DNA from: Solirubrobacter pauli
GTDB taxonomy: Bacteria > Actinomycetota > Thermoleophilia > Solirubrobacterales > Solirubrobacteraceae
Assembly: GCF_003633755.1 (NCBI RefSeq)
Contig: NZ_RBIL01000001.1
Location: 3,829,426 to 3,893,425 of the forward strand
Length of the DNA stretch: 64,000 nt
Direction of reading: 5' to 3'
Part shown: positions 1 through 64,000 of the stretch, in pieces
Numbering within the stretch: position 1 is the first letter of the stretch
How the letters are laid out: each line of letters starts with the position of its first letter
Program-made: the position numbers and the translations under genes
Notes under the pieces: model-generated
What the model was told of the DNA's origin: nothing
The model's database searches: none
The model's input: only the letters and a program-made list of their open reading frames with translations

Positions 1-1
1 G

Positions 2-985
2 GCCGTCGAGCAGCTCAACGCCAAGGGCGGCGTGCTCGGGCGCAAGGTCGAGCTCGAGCTCGTCGACGACGCGTGCGAGCCCTACATCGCGTACGAGGGC
101 GCCAAGAGCTTCATGACCGCCGGCGCCGACGTCATCGGCGTGATCGGTGGCGCCTGCGACGAGGCGGCGGCGCGCGAGATCCCGACGCTCGACTCGACCG
201 GGAAGCCGTTCCTGGTGACGTCCGCCACCGCCGACGAGCTCGTCGGCGCGGAGGCGCAGTCGACGTTCCTGATGAACGGCACCATCTACCAGCAGGCGCT
301 GTCCTCGGTGTTCTGGATGAACTACGAGGAGGTCGAGCGGCTCGCGGTCGTCCAGGACGACTCCGCCGAGTCCAAGTCGATCGCCAAGCAGGCGATCGGG
401 CTGCTCGAGGGCCAGCCCAAGCTCGTGTCGCTGCAGACGCTCGAGCCCAAGGGCCCCAAGGTCAGCACGCTGGCCAAGGCCGCGATCGCCGCCAAGCCCG
501 ACCTCGTGCTCTGGACCGGCGGCGCCCAGCAGGGCGGCGAGCTGATCAAGGCGCTGCGCGCGGCCGGCTTCAAGGGCAAGTTCACCGCGACGGCGAAGTC
601 CGAGGCACCGGCGTTCCTGAGCGCGGCCGGGGAGGCCGGCGAGGGCGCGGTCGTGATGGCCACCAGCTCGCCCCAGAACACGCCGACCGCGAAGCCGTTC
701 CGCACGGCCTTCACGGCGAGGTTCAAGCGCGACCCGGGCTTCGACGCGCAACAGGCCTACGACTCGGTGCGCACGATCGCGCACGCCGCCAACAAGGCCA
801 AGAGCCTCGACGGCCCGAAGATGGTGGCCAAGATGACCGAGCTGGATCCGCAGTTCGTCAACTCGCTCGGCGTGGTTCGCTTCGCCAGCGACCACACGTT
901 GCTCTACGACAACCGCGTCATCCTGAAGGTGAAGGACGGGACGTTCACCTGGGACCGCTCGCTGCGCACAGACTCGCTGGGGTGA
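2..985 (+). CDS. Branched-chain amino acid type ABC transporter substrate-binding protein (5' end missing)
   Basis: Periplasmic-binding-protein type I fold of the LivJ/LivK family, which captures a small amphipathic ligand outside the membrane and hands it to an ABC permease. The frame is open from base 2 and begins AVEQLNAKGGVLGRKVEL, the usual first helix/strand of mature family members, so the signal peptide lies upstream of the window. Later segments also fit: GVIGGACDEAA near the ligand site, VVQDDSAESKS, and FDAQQAYDSVRTIAHA near the end. The permease and ATPase genes are not visible downstream, so they are upstream or the gene is an orphan. The ligand cannot be read from the sequence. 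Confidence 0.85.
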   Translation, partial: AVEQLNAKGGVLGRKVELELVDDACEPYIAYEGAKSFMTAGADVIGVIGGACDEAAAREIPTLDSTGKPFLVTSATADELVGAEAQSTFLMNGTIYQQALSSVFWMNYEEVERLAVVQDDSAESKSIAKQAIGLLEGQPKLVSLQTLEPKGPKVSTLAKAAIAAKPDLVLWTGGAQQGGELIKALRAAGFKGKFTATAKSEAPAFLSAAGEAGEGAVVMATSSPQNTPTAKPFRTAFTARFKRDPGFDAQQAYDSVRTIAHAANKAKSLDGPKMVAKMTELDPQFVNSLGVVRFASDHTLLYDNRVILKVKDGTFTWDRSLRTDSLG

Positions 986-1037
986 AGGCTCGCGCCGGGA
1001 CGCGGGCCGACCTCGCGGTGGCCCACGGGGCGTCCAC

Positions 1038-1652
1038 TTGAGAACGCTCTCCGCGCTCGTCGCGGTCTTCCTGTCGTTGTGCGGTGGGGTCGCCTGGGCG
1101 GACGGGGATCCCGCCAGCGACGTGCTCGCCTCCGCGCGGGTGTTCTGGCCGTACAACCTCAAGGTCCCGGCCGAGAGCCGCGAGCAGCTCAACGCGACCG
1201 TGACCGCCGTCACCCGCAACGGGCTGCCCGTGCGGGTGGCGATGGTGCAGAGCGAGTTCGACCTCGGCTCGGTCGGCGTGCTCTTCGGGCACCCGCAGGA
1301 CTACTCGCAGTTCCTCGCCCAGGGCCTCGCGAACTTCAACCGCGACTGGGTGATCGTCGTGATGCCGAACGGCTACGGCGTCTACCACTGCGTGCCGATC
1401 CCCGAGGTCGGGTTCTGCGAGAAGGCGCTCCCGTCCGAGGCGGACCAGAAGCGCCTGCGGACGCTGGCTCCGGTCTCCAAGTCACGTCAGGACATGGCTG
1501 CGGCGGCCGAGCAGGCGGTGCGCACGTTCGCCGAGGGCCGCGGCGTGTCCGCGGCCAGCGGTGGCGTCGGCGTGGTCGCGCCGGTGGCGGGCGCCGTGGT
1601 CGGCATCCTGTTGGTCATGGTGCTCTTCGGGCGGCGACGCGTGGCGTCGTGA
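1038..1652 (+). CDS. Secreted membrane-anchored protein with a TPM-like domain
   Basis: Protein of 204 aa with a TTG start. It has an N-terminal signal peptide (residues 1-21, ending AWA), a globular extracytoplasmic part and one C-terminal transmembrane helix (about 176-197) followed by RRR, a type I topology. The middle (VTRNGLPVRVAMVQSEFDL ... RDWVIVVMPNGYGVY) resembles the TPM domain found in small exported proteins of the YgcG/Psb32 type. The stop overlaps the GTG of the next gene, so the two are co-translated. Function unknown; the TPM assignment is from pattern, not a search. Confidence 0.65.
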   Translation: MRTLSALVAVFLSLCGGVAWADGDPASDVLASARVFWPYNLKVPAESREQLNATVTAVTRNGLPVRVAMVQSEFDLGSVGVLFGHPQDYSQFLAQGLANFNRDWVIVVMPNGYGVYHCVPIPEVGFCEKALPSEADQKRLRTLAPVSKSRQDMAAAAEQAVRTFAEGRGVSAASGGVGVVAPVAGAVVGILLVMVLFGRRRVAS

Positions 1653-2086
1653 AAGCGGTACGCGCGGTGATCGTCGTGGAGGCGCCGGGCCTCGAGGCCG
1701 AGCAGCTCTGGCACGACCCGTCCCGCTGGGCGTCCTGGATCGACGGCTTCGCGCACCTGGAGAAGCTCGAGGGCGAGTGGCCGGAGGTCGGCGCCCGGCG
1801 CGTGTACTCGACCCACGTCGCGGGGCAGGCGCTCGTGTCCGAGAAGGTCATGCGGCTCACCGCCGGGGACGGGATGACGCTGATCGTCGAGGACGAGCGC
1901 GTCACCGCCACGCAGGCGGTGCGGTTCGAGAGCGACGGCGTCCGCACGCGGATCACGGTCGAGGTCGAGGCGCAGCCGAAGGAGAAGATGCCGCCCGGGC
2001 AGCGCTGGTGGTGGCGGCGCAAGCGCGGCGAGTCGCTGGCGCGGACGCTGCAGCGCTTCTCGTACGAGCTGGCCGCCGACCGCTAG
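1649..2086 (+). CDS. SRPBCC (START/polyketide cyclase-like) family protein
   Basis: A 145-aa cytoplasmic protein. The start is the GTG that overlaps the preceding stop (GTGA). The order VIVVEAPGLEAEQLWHDPSRW ... W.EVGARRVYSTHVAGQ ... RITVEVEA is typical of SRPBCC helix-grip proteins, which bind hydrophobic ligands in a deep cavity. The C-terminal helix carries a basic stretch with three consecutive Trp residues. It is coupled to the TPM-like membrane protein upstream and lies 11 bp before the dehydrogenase/hydratase fusion, so a lipid-related ligand is possible, but this is inference. Confidence 0.7.
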   Translation: MKAVRAVIVVEAPGLEAEQLWHDPSRWASWIDGFAHLEKLEGEWPEVGARRVYSTHVAGQALVSEKVMRLTAGDGMTLIVEDERVTATQAVRFESDGVRTRITVEVEAQPKEKMPPGQRWWWRRKRGESLARTLQRFSYELAADR

Positions 2087-2097
2087 CGTCTCGTCCC

Positions 2098-3570
2098 ATG
2101 TTCGTGTTCAAGGCGGCGGTGGTGGGGACCGGCGAGCTGGCGGACGAGATCGCGGCGGCGATCGCGGCCGCGGGCGTGGAGAGCGTGCACGTCCAGGCGG
2201 GCTCGTACGACGGGCTCGGGGATGTCGACTTCGTGATCGAGGCGGGCGAGCCCGATCTCGAGGCCAAGCACGAGGCGTTCGCCTGGCTCGACGCGAAGAC
2301 GCCCGGCCACGCGGTGCTGGCGTCGGCGACGGCGGCGTGCTCGATCACCGAGGTCAGCGGTGTCACGCTGCGGCCGGAGAAGGTCGTCGGCTTCCAGTGG
2401 TTCCCGGGCAAGCGGCTCGTCGAGGTCGTCGAGGGCGACGACACGTCGGAGGCGACGGTGCAGGCGGCGCTCAGCTTCGCGCAGACGCTGCGCAAGACCG
2501 CCGTGCGCTGCGCGGACACGCCCGGGCAGATCGTCGCGCGCGTGACGGCGGCGGCCGACCCGCTGGCCGAGGCGTGCGCGGTGGTCGAGGAGGGCGTCGC
2601 CGGCGTGCGCGAGGTGGACACCGCCCTGGCGCTCGGCGCGGGCGTGAAGCCGGGACCGTTCGCGGCCGCCGACCGCGAGGGCCTCGACGAGGTGCTCGCG
2701 CGGCTGGATGACCCGCCGGTCCTGCTGCGCCGGCTCGTCGCCTCGGGGCGGCTCGGATTGGCGGTCGGACAGGGCTTCTATCCGTACCCGCAGCCGGCCA
2801 AGGGGTACGAGGACGCGGTGGTCAAGCTCGAGTGGCGGGGTGAGGTGGCCGTGCTGTGGCTCGCGAACCCGCCCGCGAACTCGCTCGCGCCCACCGTGAT
2901 CGCCGCGCTGCGGCGCGCGTGGGACGACCTCAAGGGCCGTGCGCGGGCGATGGTCCTCGCGTCGGCGAACCCGGCGCTGTTCTGCGCCGGCGCCGACATC
3001 AAGGCGTTCACCGAGTGGGACGCGTGGACCGGCCGGGCGCACCTGGACGAGATCCACGCGCTCGTCCGCGAGTGGGAGCAGTCGCCGGTCGTGACCATCG
3101 CGGCCGTCAACGGGCTCGCGTTCGGCGGTGGGTGCGAGATCGCGATGGCCTGCGACATCCGGCTCGCGGCGCTCTCGGCCTCGTTCGGCCAGCCCGAGGT
3201 GAACCTCGGCATCATCCCCGGCTTCGGCGGCACGCAGCGGCTGCCGCGGCTCGTCGGCACCGCGAAGGCGCTGGAGATGAACCTCCTGGGCGAGCCGATC
3301 TCCGCCGAGGACGCGTTCGAGTACGGGCTGGTCAACCGCGTCGTCGAGGATCACGAGCTGTTCGACACGGCGCTCGCCTGGGCCCGCAAGGCCGCGGGGC
3401 AGGCGCCGATCGCACTCGGCCAGATCAAGCGCGTCTCCGCGCGCGGCGACCTCGACGACGGGCTGGCCGCGGAGGTGGACGGCTTCATGGAGGCCTTCAC
3501 GTCCGAGGACGGCCGCGAGGGCATCGCCGCGTTCATCGAGAAGCGCAAGCCGCGGTGGCGCGGTCGATGA
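2098..3570 (+). CDS. 3-hydroxyacyl-CoA dehydrogenase-like / enoyl-CoA hydratase fusion
   Basis: A 490-aa fusion in the order NAD-binding dehydrogenase domain (1-about 130), dehydrogenase C-terminal domain (about 135-230), crotonase domain (about 240-490). This order is the reverse of FadB. The crotonase half looks active: oxyanion-hole CAGADIKAF, GGGCEIAM and FGQPEVNLG keep both catalytic glutamates, with GFGGTQRLPRLVG following. The dehydrogenase half looks dead. The HFFNP histidine is replaced in GFQWFPG (Gln100), the NTSS segment is ATAA (77-80), and the Asn of the usual IVNR is Ala147 in IVARV. The stretch between the glycine loop and FVIEAG is also much shorter than usual. Probable role: hydration of enoyl-CoA in beta-oxidation or acyl-CoA breakdown, with the N-terminal part structural or regulatory. 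Its stop overlaps the sirtuin start. Confidence 0.88.
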   Translation: MFVFKAAVVGTGELADEIAAAIAAAGVESVHVQAGSYDGLGDVDFVIEAGEPDLEAKHEAFAWLDAKTPGHAVLASATAACSITEVSGVTLRPEKVVGFQWFPGKRLVEVVEGDDTSEATVQAALSFAQTLRKTAVRCADTPGQIVARVTAAADPLAEACAVVEEGVAGVREVDTALALGAGVKPGPFAAADREGLDEVLARLDDPPVLLRRLVASGRLGLAVGQGFYPYPQPAKGYEDAVVKLEWRGEVAVLWLANPPANSLAPTVIAALRRAWDDLKGRARAMVLASANPALFCAGADIKAFTEWDAWTGRAHLDEIHALVREWEQSPVVTIAAVNGLAFGGGCEIAMACDIRLAALSASFGQPEVNLGIIPGFGGTQRLPRLVGTAKALEMNLLGEPISAEDAFEYGLVNRVVEDHELFDTALAWARKAAGQAPIALGQIKRVSARGDLDDGLAAEVDGFMEAFTSEDGREGIAAFIEKRKPRWRGR

Positions 3571-4334
3571 CCGGGGCCGAGCAGCTCGCCGAGCTGATCC
3601 GCACGTCCGGCCCGGTCGTCGTGCTCACCGGCGCCGGCGTCTCGGTGCCGTCGGGCATCCCGGACTTCCGCACACCCCAGACCGGCATCTGGGCCAACGT
3701 GGACCCGATGGAGGTCGCCCACATCTCCGTCTGGCGTCGCGACCCCGCGCGCTTCTGGTCGTTCTACGGCCAGCGCTTCGCGGCGCTCGACGGCAAGGAG
3801 CCCAACGGTGCCCACCGCGTGCTGGTCGAGCTCGAGCGCCGCGGGCTGCTCACGGGCGTCATCACCCAGAACATCGACGGCCTGCACGCGCGCGCCGGCA
3901 CGGCCGACCCGATCGAGGTCCACGGCTCGATCCGCACCGCCTCCTGCCTGCGCTGCGGCGCGACCTACACGCTGGCGGAGACCCGTCGCCGGCTCGAGGA
4001 GGAGGCCGACGGCATCCCGTTCTGCGACTGCGGCGCGCCGCTCAAGCCGGACGTCGTGCTGTTCGGCGAGCTCCTGCCCGAGAGCGCCATCAACCGCGCC
4101 ACCGCGCTCGCGTCGACGGCGGGCCTGATGCTCGCCGTGGGCTCCTCGCTCGAGGTGTACCCGGTGGCGGGGCTCCCGGCGGACACGCTGCGCGCGGGTG
4201 GCCGGCTGGCCCTCGTGACGATGGGCCCGACGCCGTACGACGACGAGGCCGCGGTGAAGCTGTCAGGCGACGTCGTGACCGAGCTCGAGGCGGTTCTAGC
4301 CGCCCTCGGCGACGTAGAGCGCCCGCGCGCGTAG
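3567..4334 (+). CDS. cobB: Sir2-family NAD-dependent protein deacylase
   Basis: A 255-aa sirtuin that removes acyl groups from lysine using NAD. Visible motifs are GAGVSVPSGIPDFR (NAD binding), TQNIDGLH, the catalytic His in EVHGS, and a zinc site of two Cys pairs (CLRCG, FCDCG). The start is the ATG overlapping the stop of the upstream acyl-CoA gene (ATGA), so the two are translationally coupled. This makes sense because acyl-CoA metabolism creates the lysine acylations that sirtuins remove. The 3' end overlaps the convergent gene by 39 bp. Confidence 0.92.
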   Translation: MTGAEQLAELIRTSGPVVVLTGAGVSVPSGIPDFRTPQTGIWANVDPMEVAHISVWRRDPARFWSFYGQRFAALDGKEPNGAHRVLVELERRGLLTGVITQNIDGLHARAGTADPIEVHGSIRTASCLRCGATYTLAETRRRLEEEADGIPFCDCGAPLKPDVVLFGELLPESAINRATALASTAGLMLAVGSSLEVYPVAGLPADTLRAGGRLALVTMGPTPYDDEAAVKLSGDVVTELEAVLAALGDVERPRA

Positions 4335-5105
4335 GGCGGCCTCCAGGCGGTCCAGCGTGGTCGTCAGCGTCTCGACGGCGTCGTCGTCGAGGGTGCCCTC
4401 ACGTGCCGCCGCCGCTGCCGCGCGGACGGCATCCAGCCGACCCTCAAGCTCAGCTCGACGCTGAGCCATGTCGCGCAGCTCGACCCAGCCGGCGAGCTCG
4501 GCGAGGGCGGTGGTCATCGCGGCCTCGAGCTGCAGTGCCGCCTCGCGGCCGCGACCGCGCTCGAAGTCCTGGCGCGCCCGCAGGGTCAGCTCCTCGCTCG
4601 CGAGGATCGCGTCGCGGCCCGACAGCAGGGCGGCCAGCCGGTCCGTCGGGCGGTGCTTGGAGCGCTTGGCGCCCCGGGGCTCGCGCACGCCCAGGTCGAG
4701 CTCGCGCGCGTCGGTCCACTCGCCGTCGGCGACCTGCTCGCCTGTCCCATAGCCGACCCTCGTCCGCCACGCGCGGTTGACGTCGACGTCGGCGAGGTCC
4801 GGATCGGCCGCGGCGACGCGGAACGAGCGGACCAGGCGGTCGAGCGTCGTCGGCCCGAACGAGGGCAGCGCGGACGCGTTCTCGCGCAGCCAGGCCGCGG
4901 CCGTGGCGTCGTCGGTCAGCGGGTCGGCGTCGATCACCGTGATCCGGGTGACGACGACGGTGTCACGTGGTTCCCGGCGCCCCACGCGGCGGGGCGCCGT
5001 GCCTTCGGAGATCACGACCACCGACTGGGCGTCGTCACCGGCGTAGCGGCGGACGACGTAGCGGCCGGGGGGAGGTCCCAGACGGCCCGGGAGCTCCCAC
5101 TGCAC
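4296..5105 (-). CDS. Hypothetical protein with helical C-terminus
   Basis: A conserved-looking 269-aa protein that I do not recognise. The N-terminal third is beta-rich (QWELPGRLGPPPGRYVVRRY, then DTVVVTRITVIDA). The C-terminal half is charged and helical (RQDFERGRGREAALQLEAAM ... AQRRAELEGRLDAVRAA), probably coiled coil. I chose the GTG at 5105 because no ATG, GTG or TTG lies between it and the stop of the upstream gene on the same strand; a CTG eight codons earlier is possible. It follows the secreted cell-wall hydrolase by 23 bp, so they are probably one transcript. Its 3' end overlaps the sirtuin's 3' end. Confidence 0.6.
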   Translation of the reverse strand: MQWELPGRLGPPPGRYVVRRYAGDDAQSVVVISEGTAPRRVGRREPRDTVVVTRITVIDADPLTDDATAAAWLRENASALPSFGPTTLDRLVRSFRVAAADPDLADVDVNRAWRTRVGYGTGEQVADGEWTDARELDLGVREPRGAKRSKHRPTDRLAALLSGRDAILASEELTLRARQDFERGRGREAALQLEAAMTTALAELAGWVELRDMAQRRAELEGRLDAVRAAAAAAREGTLDDDAVETLTTTLDRLEAALRARALYVAEGG

Positions 5106-5128
5106 GAAGCGGAAGCGGCGCTCCTCGA

Positions 5129-7618
5129 TCAGTCGGTGCCGGTCGGGTCGACTTTGAGGGCGGAGCTCGACGGGTTGAGCGGGACGATCGGGTTGTCGAT
5201 CTCGCCCAGGCGCTGGATCAGGCGGCCCCACTGGTCGGGCTTGAGCACCGCGGAGAGCTCCTTGGAGGCCGCGGCGTTCTCGCCGTGCTGGGCCGCGAAG
5301 CCGACGTGGATGTGGTCGTCGTGGTCGCCCATGGCCAGGGTGTTGTCCGCGCCCTCGAACTTCATCAGCGAGATGATCTGGTGCGGCTTCATGTTGCCCT
5401 GGAGCGTCAGGAGCGACTGGATGACCTGCTCGGTGATCGAGCCCTTGCCCTGGGTGCCCGGCTCGATCCGCGTGCCGTTGATGGCGGCGATGTCCATCGC
5501 GCTGCCGATCGAGTGCTCGGACACGTTGCCCGAGGCGGTCATGTACGAGTGGCCGCACTGGAGCGAGGAGATCGTCGGGTTGAACCCGTTCGCGACCAGG
5601 AACTCGAGCGTGGCGAGCACCCGGCGGTCGATCGCGCCGGCCTGGATGTCCTGCCGGCCGCAGCCGTAGATCTGGATCTTCGGGTTGTTCAGGACGCGCT
5701 GGATCAGCGTGTCCTTGTCCATCAGCAGGATCTGGCCGACCGACGCGGCGGAGCTCGGGTTGGCGACGAACGGGTTCTCGCCCTGCGCCCGGTAGATCGC
5801 GGTGGACTCGAGCAGCTTCCAGCCGTCGAGGATCGGCTTCGGGTCGATGCGCGGGGCGCCCCGGCCGGCCGGGCGGACCTCGAAGCGCATGTGCGGGTGC
5901 TTCTTCGAGGACGCGGTGCCGATGCGGCCGAGCACGGTGCCGGCGGGCACCTGCGAGCCGACCTTCAGGTTCTTGATGACGATCTGGTCACGGCCGAGGC
6001 CGAGGGCCTGGGCGGGGGTGAGCGCGCCGTCGACGCGGCCCGTCCGCAGGAACTCCTGCTGGGCGCCGCCGGCGACGGAGGCGTTCACGCGCGTGGGGTT
6101 CGCGAACAGGCGCTGCTTGACCGGTGCGACCGCGGCGGGCGCGACCTGCTCGGCGGCGTTCGCGGCGTCCGGCTTGACCGTCTTGGTCTTGGGCGCCGGC
6201 CGGTCGGTGCTGGAGGCGGCCGTCTTGGGCTTCTTGTCCTTCGGCGCCTCGGCCAGCATCCGCTTGACCTCGTTCGGGTCGGCCTTCTGCGGCTTCGGCG
6301 CGGCGTACTTCTGCGAGATCTTCGCGAGGCGCCCGTACGTGTACGTGTTGCCGTACGCGTCCTGGACCTGGACGAAGCGGCCGAGGCGATCGGAGACGCC
6401 GATCTTCGTCACCTGGACGTCGCTCACCGCGATCACGGGCGCGCCGGCGTCCGCGTAGATCGACAGGCCGGTGCGGTTGGCGTTGCCCTCGACGACGGCC
6501 TTCTTGCCGGTCTTCTTCTTGAGGTTCTTGGGATCGACCTCGTCGGCGTACGTGGCCTTCGCGGCGACCGGGAAGCGGCCCTCGGTCAGACCCGTCAGCG
6601 ACGAGACGAGGCTCTCCGGCATGCCGCCGATCACCTGCGCGCGCAGGAGGACGGAGTCCACGTACCAGTCGGCGTGGTTGTACGCCCAGACCGCGGCGCG
6701 CAGGTCCTTGTCCGCGCCGGCGGCCTTCAGGTAGCGGGCGGCGGAGAAGATCGCGTCGACCGGGTTGTACGGGTCGGCCAGGCCGTCCTTGTTGCCGTCG
6801 ACGCCGTAGGCCTTCCACGTCGCGGGCATGAACTGCATCCACCCCTGCGCGCCCGCGCTCGAGGTGACCTCGTTCAGGCGGCCGTAGTTCGTCTCGATCT
6901 CGTTGATCGCGGCGAGGACCTCCCACCGGATCCCGTACTCGGTGCCGGCCGCCTGGTAGATCGGCAGCAGGAACGGCGGGATCTTGAACTTGTCGATGAA
7001 GAAGTTCGGGACGCCGGCCTTGGCGGGGCCCGGCTCGGCGAGCGAGAACGTCGGGTCGTCCTGCGACGGCGGGTCCACCTGCGAGTCCGGGACCGGCGTC
7101 GGGCTCGGCGTGGGCGTCGCGACCTTGCCGGCCAGCGACTCCGTGTTGGCGCCGCCGGACGCCTTGTTGGCGTCCTCTTCCTCGACCGTGCCCTCGTCCT
7201 CGTCCCCGGCCTTGCCGGTCGAGCCCTGCTTCGTGTCCGACGGCTTCTTGCCGCCCTTGCCGGTCTGGTAGTCGGAGTCCTTCTTGCCGCCGCTGCCCGT
7301 GTTCGGCGCGGGGGTCGCGCTCGGGCCCGGGGTGGGCGTCGGCGTCGCCGTCGGGGTGACGATCGGCGTGGCCGTCGGCGTCGGCGTGCTGTCGGTGGAG
7401 CCGAGGTCCACGATCGACGCGATCGGCGCGGGCAGGCCCGGGATCTGCAGCTGGTCGACCGGGGTCCCCGGCGGGATGTCCACCGTGATCGTGATCTGCT
7501 GGCCGGTCACCAACGTCACACGCACGTAGTGCATCTCGGCGTGGGCGCTCGTCACGAAGATCCCCGCGTAGAACGCGGACGTGGCAAGAGCGATGGCGAT
7601 CGGGCGGCGTGAAGTCAT
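5129..7618 (-). CDS. Secreted multidomain cell-wall hydrolase (lytic transglycosylase / degenerate LytM / M15-like peptidase)
   Basis: An 829-aa exported protein. Order: signal peptide (ATG at 7618, MTSRRPIAIALA..AHA), Thr/Pro linker (about 60-200), MltB-like lytic transglycosylase (about 205-335; AINEIETNYGRL with catalytic Glu, GAQGWMQFMPATWKAYGVDG), a LytM/M23-type domain split by an Ala/Pro/Lys-rich insert (about 380-435 and 545-600), and a C-terminal M15/VanY-type domain (about 650-800; EHSIGSAMDIA and DHDDHIHVGF, the H-x6-D and HxH zinc pattern). The LytM part has lost its ligands: the HxGxD site is R382-TGL-S386, YGHL is YGRL (R430), and HxH is H576-M-R578. It may therefore bind or activate rather than cut. 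Predicted to cleave glycan and peptide in peptidoglycan. The upstream gap contains a strong hairpin just before the start. Confidence 0.88.
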   Translation of the reverse strand: MTSRRPIAIALATSAFYAGIFVTSAHAEMHYVRVTLVTGQQITITVDIPPGTPVDQLQIPGLPAPIASIVDLGSTDSTPTPTATPIVTPTATPTPTPGPSATPAPNTGSGGKKDSDYQTGKGGKKPSDTKQGSTGKAGDEDEGTVEEEDANKASGGANTESLAGKVATPTPSPTPVPDSQVDPPSQDDPTFSLAEPGPAKAGVPNFFIDKFKIPPFLLPIYQAAGTEYGIRWEVLAAINEIETNYGRLNEVTSSAGAQGWMQFMPATWKAYGVDGNKDGLADPYNPVDAIFSAARYLKAAGADKDLRAAVWAYNHADWYVDSVLLRAQVIGGMPESLVSSLTGLTEGRFPVAAKATYADEVDPKNLKKKTGKKAVVEGNANRTGLSIYADAGAPVIAVSDVQVTKIGVSDRLGRFVQVQDAYGNTYTYGRLAKISQKYAAPKPQKADPNEVKRMLAEAPKDKKPKTAASSTDRPAPKTKTVKPDAANAAEQVAPAAVAPVKQRLFANPTRVNASVAGGAQQEFLRTGRVDGALTPAQALGLGRDQIVIKNLKVGSQVPAGTVLGRIGTASSKKHPHMRFEVRPAGRGAPRIDPKPILDGWKLLESTAIYRAQGENPFVANPSSAASVGQILLMDKDTLIQRVLNNPKIQIYGCGRQDIQAGAIDRRVLATLEFLVANGFNPTISSLQCGHSYMTASGNVSEHSIGSAMDIAAINGTRIEPGTQGKGSITEQVIQSLLTLQGNMKPHQIISLMKFEGADNTLAMGDHDDHIHVGFAAQHGENAAASKELSAVLKPDQWGRLIQRLGEIDNPIVPLNPSSSALKVDPTGTD

Positions 7619-7628
7619 GAACCGGCGG

Positions 7629-7648
7629 CCGGGGCCTGGACGCCCCGG
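7629..7648 (-). promoter_or_regulatory. Hairpin immediately upstream of the cell-wall hydrolase start
   Basis: A perfect 7-bp GC stem (CCGGGGC / GCCCCGG, loop of 6) ends only 10 nt before the ATG at 7618 on the minus strand, where a Shine-Dalgarno would be expected; none is obvious. It could limit ribosome access or act as part of a leader. Cell-wall hydrolases in Actinobacteria are often under riboswitch control (ydaO type), but I could not match that consensus here. Confidence 0.35.
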
Positions 7649-7755
7649 AATGTTGGGCAAGCTAGCGGCATCTCGTGTCTGCAACAACGGAGAACGGGTA
7701 ATCCTGGCGATTCTGCTCGGTCCGAGTCGCAGTTCGAGTTGCCACTTTGTGTAGT

Positions 7756-7772
7756 CTCAACCTCAGGTTGAG
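7756..7772. promoter_or_regulatory. 17-bp palindrome in the divergent intergenic region (candidate operator)
   Basis: CTCAACCT-C-AGGTTGAG is a perfect 8-bp inverted repeat around one base. It lies between the divergent hydrolase gene (start 7618) and the phasin-like gene (start 7845). The size and compactness suit a dimeric regulator such as a MerR- or TetR-type protein. A possible -10 (TAAGGT, 7799-7804) follows. The binding protein is not identifiable from sequence. Confidence 0.45.
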
Positions 7773-7844
7773 GCACAGAGACGTTGCTCCTCGCCGCCTA
7801 AGGTACCGTCCGCTACATACACGTTCGATAAGGAGTTGCTTGGG

Positions 7845-8339
7845 ATGGCAGACGATGGCTTCCGCGACCGAGTGTCCAAGCAGGGCGAGGAAGCGCTGGG
7901 GAAGCTCGCGACCGACCTGCTCGAGAACCCGCTGATCAACTCTGCAATCACGCGTGCATTCTCCGCCCGCGAGAAGGCGGTGCAGGCGCAGGAGGCCGCG
8001 ATGGGGGCGCTCAACCTCCCGTCCGCGGCGGACATCGACCGGCTCACGCGGCGGCTGCGGACCGTCAGCACCCGGCTCGAGGGCATCGAGGAGTCGCTGG
8101 ACCGCCTGCAGGACGGCGTCGACCGGCTGACGGAGAAGCTCGGGGCCAACGAGGCGCTCGCCGAGCGCCTGGCCGCGCTGGAGGGCCAGCTGTCCAAGGT
8201 CTCGCGCGACGTCTCGCACGTGTCGGACGCGATCGACGCGGTCCCGCCCCCGGTCCCGCGTGAGCAGGAGCGGCTCGCCGTCGACGCGCCGTCACCGAAA
8301 CCGGCCCGCAAGCGCGCGGCAGCGAAGAAGAACTCCTAA
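7845..8339 (+). CDS. Phasin-like coiled-coil protein
   Basis: A 164-aa protein with a clear AAGGAG ribosome site 9-10 nt before ATG 7845. Two helical blocks are visible: an N-terminal amphipathic part (DLLENPLINSAITRAFSARE) and a long heptad coiled coil (ADIDRLTRRLRTVSTRLEGI ... LEGQLSKVSRDVSHVSDAID). These are followed by a Pro/Lys/Ala tail ending KRAAAKKNS. The 'ALNLPSAADIDRLTRRL' segment is like the 'NLPTREDIERL' signature of PhaF/PhaI phasins that coat storage granules. The next gene has the same design, and an SCP2 lipid-binding protein follows, supporting a lipid or polyhydroxyalkanoate granule role. No PHA synthase is in the window. Confidence 0.65.
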   Translation: MADDGFRDRVSKQGEEALGKLATDLLENPLINSAITRAFSAREKAVQAQEAAMGALNLPSAADIDRLTRRLRTVSTRLEGIEESLDRLQDGVDRLTEKLGANEALAERLAALEGQLSKVSRDVSHVSDAIDAVPPPVPREQERLAVDAPSPKPARKRAAAKKNS

Positions 8340-8355
8340 TAAGGTTCGGCCCGAC

Positions 8356-8940
8356 ATGGCGAAGAAGGACAAGGACAAGAAGAAGAAGGACAAGAAGGGC
8401 GGCGACGATCCCGTCGCGGCCCTGCGCGCCGCGGTCGAGAGCACGCTGCGTGCTTCCGCCGAGGGTGCCAACGTGACCCGCGAGCGCACGCGCGAGATCG
8501 TCGAGGAGATCGCCGCGGCGGCCGGGCGTGTCCGGCACACGCTCGAGGACCTGCGCGTGCTCGACGAGGTCAAGAGCCTGCGCAGCGAGGTCGAGGCGCT
8601 CGCGTCCCGCGTCGCTTCGCTCGAGCTCCGCCCCGGCGGCGGCGACAAGTCCGCGGCCGCCAAGCCCGCGCCGGTCAAGCCGACGGTGCCGGCGAAGAAG
8701 CCCGCGGCGCGCAAGCGCAGCGCGGCGCGCAAGCCGGTCGCCAAGGCGCCGGCCGCGCCGAAGCCCGCGATCGCGACCAAGCCCGCTGCAGCGGCGAAGA
8801 AGCCGGCGGCGGCGCGCAAGCGCACCCCCGCCAAGCGCGCGGCGAAGAACCCGGCGGCGCCCAAGCCGGCCATCACCAAGCCGGCGGCCGCGTCCGCGAA
8901 GCCCGAGGCCGCCAAGCCGACCCCGAAGCCGGCCGCCTGA
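8356..8940 (+). CDS. Phasin-like protein with histone H1-like Ala/Lys/Pro tail
   Basis: A 194-aa protein starting at ATG 8356, 16 nt after the previous stop. A lysine-rich N-terminus (MAKKDKDKKKKDKK) precedes a coiled-coil region (residues about 20-90; TREIVEEIAAAAGRVRHTLE, VEALASRVASLEL). The last 100 residues are repeats of the AAKKPAARKR type. This is the architecture of PhaF-type phasins, where the coil sits on granules and the AKP tail binds DNA non-specifically, which may help granule segregation. An alternative is a general nucleoid-associated protein. Low-complexity composition makes homology assignment weak. Confidence 0.6.
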   Translation: MAKKDKDKKKKDKKGGDDPVAALRAAVESTLRASAEGANVTRERTREIVEEIAAAAGRVRHTLEDLRVLDEVKSLRSEVEALASRVASLELRPGGGDKSAAAKPAPVKPTVPAKKPAARKRSAARKPVAKAPAAPKPAIATKPAAAAKKPAAARKRTPAKRAAKNPAAPKPAITKPAAASAKPEAAKPTPKPAA

Positions 8941-8942
8941 GC

Positions 8943-9368
8943 ATGAGCGCCTCGTTCGAGTCCGCCAAAGAGCTGCGCGAGGTGATGGACGCGGTCTTCT
9001 CGATGATGGACTCGGACGCGGAGATGGGGCCGAAGCTGCGGGACGCCGACACCCCGCAGCAGTTCGAGTTCAGCGACTTCGACGTCGTGGTCAACATCCG
9101 CGCGGCGGGCGAGGGCGAGGACGGCAACCTGCACTGGGAGTGGTCCGAGGACGTCGACTGGAAGCCGAAGGTCCGCATGACGATGTCCTCGGAGGTGGCC
9201 AACCGCTACTTCCAGGGCAAGGAGAACGTCGCGATGGCCGTCGCGCGGCGGCGGATCAAGACGGGCGGGGACATGAAGGCGGCCCTGGACCTGATCCCGA
9301 TCACCAAGCCGATCTACGCGCAGTACCGCGAGTACCTCGAGCGGGAGAAGCCGCACCTGCTCGTGTAG
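8943..9368 (+). CDS. SCP2-like sterol/lipid carrier domain protein
   Basis: A 141-aa single-domain protein. The pattern FEFSDFDVVVNIRAAGEG ... PKVRMTMSSEVANRYFQGKENVAMAVARRRIKTGGDMKAALDLIPITKPIYAQYREY matches the SCP2 fold: beta-sheet, then the 'G....A...G.i...Gd...a..l.pl...y' end. Members hold fatty acids or other lipids in a hydrophobic tunnel. It starts 2 nt after the phasin-like gene, so it is in the same operon. Confidence 0.8.
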   Translation: MSASFESAKELREVMDAVFSMMDSDAEMGPKLRDADTPQQFEFSDFDVVVNIRAAGEGEDGNLHWEWSEDVDWKPKVRMTMSSEVANRYFQGKENVAMAVARRRIKTGGDMKAALDLIPITKPIYAQYREYLEREKPHLLV

Positions 9369-9375
9369 GGACGCG

Positions 9376-10545
9376 ATGGCCGACTCGCTGACCGACGTCG
9401 CCCGCGCGCTCAACGTCTCACCCGCCACCCTGCGCCGCTGGGTGGCGGAGGGGATCGTGCCGCTGCGCGACGGGCACTGGACGCCGGCGGCGCTCGCCCA
9501 GGCCCGGATCGTCGCGCGGATGCGGGCGCGGGGGCATTCGCTGGCCGAGGTCCGCGGCGCCGCCAAGCAGGGCCGGCTCGCGTACGGGTATCTGGAGGAC
9601 CTGTTCGGCGACGAGAGCGCGCCGCGCACGCTCGACGAGGCGGTCGAGGCCACCGGGATGGAGGCGGAGCTGATCCGCCGCATCTGGACCGCCGCGGGCT
9701 TCCCGGCCGCCTCGCTGGACGCGCTCAGCGACGACGACCTCGAGCTGCTGCGGGCGTTCGGCGCCGTGCTGGACGCGGGGCTGCCGCTCGTCGCCTTCCT
9801 GCAGATCGTGCGGGTCTACGGGCAGGCGCTCGCCCAGATCGCGGACGCGGAGGTCAAGCTCTTCCACCTCTTCGTCCACGAGCCGATGATCCGCGACGGC
9901 GCGCCCGTCCTGGAGATGGCCGAGGAGCTGTCGGGGCTCGCCAGCGAGCTGCTGCCGCTGTCCGGGCCGATCATGGAGTCGCTGCACACGCGGCTGCTGC
10001 GGCACTTCCTCGAGCAGGACGTCGTCGGCCACCTGGAGCTCGTCGCCGACGACGCCGCCCTCGGCCGCATGCGCGTCGCGATCTGCTTCGCCGACCTCGC
10101 CGGCTACACGCGCCTGACCGAGGAGGTGGGCGAGGAGGAGGCGCTCGAGGTGGTCGAGCGCTTCGTCGAGCTCGTCACCGAGACGCTCCCGGAGGACGCG
10201 CGCGTGATCAAGACGATCGGCGACGAGGTCATGATCGTCGGCACCGACCTCGGCGCGCTCGTGGACTGGGCGGTCGGGTTCCAGGCGCTTCAGACCGAGC
10301 GGCCGCTGCCGCGGATCGGCCTGCACGCGGGGTCGGTCCTCTACCGCGACGGCGACTACTACGGCCGCGCCGTGAACCTCGCCTCACGAGTGGCCGCCCG
10401 TGCCACCGGCGGCGAGGTCCTGGTGACGCGCGAGGTGCGCGCGGTCGCCGGCCGCCACCTCGGCTTCCAGCCGATCGGCGAGGTGAAGCTGAAGGGCTTC
10501 GACGACGCGACCGAGCTGTTCCTGGCCCACGCGGCGGTGCGATGA
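9376..10545 (+). CDS. MerR-type HTH / class III adenylate cyclase chimera
   Basis: A 389-aa soluble protein. Residues 1-70 are a MerR-like DNA-binding domain (DVARALNVSPATLRRWVAEG, then RMRARGHSLAEVRGA). Residues about 75-225 are an all-helical adenylate cyclase regulatory domain like that of mycobacterial Rv1264, which holds the cyclase off until conditions change. Residues about 230-389 form a class III cyclase. The metal aspartates D240 (CFADLAGYT) and D283 with substrate Lys279 (KTIGDEV) are present, as is the transition-state Asn/Arg motif (GRAVNLASRV), so it should make cAMP. The HTH suggests a link between DNA binding and cyclase activity, or a relic dimer domain. It overlaps tilS by 4 nt. 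Confidence 0.88.
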   Translation: MADSLTDVARALNVSPATLRRWVAEGIVPLRDGHWTPAALAQARIVARMRARGHSLAEVRGAAKQGRLAYGYLEDLFGDESAPRTLDEAVEATGMEAELIRRIWTAAGFPAASLDALSDDDLELLRAFGAVLDAGLPLVAFLQIVRVYGQALAQIADAEVKLFHLFVHEPMIRDGAPVLEMAEELSGLASELLPLSGPIMESLHTRLLRHFLEQDVVGHLELVADDAALGRMRVAICFADLAGYTRLTEEVGEEEALEVVERFVELVTETLPEDARVIKTIGDEVMIVGTDLGALVDWAVGFQALQTERPLPRIGLHAGSVLYRDGDYYGRAVNLASRVAARATGGEVLVTREVRAVAGRHLGFQPIGEVKLKGFDDATELFLAHAAVR

Positions 10546-11756
10546 GCGTCGCCGCCGACGTCGAGGCGCGCGTCGCGGCGACCGGGCTGCTCGCCGGGCC
10601 GACCGTCGTGCTGCTGTCCGGCGGACGCGACTCCGTGTGCCTGCTCGACCTCGCCGTGCGGCTCGCCGGGCCGGTGCGAGCGCTGCACGTCAACTACGGC
10701 TTGCGGGCCGAGGCCGACGCCGACGAGGCGCACTGCGTGGCGCTGTGCGCGCGGCTCGGCGTACCGCTCGAGGTCCGCCGGGCGGGTGTGCCGGAGGGCA
10801 ACGTGCAGGCGTGGGCGCGTGACGTCCGGTACGCGGCCGCGCACGCGCTCGAGGGTGCGATCGCCACCGGCCACACGGCCACCGACCAGGCCGAGACGGT
10901 GCTCTACCGGCTGATCGCGTCGCCCGGGCGGCGCGCGCTGCTCGGCATGGAAGCGCGGAGCGGGCGCGTGGTCCGGCCGCTGCTCGGCGTCACGCGGGCG
11001 GAGACCGCCGCCTACTGCGCCGAGCGCGAGCGGCCGTACGTCGACGACGCGAGCAACCCGACCTCCACGCGCGGGCGCATCCGGGCGATCCTCGAGCTGC
11101 ACCCGGCCGCGGAGGCCAACGTCGCCGACACGCTCGCCCAGCTGCGCGACGAGGCCGAGGTGCTCGACGCGCTGATCGACCCGGACGCCGACCTCACCAC
11201 GCTCTCGCCCGCGCTCGCGCGGCTCACCGTCCAGCGGGTCGCCGGCGTCGCGCCCGCGCGGTACATGGAGGAGATCCTCGCGCTGGCACGCCGCGGGGGG
11301 ACCGGCCACGTCGACCTGCCGGGCGCGCGCGTGACCGTGGAGTACGGCCGGGTGCGCGCCGAGCCGCTCGAGGGGGAGCCGTCCCGTGCGGCGGTCGCAC
11401 CGGCGCGGCTCCCGGTGCCCGGCGAGGTCGCGTTCGCCGGCGGCGTGGTGACCGCCGAGCTGGGCGCGTTCGACGTCGCCGACGGCACGCTGGCCGCCGA
11501 CGCGCTCGCCGCCTCGCTCGACGTGCGGCCCTGGCGGGCGGGGGACCGGATGCGGCCGCTCGGCCTCGACGGCACCAAGTCGCTGCAGGATCTGTTCACC
11601 GACCGCAAGGTGCCCCGGGCCGCGCGCCACCAGCTGCCGGTCGTGCTCTCCGAGGGCGAGATCGCCTGGGTGCCGGGCGTCGCGACCGGTGCACGATTTC
11701 GTGTAAACGCCGCGACGAAGCTCCGCGCGCGCCTGCATTGGTCTCCCGGGTCTTAG
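10542..11756 (+). CDS. tilS: tRNA(Ile)-lysidine synthase
   Basis: TilS (404 aa) attaches lysine to C34 of the CAU-anticodon tRNA-Ile, changing it to read AUA; the reaction uses ATP. The N-terminal PP-loop ATPase motif SGGRDS is at residues 26-31, followed by HVNYGLRAEADADE and GHTATDQAETVLYRL. The C-terminal domain ends with the characteristic VRPWRAGDRMRPLGLDGTKS and LFTDRKVPRAARHQLPVV. It starts at an ATG overlapping the cyclase stop and is followed 11 bp later by hpt, the usual actinobacterial neighbour. Confidence 0.95.
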   Translation: MSVAADVEARVAATGLLAGPTVVLLSGGRDSVCLLDLAVRLAGPVRALHVNYGLRAEADADEAHCVALCARLGVPLEVRRAGVPEGNVQAWARDVRYAAAHALEGAIATGHTATDQAETVLYRLIASPGRRALLGMEARSGRVVRPLLGVTRAETAAYCAERERPYVDDASNPTSTRGRIRAILELHPAAEANVADTLAQLRDEAEVLDALIDPDADLTTLSPALARLTVQRVAGVAPARYMEEILALARRGGTGHVDLPGARVTVEYGRVRAEPLEGEPSRAAVAPARLPVPGEVAFAGGVVTAELGAFDVADGTLAADALAASLDVRPWRAGDRMRPLGLDGTKSLQDLFTDRKVPRAARHQLPVVLSEGEIAWVPGVATGARFRVNAATKLRARLHWSPGS

Positions 11757-11767
11757 ACTGCGGCGGC

Positions 11768-12298
11768 GTGAGCGAAGAGATCGGCGAGATCCTCGTCCAA
11801 GCCGACGAGCTGCAGCACAAGATCAAGCAGATGGCGGAGCAGATCACCGCCGACTACGAAGGCAAGAGCCTGCTGCTGATCGGGGTCCTCAAGGGCGCCG
11901 TGCTGTTCCTAGCGGACCTGATGCGCCACCTGGACGTCAGCTGCGAGATCGACTTCATGGCGGTCTCCTCGTACGGGTCGTCGACCGAGTCCAGCGGCGT
12001 CGTGCGCATCCTCAAGGACCTCGACGCCCCGCTCGAGGGCCGCCACGTCCTGATCGTCGAGGACATCGTTGACAGCGGTCTGACACTCCAGTACCTCATC
12101 CGCACGCTGGAGGCCCGCGGCCCGGCGAGCCTCGAGGTGTGCGCGCTGCTGACCAAGCCGAGCCGTCGCAGCGTGGACCTCCCCGTTCGGTACACCGGCT
12201 TCGAGATCCCCGACAAGTTCGCCATCGGCTACGGGCTCGACTACGCCGAGCGCTATCGCGGGCTGCCGTACGTCGCCACGCTGGCGCTCACGGACTGA
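11768..12298 (+). CDS. hpt: Hypoxanthine (guanine) phosphoribosyltransferase
   Basis: A 176-aa enzyme that converts hypoxanthine or guanine plus PRPP to IMP or GMP. The PRPP-binding signature is VLIVEDIVDSGLTL; other hallmarks are LIGVLKGAVLFLADLMRHL, DFMAVSSYG and the C-terminal GYGLDYAERYRGLPYV. I chose GTG 11768 because it gives the usual family length. A TTG ten codons upstream would add residues encoded inside the end of tilS. Gene order tilS-hpt-ftsH is conserved in Actinobacteria. Confidence 0.95.
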   Translation: MSEEIGEILVQADELQHKIKQMAEQITADYEGKSLLLIGVLKGAVLFLADLMRHLDVSCEIDFMAVSSYGSSTESSGVVRILKDLDAPLEGRHVLIVEDIVDSGLTLQYLIRTLEARGPASLEVCALLTKPSRRSVDLPVRYTGFEIPDKFAIGYGLDYAERYRGLPYVATLALTD

Positions 12299-12436
12299 CG
12301 GGTGAAGGTCCCATTAGCCACGCCATAGGTAGCCGCACCACACTGCGCCAACCCCCTTTGGACCTGCGATACCCCTGGTAGCCTTGATTCCCTTGACTCG
12401 CCGTGCCACCCCTGCGCGCTGGAAGCGCGCTCACTC

Positions 12437-14428
12437 ATGAGTCGTTTCTTCAAGAGCGCAGCCTTCCCGATCTTGATCGTGATCGTGCTGGCCTTCTTCG
12501 CCTCCAAGCTCATCCAGAGCGGTAACGAGGCGCCCAAGACGCCGTACAGCACCTTCATCAAGCAGCTCGACCGCGGCGACATCGACAACGTCGTCCTGCG
12601 CACGAAGGACAACTCGGCGGAGGTCACCCTCAAGGGTGCCGACCCGAAGAAGTACACGATCGGCTGGGTGCAGGGCGAATCCGGCGCGGTGCTGATCAAC
12701 CAGCTCCGGGCGGCCGAGAACGATCGCAAGATCAACTCGTTCGACATCAAGCCCGCGCGCTCGAACGTCCTGCTGTCGCTGCTGACGTACGTCTTCCCGA
12801 TCCTGATCTTCATCGGCTTCTGGATCTTCCTGATGAATCAGGTCCAGGGCGGCGGGTCGAAGGTCATGTCCTTCGGCAAGTCCCGCGCGAAGCGGATGAG
12901 CGTGGACGCCCCGAAGATCACGTTCCGCGACGTGGCCGGCGCCGACGAGGCCGTCGAGGAGCTGCACGAGATCAAGGAGTTCCTCGAGAACCCCAAGAAG
13001 TTCCAGGCGCTCGGCGCCCGGATCCCGAAGGGCGTGCTGCTCTACGGGCCTCCCGGCACCGGCAAGACGCTCCTCGCGCGTGCCGTCGCGGGTGAGGCGG
13101 GCGTCCCGTTCTTCTCGATCTCCGGCTCGGACTTCGTCGAGATGTTCGTCGGCGTGGGCGCGTCCCGCGTGCGCGACCTCTTCGAGCAGGCCAAGCAGAA
13201 CTCGCCCTGCATCATCTTCATGGACGAGATCGACGCCGTCGGCCGTCACCGCGGCGCCGGCATGGGCGGCGGTCACGACGAGCGCGAGCAGACGCTGAAC
13301 CAGCTCCTGGTGGAGATGGACGGCTTCGAGGCCAAGGACAACATCATCATGATCGCGGCCACCAACCGGCCCGACATCCTTGACCCCGCGCTGCTGCGCC
13401 CCGGCCGCTTCGACCGTCAGATCACCGTCGACCGCCCGGACCGCAAGGGCCGCGCGAAGATCCTCGAGGTCCACACCCGCGGCAAGCCGCTGGCCAAGGG
13501 CATCGACGTCGACACGCTCGCCGGCCAGACGCCCGGCTTCACCGGTGCCGACCTGGCGAACCTCGTCAACGAGGCCGCCCTCCTCGCCGCCCGCACGGGC
13601 AAGAAGGAGATCACGCAGACGGAGCTCGAAGAGGGCATCATGCGCGTGGTCGCCGGTCCGGAGAAGAAGACCCGCGTGATGGGCGAGAAGGAACGGCTCA
13701 TCACCGCGTACCACGAGATGGGGCACGCGCTCGTCGGCCACTTCCTCGAGCACGCCGACCCGGTCCACAAGATCTCGATCATCAGCCGCGGCCAGGCGCT
13801 CGGCTACACGATCTCGATGCCGTCGGAGGACAAGTTCCTCACCACGCGCGCCGAGCTGCTGGACACGATGGCGATGACGCTCGGCGGCCGTGCCGCGGAG
13901 GAGATCATCTTCGGCGAGATCACCACGGGCGCGTCGAACGACCTCGAGAAGGTCACCGCCACGGCCAAGCAGATGGTCATGCGCTTCGGCATGAGCGAGA
14001 AGCTCGGGCCGCGCGTCTTCGGCCACGATCACGGGCAGCCGTTCCTCGGCCGCGAGTTCAGCTCCGAGCCGGACTACTCGGACGAGATCGCGCGTGAGAT
14101 CGACGACGAGATCCGCCGGATCGTCGAGGGCGCCCACCAGGTCGCCCGTGACATCCTCGCCGAGCACCGCGAGCACCTGGCGTCGATCTCCGAGCTGCTG
14201 CTCAAGCGCGAGACGATCGAGGCCGACCAGTTCGTCGCGCTGCTCGACGGCAAGACCGAGCTCGAGATCTGGGGCGAGCGGGCCGAAGAGGTACCGCCCG
14301 GCCCGGAGCGTCCCGAACTTCCCGGTGCGGTGACGCGTGACCGTGAGCAGCCCAAGCGCACCATCCCGCGCCCGGGCCTCGCCGGTGGCGCCGCGGAGTT
14401 CCGCGGTCACCCCGAAAAGCCAGCGTAA
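12437..14428 (+). CDS. ftsH: ATP-dependent zinc metalloprotease FtsH
   Basis: FtsH (663 aa) is the membrane-anchored AAA+ protease that degrades misfolded and regulatory membrane proteins. Two transmembrane helices (about 8-27 and 115-135) bracket an extracytoplasmic domain. The AAA module has Walker A GPPGTGKT (204-211), Walker [11 protein letters not shown], and the second region of homology around [20 protein letters not shown]. The zinc site is H426-EMGH, with the downstream Asp ligand in [13 protein letters not shown]. The tail is Pro/Arg rich. A 138-bp gap separates it from hpt, so it may have its own promoter. Confidence 0.97.
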
Positions 14429-14444
14429 GGCAAGCATCCCCTCC

Positions 14445-14479
14445 GCCCCACCCCGATCATCCGACCTGACGGGTGGGGC
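14445..14479. terminator. Candidate bidirectional terminator after ftsH
   Basis: GCCCCACCC (14445-14453) pairs perfectly with GGGTGGGGC (14471-14479) over a 17-nt loop. It lies between the ftsH stop and the 3' end of the convergent small gene. There is no T-run, so it is either a high-GC actinobacterial type terminator or a Rho-dependent region. Confidence 0.4.
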
Positions 14480-14488
14480 CCAGGCGCG

Positions 14489-14692
14489 CTAGCCGACCTG
14501 CGGGCCCGACAGCTGGGCCCGCAGCGTCGCGATCTCCGTCACGGCGGCGCCGACGTACGCGGCGCGCGAGCGCGCGATGTCGCGGTCGAGGTCGTCCATG
14601 TAGGAGCGGATGTGCGCGACGCCGGTCTCTTCGGCGAGGGCGCGCTCGGCGCGGAGCTCGAGGAGCTGGTTGTGGAAGTCGTGGGCGGACAT
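14489..14692 (-). CDS. Small hypothetical protein
   Basis: A 67-aa soluble, mostly helical protein (MSAHDFHNQLLELRAERALA, MDDLDRDIARSRAAYVGAAV) with no recognised domain. The periodic pattern of hydrophobic residues suggests a helical hairpin. I chose ATG 14692; a GTG 17 codons earlier would add a basic, less protein-like leader. It is convergent with ftsH and shares the orientation of the next tiny gene and of the Lrp-type regulator. Confidence 0.5.
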   Translation of the reverse strand: MSAHDFHNQLLELRAERALAEETGVAHIRSYMDDLDRDIARSRAAYVGAAVTEIATLRAQLSGPQVG

Positions 14693-14798
14693 CGTGGAGT
14701 AGAGGATCGCGCCCCGGGTCCTGATACGCGGGGGTGCGACCACGCCAAAGGCGTGGCCGGTGGTCCCCCCTGCGAGGTGTGGCTAGCCCGACCGGGCG

Positions 14799-14969
14799 TT
14801 ACTTGACGAGCAGCTGCTGCGCCGCCGCCGAGAGCTGCAGGACGACGTCCGCGTGCTCCTGCGGGGTGGTGGCCCGCTGCTGCTGGGCCTGAGCGGAAGC
14901 CATCGTCTGACGTACCGCGTCCAGGCTGTTCGCCTGGATCATCATTGCCGCGCTGGCTTGGATCTCCAT
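14799..14969 (-). CDS. Small hypothetical protein (56 aa)
   Basis: A short helical protein rich in Ala, Gln and Met (MEIQASAAMMIQANSLDAVR ... LQLSAAAQQLLVK). ATG 14969 is preceded by GGGAGG about 14 nt upstream, a longer spacing than ideal. Its Met-Glu-Ile start and Gln/Ala composition faintly recall YjfB-type small proteins, but the likeness is too weak to name it. It ends 106 bp before the other small gene. Confidence 0.45.
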   Translation of the reverse strand: MEIQASAAMMIQANSLDAVRQTMASAQAQQQRATTPQEHADVVLQLSAAAQQLLVK

Positions 14970-14994
14970 GTTCTGGTGATCGACCTCCCGTGGC

Positions 14995-15486
14995 TCACGC
15001 TCGACGTGTCTGGACGGATGTCGCACGTACGGGCAGCGGCGATGAAGGCTTCAGCTCGCCCAGCCGCAGCAGCGTGATCAGGCGCTGCGCGCCCCCGCGC
15101 GTGCTCAGGCGCGAGAGGACGAGCTGCAGCTCGCCGACGTCCCGCGCGGCGATCATCAGCAGCGCGTCGGTCTCGCCGGCCACGGAGTCGGCGGCGATGA
15201 TGTTGTCGATCGCCGCCACCTCCGCGTTGAAGCGCTTCTCGGCCGCCTCGTCGTGGCGGGCGAGCGTGACCATCACGTAGACCTGCAGCGTGAAGCCCGC
15301 CGCGGCCGAGTCCAGCCGCGCGGCGATCTTGCGGATCACCCCCGACTCCTTCAGCCGGCGGACCCGGTTGAGGGTCGCGGCGGGCGAGAGGCCGATGATC
15401 CGCGCCAGCTCCACGTTGGGGCGGTCGGCGTCCAGCTCGAGCTCCCTGAGCAATCGAACGTCGATTTCGTCAAGTTGGATGGCCAT
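14995..15486 (-). CDS. Lrp/AsnC-family transcriptional regulator
   Basis: A 163-aa protein with an N-terminal winged HTH (LDEIDVRLLRELELDADRPN ... LARIIGLSPAATLNRVRRL) and a C-terminal RAM ligand-binding/oligomerisation domain (LQVYVMVTLARHDEAAEKRF ... ETDALLMIAARDVGELQLVL). Such regulators sense amino acids or related metabolites. ATG 15486 gives the canonical MAIQLDEIDVRLL beginning. It is transcribed divergently from a DMT exporter, and an AT-rich dyad lies directly upstream of its start, so it probably controls both itself and the exporter. Confidence 0.9.
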   Translation of the reverse strand: MAIQLDEIDVRLLRELELDADRPNVELARIIGLSPAATLNRVRRLKESGVIRKIAARLDSAAAGFTLQVYVMVTLARHDEAAEKRFNAEVAAIDNIIAADSVAGETDALLMIAARDVGELQLVLSRLSTRGGAQRLITLLRLGELKPSSPLPVRATSVQTRRA

Positions 15487-15488
15487 GA

Positions 15489-15507
15489 AACAAAAGAATA
15501 TTTCGTT
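15489..15507. promoter_or_regulatory. Candidate Lrp/AsnC operator between divergent regulator and exporter
   Basis: AACAAAAGAATATTTCGTT is an imperfect 19-bp dyad (outer AAC/GTT and inner AAA/TTT arms match) and is conspicuously AT-rich within about 70% GC DNA. Lrp-type sites are typically AT-cored imperfect palindromes of this size. It sits 2 nt upstream of the regulator's ATG, which would suit autorepression. Confidence 0.5.
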
Positions 15508-15569
15508 CCTGCATGGATCCAAGCGATCCACACAAGCCGCAAGCGTTTGGCGCCGATACTGATCTCGTC

Positions 15570-16586
15570 ATGCAGCTCGTTCGCCGTCATTCCGCTCTGT
15601 TCGCCCTCGTCGCCGCCGGTCTGCTCTGGGGGCTCACCGTCCCGTTGTCGAAGGTCGCGCTGGACTGGCTCCCGGGCGGCTGGCTGACGGTCGTCCGCTT
15701 CGCCGCCGCCGCTCCACTGCTCGCGCTCGTCAGCCGGCGTGATCTCCGCCGCGCCTTCACCCCGAAGATCCTCTTCGCGGGCGCGATCGGCTACGGCGTC
15801 GTGGTGATCCTGCAGAACGCGGGCATCCACGCGACGAGCGTGAGCCACGCGGCGCTGATCATCGGCGCGGTGCCGGCGCTCGTCGCGCTCATCAGCGCGG
15901 CCACGGGCAAGGGCTCCGCCGGGCCGCTGGCCTGGGTCGGCTTCGCGCTCGCGCTCGCGGGCGTGGGGATCGTGGCGGGCGGCGGTGGTGGCGGCGCGAC
16001 GCTCGGCGGTGACGCGCTGATGCTGGCCTCGTCCGTGGTGAGCGCGACGTTCGTCGTCGTCCAGTCGCAGCTGCTGCGCGGGCAGAACCCGATCGCCATG
16101 ACCGCGGTGCAGATGTTCGCGGGCGCGCTCGCGGGCGTGCCGAACGCGATCGTCGAGGGCGTGCCGGCCGCGCCGGCCAGCCTCGCACCGGTCGCCGCGC
16201 TGCTCGCGCTGATCCTGGCGGGCACGCTGCTGCCGTTCGCGCTGTTCGCCTGGGGCCAGTCACGCGTGGCGCCGCAGCTCGCGGGCGCGTTCCTGAACCT
16301 GGAGCCGCTGGTCGGCGCCGCCACCGGCGCGCTGGCCTTCGGGGACCCGTTCGGCCCGGTGCAGCTGCTCGGCGGCCTGGTGATCCTGAGTGGCATCGCG
16401 CTCAGCACGGCGCCCAAGCGCAAGCCGGTCGCGCTCGCGGTGACGGACCGCCGCCACGAAGGGCGGACGCACCGCACCCACCCGGTGCGGTCTGCCGCAC
16501 GGCGGGACGCCAGCCACCTCCCTCACACGGAGGGCCCCAGGGGAGGAAGCTACGTATCAAGCAGCAACCCTCCTCCCTCTCACTGA
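15570..16586 (+). CDS. EamA/DMT-superfamily transporter
   Basis: A 338-aa membrane protein with ten predicted helices in two EamA repeats (ALVAAGLLWGLTVPLSKVAL ... and LILAGTLLPFALFAWGQSRV ... LLGGLVILSGIAL). The family usually exports amino acids or other metabolites, matching control by the divergent Lrp-type gene. I chose ATG 15570 because it leaves 83 bp for the promoters; ATG 15513 is possible but only 26 bp from the divergent start. After the last helix there is an unusual, roughly 60-aa Arg/His-rich tail whose DNA contains hairpin sequences (for example ACCGCACC / GGTGCGGT at 16471-16491), so the C-terminus may not be conserved. Confidence 0.85.
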   Translation: MQLVRRHSALFALVAAGLLWGLTVPLSKVALDWLPGGWLTVVRFAAAAPLLALVSRRDLRRAFTPKILFAGAIGYGVVVILQNAGIHATSVSHAALIIGAVPALVALISAATGKGSAGPLAWVGFALALAGVGIVAGGGGGGATLGGDALMLASSVVSATFVVVQSQLLRGQNPIAMTAVQMFAGALAGVPNAIVEGVPAAPASLAPVAALLALILAGTLLPFALFAWGQSRVAPQLAGAFLNLEPLVGAATGALAFGDPFGPVQLLGGLVILSGIALSTAPKRKPVALAVTDRRHEGRTHRTHPVRSAARRDASHLPHTEGPRGGSYVSSSNPPPSH

Positions 16587-16707
16587 CATGACCCTCCTCC
16601 TCCCCCGAACCTCCCGCAGCGTGACTCCTCACACGTATGTGGTCCCCGTGGTTCGGGAGCTCCCCTCCTCCTCGACCCCTGTGGCTGCCGGAAACCCCTC
16701 CTCCTCC
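16568..16707 (+). repeat. Four dispersed copies of a CCCTCCTCC motif
   Basis: The end of the exporter gene and the gap before folP carry CCCTCCTCC-type runs at 16568-16577, 16592-16605, 16662-16673 and 16695-16707. On the minus strand each reads as a strong Shine-Dalgarno (GGAGGAGGG) with no gene following. The stretch otherwise holds no open frame I would call a gene. Confidence 0.5.
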
Positions 16708-16745
16708 GTCTGGTAGTCGCAGTCCCTGAAACCCGCATGTCCGCG

Positions 16746-16772
16746 TACCGGCCGCCCGCAAGGCGGCCGGTA
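16746..16772. promoter_or_regulatory. Perfect 11-bp hairpin ahead of folP
   Basis: TACCGGCCGCC (16746-16756) pairs perfectly with GGCGGCCGGTA (16762-16772) across a 5-nt CGCAA loop, followed by GCGTTTAA. It ends 12 nt before the GTG I prefer for folP. It could be the terminator of the exporter gene or an attenuator in the folP leader. If folP starts at ATG 16737 instead, the hairpin is inside the coding region. Confidence 0.5.
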
Positions 16773-16784
16773 GCGTTTAAGCCC

Positions 16785-17609
16785 GTGGACTTCGAGATCA
16801 TGGGCGTGGTCAACGTCACGCCCGACTCCTTCTCGGACGGCGGGCAGTTCGACGACGCCGCCCAAGCCATCGCGCATGGCCGCCGGCTCGCGGCCGAGGG
16901 CGCCGCGATCCTCGACGTGGGCGGGGAGTCCACGCGCCCCGGGGCGGACCCGGTGCCGGCGGGCGACGAGCAGGCGCGCGTGGTGCCCGTCGTCGAGGGC
17001 CTGCGCGACGTCGCGCGCGTCTCGATCGACACGATGAAGCTCGACGTGGCGCAGGCCGCGGTGGCGGCGGGCGCCGGCTACGTCAACGACGTCTCCGCCT
17101 TCCGGCACGACCCGGAGCTGGCGGGCTTCGTCGCCGACCGCGGGCTCGACTGCTGCCTGATGCACATGCTCGGCGAGCCGCGCACGATGCAGCGCGACCC
17201 GCGCTACACGGACGTCGTCTCCGAGGTGAAGGCGTTCCTGGAGGAGCGGATGGCGGCGGCCGTCGCCGCGGGCATCCGCGAGGAGCGGATCTCACTCGAT
17301 CCCGGCATCGGCTTCGGCAAGACGCTCGAGCACAACCTGGAGCTGCTCGCGCGGCTCGACGAGCTGGCCGCGCTCGGGCGCCCGCTCGTGATCGGCACGT
17401 CGCGCAAGACGTTCATCGGCCGCCTCACCGGCAGAGATGTGACCGAGCGCGTGCACGGCACCGTCGCCACGTGCGTGATCGCGCTGGAGCGTGGCGCGCA
17501 GGTCTTCCGCGTGCACGACGTCGCCGCCGTCGCGGACGCGCTCAAGGTCGCGGCTGCTACTTTCGCGGCATGGCCGACGAAGAGCCCGACGAGTACGACG
17601 ACGAGCTAG
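16785..17609 (+). CDS. folP: Dihydropteroate synthase
   Basis: A 274-aa TIM-barrel enzyme that joins p-aminobenzoate to the pterin pyrophosphate in folate synthesis, the sulfonamide target. Signatures: IMGVVNVTPDSFSDGG, ILDVGGESTRPGA, SIDTMKLDVA, VNDVSAF, LDPGIGFGKTLEHN and GTSRKTFIG. GTG 16785 gives the normal N-terminus (MDFEIMGVVNVTP); ATG 16737 would add 16 residues read through a hairpin. The 3' end overlaps folB by 40 nt in another frame. Confidence 0.95.
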   Translation: MDFEIMGVVNVTPDSFSDGGQFDDAAQAIAHGRRLAAEGAAILDVGGESTRPGADPVPAGDEQARVVPVVEGLRDVARVSIDTMKLDVAQAAVAAGAGYVNDVSAFRHDPELAGFVADRGLDCCLMHMLGEPRTMQRDPRYTDVVSEVKAFLEERMAAAVAAGIREERISLDPGIGFGKTLEHNLELLARLDELAALGRPLVIGTSRKTFIGRLTGRDVTERVHGTVATCVIALERGAQVFRVHDVAAVADALKVAAATFAAWPTKSPTSTTTS

Positions 17610-18004
17610 AAGACGATGACGACGACGAGGAAGGCCTCGAAGTCGGCGTCACCATCGAGATCGTCGGGCTCTCCCTCTACACGCACCACGGCGTCACCGC
17701 CGAGGAGCGCAAGGTCGGGCAGCGGATCCTCGTCGACGTGCGCTTCGACGTCGGTGAGCCGGACGCCCTGATCACCGACCGCGTCGAGGACACGATCGAC
17801 TACGGCGAGGTCTGCCAGGTCATCGCGCTCGTCGCGCAGCAGCAGTCCTACCGGACGCTCGAGCGGCTGTGCGCGGTGATCGCGGACCGGCTGGCGTCCC
17901 AGTTCGGGGCGATCAGCGTGACGGTGAAGGCGAGCAAGCCCGAGCCGCCGATCCCGCTGCCGGTCGAAGAGGTGTCGGTCGAAGTCTGGCGTGAAGAACG
18001 TTAG
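17570..18004 (+). CDS. folB: Dihydroneopterin aldolase with acidic N-terminal extension
   Basis: A 144-aa protein that converts dihydroneopterin to hydroxymethyl-dihydropterin and glycolaldehyde. The aldolase core begins at about residue 28 (VTIEIVGLSLYTHHGVTAEE, then KVGQRILVDVRFDV, TIDYGEVCQVI). Catalytic Glu (YTHHGVTAEE) and the C-terminal Lys (VTVKASKPEPPIP) are present. The preceding 27 residues are extremely acidic (DEEPDEYDDELEDDDDDEEG) and are translated from DNA that also codes the end of folP. That extension is probably disordered. The TAG stop lies inside a TetR-type operator. Confidence 0.92.
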   Translation: MADEEPDEYDDELEDDDDDEEGLEVGVTIEIVGLSLYTHHGVTAEERKVGQRILVDVRFDVGEPDALITDRVEDTIDYGEVCQVIALVAQQQSYRTLERLCAVIADRLASQFGAISVTVKASKPEPPIPLPVEEVSVEVWREER

Positions 18005-18015
18005 TGGTCACTAAC
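18000..18015. promoter_or_regulatory. Perfect TetR-type operator overlapping the folB stop
   Basis: GTTAGTG-GT-CACTAAC is a perfect 7-bp inverted repeat around two bases, the size and type of many TetR-family operators. It covers the folB stop codon and ends 15 nt before ATG 18031 of a tetR gene, so autoregulation of the tetR-mmpL pair is likely. Confidence 0.7.
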
Positions 18016-18030
18016 ATACGGGGTGTAGTC

Positions 18031-18531
18031 ATGGCCCGGATGTCCGCAGAGGCGCGTCGCGAGGAGATCGTCGGCATCGCGTTCCGGCACTTCGCCGAGG
18101 GCGGGTTCGACGGCACGTCGACGGAGACGATCGCGCGCGACGCGGGCGTCTCGCAGCCGTACCTGTTCCGGCTGTTCAAGACCAAGCGCGGGCTCTACGA
18201 GGCCTGCGTCGACCGCTGCTTCGAGCGCGTCGAAGGCGTGTTCGCCGAGTCGGTCGCCGGTACGAACCCGGTGGAGCGCTTCGCGACGATGGGCCACGCC
18301 TACGGCGAGGAGCTCCTGCCCGACCGCCACGCGCTGCTGTTCCAGATGCGCGCGTACGCGGTCGCCGACCCGGAGATCCGCGCGTACGTGCGCTCGAAGT
18401 TCCTCGGGCTGCGCGACCACGTCGCCGCCCTGGCGGGCGTTGCGCCGGAAGAGACCTGGGGCTTCTTCGGCGACGGCATGCTCTTCAACGTCGTCTCGAT
18501 GCTCGAGGTCGACTGGGTCTACCCGGAGTGA
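18031..18531 (+). CDS. TetR/AcrR-family transcriptional regulator
   Basis: A 166-aa repressor. Its N-terminal HTH is EEIVGIAFRHFAEGGFDGTS, TETIARDAGVSQPYLFRLFK, with TKRGLYEACVDRCFERVE following; the rest is the helical ligand domain. ATG 18031 follows an operator-like palindrome. A GTG at 18004 lies within the operator and is less likely. The stop overlaps the GTG of the mmpL-type gene, so it should sense a substrate of that pump. Confidence 0.9.
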   Translation: MARMSAEARREEIVGIAFRHFAEGGFDGTSTETIARDAGVSQPYLFRLFKTKRGLYEACVDRCFERVEGVFAESVAGTNPVERFATMGHAYGEELLPDRHALLFQMRAYAVADPEIRAYVRSKFLGLRDHVAALAGVAPEETWGFFGDGMLFNVVSMLEVDWVYPE

Positions 18532-20576
18532 TCTACCGCCGCCGGCGGCCGATCCTGCTCGGCTCGCTGATCATGGTGCTCGTCGCCGCGGTGTTCGCGC
18601 TGCCGGTGTTCGGGGAGCTGGGCAACGCCAACGACTTCGACGACCCGTCGGCCGAGGCGGTGACCGCGCGCGACGCGGTGGTCGCAGCGACGGGGACGTA
18701 CGCGGCGCCGCAGCTGGTCGCGCTGGTGCGGCTGGGCGCGACGGCGGACTCGTCCGCCGGGCAGGAGCGGATCCGGCTGGTCGCGGCGGCGATGCGGCAT
18801 CCCGGCGTGGCGTCGGTGGTCGCGTACCAGCCGGGCGGCGACCGGCGGCTCGTCTCCCGCGACGGGCGCTCCACCTACCTGCTGGCGACGTACCGCCGGG
18901 ACGACCGCGACGCGACCGACGCGATCGAGCGCCGGCTGGACCGGTACGACTGGGTGACGCTGGGCGGCGGCGCGATCGCCGCGCCGCAGGTGGGGGACCA
19001 GGTGTCGGCGGACATCCTGCGCGCGGAGCTGATCGCGTTCCCGATCCTGTTCCTGCTGTCGCTGATCGTGTTCCGCAGCGCGGTGTCGGCGCTGCTGCCG
19101 CTGGCCGTGGGCGGGGCGACGATCCTGCTGACCTTCCTCGCCATCCGGCTGATCAACAGCCACGTCAACCCGATGTCGATCTACGCGCTCAACCTCGTCA
19201 ACGGGCTCGGGCTGGGGCTGGCGATCGACTACTCGCTGTTCATGGTCTCCCGCTTCCGGGAGGAGCTGGCGGCCGGGCGTTCCCGCGAGGAGGCGCTCGC
19301 TCAGACCATGCGCACCGCCGGGCGCGTCGTGCTGTTCTCCGCCGTGACCGTGGCCGCCGCGCTGGCCGCGCTGATCGTCTTCCGGCAGCGGTTCCTGTAC
19401 TCGATGGGCGTGGGCGGGGCGCTGTGCGCGCTGATCGCCGCGGGCGTGTCGCTGACGCTGTTGCCGGCGCTGCTGGGCGCGTTGGGCGAGCGCGTGAACG
19501 CGGGTGGGCCGCGGCGCTGGAAGGACGCGATCGCCCGCGAGGCGGCGGCGGAGAGGTCCGGCTTCTGGTATCGCCACTCGCGGCGGGTGATGCGCCGGCC
19601 GGCGCCGTTCGCGATCGGCGCGGCGGTGCTGTTGATCGCGCTGGGACTGCCGTTCCTGCGGATCGAGTTCACCGGGGTGGACGCGTCCGTGCTGCCCGAG
19701 CAGCAGAGCGCCCGGGTGGTCGACGACGCGATCAAGGCCGAGTTCCCACCCAGCGAGACGTCGCCGGTGTACGTGGCCGTGCGGCCGGGCGTGTCGGAGG
19801 CCGAGCTGCGGCGGTTCGCGGCGCAGCTGCCCGCGCCGGTCGAGCCGCCGCGCGTGTCCGAGGGCCGGATCGACCTGATCGCGCCGGGGGAGCCGCTGGG
19901 CGCGGCGGCGAAGGACCTCGTGGCCGAGGTGCGGGCGGTGGAGGCGCCGTTCGACTTCTGGGTCGGCGGGCAGACGGCGCAGTTCGTCGACCAGCAGGCG
20001 TCCTTGCGCGACCACCTGCCGACCGCGCTCATCCTGCTGTGCACGACGACGCTCGTGATCCTGTTCGTGATGCTGCGGTCGGTCGTGCTGCCGGTGAAGG
20101 CGCTGATCATGAACCTGCTGACGATCAGCGCGGCGTTCGGGCTGATGGTCCTCGTGTTCCAGGACGGGCACCTCGAGTGGCTCTTCCGGTTCGACTCGCA
20201 GGGGGCGATCGAGTCCTCGCAGCCGGTGCTGCTGTTCGCGGTCGCGTTCGGCCTCTCGACCGACTACGGCGTGTTCCTGCTCGGACGCATCAAGGAGCTG
20301 CATGACCACGGCCACTCGAACGAGGAGGCCGTCGCGCTCGGGCTGCAGCGGACGGGGCGGATCGTCACGTTCGCGGCCGCGCTGATGGTCGTCGCGCTGG
20401 GCTGCTTCGTGACGGCCTCGGTGATCTTCATCAAGCAGCTCGGGTTCGGCGTGGCGATGGCCGTCCTGATCGACGCGACGATCGTCCGGGCGCTGCTCGT
20501 CCCGGCCCTGATGCGGCTGTTGGGCGATTGGAACTGGTGGGTCCCGCGCAGAATGGGCAGACTGCGGGGCGCGTGA
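18528..20576 (+). CDS. MMPL-family RND transporter
   Basis: A 682-aa integral membrane protein with two repeats of a large extracytoplasmic domain followed by helix bundles. First repeat: VFALPVFGEL at the N-terminus, then helices from about 165 with ALNLVNGLGLGLAIDYSLFM and SRFREEL. Second repeat: helices from about 500 with LLFAVAFGLSTDYGVFLLGR. The Asp-Tyr pairs in transmembrane segments (AIDYSLF, STDYGVF) are the proton-relay signature of MmpL proteins, which move lipids or export drugs. Start GTG overlaps the tetR stop. This pair interrupts folB and folK. Confidence 0.92.
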   Translation: MIYRRRRPILLGSLIMVLVAAVFALPVFGELGNANDFDDPSAEAVTARDAVVAATGTYAAPQLVALVRLGATADSSAGQERIRLVAAAMRHPGVASVVAYQPGGDRRLVSRDGRSTYLLATYRRDDRDATDAIERRLDRYDWVTLGGGAIAAPQVGDQVSADILRAELIAFPILFLLSLIVFRSAVSALLPLAVGGATILLTFLAIRLINSHVNPMSIYALNLVNGLGLGLAIDYSLFMVSRFREELAAGRSREEALAQTMRTAGRVVLFSAVTVAAALAALIVFRQRFLYSMGVGGALCALIAAGVSLTLLPALLGALGERVNAGGPRRWKDAIAREAAAERSGFWYRHSRRVMRRPAPFAIGAAVLLIALGLPFLRIEFTGVDASVLPEQQSARVVDDAIKAEFPPSETSPVYVAVRPGVSEAELRRFAAQLPAPVEPPRVSEGRIDLIAPGEPLGAAAKDLVAEVRAVEAPFDFWVGGQTAQFVDQQASLRDHLPTALILLCTTTLVILFVMLRSVVLPVKALIMNLLTISAAFGLMVLVFQDGHLEWLFRFDSQGAIESSQPVLLFAVAFGLSTDYGVFLLGRIKELHDHGHSNEEAVALGLQRTGRIVTFAAALMVVALGCFVTASVIFIKQLGFGVAMAVLIDATIVRALLVPALMRLLGDWNWWVPRRMGRLRGA

Positions 20577-21091
20577 ACGAGATCGGCTACCTCGGACTGG
20601 GCTCCAACGTCGGCGACCGCCGGACGAACCTGCAGGCGACGGTGGAGGCGCTGTGGACGCACGACGTCGTCGTGCTGGCGTCCTCGAGCGTCTACGAGAC
20701 CGAGCCCGTGGGCGAGGTGCTCGAGCAGCGCGCGTTCTTCAACGCGGTGCTGCGGATCGAGACGCGCCTGGGTCCGGAGCGGCTGCTGGACGCCTGCAAG
20801 GCGGTCGAGCGCGCCTTCGGCCGCACCCAGCTGGGGGAGGATGGCTACGTCAAGCACGGGCCGCGGGCGATCGACGTCGACCTGCTGCTGCTCGGCGACA
20901 TGGAGTACTCGTCGGAGCGGCTGACGTTGCCCCACCGCGAGGTGACGTCGCGCCGCTTCGTGCTGGTCCCGCTGCTCGAGCTCGCGCCGGACCTCGAGGT
21001 GCCGGGGCGCGGGCCGGCGGTGCTGGCGCTCGACCTGATCGAGGGCCAGGAGGTGACGGTCGCCGGGCCGCCGCTGGAGGTCGGTCCGTGA
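20573..21091 (+). CDS. folK: 2-amino-4-hydroxy-6-hydroxymethyldihydropteridine pyrophosphokinase
   Basis: A 172-aa HPPK that pyrophosphorylates the pterin alcohol for FolP. Typical elements: YLGLGSNVGDRRTNLQATVE, SSVYETEPVGE, QRAFFNAVLRIET, the metal/ATP motif GPRAIDVDLLLLG, and LPHREVTSRRFVLVPLLEL. GTG 20573 overlaps the stop of the transporter (GTGA) and begins right at the core. It overlaps coaX by 4 nt. Confidence 0.94.
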   Translation: MNEIGYLGLGSNVGDRRTNLQATVEALWTHDVVVLASSSVYETEPVGEVLEQRAFFNAVLRIETRLGPERLLDACKAVERAFGRTQLGEDGYVKHGPRAIDVDLLLLGDMEYSSERLTLPHREVTSRRFVLVPLLELAPDLEVPGRGPAVLALDLIEGQEVTVAGPPLEVGP

Positions 21092-21852
21092 AGCTGCTCG
21101 TCGTCGACGTCGGCAACACCCAGACGCACCTCGGCGTCTACGACGGTGAGGAGCTGATCCACGACTGGCGCTTCGCGACCGTGCGCGAGTCCACCTCGGA
21201 CGAGCTCGGCGCGGCGCTGCGGGCGCTGCTCGCGCTGCGCGGGCTCGAGTTCGCGGATCTCGACGCCTCGATCGTGAGCGCGACCGTGCCGTCGCTGCGG
21301 CCGCAGTGGGTGGGCATGGCGGCGCGCTACCTCTCGCACGAGATGCTGCTGGTCGGCCCGGGCCTGAAGACCGGCATGCCGATCCGCTACGACAACCCGC
21401 GCGAGATCGGGCCGGACCGGCTCGTGAACGCGGTCGCGGGGTACGAGCGGGCCGGCGGCGCGTGCGTGATCGTCGACTTCGGCACGGCCGTCACCCACGA
21501 CGTGGTGAGCGCGAGCGGCGAGTACCTGGGCGGCGTGATCTTCCCGGGCGTCGAGATCTCGCTCGAGGCGCTGAGCGCGCGCGCCGCGGCCCTGCCGACG
21601 ATCGACCTGACCCCGCCCCGCGCGCTGATCGGCAAGTCCACGGTCGACGCGATCCGCGCGGGCGTGCTCTACGGCTTCGCCGGGATGGTCGACGGCATCA
21701 TCGGCCGCCTGCACGACGAGCTCGGCGACTTCATGACGTTGGCGACCGGCGGCCTCGCCGGCGCGGTCGTCCCGCACTGCACGTCGATCGACCTCGCCGA
21801 CGAGCTCCTCACGCTCACCGGGCTGCGGATCATTTGGGAGCGGAACTCCTAG
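21088..21852 (+). CDS. coaX: Type III pantothenate kinase
   Basis: A 254-aa kinase of the ASKHA fold, performing the first step of coenzyme A synthesis. Signatures are LLVVDVGNTQTHLGVYDG (phosphate 1), GPDRLVNAVAGYE, CVIVDFGTAVTHDVV (phosphate 2), GGVIFPGVEIS and TGGLAGAVVPH. It uses GTG and overlaps folK by 4 nt; coaX next to folate genes is the common actinobacterial arrangement. Confidence 0.95.
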   Translation: MKLLVVDVGNTQTHLGVYDGEELIHDWRFATVRESTSDELGAALRALLALRGLEFADLDASIVSATVPSLRPQWVGMAARYLSHEMLLVGPGLKTGMPIRYDNPREIGPDRLVNAVAGYERAGGACVIVDFGTAVTHDVVSASGEYLGGVIFPGVEISLEALSARAAALPTIDLTPPRALIGKSTVDAIRAGVLYGFAGMVDGIIGRLHDELGDFMTLATGGLAGAVVPHCTSIDLADELLTLTGLRIIWERNS

Positions 21853-22301
21853 CCTCGCCGGCGCGCCTGCGGTCCGCGCTGGCCGCGGACCCGTCGCTCG
21901 CGACGGCCCGGCCCGACGGCGTCCGCACCCTGCTGCACATGCTCGCCGACTGGCCCGGCCATCGCGAGGGCGCGCCGGAGCTGGCAGCGATCCTGGTCGC
22001 GGCGGGCGCGGACGTGAACGCCCGGTTCGGTGGGCCGGAGCACGACGAGACGCCGCTGCACTGGGCCGCGAGCGCCGACGACGTGGCGCTGCTGGACGCG
22101 CTGGTCGACCTCGGCGCCGACCTCGAAGCGCGAGGCGGCACGATTGCGGACGGCACCGCCCTGGAGGACGCGGTGGGCTACGAGCAGTGGGCCGCGGCGG
22201 CGCGGCTGCTCGAACGCGGCGCCGTGCCGGCCCCCTGGATCGAGGGACGCGCCGCCGGTCATCCCTCCGTCCTCGCCTGGGTGTCCTCCTACTCTGGGTA
22301 A
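21834..22301 (+). CDS. Ankyrin-repeat protein
   Basis: A 155-aa protein of ankyrin repeats (GVRTLLHMLADWPGHRE ... ELAAILVAAGADVNARFGGP ... ETPLHWAASADDVALLDALV ... LGADLEARGGTIADGTALED). Ankyrin stacks bind other proteins; no partner is indicated. The start is uncertain: the TTG at 21834 lies inside the end of coaX and gives a complete first helix (GAELLASPARLRSALAADPS), while the next ATG would cut into the first repeat. It sits 3 nt before the dus gene. Confidence 0.72.
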   Translation: MGAELLASPARLRSALAADPSLATARPDGVRTLLHMLADWPGHREGAPELAAILVAAGADVNARFGGPEHDETPLHWAASADDVALLDALVDLGADLEARGGTIADGTALEDAVGYEQWAAAARLLERGAVPAPWIEGRAAGHPSVLAWVSSYSG

Positions 22302-22304
22302 GCG

Positions 22305-23294
22305 ATGCGCTCCTTGACCGACCCCTGGCAGATCGGCGACGTCACGATCGCCAACCGCGTGATGCTCGCGCCCCTGGCCGGGATCGGGAACTGGTTCGTG
22401 CGCCTGCAGGCCAAGCGGTTCGGCGCCGGGCTCGCGGTGTCGGAGATGGTGTCGAGCTTCGCGATCCACTACGGGAACGAGAAGACGCACAAGGAGCTGC
22501 TGCGGGTGCACCCCGAGGAGGGGCCGCTCGCCATCCAGCTGTTCGGGCACGACCCGGAGATCATGCGCAGCGCCGCCGCCGAGGTGGCGCGGGTCGGGGC
22601 GGACATCCTGGACCTGAACATGGGCTGCCCGGTCCCGAAGGTGATGAAGACTGGGGCGGGCGCGGCGATGATCAAGGACCCCGACACCGCGGTCGCGGTG
22701 GCCAAGGCCGCGCGCGAGGGCTCCGGGCTGCCGGTCACCGTCAAGCTGCGCGCGTCGATCAAGCAGGGCGGCGTCGAAGGGCTCGAGGTGGCGCGCCGGC
22801 TGGTCGACGAGGCCGGCGTCGCCGGGATCACGTTCCACCCGCGGAGCGCCGCCGTGCGCCACAAGGGCACGCCGGACTACGACCTCGCGCGCGAGCTGGT
22901 CGAGGAGCTGCCGGTGCCCGTCATCGTCTCGGGCGGCATGGAGGGCGCGGAGCACATCCGCTGGGTGTTCGAGCACACGGGCTGCGCGGCCGTGATGCTG
23001 GCGCGGGGCGCGCTCGGGAACCCGTGGCTGTTCGCGCAGGTGCTGGGCGCGCGCGACGAGGACCCGTCGGCGGAGGAGATCCTGCGCGAGTGGCACTGGG
23101 TGATCGACCGCGCGGAGGAGCATCTGGGCGAAGAGCGCGCGGCGCGCTACCTGAAGAAGTTCCACCCGTGGTACATCGAGCGGCTCGGCGCGCCGAAGTC
23201 GGTTCAAGACGCCCTTCAGCGGGCAGACACCCTTGAGCAGCAGCGCGAGGTGCTGTTGCTATCCTGCGCGCCCTCCGCGCCTCTCGAGGTGTAG
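22305..23294 (+). CDS. dusB: tRNA-dihydrouridine synthase
   Basis: A 329-aa FMN-dependent TIM-barrel enzyme that reduces uridine to dihydrouridine in tRNA D-loops. Features: MLAPLAGIGNWFVRLQAKRF, AIQLFGHDPE, the catalytic Cys in DLNMGCPVPKVMKTGAGAAM, PVTVKLRAS, ITFHPRSAAVRHKGTPDY, VIVSGGM and VMLARGALGNPWLF. The C-terminal helical domain is present. The exact Dus subfamily is by resemblance to bacterial DusB. Confidence 0.92.
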   Translation: MRSLTDPWQIGDVTIANRVMLAPLAGIGNWFVRLQAKRFGAGLAVSEMVSSFAIHYGNEKTHKELLRVHPEEGPLAIQLFGHDPEIMRSAAAEVARVGADILDLNMGCPVPKVMKTGAGAAMIKDPDTAVAVAKAAREGSGLPVTVKLRASIKQGGVEGLEVARRLVDEAGVAGITFHPRSAAVRHKGTPDYDLARELVEELPVPVIVSGGMEGAEHIRWVFEHTGCAAVMLARGALGNPWLFAQVLGARDEDPSAEEILREWHWVIDRAEEHLGEERAARYLKKFHPWYIERLGAPKSVQDALQRADTLEQQREVLLLSCAPSAPLEV

Positions 23295-23358
23295 AGCCCC
23301 GGTCCGCCTGCCGAGCGGGCCGTTTCCATCTTCAGCCCCGTAGAAGGACTGACGCAGC

Positions 23359-23835
23359 ATGCAGAAGGACGTCCTCCTCACCCCCGAAGGCCTCGAGAAC
23401 CTCAAGAAGGAGATCGAGTTCCTCTCCACCACCAAGCGTCGCGAGGTGGCGGAGCGCATCAAGGAAGCGCGGGAGTTCGGCGACATCTCCGAGAACTCCG
23501 AGTACGACGACGCCAAGAACGAGCAGGCGATGCTCGAGGCGCGCATCATGACCCTCGAGGACAAGCTGCGCTCGGCGTCGGTGATCGACGCGAAGGAGCT
23601 CTCCGCGGACGTCGTCCGCGTCGGCTCCCAGGTGCAGGTCACCGATGACAAGAGCAAGAAGCTCACGTACGTGATCGTCGGCTCGACCGAGGCGAACCCG
23701 TCGGAGAACAAGCTCTCCAACGAGTCGCCGGTCGGCAAGGCGCTCGTCGGCCGCAAGCAGGGCGACAAGGTCAAGGTGACCCTCCCGAGCGGCAAGCAGC
23801 GCGAGCTGACGGTCGACAAGATCGAAGTCGCGTAG
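23359..23835 (+). CDS. greA: Transcription elongation factor GreA
   Basis: A 158-aa factor that reaches into the RNA polymerase secondary channel and stimulates transcript cleavage to rescue backtracked complexes. The coiled-coil tip with the two acidic residues is DISENSEYDDAKNEQ, and the FKBP-like C-terminal domain carries SPVGKALVGRKQGDKVKV. It lies 64 bp after dusB and 2 bp before lysS, the same greA/lysS vicinity seen in other bacteria. Confidence 0.97.
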   Translation: MQKDVLLTPEGLENLKKEIEFLSTTKRREVAERIKEAREFGDISENSEYDDAKNEQAMLEARIMTLEDKLRSASVIDAKELSADVVRVGSQVQVTDDKSKKLTYVIVGSTEANPSENKLSNESPVGKALVGRKQGDKVKVTLPSGKQRELTVDKIEVA

Positions 23836-23837
23836 CA

Positions 23838-25283
23838 GTGTCGACCGAGGAGTCGACCTCAGAGCTCCTCGCCGTCCGCCGTCGCAAGCTCGAGAGCCTG
23901 CGCGAGGCGGGCGTCGAGCCGTTCCCGCACGCCTACCCGGACGTGACGTCGGTCGCGGACGCGAAGGCGCCCCACGAGGGCCTGGCCGACGGTGAGGAGA
24001 CGGACGCGCGGGTGCGCGTGGCCGGCCGCCTCCACGCGCGGCGTGGCCAGGGCAAGATGGCCTTCCTGGATCTCGACGAGCGCACGGGCCGGATCCAGCT
24101 GCAGGCGCGTCGCGACGTGCTCGGCGACGAGGCGTTCGAGCGGCTCCTCACGATGGACCTCGGCGACCTGATCGGCGCGGAGGGCACGATCTTCAAGACC
24201 CGCCGCGGCGAGCTGTCCGTCCTCGTGACGGAGTGGACGCTGCTGGCGAAGTCCCTGCGCCCGCCGCCGGACAAGCACTCGGGCCTCACGGACACCGAGA
24301 CGCGCTTCCGCCACCGCGAGCTGGACCTGATCGCGAACCCCGAGACGCGGGACCTGTTCATCGCACGCGCCAAGATCGTGTCCGCGATCCGACGCTTCCT
24401 CGACGACGAGGGCTTCATCGAGGTCGAGACCCCGGTGCTGCAGCCGATCTACGGCGGCGCGCTCGCTCGCCCGTTCGTGACGCACTACAACGCGCTCGAG
24501 AAGACGATGTACTTGCGCATCGCGACCGAGCTGTACCTCAAGCGCCTGATCGTGGGCGGCTTGGAGCGCGTGTACGAGCTGGGCAAGGACTTCCGCAACG
24601 AGGGTCTGAGCCCCAAGCACAACCCCGAGTTCACGATGCTCGAGTGGTACGAGGCGTACGCGGACTGGGAGGTCGTCGCCGAGCGCGCGGAGCGGATGCT
24701 GCGCGCCGTGGGCGAGGCCGTCGGCTCCGACGTGTTCGCCAAGCCGTTCAAGCGCGAGACGCTGGCGGGCTCGATCCAGTCGCGGGTCGGCATCGACGTG
24801 CTCGCCAACCGCACGCTCGAGTCGCTGCAGGGCGCGATGCGCGAGGCCGGCATGGAGATCCCCGACGAGCCCAACTGGGCGGCGCTCGTGGACTACCTGG
24901 TCTCCAAGCACGTCGAGCCGACGCTGATCGAGCCGACGCTGCTGCACGACTACCCGGTCGAGCTGTCCCCGTTCGCCAAGCGCCACCGCGAGCACGAGGG
25001 CCTGGTCGAGCGGTTCGAGGCGTTCGTCAACGGTATGGAGGTCGCGAACGCGTTCTCCGAGCTCAACGACCCGGACGACCAGCGCGCACGGTTCGAAGAA
25101 CAGGTGCGTCACGCTGCGGCGGGCGATGAGAACGCTCCGCCGTTCGACACGGACTACATCTTCTCGCTCGAGCACGGCATGCCGCCGACGGGCGGGATCG
25201 GCATCGGCATCGACCGGCTGACGATGCTCCTGATGGGTCAGAAGACGATCCGCGAGGTCGTCCTCTTCCCGGCGCTCAAGTAG
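23838..25283 (+). CDS. lysS: Lysyl-tRNA synthetase, class II
   Basis: A 481-aa enzyme. It has an N-terminal OB-fold anticodon domain (about 55-150; VRVAGRLHARRGQGKMAFLD) and a class II core with motif 1 (FLDDEGFIEVETPVLQPIYG), motif 2 (KDFRNEGLSPKHNPEFTMLE) and motif 3 (GIGIGIDRLTMLL). The start is GTG two bases after greA. The following 241-bp gap separates it from clpC. Confidence 0.97.
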   Translation: MSTEESTSELLAVRRRKLESLREAGVEPFPHAYPDVTSVADAKAPHEGLADGEETDARVRVAGRLHARRGQGKMAFLDLDERTGRIQLQARRDVLGDEAFERLLTMDLGDLIGAEGTIFKTRRGELSVLVTEWTLLAKSLRPPPDKHSGLTDTETRFRHRELDLIANPETRDLFIARAKIVSAIRRFLDDEGFIEVETPVLQPIYGGALARPFVTHYNALEKTMYLRIATELYLKRLIVGGLERVYELGKDFRNEGLSPKHNPEFTMLEWYEAYADWEVVAERAERMLRAVGEAVGSDVFAKPFKRETLAGSIQSRVGIDVLANRTLESLQGAMREAGMEIPDEPNWAALVDYLVSKHVEPTLIEPTLLHDYPVELSPFAKRHREHEGLVERFEAFVNGMEVANAFSELNDPDDQRARFEEQVRHAAAGDENAPPFDTDYIFSLEHGMPPTGGIGIGIDRLTMLLMGQKTIREVVLFPALK

Positions 25284-25524
25284 TCGCCCGTTTCGACCGA
25301 TCGTCCGAGCATGATCAAGGTCCCCAACCGTTGGTAGACTGGGGTATGGCCTCAGACGTGCCCCGAGCCCTGATCCGTTCCGGTGTCCGCGCCGCATATA
25401 CGGATGAGAGCCGGGGTATTTTCGTCTCTTGGGCCATTCCGTCACTGCCCTCCCAACTACTTAGAGACCACCAGAACGACCGAGCGCTAGGCGAGCACTA
25501 GTAAGGAAGGAAGCTCCCCAAACC
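25284..25524 (+). promoter_or_regulatory. 241-bp upstream region of clpC
   Basis: Non-coding. It holds a short dyad CCAAC-C-GTTGG near 25325-25335, an AT-rich stretch around 25395-25430, and a strong ribosome site (AAGGAAGGAAG) shortly before ATG 25525. I could not find a convincing ClgR, CtsR or HspR site, nor a clear -35/-10 pair. Confidence 0.4.
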
Positions 25525-28113
25525 ATGTTCGAGCGATTCACAGAGCGAGCACGTCAGGTGGTCGTCCTCGCCCAGGAGGAGGCGCGGACGCTCAAGCACA
25601 ACTACATCGGGACCGAGCACATCCTCCTGGGTCTCCTCCGAGAGGAGGAGGGCCTCGCCGCACGCGTACTCGAGTCCCTGGACATCACCGTGGAGCGCGT
25701 CCGCGCCCAGGTGGTCCGCATCGTCGGCTCCGGCGAGGAGGTGACCTCAGGCCAGATTCCCTTCACGCCGCGCGCGAAGAAGGTGCTCGAGCTGGCGTTG
25801 CGTGAGGCTCTCTCCCTGGGGCACAACTACATCGGCACCGAGCACATCCTGCTCGGCCTCGTTCGCGAGAACGAGGGCGTGGCCGCGCGCATCCTGCTCG
25901 ACTTCGACGCGGACTCCGAGAAGATCCGCAACGAGGTCATCCGGATGCTCTCGGGGCCGGGCGGCCGCCGTCCGCAAGGCGGGGGCCAGGGCCAGCAGGC
26001 CACGGGCTCCGGCGGCGCGGGCACCGGCGAGAAGAAGTCCTCCAAGCTGCTGGACCAGTTCGGTCGCAATCTGACCAAGCTGGCGGCCGACGGCAAGCTG
26101 GACCCCGTCGTCGGGCGTGAGACGGAGATCGAGCGGATCATGCAGATCCTCTCGCGGCGCACCAAGAACAATCCCGTGCTCGTCGGCGAGCCGGGGGTCG
26201 GCAAGACCGCGGTGGTCGAGGGCCTGGCCCAGCGGATCACCAACGGCGACGTGCCGGAGCTGCTCAAGAACAAGCAGATCTACACGCTCGACCTTGCCGC
26301 CCTGGTCGCGGGCTCCAAGTACCGCGGCGAGTTCGAGGAGCGCCTCAAGAAGGTGATGAAGGAGATCACCCAGCGCGGCGACATCATCCTGTTCATCGAC
26401 GAGCTCCACAACCTCGTCGGCGCGGGTGCCGCGGAGGGTGCGATCGACGCCGCCTCCATCCTGAAGCCGGCCCTCGCCCGTGGCGAGCTGCAGACGGTGG
26501 GCGCGACGACCCTCGACGAGTACCGCAAGTACCTGGAGCGGGACTCGGCGCTGGAGCGTCGCTTCCAGAAGATCACCGTCGACCAGCCGTCGCTCGAGGA
26601 GTGCGTGCAGATCCTCAAGGGCCTGCGCGACCGGTACGAGGCGCACCACAAGGTCAACATCACCGACGAGGCCCTCGAGGCTTCGGCGGAGCTGGCCGAC
26701 CGCTACATCTCCGACCGGTTCCTCCCGGACAAGGCGATCGACCTCATCGACGAGGCCGCCTCGCGCATGCGCATCAAGTCGATGTCCTCCCCGCCCGTGT
26801 ACCGGGAGCTCGAGGAAGAGATCGAGACGACGCGCCGCGACAAGGAAGCCGCGATCGAGAACCAGGAGTTCGAGAAGGCCGCGCACCTTCGCGATCGCGA
26901 GCGTCAGCTCACGAACAAGAAGCGCGACCTCGAGGACGCCTGGGAGTCGGGCGAAGGCGGAGAGCGTCCGTCGATCGGCGAGGAGGAGATCGCCGACATC
27001 GTCTCGATGTGGACGGGCATCCCGGTCTTCAAGCTCACCGAGGCCGAGACCCAGAAGCTGATGCGCATGGAGGACGAGCTCCACAAGCGCGTCATCGGCC
27101 AGCACAACGCGATCGAGGTCATCTCGAAGGCGATCCGCCGCTCGCGTGCCGGCCTGAAGGACCCGAAGCGGCCGACCGGCTCGTTCATCTTCCTGGGCCC
27201 GTCGGGCGTGGGCAAGACGGAGCTGGCGCGGACGCTCGCGGAGTTCCTGTTCGGGGACGAAGAGGCCATGGTCCGGATCGACATGTCCGAGTACATGGAG
27301 AAGCACGCGGTCTCCCGTCTGGTCGGCTCGCCTCCGGGCTACGTCGGCTACGACGAGGGCGGCCAGCTCACCGAGGCCGTGCGGCGCAAGCCGTACTCGG
27401 TGCTCCTGCTCGACGAGATCGAGAAGGCCCACCCGGACGTCTTCAACATCCTCCTGCAGATCCTTGAGGACGGTCGCCTGACCGACTCGCAGGGCCGCAC
27501 GGTGGACTTCCGCCACGCGATCGTGATCATGACCTCGAACATCGGGGCGGGCGAGATCGCGCGCAACACGCCGCTCGGCTTCGCCGTGTCGGACGACGAG
27601 ACCGGAATCTCGTACGACGACATGAAGGGCCGCATCATGGGCGAGCTCAAGAAGGTCTTCCGGCCTGAGTTCCTCAACCGCATCGACGACGTGATCGTCT
27701 TCCACAAGCTCACCAAGGAAGAGATCAAGACCATCGTCGAGCTGTTGCTGCGTCGCATCCGCACGTCGCTGGCGGAGCGCGAGCTGCAGCTGGACCTCAC
27801 GGAGGAGGCCGAGGACTTCCTGGTCGAGAAGGGCTGGGACCCGAGCATGGGTGCCCGTCCGCTCCGCCGGGCGATCCAGCGCTACATCGAGGATCCGCTC
27901 GCGGACTTCGTGCTGCGCTCCGAGCTGGTCCCGGGCGCGACCGTCATGGTCGACAAGGCGCCGGAGGGCTCCGACGAGGAGGTCACCCTCTCGATCGTCA
28001 AGCCCGAGAAGACGCCGGTCCCGGTCGGCGGCGGCAAGGAAGAGGACGGCGAGCCGGTCGACGACACCGGCGCGCTGGACACGCCGGCCGTTCCGCCGTC
28101 GGACGAGTCCTAG
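25525..28113 (+). CDS. clpC: ATP-dependent Clp protease ATP-binding subunit ClpC
   Basis: An 862-aa HSP100 unfoldase that feeds proteins to ClpP. Two N-terminal Clp_N repeats ([39 protein letters not shown] and [19 protein letters not shown]), AAA1 with Walker [10 protein letters not shown], a UVR-type middle region ([15 protein letters not shown]), and AAA2 with GPSGVGKTE and ClpP-contact loops downstream. The C-terminus is a short acidic and Pro-rich tail. ClpC is the main actinobacterial unfoldase. A strong terminator follows. Confidence 0.98.
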
Positions 28114-28135
28114 TCCTCACGCACAGTGATTCGTG

Positions 28136-28168
28136 AAGCGGGCGCCCTACGGGGCGCCCGCTTTCGTT
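28136..28168 (+). terminator. Intrinsic terminator of clpC
   Basis: AAGCGGGCGCCC (28136-28147) pairs perfectly with GGGCGCCCGCTT (28152-28163) over a TACG tetraloop and is followed by TCGTT. This is the clearest terminator in the window and lies 22 bp after the clpC stop. Confidence 0.85.
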
Positions 28169-28198
28169 AAGGCGTCGCCTGCTAGAAGGGGAGGCCTG

Positions 28199-29032
28199 AT
28201 GAGCACTGATTTGACCCCGTGGATCGCGCGCGGGCAGAGCGCCTACGACGAGGGCGACCTGCGGGCCGCCGAAGAGGCCTACCGCAAGGCTGTGGAGGAA
28301 GGCGAGGAGGACGGCGCCTACTACCTGGGCGACCTGCTCGTGCAGATCGACCGCGCGGCGGAGGCGGAGCCGATCCTGCGCGGCGTCGTCGAAGGCGGCG
28401 ACCCGGACGCGCACATCCCGCTCGGCACCGCGCTCTGGGACCTCGAGCGCGTCGAGGAGGCGGAGGAGCAGTACCGCGCCGCCATCCGCCACGGCCAGCC
28501 GGCCGGCCACTACAACCTCGGCCTGCTGCTGCGCGACACCGAGCGCTTCGAGGAGGCGGCGGCGGCGCTGCGCGTCGCGTCCGAGGAGGAGCCGGAGGCG
28601 CTCGTCGAGCTGGCGATCCTCCTGATCGAGGACCTCGAGGGTGACGAGGCCGAGGCCGAGCGCCTGCTGCGCGCCGCGATCGAGCAGGGCGAGGAGGACG
28701 CGACGATCGTGCTCGCGACGCTGCTCGTCGAGCAGGAGCGCGAGGAAGAGGCCGAGGCGCTGCTGCGCACCGCGTCCGACGCCGGGTCGCCGGCCGCGAA
28801 GATCGACCTCGCGAACCTCCTGAGCGAGTACGAGGACTCCGAGGAGGAGGCCGAGCGGCTCTACCGCGAGGCGATCGAGCTGGGCGACACCGACGCCGAG
28901 AACAACCTCGGCGTGCTGCTCGCCGACCTCGGCCGCACGGACGAGGCCAAGCAGGTCCTCCAGCGCGCCGCCGCCCGCGGCGACGAGCTCGCGATCGAGA
29001 ACCTCGCGACGCTCACCGCCAAGGACAACTAG
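28199..29032 (+). CDS. TPR/Sel1-like repeat protein
   Basis: A 277-aa acidic protein made almost entirely of tetratricopeptide or Sel1-like helical repeats of about 34-36 residues (GDLRAAEEAYRKAVEEGEED, DTERFEEAAAALRVA, EDSEEEAERLYREAIELGDT, GRTDEAKQVLQRAAARGDEL). ATG 28199 has a good GGGGAGG ribosome site; the open frame extends upstream into the clpC terminator but that part is not coding. It should act as a protein-protein scaffold in the cytoplasm. Confidence 0.8.
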   Translation: MSTDLTPWIARGQSAYDEGDLRAAEEAYRKAVEEGEEDGAYYLGDLLVQIDRAAEAEPILRGVVEGGDPDAHIPLGTALWDLERVEEAEEQYRAAIRHGQPAGHYNLGLLLRDTERFEEAAAALRVASEEEPEALVELAILLIEDLEGDEAEAERLLRAAIEQGEEDATIVLATLLVEQEREEEAEALLRTASDAGSPAAKIDLANLLSEYEDSEEEAERLYREAIELGDTDAENNLGVLLADLGRTDEAKQVLQRAAARGDELAIENLATLTAKDN

Positions 29033-29071
29033 GCGCCGCACGCGGACGTCCGCGGCAGTAGCGTGCCGCGG

Positions 29072-31462
29072 ATGTCCAGAGTCGCTGCGATCACCGCGGC
29101 GGCGTTCCTTGTCCTCGCGGCCCCGGCGGCCGCGGAGGACTACGCCGCCTTCGCGCGCAACATCATCCCGTCCGGCCAGTACGGGTCCGTCCCGATCCCG
29201 CCCGGCGCGGATGAGCAGGCGCGGATGTACGACGCGCTCACGCCGCTGTTCGACCAGGTCAGCGCCGATGACCTGCTGCGCACGTTCAAGTACGCGGGCT
29301 TCGGGGTCGGGCCCGACGGCCCGGCGCGGCCGGAGCCGATGCCGCGCGCGGGCGTCACCGTCGTGCGGGACCGCTTCAACGTGCCGCACATCACCGGCCG
29401 CTCGCGCGACGACGTCACGTGGGCGATGGGGTGGCTGCTCCAGCAGGACCGCGGCCTGCTGCTCGCCCAGGCGCGCGACGCCGCGCGGCTGGCGGCGATC
29501 GACGCGCCCAACATCTACGCCTTCGGCCTCGTCATCAACCTGCGCCAGTACACGCCGACGAAGGCCGTCGACCGCATGATCGAGCGCAACGGCCTGCGGG
29601 CGCTGCGCCAGGCCGGCGCGCCCGGGCGCGCGCTGCTGCACGACATCGACGTCTACCTGCAGGGCATCAACGCGCGGCTGAAGGCCGAGAAGAGCACGGC
29701 CAAGCCGTGGACGCGCGTGGACGTGTTCGCGGCCAACGCCGTGACCGGCGAGATCTTCGGCGAGGGCGGCGGGGACGAGGCGCGCCGCTCGGAGTTCCTG
29801 TCCAGCCTGCGCAAGCGCTACGGCACCGCGCGCGGCAACCGCATGTTCGACGACTTCAGCGAGTTCGACGATCGCGACGCGCCGTCGACGATGACCAAGA
29901 CGTTCCGCTACGGCCACAAGAACCTCGCCGGGCGCGGCAACGCCGTGCTGGACGCCGGCTCCTTCACGCCGACCGGGCCGAAGGGCCTCGCGCGCGCCTC
30001 GAAGGTGCCGGACTGGGCGAGCAACTTCCTGATCGTCAGCGGCCGGCGGTCGACGACCGGCCACCCGCTGTTCGTCGGCGGCCCGCAGATCGGCTACACC
30101 TACCCCGGCCTCACGCTCGAGGCCGACATCAGCTGGCCGGGCGGGCAGGCGCGCGGCGCGACGGCGCCGGGCTTCGCCGGCAACATCCTGATCGGCCGCG
30201 GCCAGGACTACGCGTGGTCGCTCACGTCCGCGGGGTCCGACGTGGTCGACACCTACGTCGAGACGCTGTGCGGCGGCTCGAAGGCCAAGTACCGCTACAA
30301 GGGCCGCTGCCGGACGATGGGCCGCGTCGACGCGGGCACGATCAAGGACGTCGGGCGCGTCGTCTACCGGACCACCGTGCACGGCCCGGTCGTCGGCTAC
30401 GCGAAGGTCAAGGGCCGCACGGTCGCCGTCTCGCGCAAGCGCGCGAGCTTCGGCCAGGACGTGCTCTGGCAGCTCTCGTTCCGCGACCTCACGGTCGGCA
30501 AGGTCAAGTCGGCGGCGACGTTCCGCGAGTCGCTGGCGTCCTCGCCGTTCACGTTCAACGTCGGCTACGCGGACGACCGCGACATTGCCATGTACTCCGC
30601 CGGCCGGCTGCCGGTCCGGCCGAAGTCGGTCGACCCGCGGCTCCCCGTCAAGGGCACCGGCGAGTACGAATGGCGCGGCTTCCTCGCCCCGTCCAAGCGC
30701 CCGTTCCAGGTCAATCCGCCGACGGGCGCGCTCGTGAACTGGAACAACCGCCCGGCGCCCGGGTGGGGCGCCGCCGACGACAACTGGAGCTACGGCTCGA
30801 CCCAGCGCGTGCGGATGCTCGACGCGGGGATCGCCAAGCGCCGCCAGCACGACCTCGCCTCCGTCACGGGTGCGATGAACGCCGCCGCCACGACGGACCT
30901 GCGCAGCGAAGCGCTCACCCCGATCCTCGAGCGCCTGCTGAAGGCACACCCGACCGGTGCCACGCCGCGCGCGGCGCGGATGCTCGAGTGGCTCGTCGGC
31001 TGGCGGGCCGCCGGCTCCTCACGCCTGGACCGCGACCTCGACGGCGTGATCGACGCCGGCCCGGCCCCCGCCATCTGGGACGCCTTCTACCCACGGCTGT
31101 GGGCGGCGGCGATGCCGGTCGAGGGGGTCCAGGCCTTCGTCGGCGACGACTCCGGCACGAGCAGCGACTTCACCGACGGCGGCTTCTGGTACCTCGAGAA
31201 GGACCTCGGCCGGCTCGCCGGCAACCGCTACCGCGACCCCTTCAACGAGCGCTACTGCGGCGCGGGCGACGCCGCCCGGTGCGCCGCCGCGATCTGGGCG
31301 GCGCTCGACGCGGTGCCCGGTGAGCCGGACGCGCTCCGGGCGGACGCGACGCGCGAGCGCATCGCGTTCCGACCGGGGCTCCTACCGACGACGATCCGCT
31401 ACACGAACCGCCCGAGCGGGATCCAGCAGGTCATCTCGTTCGACCGGCATCGTCCGCGCTGA
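29072..31462 (+). CDS. Secreted penicillin-acylase family amidase (Ntn hydrolase)
   Basis: A 796-aa exported enzyme of the penicillin amidase / acylhomoserine lactone acylase / long-chain amide hydrolase group. After a signal peptide (MSRVAAITAAAFLVLAAPAAA) come the alpha chain (GVTVVRDRFNVPHITGRSRD, WLLQQDRGLLLAQARDAARL) and the beta chain beginning at nucleophile Ser317 in WASNFLIVSG, exposed by self-cleavage. GHPLFVGGPQIGY follows, as expected for the active-site region. Near the C-terminus are the segments LVNWNNRPAPGW and FWYLEKDL. A GTG three codons earlier is an alternative start. Substrate cannot be inferred; candidates are N-acyl homoserine lactones, other amides or antibiotics. Confidence 0.88.
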   Translation: MSRVAAITAAAFLVLAAPAAAEDYAAFARNIIPSGQYGSVPIPPGADEQARMYDALTPLFDQVSADDLLRTFKYAGFGVGPDGPARPEPMPRAGVTVVRDRFNVPHITGRSRDDVTWAMGWLLQQDRGLLLAQARDAARLAAIDAPNIYAFGLVINLRQYTPTKAVDRMIERNGLRALRQAGAPGRALLHDIDVYLQGINARLKAEKSTAKPWTRVDVFAANAVTGEIFGEGGGDEARRSEFLSSLRKRYGTARGNRMFDDFSEFDDRDAPSTMTKTFRYGHKNLAGRGNAVLDAGSFTPTGPKGLARASKVPDWASNFLIVSGRRSTTGHPLFVGGPQIGYTYPGLTLEADISWPGGQARGATAPGFAGNILIGRGQDYAWSLTSAGSDVVDTYVETLCGGSKAKYRYKGRCRTMGRVDAGTIKDVGRVVYRTTVHGPVVGYAKVKGRTVAVSRKRASFGQDVLWQLSFRDLTVGKVKSAATFRESLASSPFTFNVGYADDRDIAMYSAGRLPVRPKSVDPRLPVKGTGEYEWRGFLAPSKRPFQVNPPTGALVNWNNRPAPGWGAADDNWSYGSTQRVRMLDAGIAKRRQHDLASVTGAMNAAATTDLRSEALTPILERLLKAHPTGATPRAARMLEWLVGWRAAGSSRLDRDLDGVIDAGPAPAIWDAFYPRLWAAAMPVEGVQAFVGDDSGTSSDFTDGGFWYLEKDLGRLAGNRYRDPFNERYCGAGDAARCAAAIWAALDAVPGEPDALRADATRERIAFRPGLLPTTIRYTNRPSGIQQVISFDRHRPR

Positions 31463-31471
31463 GGCGACTCG

Positions 31472-31496
31472 GGCGCTGCCGGCCTACGGCAGCGCC
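31472..31496. terminator. Hairpin between convergent genes
   Basis: GGCGCTGCCG (31472-31481) pairs perfectly with CGGCAGCGCC (31487-31496); the loop contains the stop codon of the minus-strand gene. It lies 9 bp after the amidase stop and could terminate transcription from both sides, though no T-run is present. Confidence 0.5.
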
Positions 31497-32122
31497 TGCG
31501 TCACCACCCCGAAGATCACGCAGATCGCGTTCGGCGTCCCACGGCCGTCCTGGCGGATGCCGCCCTGGATGATCGCGTTCTGGCCGTCCCGCTCGACGTG
31601 GAACTCGAACGTGTTCGACCCGCCGACGGTGAGCTGCGTCGCGGTCTGGTTCAGTGCGACGCTGATCGCGCCGTCGCCGTTGCCGACGCGGCGGGCGACG
31701 TTGACGGCGACGCCGGAGCCGTTGATGAAGGTCACCGTCGAGGTCGGGTCCTCATTGCCGGCGACCGTGTTCTGGTCGTTGCAGGTCGCGGTGATCTGGC
31801 CGAGGCCCTTGATGCTCGACACCACCTGCGGGGCTCCGGGCGTGTTGTCGGCGACCTCGTAGCTCTTGCTGAAGGTCTGGGTGCGCCCCACATCGGCGAC
31901 GAACTTGCCGGGCAGACGCCCCTTGTCGGTGCCGGAGCGGTTCGTGGCGACGAGCTTGCCGGCGGCGTCGTTGAGGCTCGCGCCCGCGTAGACGGCGCTC
32001 TTGCCGTCGACGGAACCCGCGCGGGTGGCGTAGCTGACGGCTGCGACACTCGTACCGCCCAGCGACACGAACAGCGCGATGCCGGCGACCACCATGGACG
32101 GTGACGGCCGCGAGATCTTCAT
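31484..32122 (-). CDS. Exported protein of unknown function
   Basis: A 212-aa secreted protein. The leader (RPSPSMVVAGIALFVSLGGT, then SVAAVSYA) is of a type I associate with large families of exported proteins in Solirubrobacterales. The mature part is beta-rich (QITATCNDQNTVAGNEDPTS, NTFEFHVERDGQNAIIQGGI) without catalytic motifs. Two Cys residues in the mature part could form a disulfide. The role is unknown; surface or extracellular location is likely. Confidence 0.7.
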   Translation of the reverse strand: MKISRPSPSMVVAGIALFVSLGGTSVAAVSYATRAGSVDGKSAVYAGASLNDAAGKLVATNRSGTDKGRLPGKFVADVGRTQTFSKSYEVADNTPGAPQVVSSIKGLGQITATCNDQNTVAGNEDPTSTVTFINGSGVAVNVARRVGNGDGAISVALNQTATQLTVGGSNTFEFHVERDGQNAIIQGGIRQDGRGTPNAICVIFGVVTQALP

Positions 32123-32150
32123 TTGTTGCCCCCTTGGTGAGGAATATCGC

Positions 32151-33260
32151 TTGACTCAGTACCCGGAACCCGGCGGTTCATCCGACGGAGCGCTGTACGG
32201 CGCCTCCACGCGCGCCGTGCACGCCGGATTGCCTGATTTCGAACAGGGCGCCCCGCTGCTCGGCGGTCCGGTGTTCGCGGCGCCGTTCCACCTGCGCGGC
32301 CCGAAGGACGCGCACGAGTTCGGCTACGGGCGCGACGCGAACCCGACGTGGGCGGCGCTGGAGTCGGCGCTCGGCACGCTCGAGGGCGGCACGTCGCTCG
32401 TCTTCGCCTCGGGCATGGCCGCGGTGACGGCCACGTTGATGACCGTCTTGGAGCCCGGCGACAAGCTCGTCGCCGTGCAGGACGGCTACCCGGGCGTGCG
32501 GTTCGTGGCCACCGAGCGCCTGCACGGGGTCGACGTGCAGTGGGTCTCGACGAACACCGAGGAGATCGTCGCCGCGGTCGACGGCGCGCGCCTCGTGTGG
32601 ATCGAGACGCCGTCGAACCCGAAGCTCGACGTGTGCGACATCGCCACCGTCTCCGCGGCGGCGCACAAGGCGGGCGCGCTCGTGGCCGTCGACAACACGC
32701 TGGCCACGCCGCTCGGCCAGCAGCCGCTCGCGCTCGGCGCCGACATCTCGATGATGAGCGGCACCAAGACGCTCAGCGGGCACTCGGACGTGCTGGTCGG
32801 CGCGGTCTCGACGCGCGACGGGGAGCTGGTGGAGGCGCTCAAGCGCTGGCGCTCGCAGTCGGGATCGGTGATCGGCGCGATGGAGGCGTGGCTGGTCCAC
32901 CGCTCGCTGGCGACGCTCGCACTCCGGCTGGAGCGGTCGAGCGCGGGCGCGCTGGCCGTCGCAGGTGCGTTGCGCGAGCGCGGGATCGAGGTCTTCCACC
33001 CGTCCGACCACGCGGAGTCCGCGCAGATGCTCCAGTACGGGTGCCTCGTCGGGTTCGTGCTCGAGAGCGAGGCGCGGGCCCAGGACGTGTTGGCGCGTTG
33101 CCGTCTGGTCGCCGAGGCGACGTCCTTCGGCGGGGTCCACGCCACCGCCGAGCGCCGCGAGCGCTGGGGCACCGACGACGTCCCGCCCGGCTTCATCCGC
33201 TACTCCGCCGGCATCGAGGACCCTGAGGACCTGGTCGCCGACCTGTTGGGTGCCCTCTGA
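32151..33260 (+). CDS. Cys/Met metabolism PLP-dependent enzyme (cystathionine gamma-synthase/lyase-like)
   Basis: A 369-aa fold-type I PLP enzyme. ASGMAAVTATLMTVL holds the phosphate-binding region, WIETPSNPKLDVCDI and AVDNTLATPLGQQPL are family signatures, and the PLP Lys is in MMSGTKTLSGHSDVLVGAVS. The end has SFGGVHATAERRERWG..FIRYSAGIED. These enzymes make or break cystathionine or release sulfide or methanethiol; which one cannot be decided here. TTG 32151 follows a GGTGAGG ribosome site by 9 nt; no ATG or GTG start gives a normal length. It diverges from the exported protein with only 28 bp between starts. A terminator follows. Confidence 0.88.
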   Translation: MTQYPEPGGSSDGALYGASTRAVHAGLPDFEQGAPLLGGPVFAAPFHLRGPKDAHEFGYGRDANPTWAALESALGTLEGGTSLVFASGMAAVTATLMTVLEPGDKLVAVQDGYPGVRFVATERLHGVDVQWVSTNTEEIVAAVDGARLVWIETPSNPKLDVCDIATVSAAAHKAGALVAVDNTLATPLGQQPLALGADISMMSGTKTLSGHSDVLVGAVSTRDGELVEALKRWRSQSGSVIGAMEAWLVHRSLATLALRLERSSAGALAVAGALRERGIEVFHPSDHAESAQMLQYGCLVGFVLESEARAQDVLARCRLVAEATSFGGVHATAERRERWGTDDVPPGFIRYSAGIEDPEDLVADLLGAL

Positions 33261-33264
33261 AAGT

Positions 33265-33296
33265 CGAATGGCCCGCCGGGGAAGGCGGGCCATTCG
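33265..33296 (+). terminator. Terminator after the PLP enzyme gene
   Basis: CGAATGGCCCGCC (33265-33277) pairs perfectly with GGCGGGCCATTCG (33284-33296) across a GGGGAA loop. It begins 4 bp after the stop codon; the following CGTCCTTTGG is only weakly T-rich. Confidence 0.75.
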
Positions 33297-33585
33297 CGTC
33301 CTTTGGAAGCGGTGGGCCGGGGGTCAATCGGCGTCCGCCTCGATGCGCCGGTGGAGGGTGAATCCGGCGCTGCTATGGAGGAGGGAACCGCTGGTCAGGC
33401 GGTCCTCGGGATGAGACGGATGAGCTGCCGAGCCAAAAGTCAGCGCCCGCCTCGGTTGTGTCGACGTCCGTGTCGGCGGCGGCTGTCGGGGGGTCAGTCC
33501 GTAGGCCGCTGAGGGAATGATGCGCTTCTCCGGTTGCTTAAACCTTGGAGAAACCTTGGCGAGCCGGTAGCTTGCGGCTCACACG
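33297..33585 (+). other. Non-coding region upstream of the SARP-type regulator
   Basis: A 289-bp stretch with no gene that I would call. A short open frame (33303-33512) is Arg-rich with no coding character. The last 50 bp carry an 11-bp-spaced direct repeat that is annotated separately. No clear -10/-35 could be assigned. Confidence 0.5.
33540..33559 (+). promoter_or_regulatory. Two AAACCTTGG direct repeats spaced 11 bp (candidate SARP operator)
   Basis: AAACCTTGG occurs at 33540-33548 and again at 33551-33559, exactly 11 bp apart, about 27 bp upstream of the GTG of the AfsR-like gene. SARP/BTAD regulators of the AfsR and ActII-ORF4 type bind direct heptamer-like repeats at 11-bp (or 22-bp) spacing next to or overlapping the -35. 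Autoregulation is therefore plausible. Confidence 0.55.
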
Positions 33586-37155
<3,570 letters not shown>

Positions 37156-37183
37156 AGGAGCCGCGCGGCGCGTGCGCGGTCGG

Positions 37184-37347
37184 CGCCGTTGCGAACTCGG
37201 AACGTAACGGCAAACACCGCCACCGATAGGGGTGCGGTCGGAAACCGTCGGTATGCGCACCTTTGCGACCTCACCCCCGCCGCGCGGCGGGTCCTCCCAC
37301 CCCTATCGGTGCTGGTGTTTGCCGTTCGTCACGCATTCGCAACGGCG
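37184..37347. repeat. 164-bp imperfect inverted repeat upstream of radA
   Basis: Arms of about 48 bp face each other across a loop of roughly 60 bp. Outer blocks are CGCCGTTGCGAA (37184) and TTCGCAACGGCG (ending 37347). Middle blocks are AACGGCAAACACC and its complement, and inner blocks are CACCGATAGGGGTG and its complement. Between blocks there is a 10/9-nt unmatched stretch and a two-base mismatch. No gene is inside. It may be a miniature inverted-repeat element, a repeated extragenic family, or a paired regulatory site. Flanking target duplications were not seen. Confidence 0.8.
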
Positions 37348-37434
37348 ACCACAGCGAGCGCCACGCCGCCCCTCCAGCCACCCCACCACGCACCGGGGGC
37401 GAAGTTGTCCGCCCCGCCACCTACGGTGAACACC

Positions 37435-38793
37435 ATGGCCCGCGCGACCACCGTCTTCGTCTGCTCCGACTGCGCCGCGGAGACGCCGCGGTGGATGGGG
37501 CAGTGCCCGGGGTGCAACGCGTGGAACACGCTCACCGAGGAGGCGCGTGGGCCGGCCGCCACGAAGGGTCGGGGCGGGGCCGCCAAGGCGCGCGCCGCGG
37601 CGATCACGCCGACGCGGCTCAGGGAAGTCGCGGCCGAGCGTCACCAGCGGCTGAAGACCGGCATCGGGGAGCTCGACCAGGTGCTCGGCGGCGGGCTCGT
37701 GCCCGGCAGCCTGGTGCTGCTCGGTGGGTCGCCCGGCATCGGCAAGTCGACGCTGACGAACATGGCGCTCGGGAACCTGGAGGGCGCGGGGCACAAGACG
37801 CTCTACATCTCCGGGGAGGAGTCGGCGGCGCAGATCCGGCTGCGTGCGGAGCGGCTGTCCGGTGCGGCGCTGCAGGTGCCGGTGGTGGCGGAGACCGACC
37901 TGGACACGGTGCTGGCGACGATGGAGGCCGAGTCGCCGGCGGTGTGCGTCGTGGACTCGGTGCAGACGCTGCACGCCGCCGACCTCACGGGCGCGGCGGG
38001 GTCGGTCGGGCAGGTGCGCGAGGTCGCCGACCGGATCACGCGCGTGGCCAAGCAGCGCAACATCGCGGTGCTGCTGGTGGGCCACGTGACCAAGGAGGGC
38101 GCGCTCGCGGGGCCGCGCGTGCTCGAGCACCTCGTGGACTGCGTGCTGCAGTTCGAGGGCGAGCGCGAGCGCACCTACCGGACGCTGCGGGCGCTCAAGA
38201 ACCGCTTCGGCTCCACGAACGACGTCGGCGTGTTCGAGATGCGCTCGGACGGGCTCGTGGAGGTGCAGGACGCCTCCGCGCGCTTCGTCGGGGAGGCCAC
38301 GCGCGCGCCCGGCTCGGTCGTGCTGGCGGCGATGGAGGGCTCACGGCCGCTGCTGGTCGAGGTGCAGGCGCTCGTCTCGCCGTCCGAGCTGGTTCCGCCG
38401 CGGCGGGTCGTCAACGGCATCGACCGCAACCGGCTCGCGCTCGTGCTGGCCGTGCTCGCGCGCCACGCGGGGATCGGGGCGGGCACGAGCGACGTGTTCG
38501 TCAACGTCGCGGGCGGCGTGCGGATCGACGAGCCCGGCGCGGACCTCGCCGTCGCGCTGGCCGTGGCGAGCGCCGTGCGGGGCGTCACGATGGGGGAGCG
38601 CGCGCCGGTCGCGTGCTTCGGCGAGGTCGGCCTGACGGGCGAGCTGCGGACCGTCGCGCACGCCGACCGGCGGCTCGCGGAGGCGGCCAAGTTCGGCCTC
38701 AAGCCGGTCATCTGCCCCGGCGGCGAGACACCCTCCCTGCGCGCCGCGGTGAAGGCCGCGCTCGGTGCACCACCTTCCCGCGTAGCAGCCTGA
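37435..38793 (+). CDS. radA: DNA repair protein RadA/Sms
   Basis: A 452-aa RecA-family helicase that extends strand exchange in recombination. It contains an N-terminal C4 zinc finger (CSDCAAETPRWMGQCPGCNA), Walker A GGSPGIGKST, Walker B VCVVDSVQTL, the RadA-specific LKNRFGSTNDVGVFEM, and a C-terminal Lon-like domain (GADLAVALAVASAVRG). ATG 37435 places the zinc finger at the start; the open frame runs further up into the inverted repeat. radA next to disA is widespread and the two proteins interact in Bacillus. Confidence 0.96.
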   Translation: MARATTVFVCSDCAAETPRWMGQCPGCNAWNTLTEEARGPAATKGRGGAAKARAAAITPTRLREVAAERHQRLKTGIGELDQVLGGGLVPGSLVLLGGSPGIGKSTLTNMALGNLEGAGHKTLYISGEESAAQIRLRAERLSGAALQVPVVAETDLDTVLATMEAESPAVCVVDSVQTLHAADLTGAAGSVGQVREVADRITRVAKQRNIAVLLVGHVTKEGALAGPRVLEHLVDCVLQFEGERERTYRTLRALKNRFGSTNDVGVFEMRSDGLVEVQDASARFVGEATRAPGSVVLAAMEGSRPLLVEVQALVSPSELVPPRRVVNGIDRNRLALVLAVLARHAGIGAGTSDVFVNVAGGVRIDEPGADLAVALAVASAVRGVTMGERAPVACFGEVGLTGELRTVAHADRRLAEAAKFGLKPVICPGGETPSLRAAVKAALGAPPSRVAA

Positions 38794-38863
38794 GTCCGTT
38801 TCGTCAAGCCGCGGATTTGGCTCTAGCGCGCGGAAAAGAGGGGCTAAATAGCGCTTAAGTAAC

Positions 38864-38872
38864 TGCTAGAAT
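38864..38872 (+). promoter_or_regulatory. Extended -10 promoter directly before disA
   Basis: TGCTAGAAT (38864-38872) combines an extended TGn with TAGAAT. Counting 7 nt on gives a start site at the GTG of disA (38879), so the mRNA would be leaderless, which is common in Actinobacteria. No Shine-Dalgarno is visible between. No good -35 is present, as expected for an extended -10. Confidence 0.5.
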
Positions 38873-38878
38873 TGCTTC

Positions 38879-39994
38879 GTGATGCAGCCGCGATCAGGGG
38901 AAGAGCTCAATGAGCTCGAAGCGCGGCAAGAGCCCCGGTTGGTGAAGGCCCTTGAGATGGTCGCACCCGGCACGGCGGTGCGCGAAGGGATCGACAACAT
39001 CGTCCACGCGCGTACCGGCGGACTGCTCGTCATCGGTGATCCGGACGAGCTGGCGTTCTTGTTCTCAGGCGGTATCCGGCTGGATATCGACTACACCCCT
39101 GCGCTCGTCTACCAGCTCGCGAAGATGGACGGCGCGATCGCGCTGAACGCCAACGCGACGAAGATCGCCTGGTGCAACGTGCAGCTGATGCCCGACCCGA
39201 CGATCCTCACGTCGGAGACCGGCACGCGCCACCGCACCGCCGAGCGCATCTCGAAGCAGACGGACGCGCTCGTGATCGCCGTCTCCCAGCGGCGTGACGT
39301 CGTCTCGCTCTACGTCGACGGCGCGAAGTACATCCTCGAGGAGATCCCCGCGGTGCTCGCCAAGGCCAACCAGGCGCTGGCGACGCTGGACAAGTACCGC
39401 ACCCGCCTGGATCAGGTCTCCACCCGCCTCACCGCGCTCGAGTTCGAGGGCGGCGTCACGCTCCACGACGTGCTGACCGTGCTGCAGCGCGCGGAGCTCG
39501 TCACGCGCATGGCGGTCGAGATCGAGCGCTACATCGTGGAGCTCGGCACCGAAGGCCGCCTCATCGAGATGCAGCTCGAGGAGACGATGGTCGGCGTCGC
39601 CGGCGACAAGGCCGCGCTGCTGCACGACTACCTGGCCGACCCGGTGGAGGACGCCTTCGCGATGGCCCTCGACGGCATCTCGCGCCTGCCCCACCAAGAC
39701 TTGCTCGACTTCGGTCGGCTCGCCGAGCTGCTCGGCTACGACCGCAAGGTCAACACGTTGGACTATCCCGTCTCGCCCCGCGGGTACCGCATCCTCGGCC
39801 GCATACCGAGGCTGCCGAAGCTCGTGGTGCAGAACATCGTTCGCGAGTTCCGAGGGCTTGACGAGATCCTGGCCGCCACCGACCCCGAGCTGGAGTCGGT
39901 GGAGGGCGTCGGTGAAATCCGGGCGAAGGACATCCGCGAGGGTCTTCGCCGTCTTCAGGAGATCAACCTCGTGGACCGGTACTTGCAAACCTGA
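38879..39994 (+). CDS. disA: Diadenylate cyclase / DNA integrity scanning protein DisA
   Basis: A 371-aa octamer-forming enzyme that makes c-di-AMP from two ATP and stops when bound to branched DNA. The DAC domain has DGAIALNANATKIAWCNVQL (DGA) and GTRHRTAERISKQTDALVIA (RHR) active-site motifs. A helical linker and a C-terminal RuvA-like helix-hairpin-helix domain (ESVEGVGEIRAKDIREGLRR) follow. GTG 38879 or ATG 38882 starts; the first fits a leaderless mRNA. It lies between radA and carD as in other Actinobacteria. Its TGA is the only stop separating it in frame from carD. Confidence 0.96.
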   Translation: MMQPRSGEELNELEARQEPRLVKALEMVAPGTAVREGIDNIVHARTGGLLVIGDPDELAFLFSGGIRLDIDYTPALVYQLAKMDGAIALNANATKIAWCNVQLMPDPTILTSETGTRHRTAERISKQTDALVIAVSQRRDVVSLYVDGAKYILEEIPAVLAKANQALATLDKYRTRLDQVSTRLTALEFEGGVTLHDVLTVLQRAELVTRMAVEIERYIVELGTEGRLIEMQLEETMVGVAGDKAALLHDYLADPVEDAFAMALDGISRLPHQDLLDFGRLAELLGYDRKVNTLDYPVSPRGYRILGRIPRLPKLVVQNIVREFRGLDEILAATDPELESVEGVGEIRAKDIREGLRRLQEINLVDRYLQT

Positions 39995-40030
39995 ACTCAG
40001 CAAGCGGTCCGGCAGCCGGACCACAGCGTT

Positions 40031-40038
40031 GAAGGAGG
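40031..40038 (+). promoter_or_regulatory. Perfect Shine-Dalgarno that fixes the carD start at ATT
   Basis: GAAGGAGG lies at 40031-40038, 7 nt before ATT 40046. No ATG, GTG, TTG or CTG occurs in frame between the disA stop and the GTG at 40127, which is inside the conserved fold. The ribosome site therefore points to ATT as initiator. Confidence 0.7.
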
Positions 40039-40045
40039 AACTCTC

Positions 40046-40627
40046 ATTTCCGATACGGCTATTGAGCTCGAAGATCTCGACATCGAGCGCGAAATCGTCA
40101 ACATCGAGTTCGAGATCGGCGACAACGTGGTCTACCCGCATCATGGGGCCGGCCAGGTAGTCAAGAAGGAGGAGAAGAACATCCTCGGCGAGGTGCGCGA
40201 GTACCTCACGATCAAGATCCTCCACAACGACATGACCGTCATGGTCCCGTGTGCGAACGCCGGCAAGGCCGGTCTGCGCCGCGTGATCGACGAGGAGACC
40301 GTCAAGGCGGTCCTCGGCGTTCTCGCCGCTGACGTGTCCGAGATGCCGAAGAACTGGAACCGGCGTTTCAAGCACAACCGCGACAAGATCAAGACGGGCG
40401 ACATCTACGAGCTGGCCGAGGTCGTTCGCAACCTCGCCGTCCGTGAGCAGGACAAGGGCCTTTCCACCGGCGAGAAGCAGATGTACACGCGCGCCAAGAA
40501 GATCCTGGCCTCGGAGATGATGTACGCGCTGGAGAAGACCGAGGAAGAGGCCGAGGCCTACCTCGACGAGATCCTCCTGCGCACGGCTGACGAGCTCGCC
40601 GCCGCGGCTGCGGTTTCGGCTGAGTAG
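40046..40627 (+). CDS. carD: CarD-family transcription regulator with non-canonical ATT start
   Basis: About 193 aa. CarD binds the RNA polymerase beta subunit and stabilises the open complex at rRNA and many other promoters; it is essential in mycobacteria. The RID/Tudor-like domain is FEIGDNVVYPHHGAGQVVKK ... LTIKILHNDMTVMVPCANAG. The C-terminal DNA-binding helices contain WNRRFKHNRDKIKTGDIYEL and GLSTGEKQMYTRAKKILASE. The family always has FxxGDxVVYPHHG near its N-terminus, so GTG 40127 would delete the first strand. A perfect ribosome site precedes ATT 40046, giving (M)SDTAIELEDLD, an acidic leader. Same reading frame as disA. Confidence 0.9.
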   Translation: MSDTAIELEDLDIEREIVNIEFEIGDNVVYPHHGAGQVVKKEEKNILGEVREYLTIKILHNDMTVMVPCANAGKAGLRRVIDEETVKAVLGVLAADVSEMPKNWNRRFKHNRDKIKTGDIYELAEVVRNLAVREQDKGLSTGEKQMYTRAKKILASEMMYALEKTEEEAEAYLDEILLRTADELAAAAAVSAE

Positions 40628-40643
40628 TCACACCCTCGCGCTC

Positions 40644-41276
40644 TTGGTGGCCGCGGGCTCAGGCTCGCGGCTCGGAGCCGCGGTACCCAAGGCGTTCGTG
40701 CCGGTCGCCGGACGCCCGATGATCGAGTGGTCGGTGGACGCGTTGCGTGCCGCCGGCATCGAGGAGATCGTGGTCGCGCTGCCCGAGGGCGGCGTCGCGC
40801 CCGCCGGCTGCCTCGGCGTCCGCGGCGGGGCGACCCGCTCGGAGTCCGTGCGCGCCGCGCTGGACGCTGCGGCCTCGTCCGGAGACGTCGTGGTGCACGA
40901 CGCCGCCCGGCCCTTGGTGGAGCCGTCGCTGTTCACCCGCGTGGTCGAGGCTCTGGCGGAAGCCGACTGCGCGATCGCCGCGGCCCGCGTGACGGACACG
41001 ATCAAGGAGGCCGACGGCGACGTCGTCGTCCGCACGCATGACCGCTCACGGCTGTGGGCGATCCAGACGCCGCAGGCCTTCCGGCGCGCGGCGCTCGAGG
41101 CGGCCCTGAACGTCGACGCGTCCGTGCTCGCGCAGGCCACGGACGACGCGTCCCTGGTCGAGCAGGCGGGCGGCACCGTGCGGGTCGTCGAAGCCTCGCC
41201 CGGCAACTTCAAGGTGACCACGCCGCACGACCTCCAGGTGGCCGAGCTGCTCCTCATGGAACGCGTGCGATCCTGA
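40644..41276 (+). CDS. ispD: 2-C-methyl-D-erythritol 4-phosphate cytidylyltransferase
   Basis: IspD (210 aa from TTG 40644) makes CDP-methylerythritol in the MEP isoprenoid pathway. Signatures are VAAGSGSRLGAAVPKAFVPV, VVVHDAARPLVEPSLF, TDTIKEAD, WAIQTPQAFR and TTPHDLQVAELLL. The start is uncertain. TTG 40644 begins inside the first beta strand, since LALLVAAGSG is expected. The in-frame CTG at 40620, overlapping the end of carD, would restore it. No ATG or GTG is available earlier, and no ribosome site is visible, so translation is probably coupled to carD. Confidence 0.9.
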   Translation: MVAAGSGSRLGAAVPKAFVPVAGRPMIEWSVDALRAAGIEEIVVALPEGGVAPAGCLGVRGGATRSESVRAALDAAASSGDVVVHDAARPLVEPSLFTRVVEALAEADCAIAAARVTDTIKEADGDVVVRTHDRSRLWAIQTPQAFRRAALEAALNVDASVLAQATDDASLVEQAGGTVRVVEASPGNFKVTTPHDLQVAELLLMERVRS

Positions 41277-41285
41277 TTCGCACGA

Positions 41286-42116
41286 ATGCTGACCGACTAC
41301 CACGTGCACCTGCGGCCGGACGGGAACGCCCACACGGCCTCTGACTACTTCACCCCCGCCAATGCCGAGCGCTACCGCGAGGTCGCGACCGAGCGCGGCG
41401 TAGCCGAGCTCGGGGTAGCGGAGCACGTACACCGCTTCACCGCCGCGCTCGACGTGTGGCAGCACCCGTTCTGGCGGCAGAGCGCGCTGGACGACCTCGA
41501 CGCGTACGTGGGCTTCGTGCGGGAGGAGACCGACCTCAAGCTCGGCATCGAGGCCGACTACCTCAAGGGCCGCGAGGACCGGATGGCGAACCTGCTCGAC
41601 CAGCACGAGTGGGACTACGTCGTCGGCTCGGTGCACTTCCTCGGCGACTTCGCCGTCGACTTCGACGACGAGACGGACATCTGGCGCCAGGAGATGTCCG
41701 CCGAGCGCGTGTGGACCAAGTACTTCGAGGCGCTTGCGGAGTCGGCGCGCTCCGGCCTCTACGACATCATCTCCCACCCGGACCTGGTGAAGATTTGGGG
41801 CAAGGGCCGCCCGGTGCCGGAGAAGGACCTGCGGTTCTTCTACGAGCCGGCGGTCGAGGCGATGCTCGAGGGCAACGTCGCCATGGAGCTGTCCACGGCC
41901 GGGCTGCGCAAGCCGGTCGGCGAGATGTACCCGGCGCCCGCGTACCTGGAGATGGCGGTCGACGCCGGCGTGCCGATCGCGCTGTCCTCGGACGCGCACG
42001 TCACCGACCACCTGGCGTTCGGCTACGACAAGGCGGTCGAGCTGCTCGAGCGCCACGGCGTGAAGGAGATCGCGGTGTTCGAGAAGCGGCAGCGGCGGAT
42101 GGAGCCACTGGGCTGA
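41286..42116 (+). CDS. PHP-family histidinol-phosphatase-like phosphoesterase
   Basis: A 276-aa metal-dependent phosphoesterase of the PHP fold, closest in pattern to HisJ/HisK histidinol phosphatases. Metal ligands visible: DYHVHL, GVAEHVHRF, GIEADYL, VGSVHFL, IISHPDLVKI and LSSDAHVTDHLA. The assignment to histidine synthesis is uncertain, because the gene sits between ispD and ispF and no his genes are near. Its stop shares one base with the ispF start. Confidence 0.82.
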   Translation: MLTDYHVHLRPDGNAHTASDYFTPANAERYREVATERGVAELGVAEHVHRFTAALDVWQHPFWRQSALDDLDAYVGFVREETDLKLGIEADYLKGREDRMANLLDQHEWDYVVGSVHFLGDFAVDFDDETDIWRQEMSAERVWTKYFEALAESARSGLYDIISHPDLVKIWGKGRPVPEKDLRFFYEPAVEAMLEGNVAMELSTAGLRKPVGEMYPAPAYLEMAVDAGVPIALSSDAHVTDHLAFGYDKAVELLERHGVKEIAVFEKRQRRMEPLG

Positions 42117-42580
42117 TGCGGACCGGGCTCGGGATCGACTCGCATCGCTTCGCGGAAGGCCGGCGGCTGGTGCTCGGCGGGGTCGAGATCCCGCACGGCC
42201 GCGGGCTCGACGGTCACTCGGACGCGGACGTGCTCGCCCACGCGATCACGGATGCGATCCTGGGCGCGGCGGCGATGGGCGACATCGGACAGCACTTCCC
42301 GGACACCGACTCGGCGTTCAAGGACGCGGACTCGATCGTGCTGCTGCGCGAGGCGGTGGCGCGTGTCACCGCCGAGGGCTGGCGGGTCGAGTTCGTCGAC
42401 GCGACCGTGATGATGGAGCGGCCCAAGCTCGCTCCGCACCGGGCGGCGATCATGGCGACGCTGAGCGAGGCGGTCGGCGCGGACGTGCACGTGAAGGCGA
42501 CGACGGGCGAGCGGATGGGCTTCGTCGGACGCGAGGAGGGCGTCGCCGCGCTGGCCGTGGCGACGCTGGACCGTGGCTGA
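42116..42580 (+). CDS. ispF: 2-C-methyl-D-erythritol 2,4-cyclodiphosphate synthase
   Basis: A 154-aa trimer enzyme, two steps after IspD in the MEP pathway. It has the zinc Asp/His of GLGIDSHRF, the His in DGHSDADVLAHAITDAILGA, FPDTDSAFKDADS, and the C-terminal VHVKATTGERMGFVGREEGV. ATG 42116 overlaps the previous stop (TGATG), and the end overlaps the next gene by 8 nt. Confidence 0.97.
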   Translation: MRTGLGIDSHRFAEGRRLVLGGVEIPHGRGLDGHSDADVLAHAITDAILGAAAMGDIGQHFPDTDSAFKDADSIVLLREAVARVTAEGWRVEFVDATVMMERPKLAPHRAAIMATLSEAVGADVHVKATTGERMGFVGREEGVAALAVATLDRG

Positions 42581-43046
42581 GCTCTACGTCGCCCTGCTGC
42601 ACGTGCCCGGCGAGTTCGTCTACGCCGGCACGCGCGCCGACTCCGTGGCCGAGGCGGTCACCGCCTTCGGCGACGAGGTGATCGGCATCGAGTGGCTGCA
42701 GACGTTCGACTCGCTGCCGGCGCGCGGGCAGGAGAACGACGCGATCCAGACCGTGCTGCAGGAACTGCTCGACCACGAGGTCGCGTTCGTGGCGGGCTAC
42801 CCCGAGGAGGAGTCCGGCGACCCCACCGAGGGCATGCGCGCCCACCTGGAGCACTGGGTCGACGAGGCGGCCGAGCGCTTCGGCGAGTTCTCGGTCGGCG
42901 CGTACGGGTTCGTGATGGAGCTCGTGCTGGACGACGAGATCGAGCTCGGGTGGGCGTACGGCGGCGCGATGGAGCCCGGTGCGGCCGCGCTGTTCGGGCG
43001 GGCGGCTGAGCAGGCCCGGGATGGAGTGGACCGCGGCGACGGTTGA
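42573..43046 (+). CDS. Hypothetical protein
   Basis: A 157-aa acidic soluble protein that I do not recognise. It has a beta-alpha start (ELYVALLHVPGEFVYAGTRA), helices in the middle (AIQTVLQELLDHEVAFVAGY, HLEHWVDEAAERFGEFS) and a C-terminal strand (VMELVLDDEIELGWAYGG). The GTG start overlaps ispF by 8 nt and the end overlaps the SWIM protein by 26 nt, placing it at the head of the SWIM-MoxR-VWA operon; it may or may not belong to that system. Confidence 0.65.
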   Translation: MAELYVALLHVPGEFVYAGTRADSVAEAVTAFGDEVIGIEWLQTFDSLPARGQENDAIQTVLQELLDHEVAFVAGYPEEESGDPTEGMRAHLEHWVDEAAERFGEFSVGAYGFVMELVLDDEIELGWAYGGAMEPGAAALFGRAAEQARDGVDRGDG

Positions 43047-44295
43047 GGGCTTGGCGCCCGACGCGGCTTCGGTCGCGGCGGCGCGCAAGCTCGCCCGGCC
43101 CGCGCCCTGGACCGAGACGGGGTTCGACGCGCGGGCCGTGTGGGGCCTGTGCCGCGGGAGCGGCGCGCGGCCGTACGAGGTGGCGGTCGACCTGGCCGGG
43201 CCGGCGTTCAAGTGCTCCTGCCCGAGCCGGAAGCTCCCGTGCAAGCACGCGTTGGCGCTGTTGCTCCTGCGGGCCGGCGGCGAGGTGGCTGCGGGCGCGG
43301 CGCCCGAGCGGGTGGAGGAGTGGCTCTCGGCGCGTGCCAACCGGCCCGTGCCGCGCGAGCCGGGGGAGCCCGTGCGCGATCCGGAGGCCGCGGCCCGGCG
43401 CGCGACCGAGCGCGAGGCGCGCGTGGCCGGTGGCGTCGAGGACCTGCGCCTGTGGCTGCGTGACGCGGTGCGCGGCGGGCTCGGCGCGCCCCGGCTGCAC
43501 GCGTGGGACGAGTGGGACAGCTTCGCCGCGCGGATGGTCGACGCCCAGGCGCCGGGGGCCGCCTCGCGCCTGCGGTCGCTGGGCGGCGTCGCGGCCGCGC
43601 GGCCGGACGACTGGCCCGAGCGGCTCCTGTCGGGCATGGGGCTGCTGCACCTGCTGTGCGAGGCCTACGAGCGCGCGCCCGACGGGCCGCTGCGCGACGA
43701 GGTCCGGACGCTGCTCGGCTGGAATGCCGGCCGCGAGGACGTGCTCGCCGGCCCGCGCGTGGAGGACCGCTGGGCGGTGCTCGCGCGGGTGGTCGTCGAG
43801 CAGGAGCGCCTGCGCGTCCAGCGCACCTGGCTTTGGGGCCTCGACGAAGAGCGCCCGGCCCTGCTGCTGGACTTCGCGCCGCCGGGCGCCCCGCTGACCG
43901 TCCGGCCCCCGGCCGGCACGAGCTTCCGCGCCGGCCTCGCGTTCTACCCGGGCGCGACACCGCTCCGCGCGTTGCTGGAAGAGCCGGGCGCGCTCGACGA
44001 CGCGCCCGGCCGCTTCGGCCACGGCGGCGTGCAGGCCGCTCTCGCCGCCACCGCGGCCGCCGTCGCCGCCAACCCGTGGCTGGACGAGTGGCCGGTCGCG
44101 CTGGCGAGCGCGGTGCCGGACCTCGACACGGTCTCCGCCGACGACGGCTCGCTGCCCCTCCGCGGCTCGCTGCGCGCGCGGTGGCGCCTGCTGGCGTTGG
44201 GCGGTGGCCGCCCGCTGTCCGTGTTCGGCATGTGGAACGGCGAGGCGCTCGCCCCGCTGGCCGCGGGCGACGGCGAGCGGATGGTGGCGCTGTGA
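43021..44295 (+). CDS. SWIM zinc-finger protein
   Basis: A 424-aa protein. The SWIM motif CxCx(n)CxH is seen as CSCPSRKLPCKHALALLLLR at about residues 61-80. SWIM fingers bind DNA or proteins. The rest is helical with a beta-rich C-terminal half and no other named domain. ATG 43021 overlaps the upstream gene, and the stop overlaps the GTG of the next gene. In Actinobacteria SWIM proteins of this size commonly accompany MoxR and VWA genes. Confidence 0.85.
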   Translation: MEWTAATVEGLAPDAASVAAARKLARPAPWTETGFDARAVWGLCRGSGARPYEVAVDLAGPAFKCSCPSRKLPCKHALALLLLRAGGEVAAGAAPERVEEWLSARANRPVPREPGEPVRDPEAAARRATEREARVAGGVEDLRLWLRDAVRGGLGAPRLHAWDEWDSFAARMVDAQAPGAASRLRSLGGVAAARPDDWPERLLSGMGLLHLLCEAYERAPDGPLRDEVRTLLGWNAGREDVLAGPRVEDRWAVLARVVVEQERLRVQRTWLWGLDEERPALLLDFAPPGAPLTVRPPAGTSFRAGLAFYPGATPLRALLEEPGALDDAPGRFGHGGVQAALAATAAAVAANPWLDEWPVALASAVPDLDTVSADDGSLPLRGSLRARWRLLALGGGRPLSVFGMWNGEALAPLAAGDGERMVAL

Positions 44296-44627
44296 GGGTC
44301 GTGATCGAGGCCGTCGACGGCGACCGCGTGCGGTTCGCGTGCGTCGCGGGCCGGGCCGACGCGCGCTGGATCGGCGCGCCGCCGACGCCGGGCGAGCACG
44401 ACGTGCGGCTCGAGGTCAGCGGCAGCGTGTCGGCGGCGGGTGCGGGCGAGCAGCTCGAGCCGGGGCGGCTCGTCGCGCGGGTCGAGGCGATCGACGACGA
44501 CGGCGTCGTCCGGCTGCGGCTCGGCGACGGGCTGGTCGTGCTCGACGAGGCCGGTCCGGCGACTGTCGTCGGCGCGTCCGTCGAGGTCTCGAAAGCGCTG
44601 TTCGAGCTGGTCCCGGTGGCGCGATGA
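44292..44627 (+). CDS. Small beta-rich protein of the SWIM-MoxR operon
   Basis: A 111-aa protein (MRVVIEAVDGDRVRFACVAG ... HDVRLEVSGSVSAAGAGEQL ... VRLRLGDGLVVLDEAGP) predicted to be mostly beta strands, perhaps an OB-like or small barrel fold. GTG 44292 overlaps the SWIM stop. No family is recognised. Tight packing suggests a subunit of the same complex. Confidence 0.65.
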   Translation: MRVVIEAVDGDRVRFACVAGRADARWIGAPPTPGEHDVRLEVSGSVSAAGAGEQLEPGRLVARVEAIDDDGVVRLRLGDGLVVLDEAGPATVVGASVEVSKALFELVPVAR

Positions 44628-44707
44628 CCGCGCGTGGCGAGCACGTGCGGGCCCGGGCCGGTCTCGTGCGGGCGCGTGGCGAGCATGTGCGGGCGGTGCG
44701 CGCGTGA
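44624..44707 (+). CDS. Possible 27-aa peptide or duplicated spacer
   Basis: An ATG overlapping the preceding stop opens an 84-bp frame coding a very basic peptide with an internal duplication (RGEHVRA occurs twice). Its TGA overlaps the GTG of the next gene. DNA shows a repeated GCGTGGCGAGCA(C/T)GTGCGGGC unit. It may be a real coupling peptide, or just duplicated spacer that keeps translation continuous. I cannot decide. Confidence 0.3.
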   Translation: MTARGEHVRARAGLVRARGEHVRAVRA

Positions 44708-46071
44708 GCTGGGACGAGCTCGTGGCGGCCGCGTTGATCGGCACGGACCGGCGGCCCGTCGAGGCGGACGCGCCGCCCGGCTCGCCGGAGGCGCTCGAGG
44801 CGACGCTCGGCGGGCGGGGCGCGGAGGACCGGCTGCTCGTCGCGTCGGCGGCGTGGACGGTCGCGCGGCGCGCCGGGGCGCAGGCCGGGGCGTCGCGGAC
44901 CGTCGAGCCGGTCGCGGCCGACGCGCGGCCGTTGTGCTCGGCCGCGGCGGCATCCCGCCTCGAGCTCCTGCTCGAGGTGCGCGAGCTCGTCGACGAGTGG
45001 CTCGGGCTCGCCGACCGCGCGGGTGTGCGGCCGCCGCCGGAGCTCGCGCCCGCCCTGCTCGACTACGCGGAAGCGCGGCCCGAGCGCCAGGCCGCGGTGC
45101 TCGGCGCGCTCGGGGCGCTCGCGGCGTGGCTCGCCGCGCGCGAGCCACGCTGGGCGTACGCGCTGCCCGTCGACGACGACGTCTGGAAGACCGGCACGCC
45201 CGACCAGCGCCAGGCCCTGCTGCGCCGTCGCCGTCAGGAGGACCCCGAGGCGGCGCGGGCGCTGATCGCCTCGACCTGGGCCGAAGAGACCTGGGAGGAC
45301 CGCGAGGCGTTCCTGGGCGAGCTCGAGCTCGGCCTGAGCGAGGCCGACGAGCCGCTGCTCGAAACCGCGCTCCAGGACCGCCGCAAGCCGGTCCGCGACG
45401 TGGCCGCCGAGCTGCTCGCGCGCCTGCCGCGCTCGGCGTTCGCGGCCCGCGCGGCGGCCGCCGCGCGCCCGCTGCTGCGCGTGGAGGACGGCGAGCTCGT
45501 CGCGACGCTGCCCGAGGCCGAGGGCCGCGGTCGCCGCTCCGAGCGGCTCACCGAGCTGATCGCGGCAGCGCCGCTCGACGTGTGGACGAGTGGGACGAAC
45601 GCGGAGACGGCCGGCGGGGACGGGGCGGCGGACGGCGCACTCGCCGGGCTGGGCCTTGCGCCCGCGCAGCTGGTCGCGCTGCCCGTGCGCGACGACCTCG
45701 CCGCGGCGGTCCACGCCGGCTGGGTCGAGGCCGCGATCAACCAGCGCCACGAGGCGTGGGGCCGGGCGCTCGGGCTGCTCGAGCTGCTGCCGCACGCGGA
45801 GGCCGAGGCGCGGGCCGCGGCCGCTGACGATCCCGTCCGTGCGGCCGAGCGGCTGCGGTGGACGTGGGGACCCACGCTCTCCAACGCCGTCGTCGCGTCG
45901 GTCAAGCGCCGGCGCGAGCAGGGAGGGCGGGACATCGACGTCGCGTTCGTGGGGTACCGGATCGACCCGGCGACCGAGGTCGATCATCTGCGTGAGCTCG
46001 GCGGGCGGGACATCGGGCGGCTCTGCGACGTCGCCGCGATCCGGGCTGCCATGCTCTCGGAGTTCGTATGA
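44704..46071 (+). CDS. DUF5691-like helical repeat protein
   Basis: A 455-aa all-helical, HEAT-like protein. The N-terminus SWDELVAAALIGTDRRPV and middle WKTGTPDQRQALLRRRRQED ... RKPVRDVAAELLARLPRSAF match what I remember of the DUF5691 family found in MoxR-VWA loci; the name is from memory of the family's genomic context, not a search. GTG 44704 overlaps the tiny upstream frame and the stop overlaps the MoxR ATG. Probably a scaffold subunit. Confidence 0.72.
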   Translation: MSWDELVAAALIGTDRRPVEADAPPGSPEALEATLGGRGAEDRLLVASAAWTVARRAGAQAGASRTVEPVAADARPLCSAAAASRLELLLEVRELVDEWLGLADRAGVRPPPELAPALLDYAEARPERQAAVLGALGALAAWLAAREPRWAYALPVDDDVWKTGTPDQRQALLRRRRQEDPEAARALIASTWAEETWEDREAFLGELELGLSEADEPLLETALQDRRKPVRDVAAELLARLPRSAFAARAAAAARPLLRVEDGELVATLPEAEGRGRRSERLTELIAAAPLDVWTSGTNAETAGGDGAADGALAGLGLAPAQLVALPVRDDLAAAVHAGWVEAAINQRHEAWGRALGLLELLPHAEAEARAAAADDPVRAAERLRWTWGPTLSNAVVASVKRRREQGGRDIDVAFVGYRIDPATEVDHLRELGGRDIGRLCDVAAIRAAMLSEFV

Positions 46072-47141
46072 CGGAGCTTCTTCGCCCGCACGCCGAGCAG
46101 TCGTTCGCCGAGGAGCTGGCGGCGCTCGAGCGCGTCGACGACCGGCCCAAGCCGCCGCGCTGGCGGCTGTCTCCGTGGGCGGTCACCACGTACGTCCTCG
46201 GCGGGGAAGCCGACGGCGTCACGATCACGCCCAAGTACGTCGGCCGCCGCCGGCTCGTCGAGCTCGCCGTCGCCACGCTCGCGACCGACCGGGCGCTGCT
46301 GCTGCTCGGCGTCCCGGGCACGGCGAAGACGTGGCTGTCCGAGCACCTCGCGGCCGCGGTCTCCGGTGACTCCACGCTGATCGTGCAGGGCACCGCCGGC
46401 ACCCCCGAGGAGGCGCTCCGGTACGGCTGGAACTACGCGCGGCTGCTTGCCGAGGGCCCTACGAAGGACGCGCTCGTCCCCGGCCCGGTCTATCGCGCGA
46501 TGCAGGACGGCAAGCTCGCCCGCGTCGAGGAGCTCACGCGGATCCCGTCCGACGTGCAGGACGCGCTGATCACGATCCTGTCCGAGAAGGCGCTGCCGAT
46601 CCCGGAGCTCGACGACGAGGTCCAGGCCGTCCAGGGGTTCAACGTCATCGCCACCGCCAACGACCGCGACCGTGGCATCAACGAGCTGTCGTCCGCCATG
46701 CGCCGCCGGTTCAACACGGTGGTCCTGCCGCTCCCGGACTCGGCCGACGAAGAGGTCGAGATCGTCAGGCTGCGCCTCGACAGCGTCGGCCAAGCGCTCG
46801 AGCTGCCTCCGGCGACGAGCGCGCTCGAGGAGATCCGCCGTGTCGTGACGATCTTCCGGGAGCTGCGCAGCGGCGTCACCGAGGACGGCCGCACGAAGCT
46901 CAAGTCGCCGTCGGGCACGCTGTCCACGGCCGAGGCGATCAGCGTCGTCACCAACGGGCTCGCGCTCGCCACCCACTTCGGCGACGGTGAGCTGTCAGCG
47001 GAGGACGTCGCCGGCGGGCTGACCGGCGCGGTCGTGCAGGACCCCGTCGCGGACAAGGTCGTCTGGCAGGAGTACCTCGAGGCGGTCGTGCGCGAGCGCG
47101 ACGGCTGGGGCGCGCTGTACCGGGCCTGCCGGGCGCTGTGA
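46068..47141 (+). CDS. MoxR-family AAA+ ATPase
   Basis: A 357-aa AAA+ protein. Walker A is GVPGTAKTWLSEHL (about residues 81-94). The Walker B region reads GKLARVEELTRIPSDVQDAL, with Glu-Glu where Asp-Glu is usual. Sensor 1 is NVIATANDRDRGINELSSAM and the arginine segment is RRRFNT. MoxR ATPases partner with VWA proteins to remodel or activate clients, often inserting metals. It overlaps its neighbours by 4 nt on both sides, and a VWA gene is two genes away. Confidence 0.92.
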   Translation: MTELLRPHAEQSFAEELAALERVDDRPKPPRWRLSPWAVTTYVLGGEADGVTITPKYVGRRRLVELAVATLATDRALLLLGVPGTAKTWLSEHLAAAVSGDSTLIVQGTAGTPEEALRYGWNYARLLAEGPTKDALVPGPVYRAMQDGKLARVEELTRIPSDVQDALITILSEKALPIPELDDEVQAVQGFNVIATANDRDRGINELSSAMRRRFNTVVLPLPDSADEEVEIVRLRLDSVGQALELPPATSALEEIRRVVTIFRELRSGVTEDGRTKLKSPSGTLSTAEAISVVTNGLALATHFGDGELSAEDVAGGLTGAVVQDPVADKVVWQEYLEAVVRERDGWGALYRACRAL

Positions 47142-49297
47142 CCCACACGGTCTTCGGGATCCGCCACCACGGCCCGGGCAGCGCCCGCACCCTCGAGCGA
47201 GCGCTCGCGCAGCTCGAGCCGGACGCGATCCTGATCGAAGGCCCGCCGGAAGCCGACGCCCTGCTCGCGCTGGCGTCGAGCGAGGACATGGCGCCGCCCG
47301 TCGCGCTCCTCGCCTACGTGCCGGACCGCCCCGGCACCGCCGCGTTCTGGCCGTTCGCCCGCTTCTCGCCCGAGTGGCGCGCGATCCTCTACGCGCACGC
47401 GCACGAGATCCCCGTCCGCTTCAACGACCTCCCGGCCGCGAACTCGCTCGTGCAGGAGCGCCGGCCGCGGCGGAAGGTCCGCGAGGACCCGCTGGGAGCG
47501 CTGGCCGAGGTCGCCGGCCACGGTGACGCCGAGCGCTGGTGGGAGGACGTCGTCGAGTCCCAGCGCGAGGGCCTCGGCGCGTTCGAGGCGTTGATCGAGG
47601 CGATGGAGGCGCTGCGTGAGGCGTTCCCGGATGACGACCCGCGCGAGGAGCAGCGCGAGGCGTCGATGCGCCAGCAGATCCGCAAGGCGATCAAGGACGG
47701 CGCCACCAACATCGCGGTCGTGTGCGGCGCCTGGCACGCGCCCGCGCTCACCACGCTCGGGCCCGCCGCGCCGGACGCCCGGACGCTCAAGGGCCTGCCC
47801 AAGACGAAGATCGCGATGACCTGGGTGCCGTGGACGTACGGGCTGCTCGCGCGCGAGTCGGGCTACGGCGCCGGGGTCGACTCGCCCGCCTGGTACGACC
47901 AGCTCTTCGACTCCGGCGACGAGCCCGTCCCGCGCTGGCTCGCGCGCGCCGCCCGGCTGCTGCGCGCCGAGGGCCTCGACGCCAGCGCCGCCCAGGTGGT
48001 CGACGCGACCCGTCTGGCGACCGCGCTCGCCGGCATCCGCGACCGGCCGCTCGCGGGTCTCGACGAGCTCCTGGACGCGACCCGGTCCGTGCTCTGCTTC
48101 GGTTCCGAGATCCCGCTGAAGATCGTGCGCGAGGAGCTGGTCGTCGGGCACCGCCTCGGCGAGGTCCCCGAGGACACGCCGATGGTCCCGCTCCAGCAGG
48201 ACGTGTCCCGCCTCCAACGGCGCCTGCGGCTCAAGCCCGAGGCACAGCGCAAGGAGGTCACGCTCGACCTGCGGCGGGAGAACGACCGCGAGCGCAGCCG
48301 CCTGCTCCACCGCCTCAACGTGCTCGACGTGCATTGGGGCGAACCGGTCGAGGCGCGCGGGCTGGGCACGTTCAAGGAGGCGTGGCACCTCGAGTGGCAG
48401 CCGAGCCTCGCCGTCGACCTGATCCACGCCGGCCGGTGGGGGACGACGGTCGAGGCCGCGGCGGGAGCGCGCGCGAGCGCGGCCGCGTCCGGCCAGGACA
48501 GCGTCGCCGCGCTGGCGACGCTTGCCGACGCCGTGCTGCTCGCCGACCTTCCGGCCGCGCTGGAGGCCGTGCTGCGCGCGCTCGCGGACCTCGCGGCGCT
48601 GGACCGCGACACGGCCGACCTGATGGCCGCCGTCCCGCCGCTCGCCGGCATCCTCCGCTACGGCGACGTGCGCGGCAGCGACACCAGCGCGGTCGCCGGC
48701 GTGCTGCGCGGGATCGTGCTCCGCAGCGCGGTCGGGCTCCCCGGCGCGGGCGTCGGCGCGGACGAGGAGACGGGCACGAAGCTGGCGGAGCTCGTCGACG
48801 GCGTCAACAGCGCGCTGGCGCTGCTCGAGGACGCCGACCTCACGCGCGCCTGGCGGGAGTCCCTGCTGCGCGTCGCGAACGCCGACCGCCTGCCCGGCAC
48901 GCTCGGCGGCCGCGCCACCCGGCTCCTGCACGACGCCGGCGAGCTCGACTCGACGCAGGTCGCCCAGGCGATGGCGCGCGCGCTCTCCCCGGGGGAGGAG
49001 CCGGAGCGCGGTGCCTCGTGGATCGAGGGCTTCATCGGCACCAGCGGGCTCGTGCTCGTCCACGACCCCGAGCTGCTCCGCGTCCTCGACGACTGGATCG
49101 AGCAGGTCGGCCCGGACGCCTTCACCAGCGTCCTCCCGCTCCTGCGTCGCGCGTTCTCCGTGCTGCCCGCGGGCGAGCGCCGGCGCCTCGGCGAGCGGCT
49201 CAAGCGCGGCGCGCAGGCCGCGCCCGAGCCGGCCGCGCCGATCGACCTCGACCGCGCACGCCCGGCGCTCGAGACCCTCGCGAGGTTGTTGACGTGA
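47138..49297 (+). CDS. DUF5682-like protein (TraB/EreA-type fold)
   Basis: A 719-aa protein. The N-terminal 230 residues contain FGIRHHGPGSARTLERAL, ILIEGPPEADALLAL and AVVCGAWHAPAL, a pattern shared with the TraB/TIKI/erythromycin esterase-like superfamily in which His and Glu residues form a possible hydrolase site. The remaining 490 residues are helical repeats. I associate this architecture with DUF5682, a regular partner of MoxR and VWA in Actinobacteria. Function is unproven; a peptidase or esterase client of the ATPase is one idea. Confidence 0.75.
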   Translation: MTHTVFGIRHHGPGSARTLERALAQLEPDAILIEGPPEADALLALASSEDMAPPVALLAYVPDRPGTAAFWPFARFSPEWRAILYAHAHEIPVRFNDLPAANSLVQERRPRRKVREDPLGALAEVAGHGDAERWWEDVVESQREGLGAFEALIEAMEALREAFPDDDPREEQREASMRQQIRKAIKDGATNIAVVCGAWHAPALTTLGPAAPDARTLKGLPKTKIAMTWVPWTYGLLARESGYGAGVDSPAWYDQLFDSGDEPVPRWLARAARLLRAEGLDASAAQVVDATRLATALAGIRDRPLAGLDELLDATRSVLCFGSEIPLKIVREELVVGHRLGEVPEDTPMVPLQQDVSRLQRRLRLKPEAQRKEVTLDLRRENDRERSRLLHRLNVLDVHWGEPVEARGLGTFKEAWHLEWQPSLAVDLIHAGRWGTTVEAAAGARASAAASGQDSVAALATLADAVLLADLPAALEAVLRALADLAALDRDTADLMAAVPPLAGILRYGDVRGSDTSAVAGVLRGIVLRSAVGLPGAGVGADEETGTKLAELVDGVNSALALLEDADLTRAWRESLLRVANADRLPGTLGGRATRLLHDAGELDSTQVAQAMARALSPGEEPERGASWIEGFIGTSGLVLVHDPELLRVLDDWIEQVGPDAFTSVLPLLRRAFSVLPAGERRRLGERLKRGAQAAPEPAAPIDLDRARPALETLARLLT

Positions 49298-49318
49298 CAA
49301 TGAACGTCCAGGACGTTT

Positions 49319-50452
49319 ATGTCTGAGGAGCGGCTCAAGCGCTGGCGGCTCGTGCTCGGCGGGGAGGAGGCCGACGGCACGCAGGTGCAGCTCAGCAAGC
49401 AGGAGCGCGACATGGACGGCGCGCTCGACGCCGTCTACGGTGACCGCCGCGGCGGCCTGGGCGGCAGCGCGCCCAACGTCGCCCGCTGGCTCGGCGAGCT
49501 GCGCAGCCACTTCCCGTCGGGGGTCGTGCGCGTCGTGCAGCAGGACGCGATCGACCGGCTCGGGCTGCACCGGCTGCTGCTCGAGCCCGAGGTGCTCGAC
49601 AACGTCACGCCCGACGTGCACCTGGCCGCGACGCTCATGAGCCTCAGGGACGCGCTGCCGGAGTCCAGCCGGACGGTCGCGCGCCGGATCGTCCGGCAGG
49701 TGGTGGAGGACATCGAGCGCCGGCTGGCCGACCGCACGCGCAGCGCGGCCCGGGGCGCCCTCGACCGCAGTGCTCGCACCTCGCGCCCCAAGCCGTCCGA
49801 GATCGACTGGGACCGCACGATCAAGGCCAACCTCAAGCACTACCAACCGCAGTACCGCACCGTCGTGCCGGAGCGCCTGGTCGGCCACGCCCGCCGGAGG
49901 CGCTCGCTCGCCGCGAACCTGATCCTGGCGCTCGACCAGAGCGGGAGCATGGGCGCGAGCGTCGTCCACGCGGGCGTGCTCAGCGCCGCACTCGCCTCGA
50001 TCCCGGCGCTGGACACGAAGGTGATCGCGTTCGACACGAGCGTCGTGGACCTCACCGAGCAGCTCGACGACCCGGTCGAGCTGCTGTTCGGCATCCAGCT
50101 CGGCGGCGGCACGGACATCGACCAGGCGCTCGGCTACTGCCAGACGCTGGTGAGCCACCCCGCCAAGACGGTCATGGTGCTCGTCACCGACCTTTACGAG
50201 GGCGGCGACCCCGAGTCGATGCTACGCCGGGCAGCGAGCCTGATCCGCAGCGGTGTGCGCGTGATCGTCCTGCTCGCGCTCGCGGACGACGGCGCTCCGT
50301 TCTACGACCGCGCCCACGCCGCCGCCTTCGCCGCGCTCGGCGCGCCCGTGTTCGCCTGCACGCCGGACCAGTTCCCCGAGATGCTGGCGGCGGCGCTCGA
50401 GGGTCGCGACGTCGGCGCCTGGGCGGCGGACGCGGACATCGCCGTGGTGTAG
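49319..50452 (+). CDS. VWA domain protein
   Basis: A 377-aa protein. The N-terminal 190 residues are helical and charged (RRIVRQVVEDIERRLADRT). The C-terminal VWA domain has an intact metal-ion-dependent adhesion site: LILALDQSGSMG (DxSxS), the Thr in LGGGTDIDQAL, and VLVTDLYEGGD. It is the usual adaptor for a MoxR ATPase and ends the operon. It starts 21 bp after the DUF5682-like gene. Confidence 0.92.
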   Translation: MSEERLKRWRLVLGGEEADGTQVQLSKQERDMDGALDAVYGDRRGGLGGSAPNVARWLGELRSHFPSGVVRVVQQDAIDRLGLHRLLLEPEVLDNVTPDVHLAATLMSLRDALPESSRTVARRIVRQVVEDIERRLADRTRSAARGALDRSARTSRPKPSEIDWDRTIKANLKHYQPQYRTVVPERLVGHARRRRSLAANLILALDQSGSMGASVVHAGVLSAALASIPALDTKVIAFDTSVVDLTEQLDDPVELLFGIQLGGGTDIDQALGYCQTLVSHPAKTVMVLVTDLYEGGDPESMLRRAASLIRSGVRVIVLLALADDGAPFYDRAHAAAFAALGAPVFACTPDQFPEMLAAALEGRDVGAWAADADIAVV

Positions 50453-50462
50453 CTTCCCGGCC

Positions 50463-50804
50463 ATGTTCCGGGGGATCGGGCGGATGGTGGTCGGCGTGTC
50501 CGACCAGGACGAGGCACTCGCGTTCTACCGCGACGTGCTGGGCTTCGTCGTCCTCCACGACTCCGACGAGGAGGGCTTCCGGTACCTGCACATGGGCGTG
50601 CCCGGGCAGCCCGGCACCGGCATCTGGCTGATGCCCGGCGCGGCCGAGCACGACCGCCCGCTGCTCGTGCTCTTCACCGAGGATCTCGCCGGGGTCGTGT
50701 CGGCTCTGGAGCGCCACGGGGTAGAGCGGTGGGCACAGACCGCGACGTCGCTGCACTTCCGCGACTGCTGCGGGAACGTCATCGTCGCCGCCGTGGAGTC
50801 ATGA
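50463..50804 (+). CDS. VOC (glyoxalase/dioxygenase fold) protein
   Basis: A 113-aa protein with the paired beta-alpha-beta-beta-beta modules of the vicinal oxygen chelate fold (MVVGVSDQDEALAFYRDVLG, FVVLHDS; LVLFTEDLAGVVSALERHGV, SLHFRDCCGNVIVAA). Members include glyoxalases, dioxygenases and antibiotic-binding proteins. Specific activity cannot be read from the sequence. It lies 10 bp after the VWA gene. Confidence 0.82.
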   Translation: MFRGIGRMVVGVSDQDEALAFYRDVLGFVVLHDSDEEGFRYLHMGVPGQPGTGIWLMPGAAEHDRPLLVLFTEDLAGVVSALERHGVERWAQTATSLHFRDCCGNVIVAAVES

Positions 50805-50872
50805 GCCGCCTCTGGTCCGAGAGCATCCGCCGCCTGAGCCTCTTCATCGAAGGCCTGCTTCGGCGCAGGTAG
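50801..50872 (+). CDS. Possible 23-aa amphipathic peptide
   Basis: An ATG overlapping the VOC stop (ATGA) opens a frame for a 23-residue peptide beginning MSRLWSESIRRLSLF and ending RRR. It has alternating Arg and Leu/Ile/Phe, so would form an amphipathic, membrane-binding helix. cysS starts 18 bp later. It may be a genuine microprotein or chance. Confidence 0.3.
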   Translation: MSRLWSESIRRLSLFIEGLLRRR

Positions 50873-50890
50873 GCAGCTACGCTCCGGTGC

Positions 50891-52236
<1,346 letters not shown>

Positions 52237-52240
<4 letters not shown>

Positions 52241-53529
52241 GCCCCGCACCGCGTAGAGGCGGAGGCGGCGCCGGCGGCGGACGCTCCGGCGGCCCCGGGC
52301 GCGGCGGCTCCGGCCGTGGCGGCGCCGGTGGTGGCCGCTCGGGCGGCTCCAGCGGCGGCGCGGGCCGTGGCGGTTCGGGCGGCGGCTACGGCGGCGGCTC
52401 GGGGCGTGGCGGTTCGGGCGGTGGCGCGGGCCGTGGCGGTTCGGGCGGCGGCTACGGCGGCGGCGCGAGCCGTGGCGGTTCGGGCGGTGGCGCGGGCCGT
52501 GGCGGTTCGGGCGGCGGCTACGGCGGCGGCTCGGGCCGTGGTGGCGCCGGCGGCGGCTACGGCGGCCGATCGGGTGGCGGCTCCGGCCGCGGCGGGTCGG
52601 CGGGCGGCGGCTCCGGCGGCCGTGGCGGTTCGGGCGGCGGCTCGAGCCGTGGCGGCTACGGCGGCGGCCCCGGCCGTGCCGGCTCGGGCCGTGGCGGCCC
52701 GGGCGGCGGGCGCTCCGACGGCGGTCGCGGCGCCTTCGGGCCCGGCGGCACGTTCCGCGGTGCGCCCGGCCGGCCCGACGCGCCCGGCGGAGACTTCGAG
52801 TATCAGCCGCCGCCGCCCGAGGGCGCGGTCACGTCGCGCAAGATGGTCGTCTACGGCGTGCATCCCGTCGCGGAGGCGCTGCGTGGGCGTCGGGCCGTGC
52901 ACCGCGTCTGGGCGACCGAGCCCGGGCCGTACGGCAACGCGAAGGTGAGCATCGTCAGCGCCGAGGAGATCACCGAGCGCGCGGAGACCGACGCGCACCA
53001 GGGCGTCGCCGCGCTGGTCGACCCGTACATCTACGTCGACGAGGCGGAGCTGCTCGCCGTCGAGAACCCGTTCATCATCGCGCTCGACGAGATCACCGAC
53101 CCGCAGAACCTGGGCGCGATCGCCCGGACCGCGGAAGGCGTGGGCGTGACCGGGCTCGTCATCCCGGAGCGACGGGCCGCCGAGGTCACCCCGGCCGTCT
53201 GCAAGGCGTCCGCGGGCGCGGTCGAGCACCTGCCGATCGCGCGCGTCCGCAACCTCGCCGACTTCCTGGCCGACGCCAAGGAGAAGAAGTGCTGGGTCTA
53301 CGGCGCCGCCGCCGGGTCGAGCACGCGCTACGACCAGCCGGACTACACCGGCGGCGTCGTCGCGGTCATGGGCGCGGAAGGCAAGGGGCTCAGGCCTCGA
53401 GTCGCCTCGATGTGCGACGACCTCGTGTCCCTGCCGCTGCTCGGCAAGGTGGAATCCCTCAACGTCTCCGCCACCGCGGCGGTGCTGCTGTACGAGATGT
53501 TGCAGCAGCGACTTGACGCATCGACATAA
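52237..53529 (+). CDS. rlmB: 23S rRNA 2'-O-methyltransferase RlmB-type with long RG/GY-rich N-terminus
   Basis: A 430-aa SpoU/TrmH-family methyltransferase. The catalytic half (about 205-430) has KMVVYGVHPVAEALRGRRAV (substrate-binding domain) and the knot motifs DEITDPQNLGAIARTAEG, VVAVMGAEGKGLRP and LPLLGKVESLNVSATAAVLL. The first 180 residues are nearly all Gly, Arg, Ser and Tyr in RGGSGGGYGGG-like repeats, far longer than the short basic leader usual in the family. Such RGG tracts bind RNA and can drive condensation. Start ATG overlaps the cysS stop. Confidence 0.93.
52252..52760 (+). repeat. Tandem repeats coding the RG-rich tract of rlmB
   Basis: About 500 bp of imperfect tandem units such as CGTGGCGGTTCGGGCGG and GGCTACGGCGGCGGC, coding GRGGSGGGYGGG. 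Several units are almost identical, so the tract can change length by slippage or recombination and is prone to assembly error. Confidence 0.8.
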
Positions 53530-53669
53530 CCCTGCCACCCTGAGGTCTCATCAAGGTGAGCTTTAGGGTTAGCGATGGCCCTCAAGCTCACCGTCTATCC
53601 CTGGCGCCGCGGGAGGTGTGCGCCACAAGCGTTCAGGCCAGCAATGGCCTGGAAAGGACCCCTGCGCTC
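53530..53669 (+). promoter_or_regulatory. Structured leader ahead of the sigma factor gene
   Basis: This 140-bp gap holds three hairpins: 53555-53568 with 53579-53592 (14 bp, one mismatch), 53602-53607 with 53620-53625 (6 bp), and 53634-53640 with 53645-53651 (7 bp closed by a GCAA tetraloop). The first could end rlmB transcription; the set may be an RNA leader. I could not match it to a known riboswitch or a tRNA. Confidence 0.5.
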
Positions 53670-54320
53670 GTGGCACGAATTGCTCCCACAAAGTCTCAAG
53701 CTCAAGTTCACCTTGATGACGCCTATCTCCTCGCTCTCGCCCGTCAGGGCAGCCCTGACGCGTATGACCGGCTCGTCCGGCGTTATGCGTCCTTCGTCCG
53801 CCTGAAGGCGTCGTCGTACTTCCTCGTCGGCGGCGATTCCGAGGACCTGATCCAGGAGGGCCTCGTCGGCCTCTACAAGGCGATCCGCGACTTCCGCCCG
53901 GACCGCGAGTCCTCGTTCCGCAACTTCGCGGAGCTGTGCATCACCCGCCAGATCATCACCGCGGTCAAGACGGCGACCCGCAACAAGCACACGCCGCTCA
54001 ACGGCTACGTGTCCTTCAGCGCGACGCCCGCCGGCGCGTCCGACAACGAGCCGAGCCTCGATGAGATGCTCCCCGGGTCGACCGTGCACGACCCGGTCAA
54101 CCAGGTGATCTCGTCCGAGGAGCTCCGCTCGCTCGTGGCCTGCCTGTCGACCGTGCTGTCCGACCTCGAGTCGCGTGTGCTGTCGCTGTACCTCGACGGC
54201 CACTCCTACACGGACATCGGCGAGCGCATCGGCTGCGACTGCAAGACGGTCGACAACGCCCTGCAGCGCGTCAAGCGCAAGGTCGGTGCTCACCTGAACT
54301 CGCGGGCCGTTCTGAACTAG
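53670..54320 (+). CDS. Sigma-70 family factor, SigH-like
   Basis: A 216-aa RNA polymerase sigma factor. Region 2 is YDRLVRRYASFVRLKASSYF ... DLIQEGLVGLYKAIRDF (core binding and -10), followed by SFRNFAELCITRQIITAVKT. Region 4 is LSDLESRVLSLYLDGHSYTD, IGERIGCDCKTVDNALQRVK (-35 HTH). It resembles Bacillus SigH in layout and the factor that follows rlmB in other Actinobacteria. I chose GTG 53670 giving MARIAPTKSQAQVHLDDAYL, preceded by GGAAAGGA; an upstream GTG at 53556 lies in the hairpin region. Confidence 0.9.
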   Translation: MARIAPTKSQAQVHLDDAYLLALARQGSPDAYDRLVRRYASFVRLKASSYFLVGGDSEDLIQEGLVGLYKAIRDFRPDRESSFRNFAELCITRQIITAVKTATRNKHTPLNGYVSFSATPAGASDNEPSLDEMLPGSTVHDPVNQVISSEELRSLVACLSTVLSDLESRVLSLYLDGHSYTDIGERIGCDCKTVDNALQRVKRKVGAHLNSRAVLN

Positions 54321-54339
54321 AGCGGCTCATACTGCTCTC

Positions 54340-54699
54340 ATGCTCTGGCTGATCATCATCCTGATCGTTCTCGTCGTGCTCGTCGTCGGCGGCATCATCG
54401 CCCGCAACCGGCAGCTCGCCAGCACCCGTCCCGCGTTCGAGCGTGCGCTCGCGCAGGTGGAGCGGGATCTCGTCGCGGCTGCGGCGAGCGACCGCGGCTG
54501 GGACCGCGCCCTTCTTGAGGCGGCGGCACGGCGGATCGTCCACGAGCGCTTCGGCTCCGAGCCGGAGCAGCTCACGCTCGTGGAGGTGATCGACAAGCCG
54601 GGCACCGACGCCGACCAGGCCGTGTTCGACGCTCGCGTGGGGACCGCCCGCGAGCGGGTCGTCCTCGGCCGGTCCGGCGGGGAGTGGGTGGCCGCCTAA
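54340..54699 (+). CDS. Small membrane-anchored protein
   Basis: A 119-aa protein with one N-terminal transmembrane helix (LWLIIILIVLVVLVVGGIIA) and a cytoplasmic charged domain (AFERALAQVERDLVAAAASD, LLEAAARRIVHERFGSEPEQ). No family recognised. It follows the sigma factor by 19 bp and is convergent with the LOG gene, overlapping it by 4 nt. Confidence 0.65.
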   Translation: MLWLIIILIVLVVLVVGGIIARNRQLASTRPAFERALAQVERDLVAAAASDRGWDRALLEAAARRIVHERFGSEPEQLTLVEVIDKPGTDADQAVFDARVGTARERVVLGRSGGEWVAA

Positions 54700-55421
54700 G
54701 CGGCCTTGCGCTGGAGGCGCGGACGTCGGTGCTCGACGGCGTCCAGCGCCCCGTGGCAGTCGTCCGGGTCGTCCGTGACGAGGAGCGACTCGACGTCCTG
54801 CGGGCTGATGTAGCCGTCGGCGAGCATCGAGCTCGTGAGCCAGTCGACCATCCCGCCCCAGTACGTGCGGTCGAACAGCACGATCGGGAAGTGGCGGATC
54901 TTCTGCGTCTGGCGCAGGGTGGCGGCCTCGAACAGCTCGTCGAGCGTGCCGAACCCGCCGGGGAAGACGACGAAGCCGCTGGCGTAGCGGACGAACATCA
55001 CCTTCCGCGTGAAGAAGTAGTGGAAGTTGATGCCGATGTCGCAGTAGTCGTTGAGCGACTGCTCGTGCGGCAGCTCGATGCCGAGGCCGATGCTCGTCGC
55101 GCCGACGTCCCTCGCCCCGCGGTTGGCGGCCTCCATGATCCCGGGGCCGCCGCCGGTGATGATCGCGTAGCCCTGCTCACCGAGATGCGCGGCGAGCTTG
55201 CGCGCGTCCTGGTAGCGCGGATGGTCACGCGGCGTGCGCGCCGAGCCGAAGATCGACACCGCCTTGCCGACGTGGTTGAGCTGCTTGAACCCGGCGCGCA
55301 GCTCGTCCTGGATGCGCAGGACGCGCTGCGCGTCGGTGTACTCGGAGAGGATCGCGAGCGTCTCGGCCTCGAGCAGCTCCTCGTCGTCCGAGGTGGGGTG
55401 GCGTGGTTCCGGCTGCGTCAC
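54696..55421 (-). CDS. LOG-family Rossmann protein
   Basis: A 241-aa protein of the TIGR00730/LOG family (cytokinin riboside 5'-monophosphate phosphoribohydrolase-like), which cleaves nucleoside monophosphates at the glycosidic bond. Signatures are VSIFGSARTPRDHP, AIITGGGPGIMEAANRGA and the active-site FVVFPGGFGTLDELFEAAT. GTG 55421 lies 5 nt after the stop of the DUF2339 gene. The true substrate in this organism is unknown. Confidence 0.9.
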   Translation of the reverse strand: MTQPEPRHPTSDDEELLEAETLAILSEYTDAQRVLRIQDELRAGFKQLNHVGKAVSIFGSARTPRDHPRYQDARKLAAHLGEQGYAIITGGGPGIMEAANRGARDVGATSIGLGIELPHEQSLNDYCDIGINFHYFFTRKVMFVRYASGFVVFPGGFGTLDELFEAATLRQTQKIRHFPIVLFDRTYWGGMVDWLTSSMLADGYISPQDVESLLVTDDPDDCHGALDAVEHRRPRLQRKAA

Positions 55422-55426
55422 CGGAT

Positions 55427-57577
55427 TCAGGTTAGGGCGCGCGGCCGCACGCGCTGCCAGGCGAACGCGCCGAGCAGCAGCAGGATCCCGAAGACGATGA
55501 AGCTCGCGACCCGCGCGAGGTTGTCGAGCGAGGCCATGTCGTAGCCGAACACCTTCACGGCGGTCACGGCGAGGAGGGCGAGCGCGACGAGCCGCACGGG
55601 CCGGACGTCCTTGACGAGCCCGTAGACGACGGCGCCGACCCCGCAGAGCGCCCACAGCACGCTGAGCAGCGCCTGGCCGCCGTGCTCGGGGCCGCCGACG
55701 GTGACGACCAGGCCGCTCGCGAGGTACAGCAACGCGAACGGCGCCGCCTTGCGGCCGAGCAGCGTCACGCCGAGCGCGGCGGTCACGGCGGCGAGCGCGA
55801 GCGTGGGCTCGAGCGGGTCCGGCCCGAGGCCGTTCACGAGCGCGTCGGGCGGGACGACGACGGCCAGCGCGTGCACCGCGGCGAGCGCGACGAAGGCCAG
55901 CGACGCCCACTGGTCCGCGGGGCCGCGCACCGCGGCACCACGCGCGGCGGCGAGGCCGAGCAGCGCGCCCTCCGCCGCCAGCGCGAGCGTGACGGGCAAC
56001 CCTTCGGCGGCGAGCCCCGTGAAGCCGGCGACCGCGGTGAGCGCGAGGAGGTCGAGCGCGCGCCAGCTCAGCCGCGCGCACACGAACGCGACCAGCCCGA
56101 TGGCCGCGACCGCGACGAGCCCCGTCGCGCCGACCGACGGCCCCGCGAGCCGCTCGAGCGGCGCCTCGACGGCGAGCACGTGGCCGACCGCGATCAGCAG
56201 CTGGCCGACCAGCCCGACCACGGCGAGCGTCCAGTCCTCCTCGTGTGGACGCCCGAGCAGCCGCGCGACGCCCGGGACCCGCGGACGCCAGTCCTCGTCG
56301 ATCGCGATGCCGAAGTCCTTGACGAACGGCTCGACCGCGTCGGGCATCCGGCGGGCGCCGAGGAGCGCGGCGAAGACGACCGCGCCGGCACCCCACAGCA
56401 CCGTGACGACGAGGCCGTCGAACTGCGCGGCGACGGCGAAGTCCGCGATCACGACGCCCGCGGCGATCGTGATCAGCGCGATCGGCCGGGAGATCCGGGG
56501 GATCTGCGTCGCCGCCAGGCCGACGAGGACGTGCGCCGCCGCGACCGCGGCGAGCGTCGCCGCGTCGTCGACGGCGAACCCGAGCATGAGGACCGAGTTG
56601 AGCGTGATCAGCGCCAGCGCGCTCGGGTTCGGCTTGGCACGCTGCGAGTCCAGGCCGTAGGCCAGCGCCGCGGTCAGGGCGCCGAACGTGGCGAGCACGA
56701 AGTGGGCGACGCCGTCGCCGGGGGTGTCGAGCGCGAGCCACGCGACCCATTCGACCGTGACCGTCGCGAACACGGCCCAGGCGAGCGCCGTCCAACGGCG
56801 CCAGACGAGCACGCGGACGCTGGCCGCGTACGCGATCGCGAGGAAGGCGATGCCGCCGTCGTCGAGCGCGCCGAGCACGGCCGGCGCCAGCAGCGCCCCG
56901 AGCAGCCCCAGCCAGCCGATCGGCTGGGCGTCCCAGCGGATCGCGAGCGTCGTCGCGACCGCGCCGACGGCGAAGGCCGCCGCCTGGGCGAGAGCGAGCG
57001 GGATGAGGCTGTAGACGGCGCCGGCCATCATCAGCGTGCCGAACAGCCCCGCGATGCCCACGGCGGTCGCCGCGAGCGCCGCCTCGGTGCGGTCGTCGCG
57101 CTCGCGCAGGCGGACGCCGACGGCGAGGAGGGCGGTGGACAGCGCGCCGGCGAGCAGCGTGCGCGCGCCCTCGCCGAGCCAGCCGCGCGAGATCGCGATC
57201 GTCAGCAGGAACGCGAGGCCGGCGAGGACGGCGACGCCGCCGACCCAGGCCAGAACGCTGCCGCCCAGGACGTCTTCCAGATCGCGCTTGGGCTTGGCCG
57301 TCGTGGAGTGAGCGCCTTCGCCGTGGTGGCCGGGATCGCGCGACCCCGGTCGCACGGAACCGGCTTCGCCGACAGAGGGGGATGTTCCGTGCGGACCGGG
57401 GTCGCGCGCTCCCGGCTGGGACGGCGCGGCCCACGGCTGTCCCCGGAGCGGCGCGGGTGACGGTGCCTCAGGCCGGTTTGGGCTCCAGCTCCGTCCGCTC
57501 GTCCCCTCGAGCGCTCTGAGTCGGCTCTCGAGCGTGGCGGTGTGCTGTTCCAGCGCGGTGATGCGGTCCTCGACCAT
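55427..57577 (-). CDS. DUF2339 polytopic membrane protein
   Basis: A 716-aa protein. A short N-terminal coiled coil (MVEDRITALEQHTATLESRL) and a Pro/Gly/Arg-rich linker (about 30-95) precede the entry helix LGGSVLAWVGGVAVLAGLAF and then about 20 hydrophobic helices. This order is characteristic of DUF2339, a family of bacterial membrane proteins of unknown function. The linker DNA contains a 23-bp inverted repeat. It is divergent from a TetR gene, and the gap has two operator-like sites. Confidence 0.85.
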   Translation of the reverse strand: MVEDRITALEQHTATLESRLRALEGTSGRSWSPNRPEAPSPAPLRGQPWAAPSQPGARDPGPHGTSPSVGEAGSVRPGSRDPGHHGEGAHSTTAKPKRDLEDVLGGSVLAWVGGVAVLAGLAFLLTIAISRGWLGEGARTLLAGALSTALLAVGVRLRERDDRTEAALAATAVGIAGLFGTLMMAGAVYSLIPLALAQAAAFAVGAVATTLAIRWDAQPIGWLGLLGALLAPAVLGALDDGGIAFLAIAYAASVRVLVWRRWTALAWAVFATVTVEWVAWLALDTPGDGVAHFVLATFGALTAALAYGLDSQRAKPNPSALALITLNSVLMLGFAVDDAATLAAVAAAHVLVGLAATQIPRISRPIALITIAAGVVIADFAVAAQFDGLVVTVLWGAGAVVFAALLGARRMPDAVEPFVKDFGIAIDEDWRPRVPGVARLLGRPHEEDWTLAVVGLVGQLLIAVGHVLAVEAPLERLAGPSVGATGLVAVAAIGLVAFVCARLSWRALDLLALTAVAGFTGLAAEGLPVTLALAAEGALLGLAAARGAAVRGPADQWASLAFVALAAVHALAVVVPPDALVNGLGPDPLEPTLALAAVTAALGVTLLGRKAAPFALLYLASGLVVTVGGPEHGGQALLSVLWALCGVGAVVYGLVKDVRPVRLVALALLAVTAVKVFGYDMASLDNLARVASFIVFGILLLLGAFAWQRVRPRALT
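57338..57407. repeat. Inverted repeat inside the DUF2339 linker
   Basis: The left arm (57338-57360) begins GCGCGACCCCGGT and the right arm (57384-57407) ends ACCGGGGTCGCGC. They are complementary over about 23 bp with one inserted base and are separated by 23 bp. The repeat is in frame within a low-complexity linker, so both arms encode RDPG-containing peptide. Confidence 0.7.
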
Positions 57578-57595
57578 CCTTGTGGCTCCCTCTGT

Positions 57596-57611
57596 TGACC
57601 GTCGGTCGATA
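57596..57611. promoter_or_regulatory. TetR-type operator, copy 1
   Basis: TGACCGTCGGTCGATA contains the palindrome GACCG-T-CGGTC. It lies 18 bp upstream of the DUF2339 start (minus strand). A near-identical site in opposite orientation lies at 57649-57664. Confidence 0.65.
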
Positions 57612-57648
57612 GCGGAAGTACGTCAAGGTGGGCAGAGGGTTACAGCGT

Positions 57649-57664
57649 TATCGACCAACGGTCA
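57649..57664. promoter_or_regulatory. TetR-type operator, copy 2
   Basis: TATCGACCAACGGTCA is the reverse complement of copy 1 with one base changed (15 of 16). It lies 17 bp upstream of the tetR start at 57681, so the pair covers both divergent promoters. Confidence 0.65.
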
Positions 57665-57680
57665 GGTACGCTGACGCGAG

Positions 57681-58289
57681 ATGTCCGACGGACCCGCCTA
57701 TACGCGGCTCGCGGTGGACGAGCGGCGCCGCCGCCTGCTCGAGCTCGGCTCGGAGCTGTTCACGCGCCACGCGTACGACGAGCTGTCGATGGCGAAGATC
57801 GCCAAGGAGGCGGGGATCAGCAAGGCGCTGCTCTACCACTACTTCCCGAGCAAGGAGGCGTACTTCGTCGCCACGCTCGAGGAGAAGGCGAACGAGCTGC
57901 AGCAGCGGACGATCCCGAACCCCGAGCTGCCGCCGTTCGAGCAGCTGTCAGGCAGCCTCGACGAGTACCTGCGGTGGATCGAGGAGAACGCGGGCTCCTA
58001 CGACAAGATGATCCGCAACGCGGGGGCGGCGCCGGAGGTCAGGGCGCTGCTCGACCGGGTGCGGACGGACACCGCGCAGCGGATCCTCGCGGGCCTGAGC
58101 CCGGGCAAGGCGCCGTCACCGCTGCTCAGGACCGCGATCCGCGGCTGGCTCGGCTTCCTGGACGGCGCGTGCCTGGACTGGGTCAACCACGACGACGTGG
58201 ACCGGGAGACCTTGCACGGTCTCCTCCTGTCCACGCTCGTCGCGTCCGTCCTCGCGGTGGGCGAGGACGCGCAGCCGCCTGGCGGCTAG
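57681..58289 (+). CDS. TetR/AcrR-family regulator
   Basis: A 202-aa regulator. HTH: LLELGSELFTRHAYDELSMA, KIAKEAGISKALLYHYFPSK, EAYFVATLEEKA. The helical C-terminal domain is of the fatty-acid/lipid-responsive type by general look only. It is divergent from the DUF2339 gene and probably controls it and itself through the paired sites. The 3' end overlaps the convergent FKBP gene by 4 nt. Confidence 0.9.
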   Translation: MSDGPAYTRLAVDERRRRLLELGSELFTRHAYDELSMAKIAKEAGISKALLYHYFPSKEAYFVATLEEKANELQQRTIPNPELPPFEQLSGSLDEYLRWIEENAGSYDKMIRNAGAAPEVRALLDRVRTDTAQRILAGLSPGKAPSPLLRTAIRGWLGFLDGACLDWVNHDDVDRETLHGLLLSTLVASVLAVGEDAQPPGG

Positions 58290-58879
58290 CCGATCTTCTG
58301 CATGTCGACGACGAACACGAGCGCCGCGTCCGCCGGGATCGGGCCGGAGCCGTTGGGCCCGTAGCCGAGCTCGGACGGGATGACGAGCACACGCCGGCCG
58401 CCCTTCTTCATGCCGACGACGCCCTGGTCCCAACCCTGGATGACCATGCCGCCGCCGAGCTGGAAGGTGAAGCCCTCGCCGCGGTCGAACGAGTTGTCGA
58501 ACGGCGTGCCGCCGTCGAGCAGGACGCCCGAGTAGTTGACGGTCACGTTGTCGCCGGGCTTGGCGGCCGGGCCCTTGCCCTCCTCGAGGTCCTCGACCAC
58601 GAGGCCCTCGGGCGCCTTGGCGCCGGACGTGTCGATCTCCGGCTTGATGCCGACCTTGCCCTCGACCTTGACGCCGGAGTCGGTGGACTTGGGCGCCTCA
58701 CCGTCGGCGGCCGCGGGGGTCTCCTCGGCCGGAGCTTCGGTGGGGGCCTCCGTGGGCGCCTCGGTGGCTGCCTCGGTCGGGGCGGGGGTGGCGGCCGTCT
58801 CGTCGGACGAGTCGTCGCCGCACGCCGCGAAGGCGAGCGCGAGGGCCACAGCGGGCAGGGCAAGTAGTTGTCGACGCAT
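58286..58879 (-). CDS. FKBP-type peptidyl-prolyl isomerase lipoprotein
   Basis: A 197-aa exported enzyme. Signal peptide with lipobox FAAC (lipidated Cys at about residue 20), a Thr/Glu/Ala/Pro-rich linker (25-65), then an FKBP domain (about 90-197): VTVNYSGVLLDGGTPFDNSF, FQLGGGMVIQGWDQGVVGMK, GGRRVLVIPSELGYGPNGSG, IPADAALVFVVDM. All key FKBP aromatic and Asp residues are present, so prolyl isomerase activity outside the membrane is expected. Confidence 0.93.
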   Translation of the reverse strand: MRRQLLALPAVALALAFAACGDDSSDETAATPAPTEAATEAPTEAPTEAPAEETPAAADGEAPKSTDSGVKVEGKVGIKPEIDTSGAKAPEGLVVEDLEEGKGPAAKPGDNVTVNYSGVLLDGGTPFDNSFDRGEGFTFQLGGGMVIQGWDQGVVGMKKGGRRVLVIPSELGYGPNGSGPIPADAALVFVVDMQKIG

Positions 58880-58950
58880 AGCGGCGGCCCAGGGTAGTGG
58901 CTGATCCGGGGACGCGACCGGGAGAAGGAGCCCCTGGGCGAGCTTCGCCG

Positions 58951-59580
58951 TTATCGGTCCGTGCCGAAGATGCGGTCACCCGCATCGCCGAGCCCGGGGC
59001 GGATGTAGCCCGTCTCGTCCAGCTCGCGATCGACCGCCGCGGTGGTGATGTGGACGTCCGGGTGCGCCTCGCGCAGCGCGCGGCAGCCCTCGGGGGCGGC
59101 CACGAGGCAGACGAAGTGGATCCGGCGGGCGCCCGCGCGCTTGAGCCGCGCGATGGCCTGCACGCCGGAGCCGCCCGTGGCCAGCATCGGGTCGACGACG
59201 AACACCTCGGCGTCCTCGACGCCGCTCGGGATGTTCTCGTAGTACCCGACCGGCCGCAGGGCCTCCTCGTCGCGGTACATGCCCAGGTGCCCGACGCGCG
59301 CCTCGGGCACGAGCCGGAGGAACCCGTCCACCAGGCCGAGCCCCGCGCGCAGGATCGCGACGACGAACACCTCGTCGGCGAGCCGCACGCCCGGCGTGCG
59401 CTCCAGCGGCGTCTCGATCTCGACCTCCGCCGGCCGCAGACCGCGCATCGCCTCGTAGCCGAGGATCAGCGCAGCGTCCGTCATCGTCTCGCGGAAGACG
59501 CGGTGCGGCGTGTCCTTGTCGCGGAGAATCGAGAGAAGCCGCCGCAGCAGCACGTGATCGACGACCGTGACCCCATCCAT
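58951..59580 (-). CDS. upp: Uracil phosphoribosyltransferase
   Basis: A 209-aa salvage enzyme making UMP from uracil and PRPP. Motifs: LRDKDTPHRVFRETMTDAAL, VVAILRAGLGLVDGFLRLVP, the PRPP loop VFVVDPMLATGGSGVQAI, and the C-terminal uracil-binding YIRPGLGDAGDRIFGT. ATG 59580 gives the normal length. It is divergent from the CYTH-cytidine deaminase gene with 27 bp between starts, at the head of a nucleoside salvage cluster. Confidence 0.96.
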   Translation of the reverse strand: MDGVTVVDHVLLRRLLSILRDKDTPHRVFRETMTDAALILGYEAMRGLRPAEVEIETPLERTPGVRLADEVFVVAILRAGLGLVDGFLRLVPEARVGHLGMYRDEEALRPVGYYENIPSGVEDAEVFVVDPMLATGGSGVQAIARLKRAGARRIHFVCLVAAPEGCRALREAHPDVHITTAAVDRELDETGYIRPGLGDAGDRIFGTDR

Positions 59581-59607
59581 CCCTCGGAACCTACTAGTGT
59601 CGGGCCG

Positions 59608-60510
59608 ATGGCAGCGCCGCGCCGCAACATCGAGCTCAAGGCGTCGGACCCCGACCCGGAGCGCTCGCTCGCCGTCGTCAAGGGCCTGGGAGCGCACGAC
59701 AAAGGCATCCTCCGCCAGCGCGACACCTACTTCCGAGTCCACACCGGCCGCCTCAAGCTCCGCGAGGAGGACCCGGGCGGAGCGACCCTCATCCAGTACG
59801 ACCGCGTGGACGCCGACGAGGCGCGCGAGTCGCGCTACCGGCTGACGACGATCGACGACCCGAAGACGCTGCTCGCCAGCCTCGAGGCCACGCTCGGCAT
59901 CCTCACCGTGGTCGAGAAGGAGCGCCATCTGCTGCTGTGGCAGAGCGTGCGCATCCACCTCGACGTGGTGAAGGGCCTCGGCAACTTCATCGAGCTCGAG
60001 GGCGTCGCGACGGCCGACTCGGACCTCGCGCTCGAGCTCGAGCGCGTGACGCGCCTGACCGAGGCGCTCGAGGTCGCGCCCGAGCGGATCCTGCGCAACT
60101 CCTACTCGGACCAGGTGGTCGGCTCCGGCGCGCTCGTCGCCGCGGCCAAGGCCGTGATGGAGCGCGCGCACGCGCCGTACTCCAACTACAAGGTCGGCGC
60201 GGCGCTGCGGGCGGAGGACGGCTCGATCCACGTCGGCGCGAACGTCGAGAACGCCGCGTACCCGCAGGGCCAGTGCGCGGAGGCGTCGGCGATCGGGGCG
60301 ATGGTCGCGGCCGGCCGCACGCGGATCACCGAGGTGGCCGTGATCGCCGACTCCGACGACTTCTGCGTGCCGTGCGGCGGCTGCCGCCAGCGGCTGCGCG
60401 AGTTCATCGCGCCCGGCGCGGAGATCCACCTGTGCGCCCGCAACGGCGCCCGCCAGACGACGACGCTGGACGCGCTGCTGCCGCGCTCGTTCGGCCCGGA
60501 GTTCCTGTGA
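59608..60510 (+). CDS. CYTH domain - cytidine deaminase fusion
   Basis: A 300-aa continuous frame with two enzymes. Residues 1-168 are a CYTH domain as in class IV adenylate cyclases and thiamine triphosphatases (RRNIELKASDPDPER, ILRQRDTYFRVHTGRLKLRE, SRYRLTTIDDP, VEKERHLLLWQSVRIHLDVV, GLGNFIELEGVA, ILRNSYSD). Residues about 172-300 are a tetramer-type cytidine deaminase. Its zinc and proton shuttle residues are C223-A-E225 (GQCAEASAIGAM) and C256-x-x-C259 (PCGGC), with SNYKVGAALRAEDG and VENAAYPQG also present. Both halves look complete. The deaminase fits the salvage operon; the CYTH part could bind a triphosphate or polyphosphate. GTG of punA overlaps its stop. Confidence 0.9.
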   Translation: MAAPRRNIELKASDPDPERSLAVVKGLGAHDKGILRQRDTYFRVHTGRLKLREEDPGGATLIQYDRVDADEARESRYRLTTIDDPKTLLASLEATLGILTVVEKERHLLLWQSVRIHLDVVKGLGNFIELEGVATADSDLALELERVTRLTEALEVAPERILRNSYSDQVVGSGALVAAAKAVMERAHAPYSNYKVGAALRAEDGSIHVGANVENAAYPQGQCAEASAIGAMVAAGRTRITEVAVIADSDDFCVPCGGCRQRLREFIAPGAEIHLCARNGARQTTTLDALLPRSFGPEFL

Positions 60511-61268
60511 ACCCGCGCGTCGGGATCATCCTCGGCTCCGGCCTCGGCGCGATCGCCGACGCCCTCACCGACGCCACGCACACGCCCTACGCGGACCTGG
60601 AGGGCTTCCCGCGCCCGAGCGTGGCGGGGCACGGCGGCACGCTCAGCCAGGGCCTCCTCGGCGGACTGCCGGTCGCGGTCTTCCAGGGGCGCAAGCACGT
60701 CTACGAGACGGGCGACGCGTACGGGATGCGGGTGCCGATCCGCTGGCTCAAGGACGCGGGGGCGGAGACCCTCTTCCTCACCAACGCCGCCGGCTCGCTG
60801 AACGCCGATGTCGGGCCCGGCCGGTTGATGGCGATCGCCGACCACATCAACTTCCTCGGCGTCAACCCGCTGACGGGCCCCAACGACGACGCGGTCGGCC
60901 CGCGCTTCCCGAGCCTGCGCGACGCGTACGACTCGGACCTGCGCGAGCGGCTGCGCGCCGCGGCCGCCGCGCTGGACATCGACCTCGCCGAAGGCGTCTA
61001 CCTCGCCACGGCGGGCCCGACGTTCGAGACCCCGGCCGAGATCCGCGCGTTCCGCACGCTCGGCGCCGACGCGGTGGGCATGAGCACGGTGCCCGAGGTC
61101 ATCCTCGCCCGGCACGCCGGGCTGCGGGTCGCCGCGGTGTCGGCGATCACCAACCTCGCCGAGGGCATGGGCGGCGAGGAGCTCTCGCACGAGCAGACGT
61201 TGCGCAACGCCGAAGTGGCGGCGCGCGACCTCGTGCGGCTCGTACTCAAGTTCGCGGAGGACTACTGA
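60507..61268 (+). CDS. punA: Purine nucleoside phosphorylase
   Basis: A 253-aa trimer-type enzyme that splits inosine and guanosine with phosphate. Motifs: GIILGSGLGAIADAL, FQGRKHVYETGDAYGM, FLTNAAGSLNADVGPG, FETPAEIRAFRTLGADAVGM, STVPEVILARHAGL and ITNLAEGM. GTG start overlaps the upstream fusion; deoA begins 1 nt after its stop. Confidence 0.95.
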   Translation: MNPRVGIILGSGLGAIADALTDATHTPYADLEGFPRPSVAGHGGTLSQGLLGGLPVAVFQGRKHVYETGDAYGMRVPIRWLKDAGAETLFLTNAAGSLNADVGPGRLMAIADHINFLGVNPLTGPNDDAVGPRFPSLRDAYDSDLRERLRAAAAALDIDLAEGVYLATAGPTFETPAEIRAFRTLGADAVGMSTVPEVILARHAGLRVAAVSAITNLAEGMGGEELSHEQTLRNAEVAARDLVRLVLKFAEDY

Positions 61269-61269
61269 C

Positions 61270-62568
61270 TTGCTCGCCCCTGAGGTCATCAGGAAGAAGC
61301 GCGACGGCGCCACGCTCACGCGCGAGGAGATCGCGTTCCTCGTCGGCGGGATCACGGACGGCGGGCTCAGCGACGCGCAGGTCGGCGCGCTCGCCATGGC
61401 GTTCTTCCTGAAAGGGCTGGACGCGGAGGAGCGGCTGAACCTCACGACCGCGATGCGCGACTCCGGCAGCGTGATGCAGTGGGACCTCGACCGCCCGGTG
61501 CTGGACAAGCACTCGACGGGCGGCGTCGGCGACAAGGTCTCGCTGATGCTCGCGCCGATCCTCGCCGCGTGCGGCGCGGCGGTGCCGATGATCAGCGGCC
61601 GCGGCCTCGGCCACACCGGCGGCACGCTCGACAAGCTCGACAGCATCCCCGGCTACGTCTCCACGCCCGCCACGGAGGTCATCCGGCGGGTGGTGCTCCA
61701 GACGGGCTGCGCGATCGTCGGCCAGACGAGCGACCTGGCGCCCGCCGACCGGCGGCTGTACGCCACGCGTGACGCCACCGGGACGGTCGAGTCGATCCCG
61801 CTGATCGTGGCCAGCATCCTGTCCAAGAAGCTCGCCGAGGGGCTCGACGCGCTCGTGCTCGACGTCAAGACGGGCTCCGGCGCGTTCATGGCCTCCCAGG
61901 AGGACGCGCGGGCCCTGGCGACCGCGCTGACCGAGGTCGCCAACGGCGCGGGCGTGAACACGGTCGCGCTGATCACCGACATGAACGAGGTGCTCGGCAC
62001 CACGGCCGGGAACGCGCTCGAGGTCCGCGAGGCCGTCGACTACCTGACCGGCGCCGCCCGGGAGACGCGCCTGCACGAGGTCACCGCCTCACTCGCGAGC
62101 GCCGTGCTCGTCCAGGCGCGCCTGGCCTCCGACGAGGACGCGGCCCGCGCGCAGGTGGACGAGGTGCTCGAGAGCGGCGCGGCCGCGGAGGTCTTCGGCT
62201 CGATGGTCGCCGCGCTCGGCGGCCCGGCCGACTTCGTGGAGAACCCGACGCTGCCGTCGGCGTCGGTCACGCGGCCCGTGGCGCCGCAGCGCCCCGGCTA
62301 CGTGACGAGCGTCGACACGCGTGCCGTCGGCCTCGTCGTCACGGGGCTCGGCGGCAACCGCCGGCGCGAGGACGACCAGATCGACTACGGCGTGGGCCTG
62401 AGCCGGATCGCGCCGATCGGCGCGGAGGTCGGGCCCGACCGCCCGCTGGCGATCGTCCACGCCCGCGGCGACAGCAGCGCGGCCGAAGCGGCCACGGCGC
62501 TGCTCAAGGCGGTCCGCACCAGCGACGAGCCGCCCGCCGAGCGCCCCGTGCTGCTGGGGCGCGTATGA
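61270..62568 (+). CDS. deoA: Thymidine / pyrimidine-nucleoside phosphorylase
   Basis: A 432-aa phosphorylase. The phosphate and nucleoside sites are shown by VLDKHSTGGVGDKVSLMLAP, GRGLGHTGGTLDKLDSIPGY, QTSDLAPADRRLYATRDATG, SILSKKLAEGLDALVLDVKT and GSGAFMASQEDA. A C-terminal domain follows. It starts with TTG. Whether it prefers thymidine or also uridine cannot be told. It overlaps add by 4 nt. Confidence 0.95.
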   Translation: MLAPEVIRKKRDGATLTREEIAFLVGGITDGGLSDAQVGALAMAFFLKGLDAEERLNLTTAMRDSGSVMQWDLDRPVLDKHSTGGVGDKVSLMLAPILAACGAAVPMISGRGLGHTGGTLDKLDSIPGYVSTPATEVIRRVVLQTGCAIVGQTSDLAPADRRLYATRDATGTVESIPLIVASILSKKLAEGLDALVLDVKTGSGAFMASQEDARALATALTEVANGAGVNTVALITDMNEVLGTTAGNALEVREAVDYLTGAARETRLHEVTASLASAVLVQARLASDEDAARAQVDEVLESGAAAEVFGSMVAALGGPADFVENPTLPSASVTRPVAPQRPGYVTSVDTRAVGLVVTGLGGNRRREDDQIDYGVGLSRIAPIGAEVGPDRPLAIVHARGDSSAAEAATALLKAVRTSDEPPAERPVLLGRV

Positions 62569-63557
62569 ACCTGCCCTTGGCGGAGCTGCACGTCCACCTC
62601 GAGGGCACGGCGCCGCCGGCGCTGATCCGCAGGCTCGCCGACCGCAACGGGCTCAAGGTCCCCGAGGGCGTCTTCGCGACCCCGGAGCAGTTCCGCTGGG
62701 TCGACTTCCTCGACTTCCTGCGCACCTACGACCTCGCGGCGAGCGTGATCCGCACGCCCGAGGACTACCGCGACGTCACCTACGAGTACCTCGTCGGCTG
62801 CGCGCGCGAGGGCGCCATCTACGTCGAGCTGATCGCGTCACCGGACCACGCGGCGAACGTCGGGCTCAGCGACGCCGACCACTACGCGGGCATCGCGGCC
62901 GGGATCGACGACGCGCGGCGCGACACCGGCATCGAGGCGCGCATCCTCGTCACCGCGATCCGCAACTTCGGCGTCGAGGCCGCGGTGGAGATCGCGCGCC
63001 GCCAGGCGGAGGACCGGCACCCGTACGTCGTCGGCTTCAACCTGGCGGGCGACGAGGCCGGGTACCCGCCGGCGCAGTTCCGCGAGGCGTACGAGATCGC
63101 GGCCGCGTCCGGCCTCGGCTGCACGGTCCACGCGGGCGAGCACGCGGGCGCCGAGTCGGTCCGCGAGGCGCTCACGCTCCCGGTCACGCGGCTGTCGCAC
63201 GGGGTGCGGGCGATCGAGGATCCGGCCCTGGTGGCGGAGATCGCCGAGCGCGGGATCGTGCTCGAGGCCTGCCCCACGTCCAACGTGGCCACGCACGTCT
63301 TCCCTTCGTACGAGGAACATCCACTTCGCAAACTCCATGAAGCGGGTGTGAAGTGGACGTTGGGTTCTGACGACCCTCCCTACTTCGGCTGTAGCATCGG
63401 CGGCGAGTACGCCGTGGCGCGCGAGCGCTTCGGCTTCGAGGAGGGTGAGTTGCGGTCGATCACGCGCACGGCGGTCCGGGCGTCCTTCGCGGACGATGCG
63501 GCCAAAGCCACCCTGCTCAATCGAATTACTGCCTCAGACGACCGCGGCGACCACTAG
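62565..63557 (+). CDS. add: Adenosine deaminase
   Basis: A 330-aa amidohydrolase that turns adenosine into inosine. Zinc ligands and catalytic residues: ELHVHLEGTAPP, CTVHAGEHAGAESVREAL (His and catalytic Glu), RLSHGVRAIEDP, and LGSDDPPYFGCSIGGEYAVA (Asp pair). It completes the purine branch with punA. A 41-bp gap with a strong ribosome site leads to the binding-protein gene. Confidence 0.94.
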   Translation: MNLPLAELHVHLEGTAPPALIRRLADRNGLKVPEGVFATPEQFRWVDFLDFLRTYDLAASVIRTPEDYRDVTYEYLVGCAREGAIYVELIASPDHAANVGLSDADHYAGIAAGIDDARRDTGIEARILVTAIRNFGVEAAVEIARRQAEDRHPYVVGFNLAGDEAGYPPAQFREAYEIAAASGLGCTVHAGEHAGAESVREALTLPVTRLSHGVRAIEDPALVAEIAERGIVLEACPTSNVATHVFPSYEEHPLRKLHEAGVKWTLGSDDPPYFGCSIGGEYAVARERFGFEEGELRSITRTAVRASFADDAAKATLLNRITASDDRGDH

Positions 63558-63598
63558 GGTCGCGGCTCGGTCGTTCCAATCGAAAAGGAGTCCCGGCC

Positions 63599-64000
63599 GT
63601 GCGCCGACCACTTCATTTCATCGCCTTGCTGGCCATGGTGTGTTCTCTCTTCGTTGCCGCGTGCGGCTCGGATGAGGAAGAACCGGCCGGCGGCGGTACC
63701 CCCTCCGCGGAGGAGACTCCGGCCAAGGAAGCGATCAAGGTCGGCCTGGTCACGGACATCGGCGGCCTGAACGACCGCTCGTTCAACCAGCTGGCCAACG
63801 AGGGCCTCGAGCGGGCGAAGTCCGAGCTCGGCGTGGAGACGCGTGTGCTGATCTCCAAAGCCAACTCGGACTACGTGCCGAACCTCTCGACGCTCGCGCA
63901 GCAGCAGTACGACCTCGTGATCGGCGTCGGCTTCCTCATGGCCGACGCGATGAACACGGTCGCCCCGAAGTTCCCGAACACCAAGTTCGCGATCATCGAC
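63599..64000 (+). CDS. BMP-family (nucleoside-binding) ABC transporter lipoprotein, 3' end cut
   Basis: The first 134 residues of a substrate-binding lipoprotein of the BMP/PnrA/Med family, whose members bind nucleosides. The start is GTG 63599 with AAAAGGAG 8 nt before. Signal peptide RRPLHFIALLAMVCSLFVAAC ends in a lipobox, then an acidic linker, and the domain start VGLVTDIGGLNDRSFNQLAN with EGLERAKSELGVE and DLVIGVGFLMADAM. Placed after punA-deoA-add, it is probably the receptor of a nucleoside importer whose other genes follow beyond the window. Confidence 0.92.
   Translation, partial: MRRPLHFIALLAMVCSLFVAACGSDEEEPAGGGTPSAEETPAKEAIKVGLVTDIGGLNDRSFNQLANEGLERAKSELGVETRVLISKANSDYVPNLSTLAQQQYDLVIGVGFLMADAMNTVAPKFPNTKFAIID

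What the first reader, a model, noticed from the sequence alone, without database searches (positions are those of the whole stretch)
39992..40130. carD lacks any canonical start codon; perfect Shine-Dalgarno points to ATT
From the disA stop to GTG 40127 the carD frame contains no ATG, GTG, TTG or CTG. GTG 40127 lies inside the conserved FEIGDNVVYPHHG strand, so it cannot be the true start. GAAGGAGG (40031-40038) sits 7 nt before ATT 40046, giving (M)SDTAIELEDLD. AUU initiation is very rare and in infC it is used for autoregulation through IF3. For a global RNA polymerase regulator this could be a translation control.
Basis: partly seen in the sequence, partly recalled or inferred. Interest (0 to 1): 0.8.

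Follow-up and report, generated by a model that had tools for sequence, protein, structure and literature searches.

The report
Conserved AUU start codon in carD
In a whole order of soil actinobacteria, the gene for the RNA-polymerase regulator CarD starts with the very unusual codon AUU (or AUC) instead of AUG, and this has been kept across nearly all 48 genera examined, which points to deliberately weak, probably regulated, protein synthesis.

Summary
The carD frame of the window (39995-40627) has no ATG, GTG, TTG or CTG before GTG 40127, which lies inside the conserved core. A perfect Shine-Dalgarno (SD) sequence, GAAGGAGG, sits 7 nt before ATT 40046. It is not a sequencing error: in 167 genomes (48 genera) of the order, the SD-linked codon is ATT in 117, ATC in 40, CTG in 2 and ATG in 8. 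GTG and TTG never occur. Seven of the ATG cases are one genus, nested inside the AUU clade, with ATG at exactly the homologous place. That natural revertant identifies the start site. Protein-type divergence begins at the ATT and is absent upstream. Internal Ile codons of the same gene are 92% ATC, so the ATT preference at the start is specific. infC, a PHP-domain gene and disA in the same genomes use canonical starts; sister orders start carD with a canonical codon beside the core. The kind is known (infC, pcnB, sigR, ccpN), but I found no report for carD. That AUU lowers CarD synthesis, and that IF3 controls it, is inferred from precedent and not shown. Side finding: infC in sister families appears to start with GTC or ATA.

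The parts
40046..40048 (+). ATT start codon of carD
   Evidence: SD-linked, conserved as ATT/ATC in 157 of 167 genomes, ATG in genus g19 at the homologous place
40031..40038 (+). Shine-Dalgarno GAAGGAGG, 7 nt before the ATT
   Evidence: AGGAGG 6/6 or 5/6 in 138 of 140 genomes; normal 16S anti-SD in the own genome
40046..40627 (+). carD coding sequence, 193 codons plus stop
   Evidence: Pfam RID and CarD_C domains over cut-off
40049..40114 (+). clade-specific acidic N-terminal extension of CarD opened by the ATT
   Evidence: coding-type divergence starts here; lacking in sister orders
40127..40129 (+). first canonical start-like codon (GTG), inside the invariant VVYPHHG motif; not the start
38882..39994 (+). 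disA, upstream gene; ends 51 nt before the ATT
40006..40022 (+). small hairpin GGTCCGG-CAG-CCGGACC between the disA stop and the SD; genus-level only
   Evidence: region z-score -0.77, not significant

Best explanation
carD in this order is translated from a genuine non-canonical start codon, AUU (AUC in some genera), positioned by a near-perfect SD and read by the ordinary initiator tRNA as fMet. Because the third base of the codon does not pair with the CAU anticodon, initiation should be inefficient and subject to rejection by IF3, so CarD is made at a low rate that depends on IF3 and on initiation conditions. Shown here: the codon, its conservation, the SD, the onset of translation at that codon, and the exclusion of other starts. 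Inferred from precedent: low efficiency, dependence on IF3, and the purpose, which I take to be keeping the dose of a global RNA-polymerase factor low and linked to translational state. My confidence is about 0.95 that this is the start codon, about 0.75 that it lowers CarD synthesis under selection, and about 0.4 that IF3 level is a physiological input.
For: Conservation: 159 of 167 genomes and 47 of 48 genera have ATT/ATC/CTG. Natural revertant: genus g19 (7/7) has AGGAGG..ATG-(ACT/CCC)-GA. where relatives have AGGAGG..ATT/ATC-(C/T/A)C.-GA.; on the carD tree it nests beside ATT genus g21. Translation onset: divergence by codon position is flat upstream (.60/.61/.62) and coding-like from the ATT on (.136/.124/.303). 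Codon specificity: start ATT:ATC is 99:39, other Ile codons of the same stretches are 74:965, Fisher p 1.7e-63. Gene specificity: infC 30/30, a PHP-domain gene 51/51, and every complete disA locus are canonical in the same order. Only one tRNA with an initiator-type anticodon arm was found, with CAT. IF3 keeps the residues equivalent to E. coli Y70, Y75 and R99 (residue roles from memory). Precedent: Streptomyces sigR GTC is repressed by IF3 (PMC5472188); S. aureus AUU/AUA starts give about 10% of AUG and are conserved with extended SDs (PMC13009471); CarD level is controlled translationally and by Clp in mycobacteria (PMC8820732).
Against: No expression, proteomic or ribosome-profiling data. 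One genus and one further genome use ATG, so the weak start is not indispensable. The strong SD might largely offset the weak codon. Most of the named relatives are metagenome-assembled. Start calls in about ten genomes needed hand inspection.
Confidence: 0.75

Rival explanations
1. AUU is the start but without regulatory meaning: a strong SD compensates the weak codon, expression is set normally, and the codon drifts between ATT and ATC as a frozen historical state.
For: SD is 5/6 or 6/6 in 138 of 140 genomes; one genus reverted to ATG without evident loss of carD.
Against: About 19 ATT/ATC switches against 2 changes involving ATG on the carD tree (rough), although ATT or ATC to ATG is a single substitution; third base prefers T against the Ile codon bias of the same gene.
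Confidence: 0.18
2. Start-codon selection is relaxed throughout these bacteria, so near-cognate starts are common and carD is just one case.
For: ispD in some genera lacks an evident canonical start; infC in sister families seems to start with GTC or ATA.
Against: infC 30/30, PHP gene 51/51 and all complete disA loci in the same order are canonical; IF3 looks normal.
Confidence: 0.05
3. Translation starts elsewhere: at an upstream or downstream codon, or through a frameshift from disA or another frame.
For: Some genomes have a canonical codon upstream or within the extension.
Against: No such codon is conserved; none exists in the window; disA stop to start gaps fall in all three frames (48/40/35); coding-type divergence begins at the ATT; genus g19 has ATG exactly there.
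Confidence: 0.02
4. Sequencing or assembly error, or a broken carD.
For: None found.
Against: The same codon in all seven genomes of the genus and in 47 genera; intact reading frame.
Confidence: 0.002

Closest known systems
Streptomyces sigR GTC start, repressed by IF3 (Feeney et al. 2017, PMC5472188)
   Same: Actinobacterial global transcription regulator; non-canonical start with a very strong SD; conserved within the clade; a nearby canonical codon misleads annotation
   Different: GTC, not AUU/AUC; reported conserved in one genus, not an order; IF3 repression shown by experiment there, not here; sigR also has an ATG-started longer isoform
infC with AUU in E. coli and ATC in Streptomyces (as described in PMC5472188)
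   Same: Same codons AUU/AUC, discrimination by IF3 expected
   Different: infC feeds back on its own product; carD does not encode an initiation factor, and in this order infC itself has ATG/GTG/TTG
E. coli pcnB AUU start (Binns & Masters 2002; reference seen in PMC13009471)
   Same: AUU start that limits translation of the gene
   Different: pcnB is poly(A) polymerase; that paper itself was not read here
S. aureus / B. subtilis ccpN AUA and S. aureus cvfC1 AUU (PMC13009471)
   Same: Non-canonical start of a transcription regulator conserved between distant species, with extended SD; about 10% of AUG efficiency measured
   Different: Firmicutes; AUA in ccpN; efficiency and medium dependence measured there, unknown for carD
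Mycobacterial CarD controlled by antisense RNA AscarD and Clp (PMC8820732)
   Same: CarD abundance under translational and post-translational control
   Different: Different device; no unusual start codon is involved there

Membership tests
Genes with a non-canonical, IF3-discriminated start codon (infC/pcnB/sigR/ccpN kind) | Start codon other than ATG/GTG/TTG at the SD-linked position, with no canonical alternative | tested here: met
   for the window; for relatives
Genes with a non-canonical, IF3-discriminated start codon (infC/pcnB/sigR/ccpN kind) | Conserved in relatives | tested here: met
   159 of 167 genomes, 47 of 48 genera
Genes with a non-canonical, IF3-discriminated start codon (infC/pcnB/sigR/ccpN kind) | Strong or extended SD | tested here: met
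   anti-SD of the 16S rRNA normal
Genes with a non-canonical, IF3-discriminated start codon (infC/pcnB/sigR/ccpN kind) | Initiation efficiency below that of AUG in the same context | not testable with these tools
   needs reporter fusions
Genes with a non-canonical, IF3-discriminated start codon (infC/pcnB/sigR/ccpN kind) | Output responds to IF3 level or to IF3 fidelity mutants | not testable with these tools
   needs genetics; IF3 itself looks normal
Autoregulated infC | The product is IF3 | tested here: not met
   the product is CarD; infC of the order has a canonical start
CarD/CdnL RNA-polymerase regulators | RID (RNA-polymerase-interaction) domain plus CarD C-terminal domain, stand-alone and not Mfd | tested here: met
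   PF02559 57 bits and PF21095 118 bits, both over cut-off; the other RID match in the genome lies in a 1107-aa frame, taken to be Mfd/TRCF
CarD/CdnL RNA-polymerase regulators | Stabilises open complexes and activates rRNA promoters | not tested
   known for mycobacteria (PMC8820732), assumed here

The most novel reading that the evidence does not exclude
An order-wide circuit in which initiation fidelity (IF3 relative to free 30S subunits, or initiation conditions) sets CarD synthesis through its AUU/AUC start, coupling ribosome status to rRNA transcription. It would have been gained together with an acidic N-terminal extension of CarD, and secondarily abandoned in one genus that reverted to ATG.
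Probability: 0.3. Interest if true: 0.8.

Novelty: new member of a known kind. Interest (0 to 1): 0.62.

Why it matters
Only a handful of bacterial genes are known to use AUU/AUC-type starts, and this one is conserved across an order in a gene for a global RNA-polymerase factor. If it is attenuating, it links the fidelity of translation initiation to global transcription. It also comes with a natural control (one ATG genus), so the function of a weak start can be tested comparatively. In practice, gene finders restricted to ATG/GTG/TTG cannot call this start, and would truncate CarD inside the RID domain or misplace its start.

Tried and rejected
Sequencing error: rejected, seen in 47 genera. 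Frameshift or fusion with disA: rejected, the gap falls in all three frames. General start sloppiness: rejected as the main cause by infC, PHP-gene and disA controls. Special initiator tRNA: none found. Regulatory RNA at the start: no Rfam match; the hairpin region 39995-40095 folds no better than shuffles (z -0.77), and the hairpin is missing where the gap is short. A simple swap of the weak start from infC to carD: not clean, because sister families with canonical infC also have canonical carD. My own interim claim 'never ATG' was wrong: a wider sample found 8 ATG genomes. Literature searches for a carD, CdnL or Solirubrobacter non-canonical start found nothing relevant; subscription journals are largely not held. 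The carD tree rests on about 75-160 residues per row, so counts of start-codon switches (22 in the order) are rough.

Full report
OBSERVATION. disA ends with TGA 39992-39994. The next frame is open from 39995 to TAG 40625-40627 and encodes CarD: PF02559 RID and PF21095 CarD_C are both over their cut-offs. The upstream gene is DisA and the downstream gene IspD. Up to GTG 40127 the frame holds no ATG, GTG, TTG or CTG. GTG 40127 is the first V of the invariant VVYPHHG motif. GAAGGAGG 40031-40038 is followed by 7 nt and ATT 40046-40048. The own genome's 16S rRNA ends with the normal anti-SD ...GGATCACCTCCTTTCT.

WHERE IT COMES FROM. The window lies in contig 1 of a 7.1-Mb genome. Named relatives are Conexibacter and Solirubrobacteraceae/Solirubrobacterales genomes.

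CONSERVATION. I read the carD start region in 140 genomes of the order. The SD-linked in-frame codon is ATT in 99, ATC in 39 and CTG in 2 (the two CTG genomes have identical start regions). The SD matches AGGAGG 6/6 in 99 and 5/6 in 39. Looking without regard to frame at the nucleotides 4-9 nt after the best SD, ATT (97) and ATC (41) occur only in the carD frame, and ATG/GTG/TTG occur in no frame. Because these were the better-scoring matches, I then added 27 more divergent genomes: 18 ATT, 1 ATC and 8 ATG. Total: 167 genomes in 48 genera, ATT 117, ATC 40, CTG 2, ATG 8, GTG/TTG 0.

THE EXCEPTION CONFIRMS THE SITE. All 7 genomes of genus g19 have ATG at the homologous place, e.g. cccaggagggaccacATGactgagacc against caaggaggacgaccATCactgaactg (g22) and gaaggaggaactctcATTtccgatacg (window). 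In the carD tree g19 is monophyletic (support 97), lies beside the ATT genus g21 (support 91), and sits inside family f1, so ATG is most simply derived. The tree needs 2 changes to or from ATG and about 19 between ATT and ATC. This is a short-protein tree, so these counts are rough. The eighth ATG genome (G290) has a different, weak-SD leader.

TRANSLATION BEGINS THERE. Within genera, divergence per codon position is .60/.61/.62 upstream of the SD.136/.124/.303 between the ATT and the core, and .065/.043/.260 in the core. The coding signature therefore starts with the ATT. The segment it opens (22-65 codons including the start) is acidic (mean 9.6 D/E, 0.6 K/R). In-frame stops lie within 21 nt upstream of the start in 23 genomes. 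The gap from the disA stop to the start is 10-128 nt and falls in all three frames, excluding a fixed fusion or frameshift. At the start ATT outnumbers ATC 99:39, while the other Ile codons of the same stretches are 74 ATT, 965 ATC and 13 ATA (Fisher p 1.7e-63), so the codon does not behave like an ordinary Ile codon.

SPECIFICITY. In the same order infC starts with ATG, GTG or TTG in 30 of 30 loci, the PHP-domain gene two genes downstream of carD in 51 of 51, and disA in every locus with a complete 5' end. The carD-like context AAGGAGG-N4-8-ATTNCCGA occurs once in the whole genome. One tRNA with an initiator-type anticodon arm was found, with CAT. IF3 keeps the residues equivalent to E. coli Y70, Y75 and R99 (their role is from memory).

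SISTER LINEAGES. In the 30 class genomes outside the order that were read, carD starts mostly with TTG or GTG (ATG in one) at -9 to -15 from the core and lacks the extension; in one f11 genome the canonical candidates lie further out, at -18 to -33. Of 58 further named loci, 56 have a canonical start near the core; the two that do not show ATC and ATT starts of the order's type. The extension and the non-canonical start thus appear together on the branch leading to this order.

MECHANISM. [quoted passage not shown] S. aureus AUU and AUA starts give about 10% of AUG, and one is medium-dependent (PMC13009471). CarD activates rRNA transcription in mycobacteria, and its amount is cut under starvation by antisense RNA and Clp (PMC8820732). 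The most economical reading is that Solirubrobacterales limit CarD by a weak start codon. The rarity of the one-base reversion to ATG argues for selection, but the g19 genus shows it is not absolute. Whether IF3 amount is a real signal is open; it is notable that infC is not itself non-canonical here. No step from codon to protein level has been shown by experiment.

NOVELTY. The kind is known; the gene, the clade, and the depth of conservation (an order, with one genus-level reversion) appear new within the literature searched. The library lacks most subscription journals.

SIDE FINDING. infC in family f5 of the same class shows GGAGGTG followed 6-7 nt later by GTC, with an in-frame stop two codons before the GTC in two genomes. 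In family f11 the codon at the SD-linked place is ATA. PMC5472188 called sigR the first documented GTC start, so infC-GTC would be worth a separate look.

Noticed in passing
L314, L316, L317, L319, L325 (infC of family f5, same class): infC appears to start with GTC behind GGAGGTG; in L314 and L317 an in-frame TAG two codons earlier excludes upstream starts. This resembles Streptomyces sigR.
   Followed up: partly
L310, L311, L312, L313 (infC of family f11, same class): infC appears to start with ATA behind GGAGGTG, as reported for S. aureus infC.
   Followed up: partly
window 40620-40646; L004-L007; L019, L138, L141; L047, L049: ispD has no evident canonical start in most genomes of the window's genus (candidate CTG 40620 just before the carD stop; TTG 40644 only in the window's own genome), and the position homologous to its ATG/GTG reads GTA in genus g18 and in L047 and L049.
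   Followed up: partly
window 38868-38884 and disA of relatives: disA looks leaderless: a TAGAAT/TAAAAT-like -10 element lies about 6-9 nt before its ATG/GTG in many genomes.
   Followed up: no
window 40006-40022: GGTCCGG-CAG-CCGGACC hairpin between the disA stop and the carD SD, kept with changes in the genus (L003-L009) but missing where the gap is short (e.g. L016, L038).
   Followed up: partly
window 40049-40114; L029, L180, L185: Clade-specific acidic N-terminal extension of CarD; in genus g2 it is much longer and very rich in D/E. Function unknown.
   Followed up: partly
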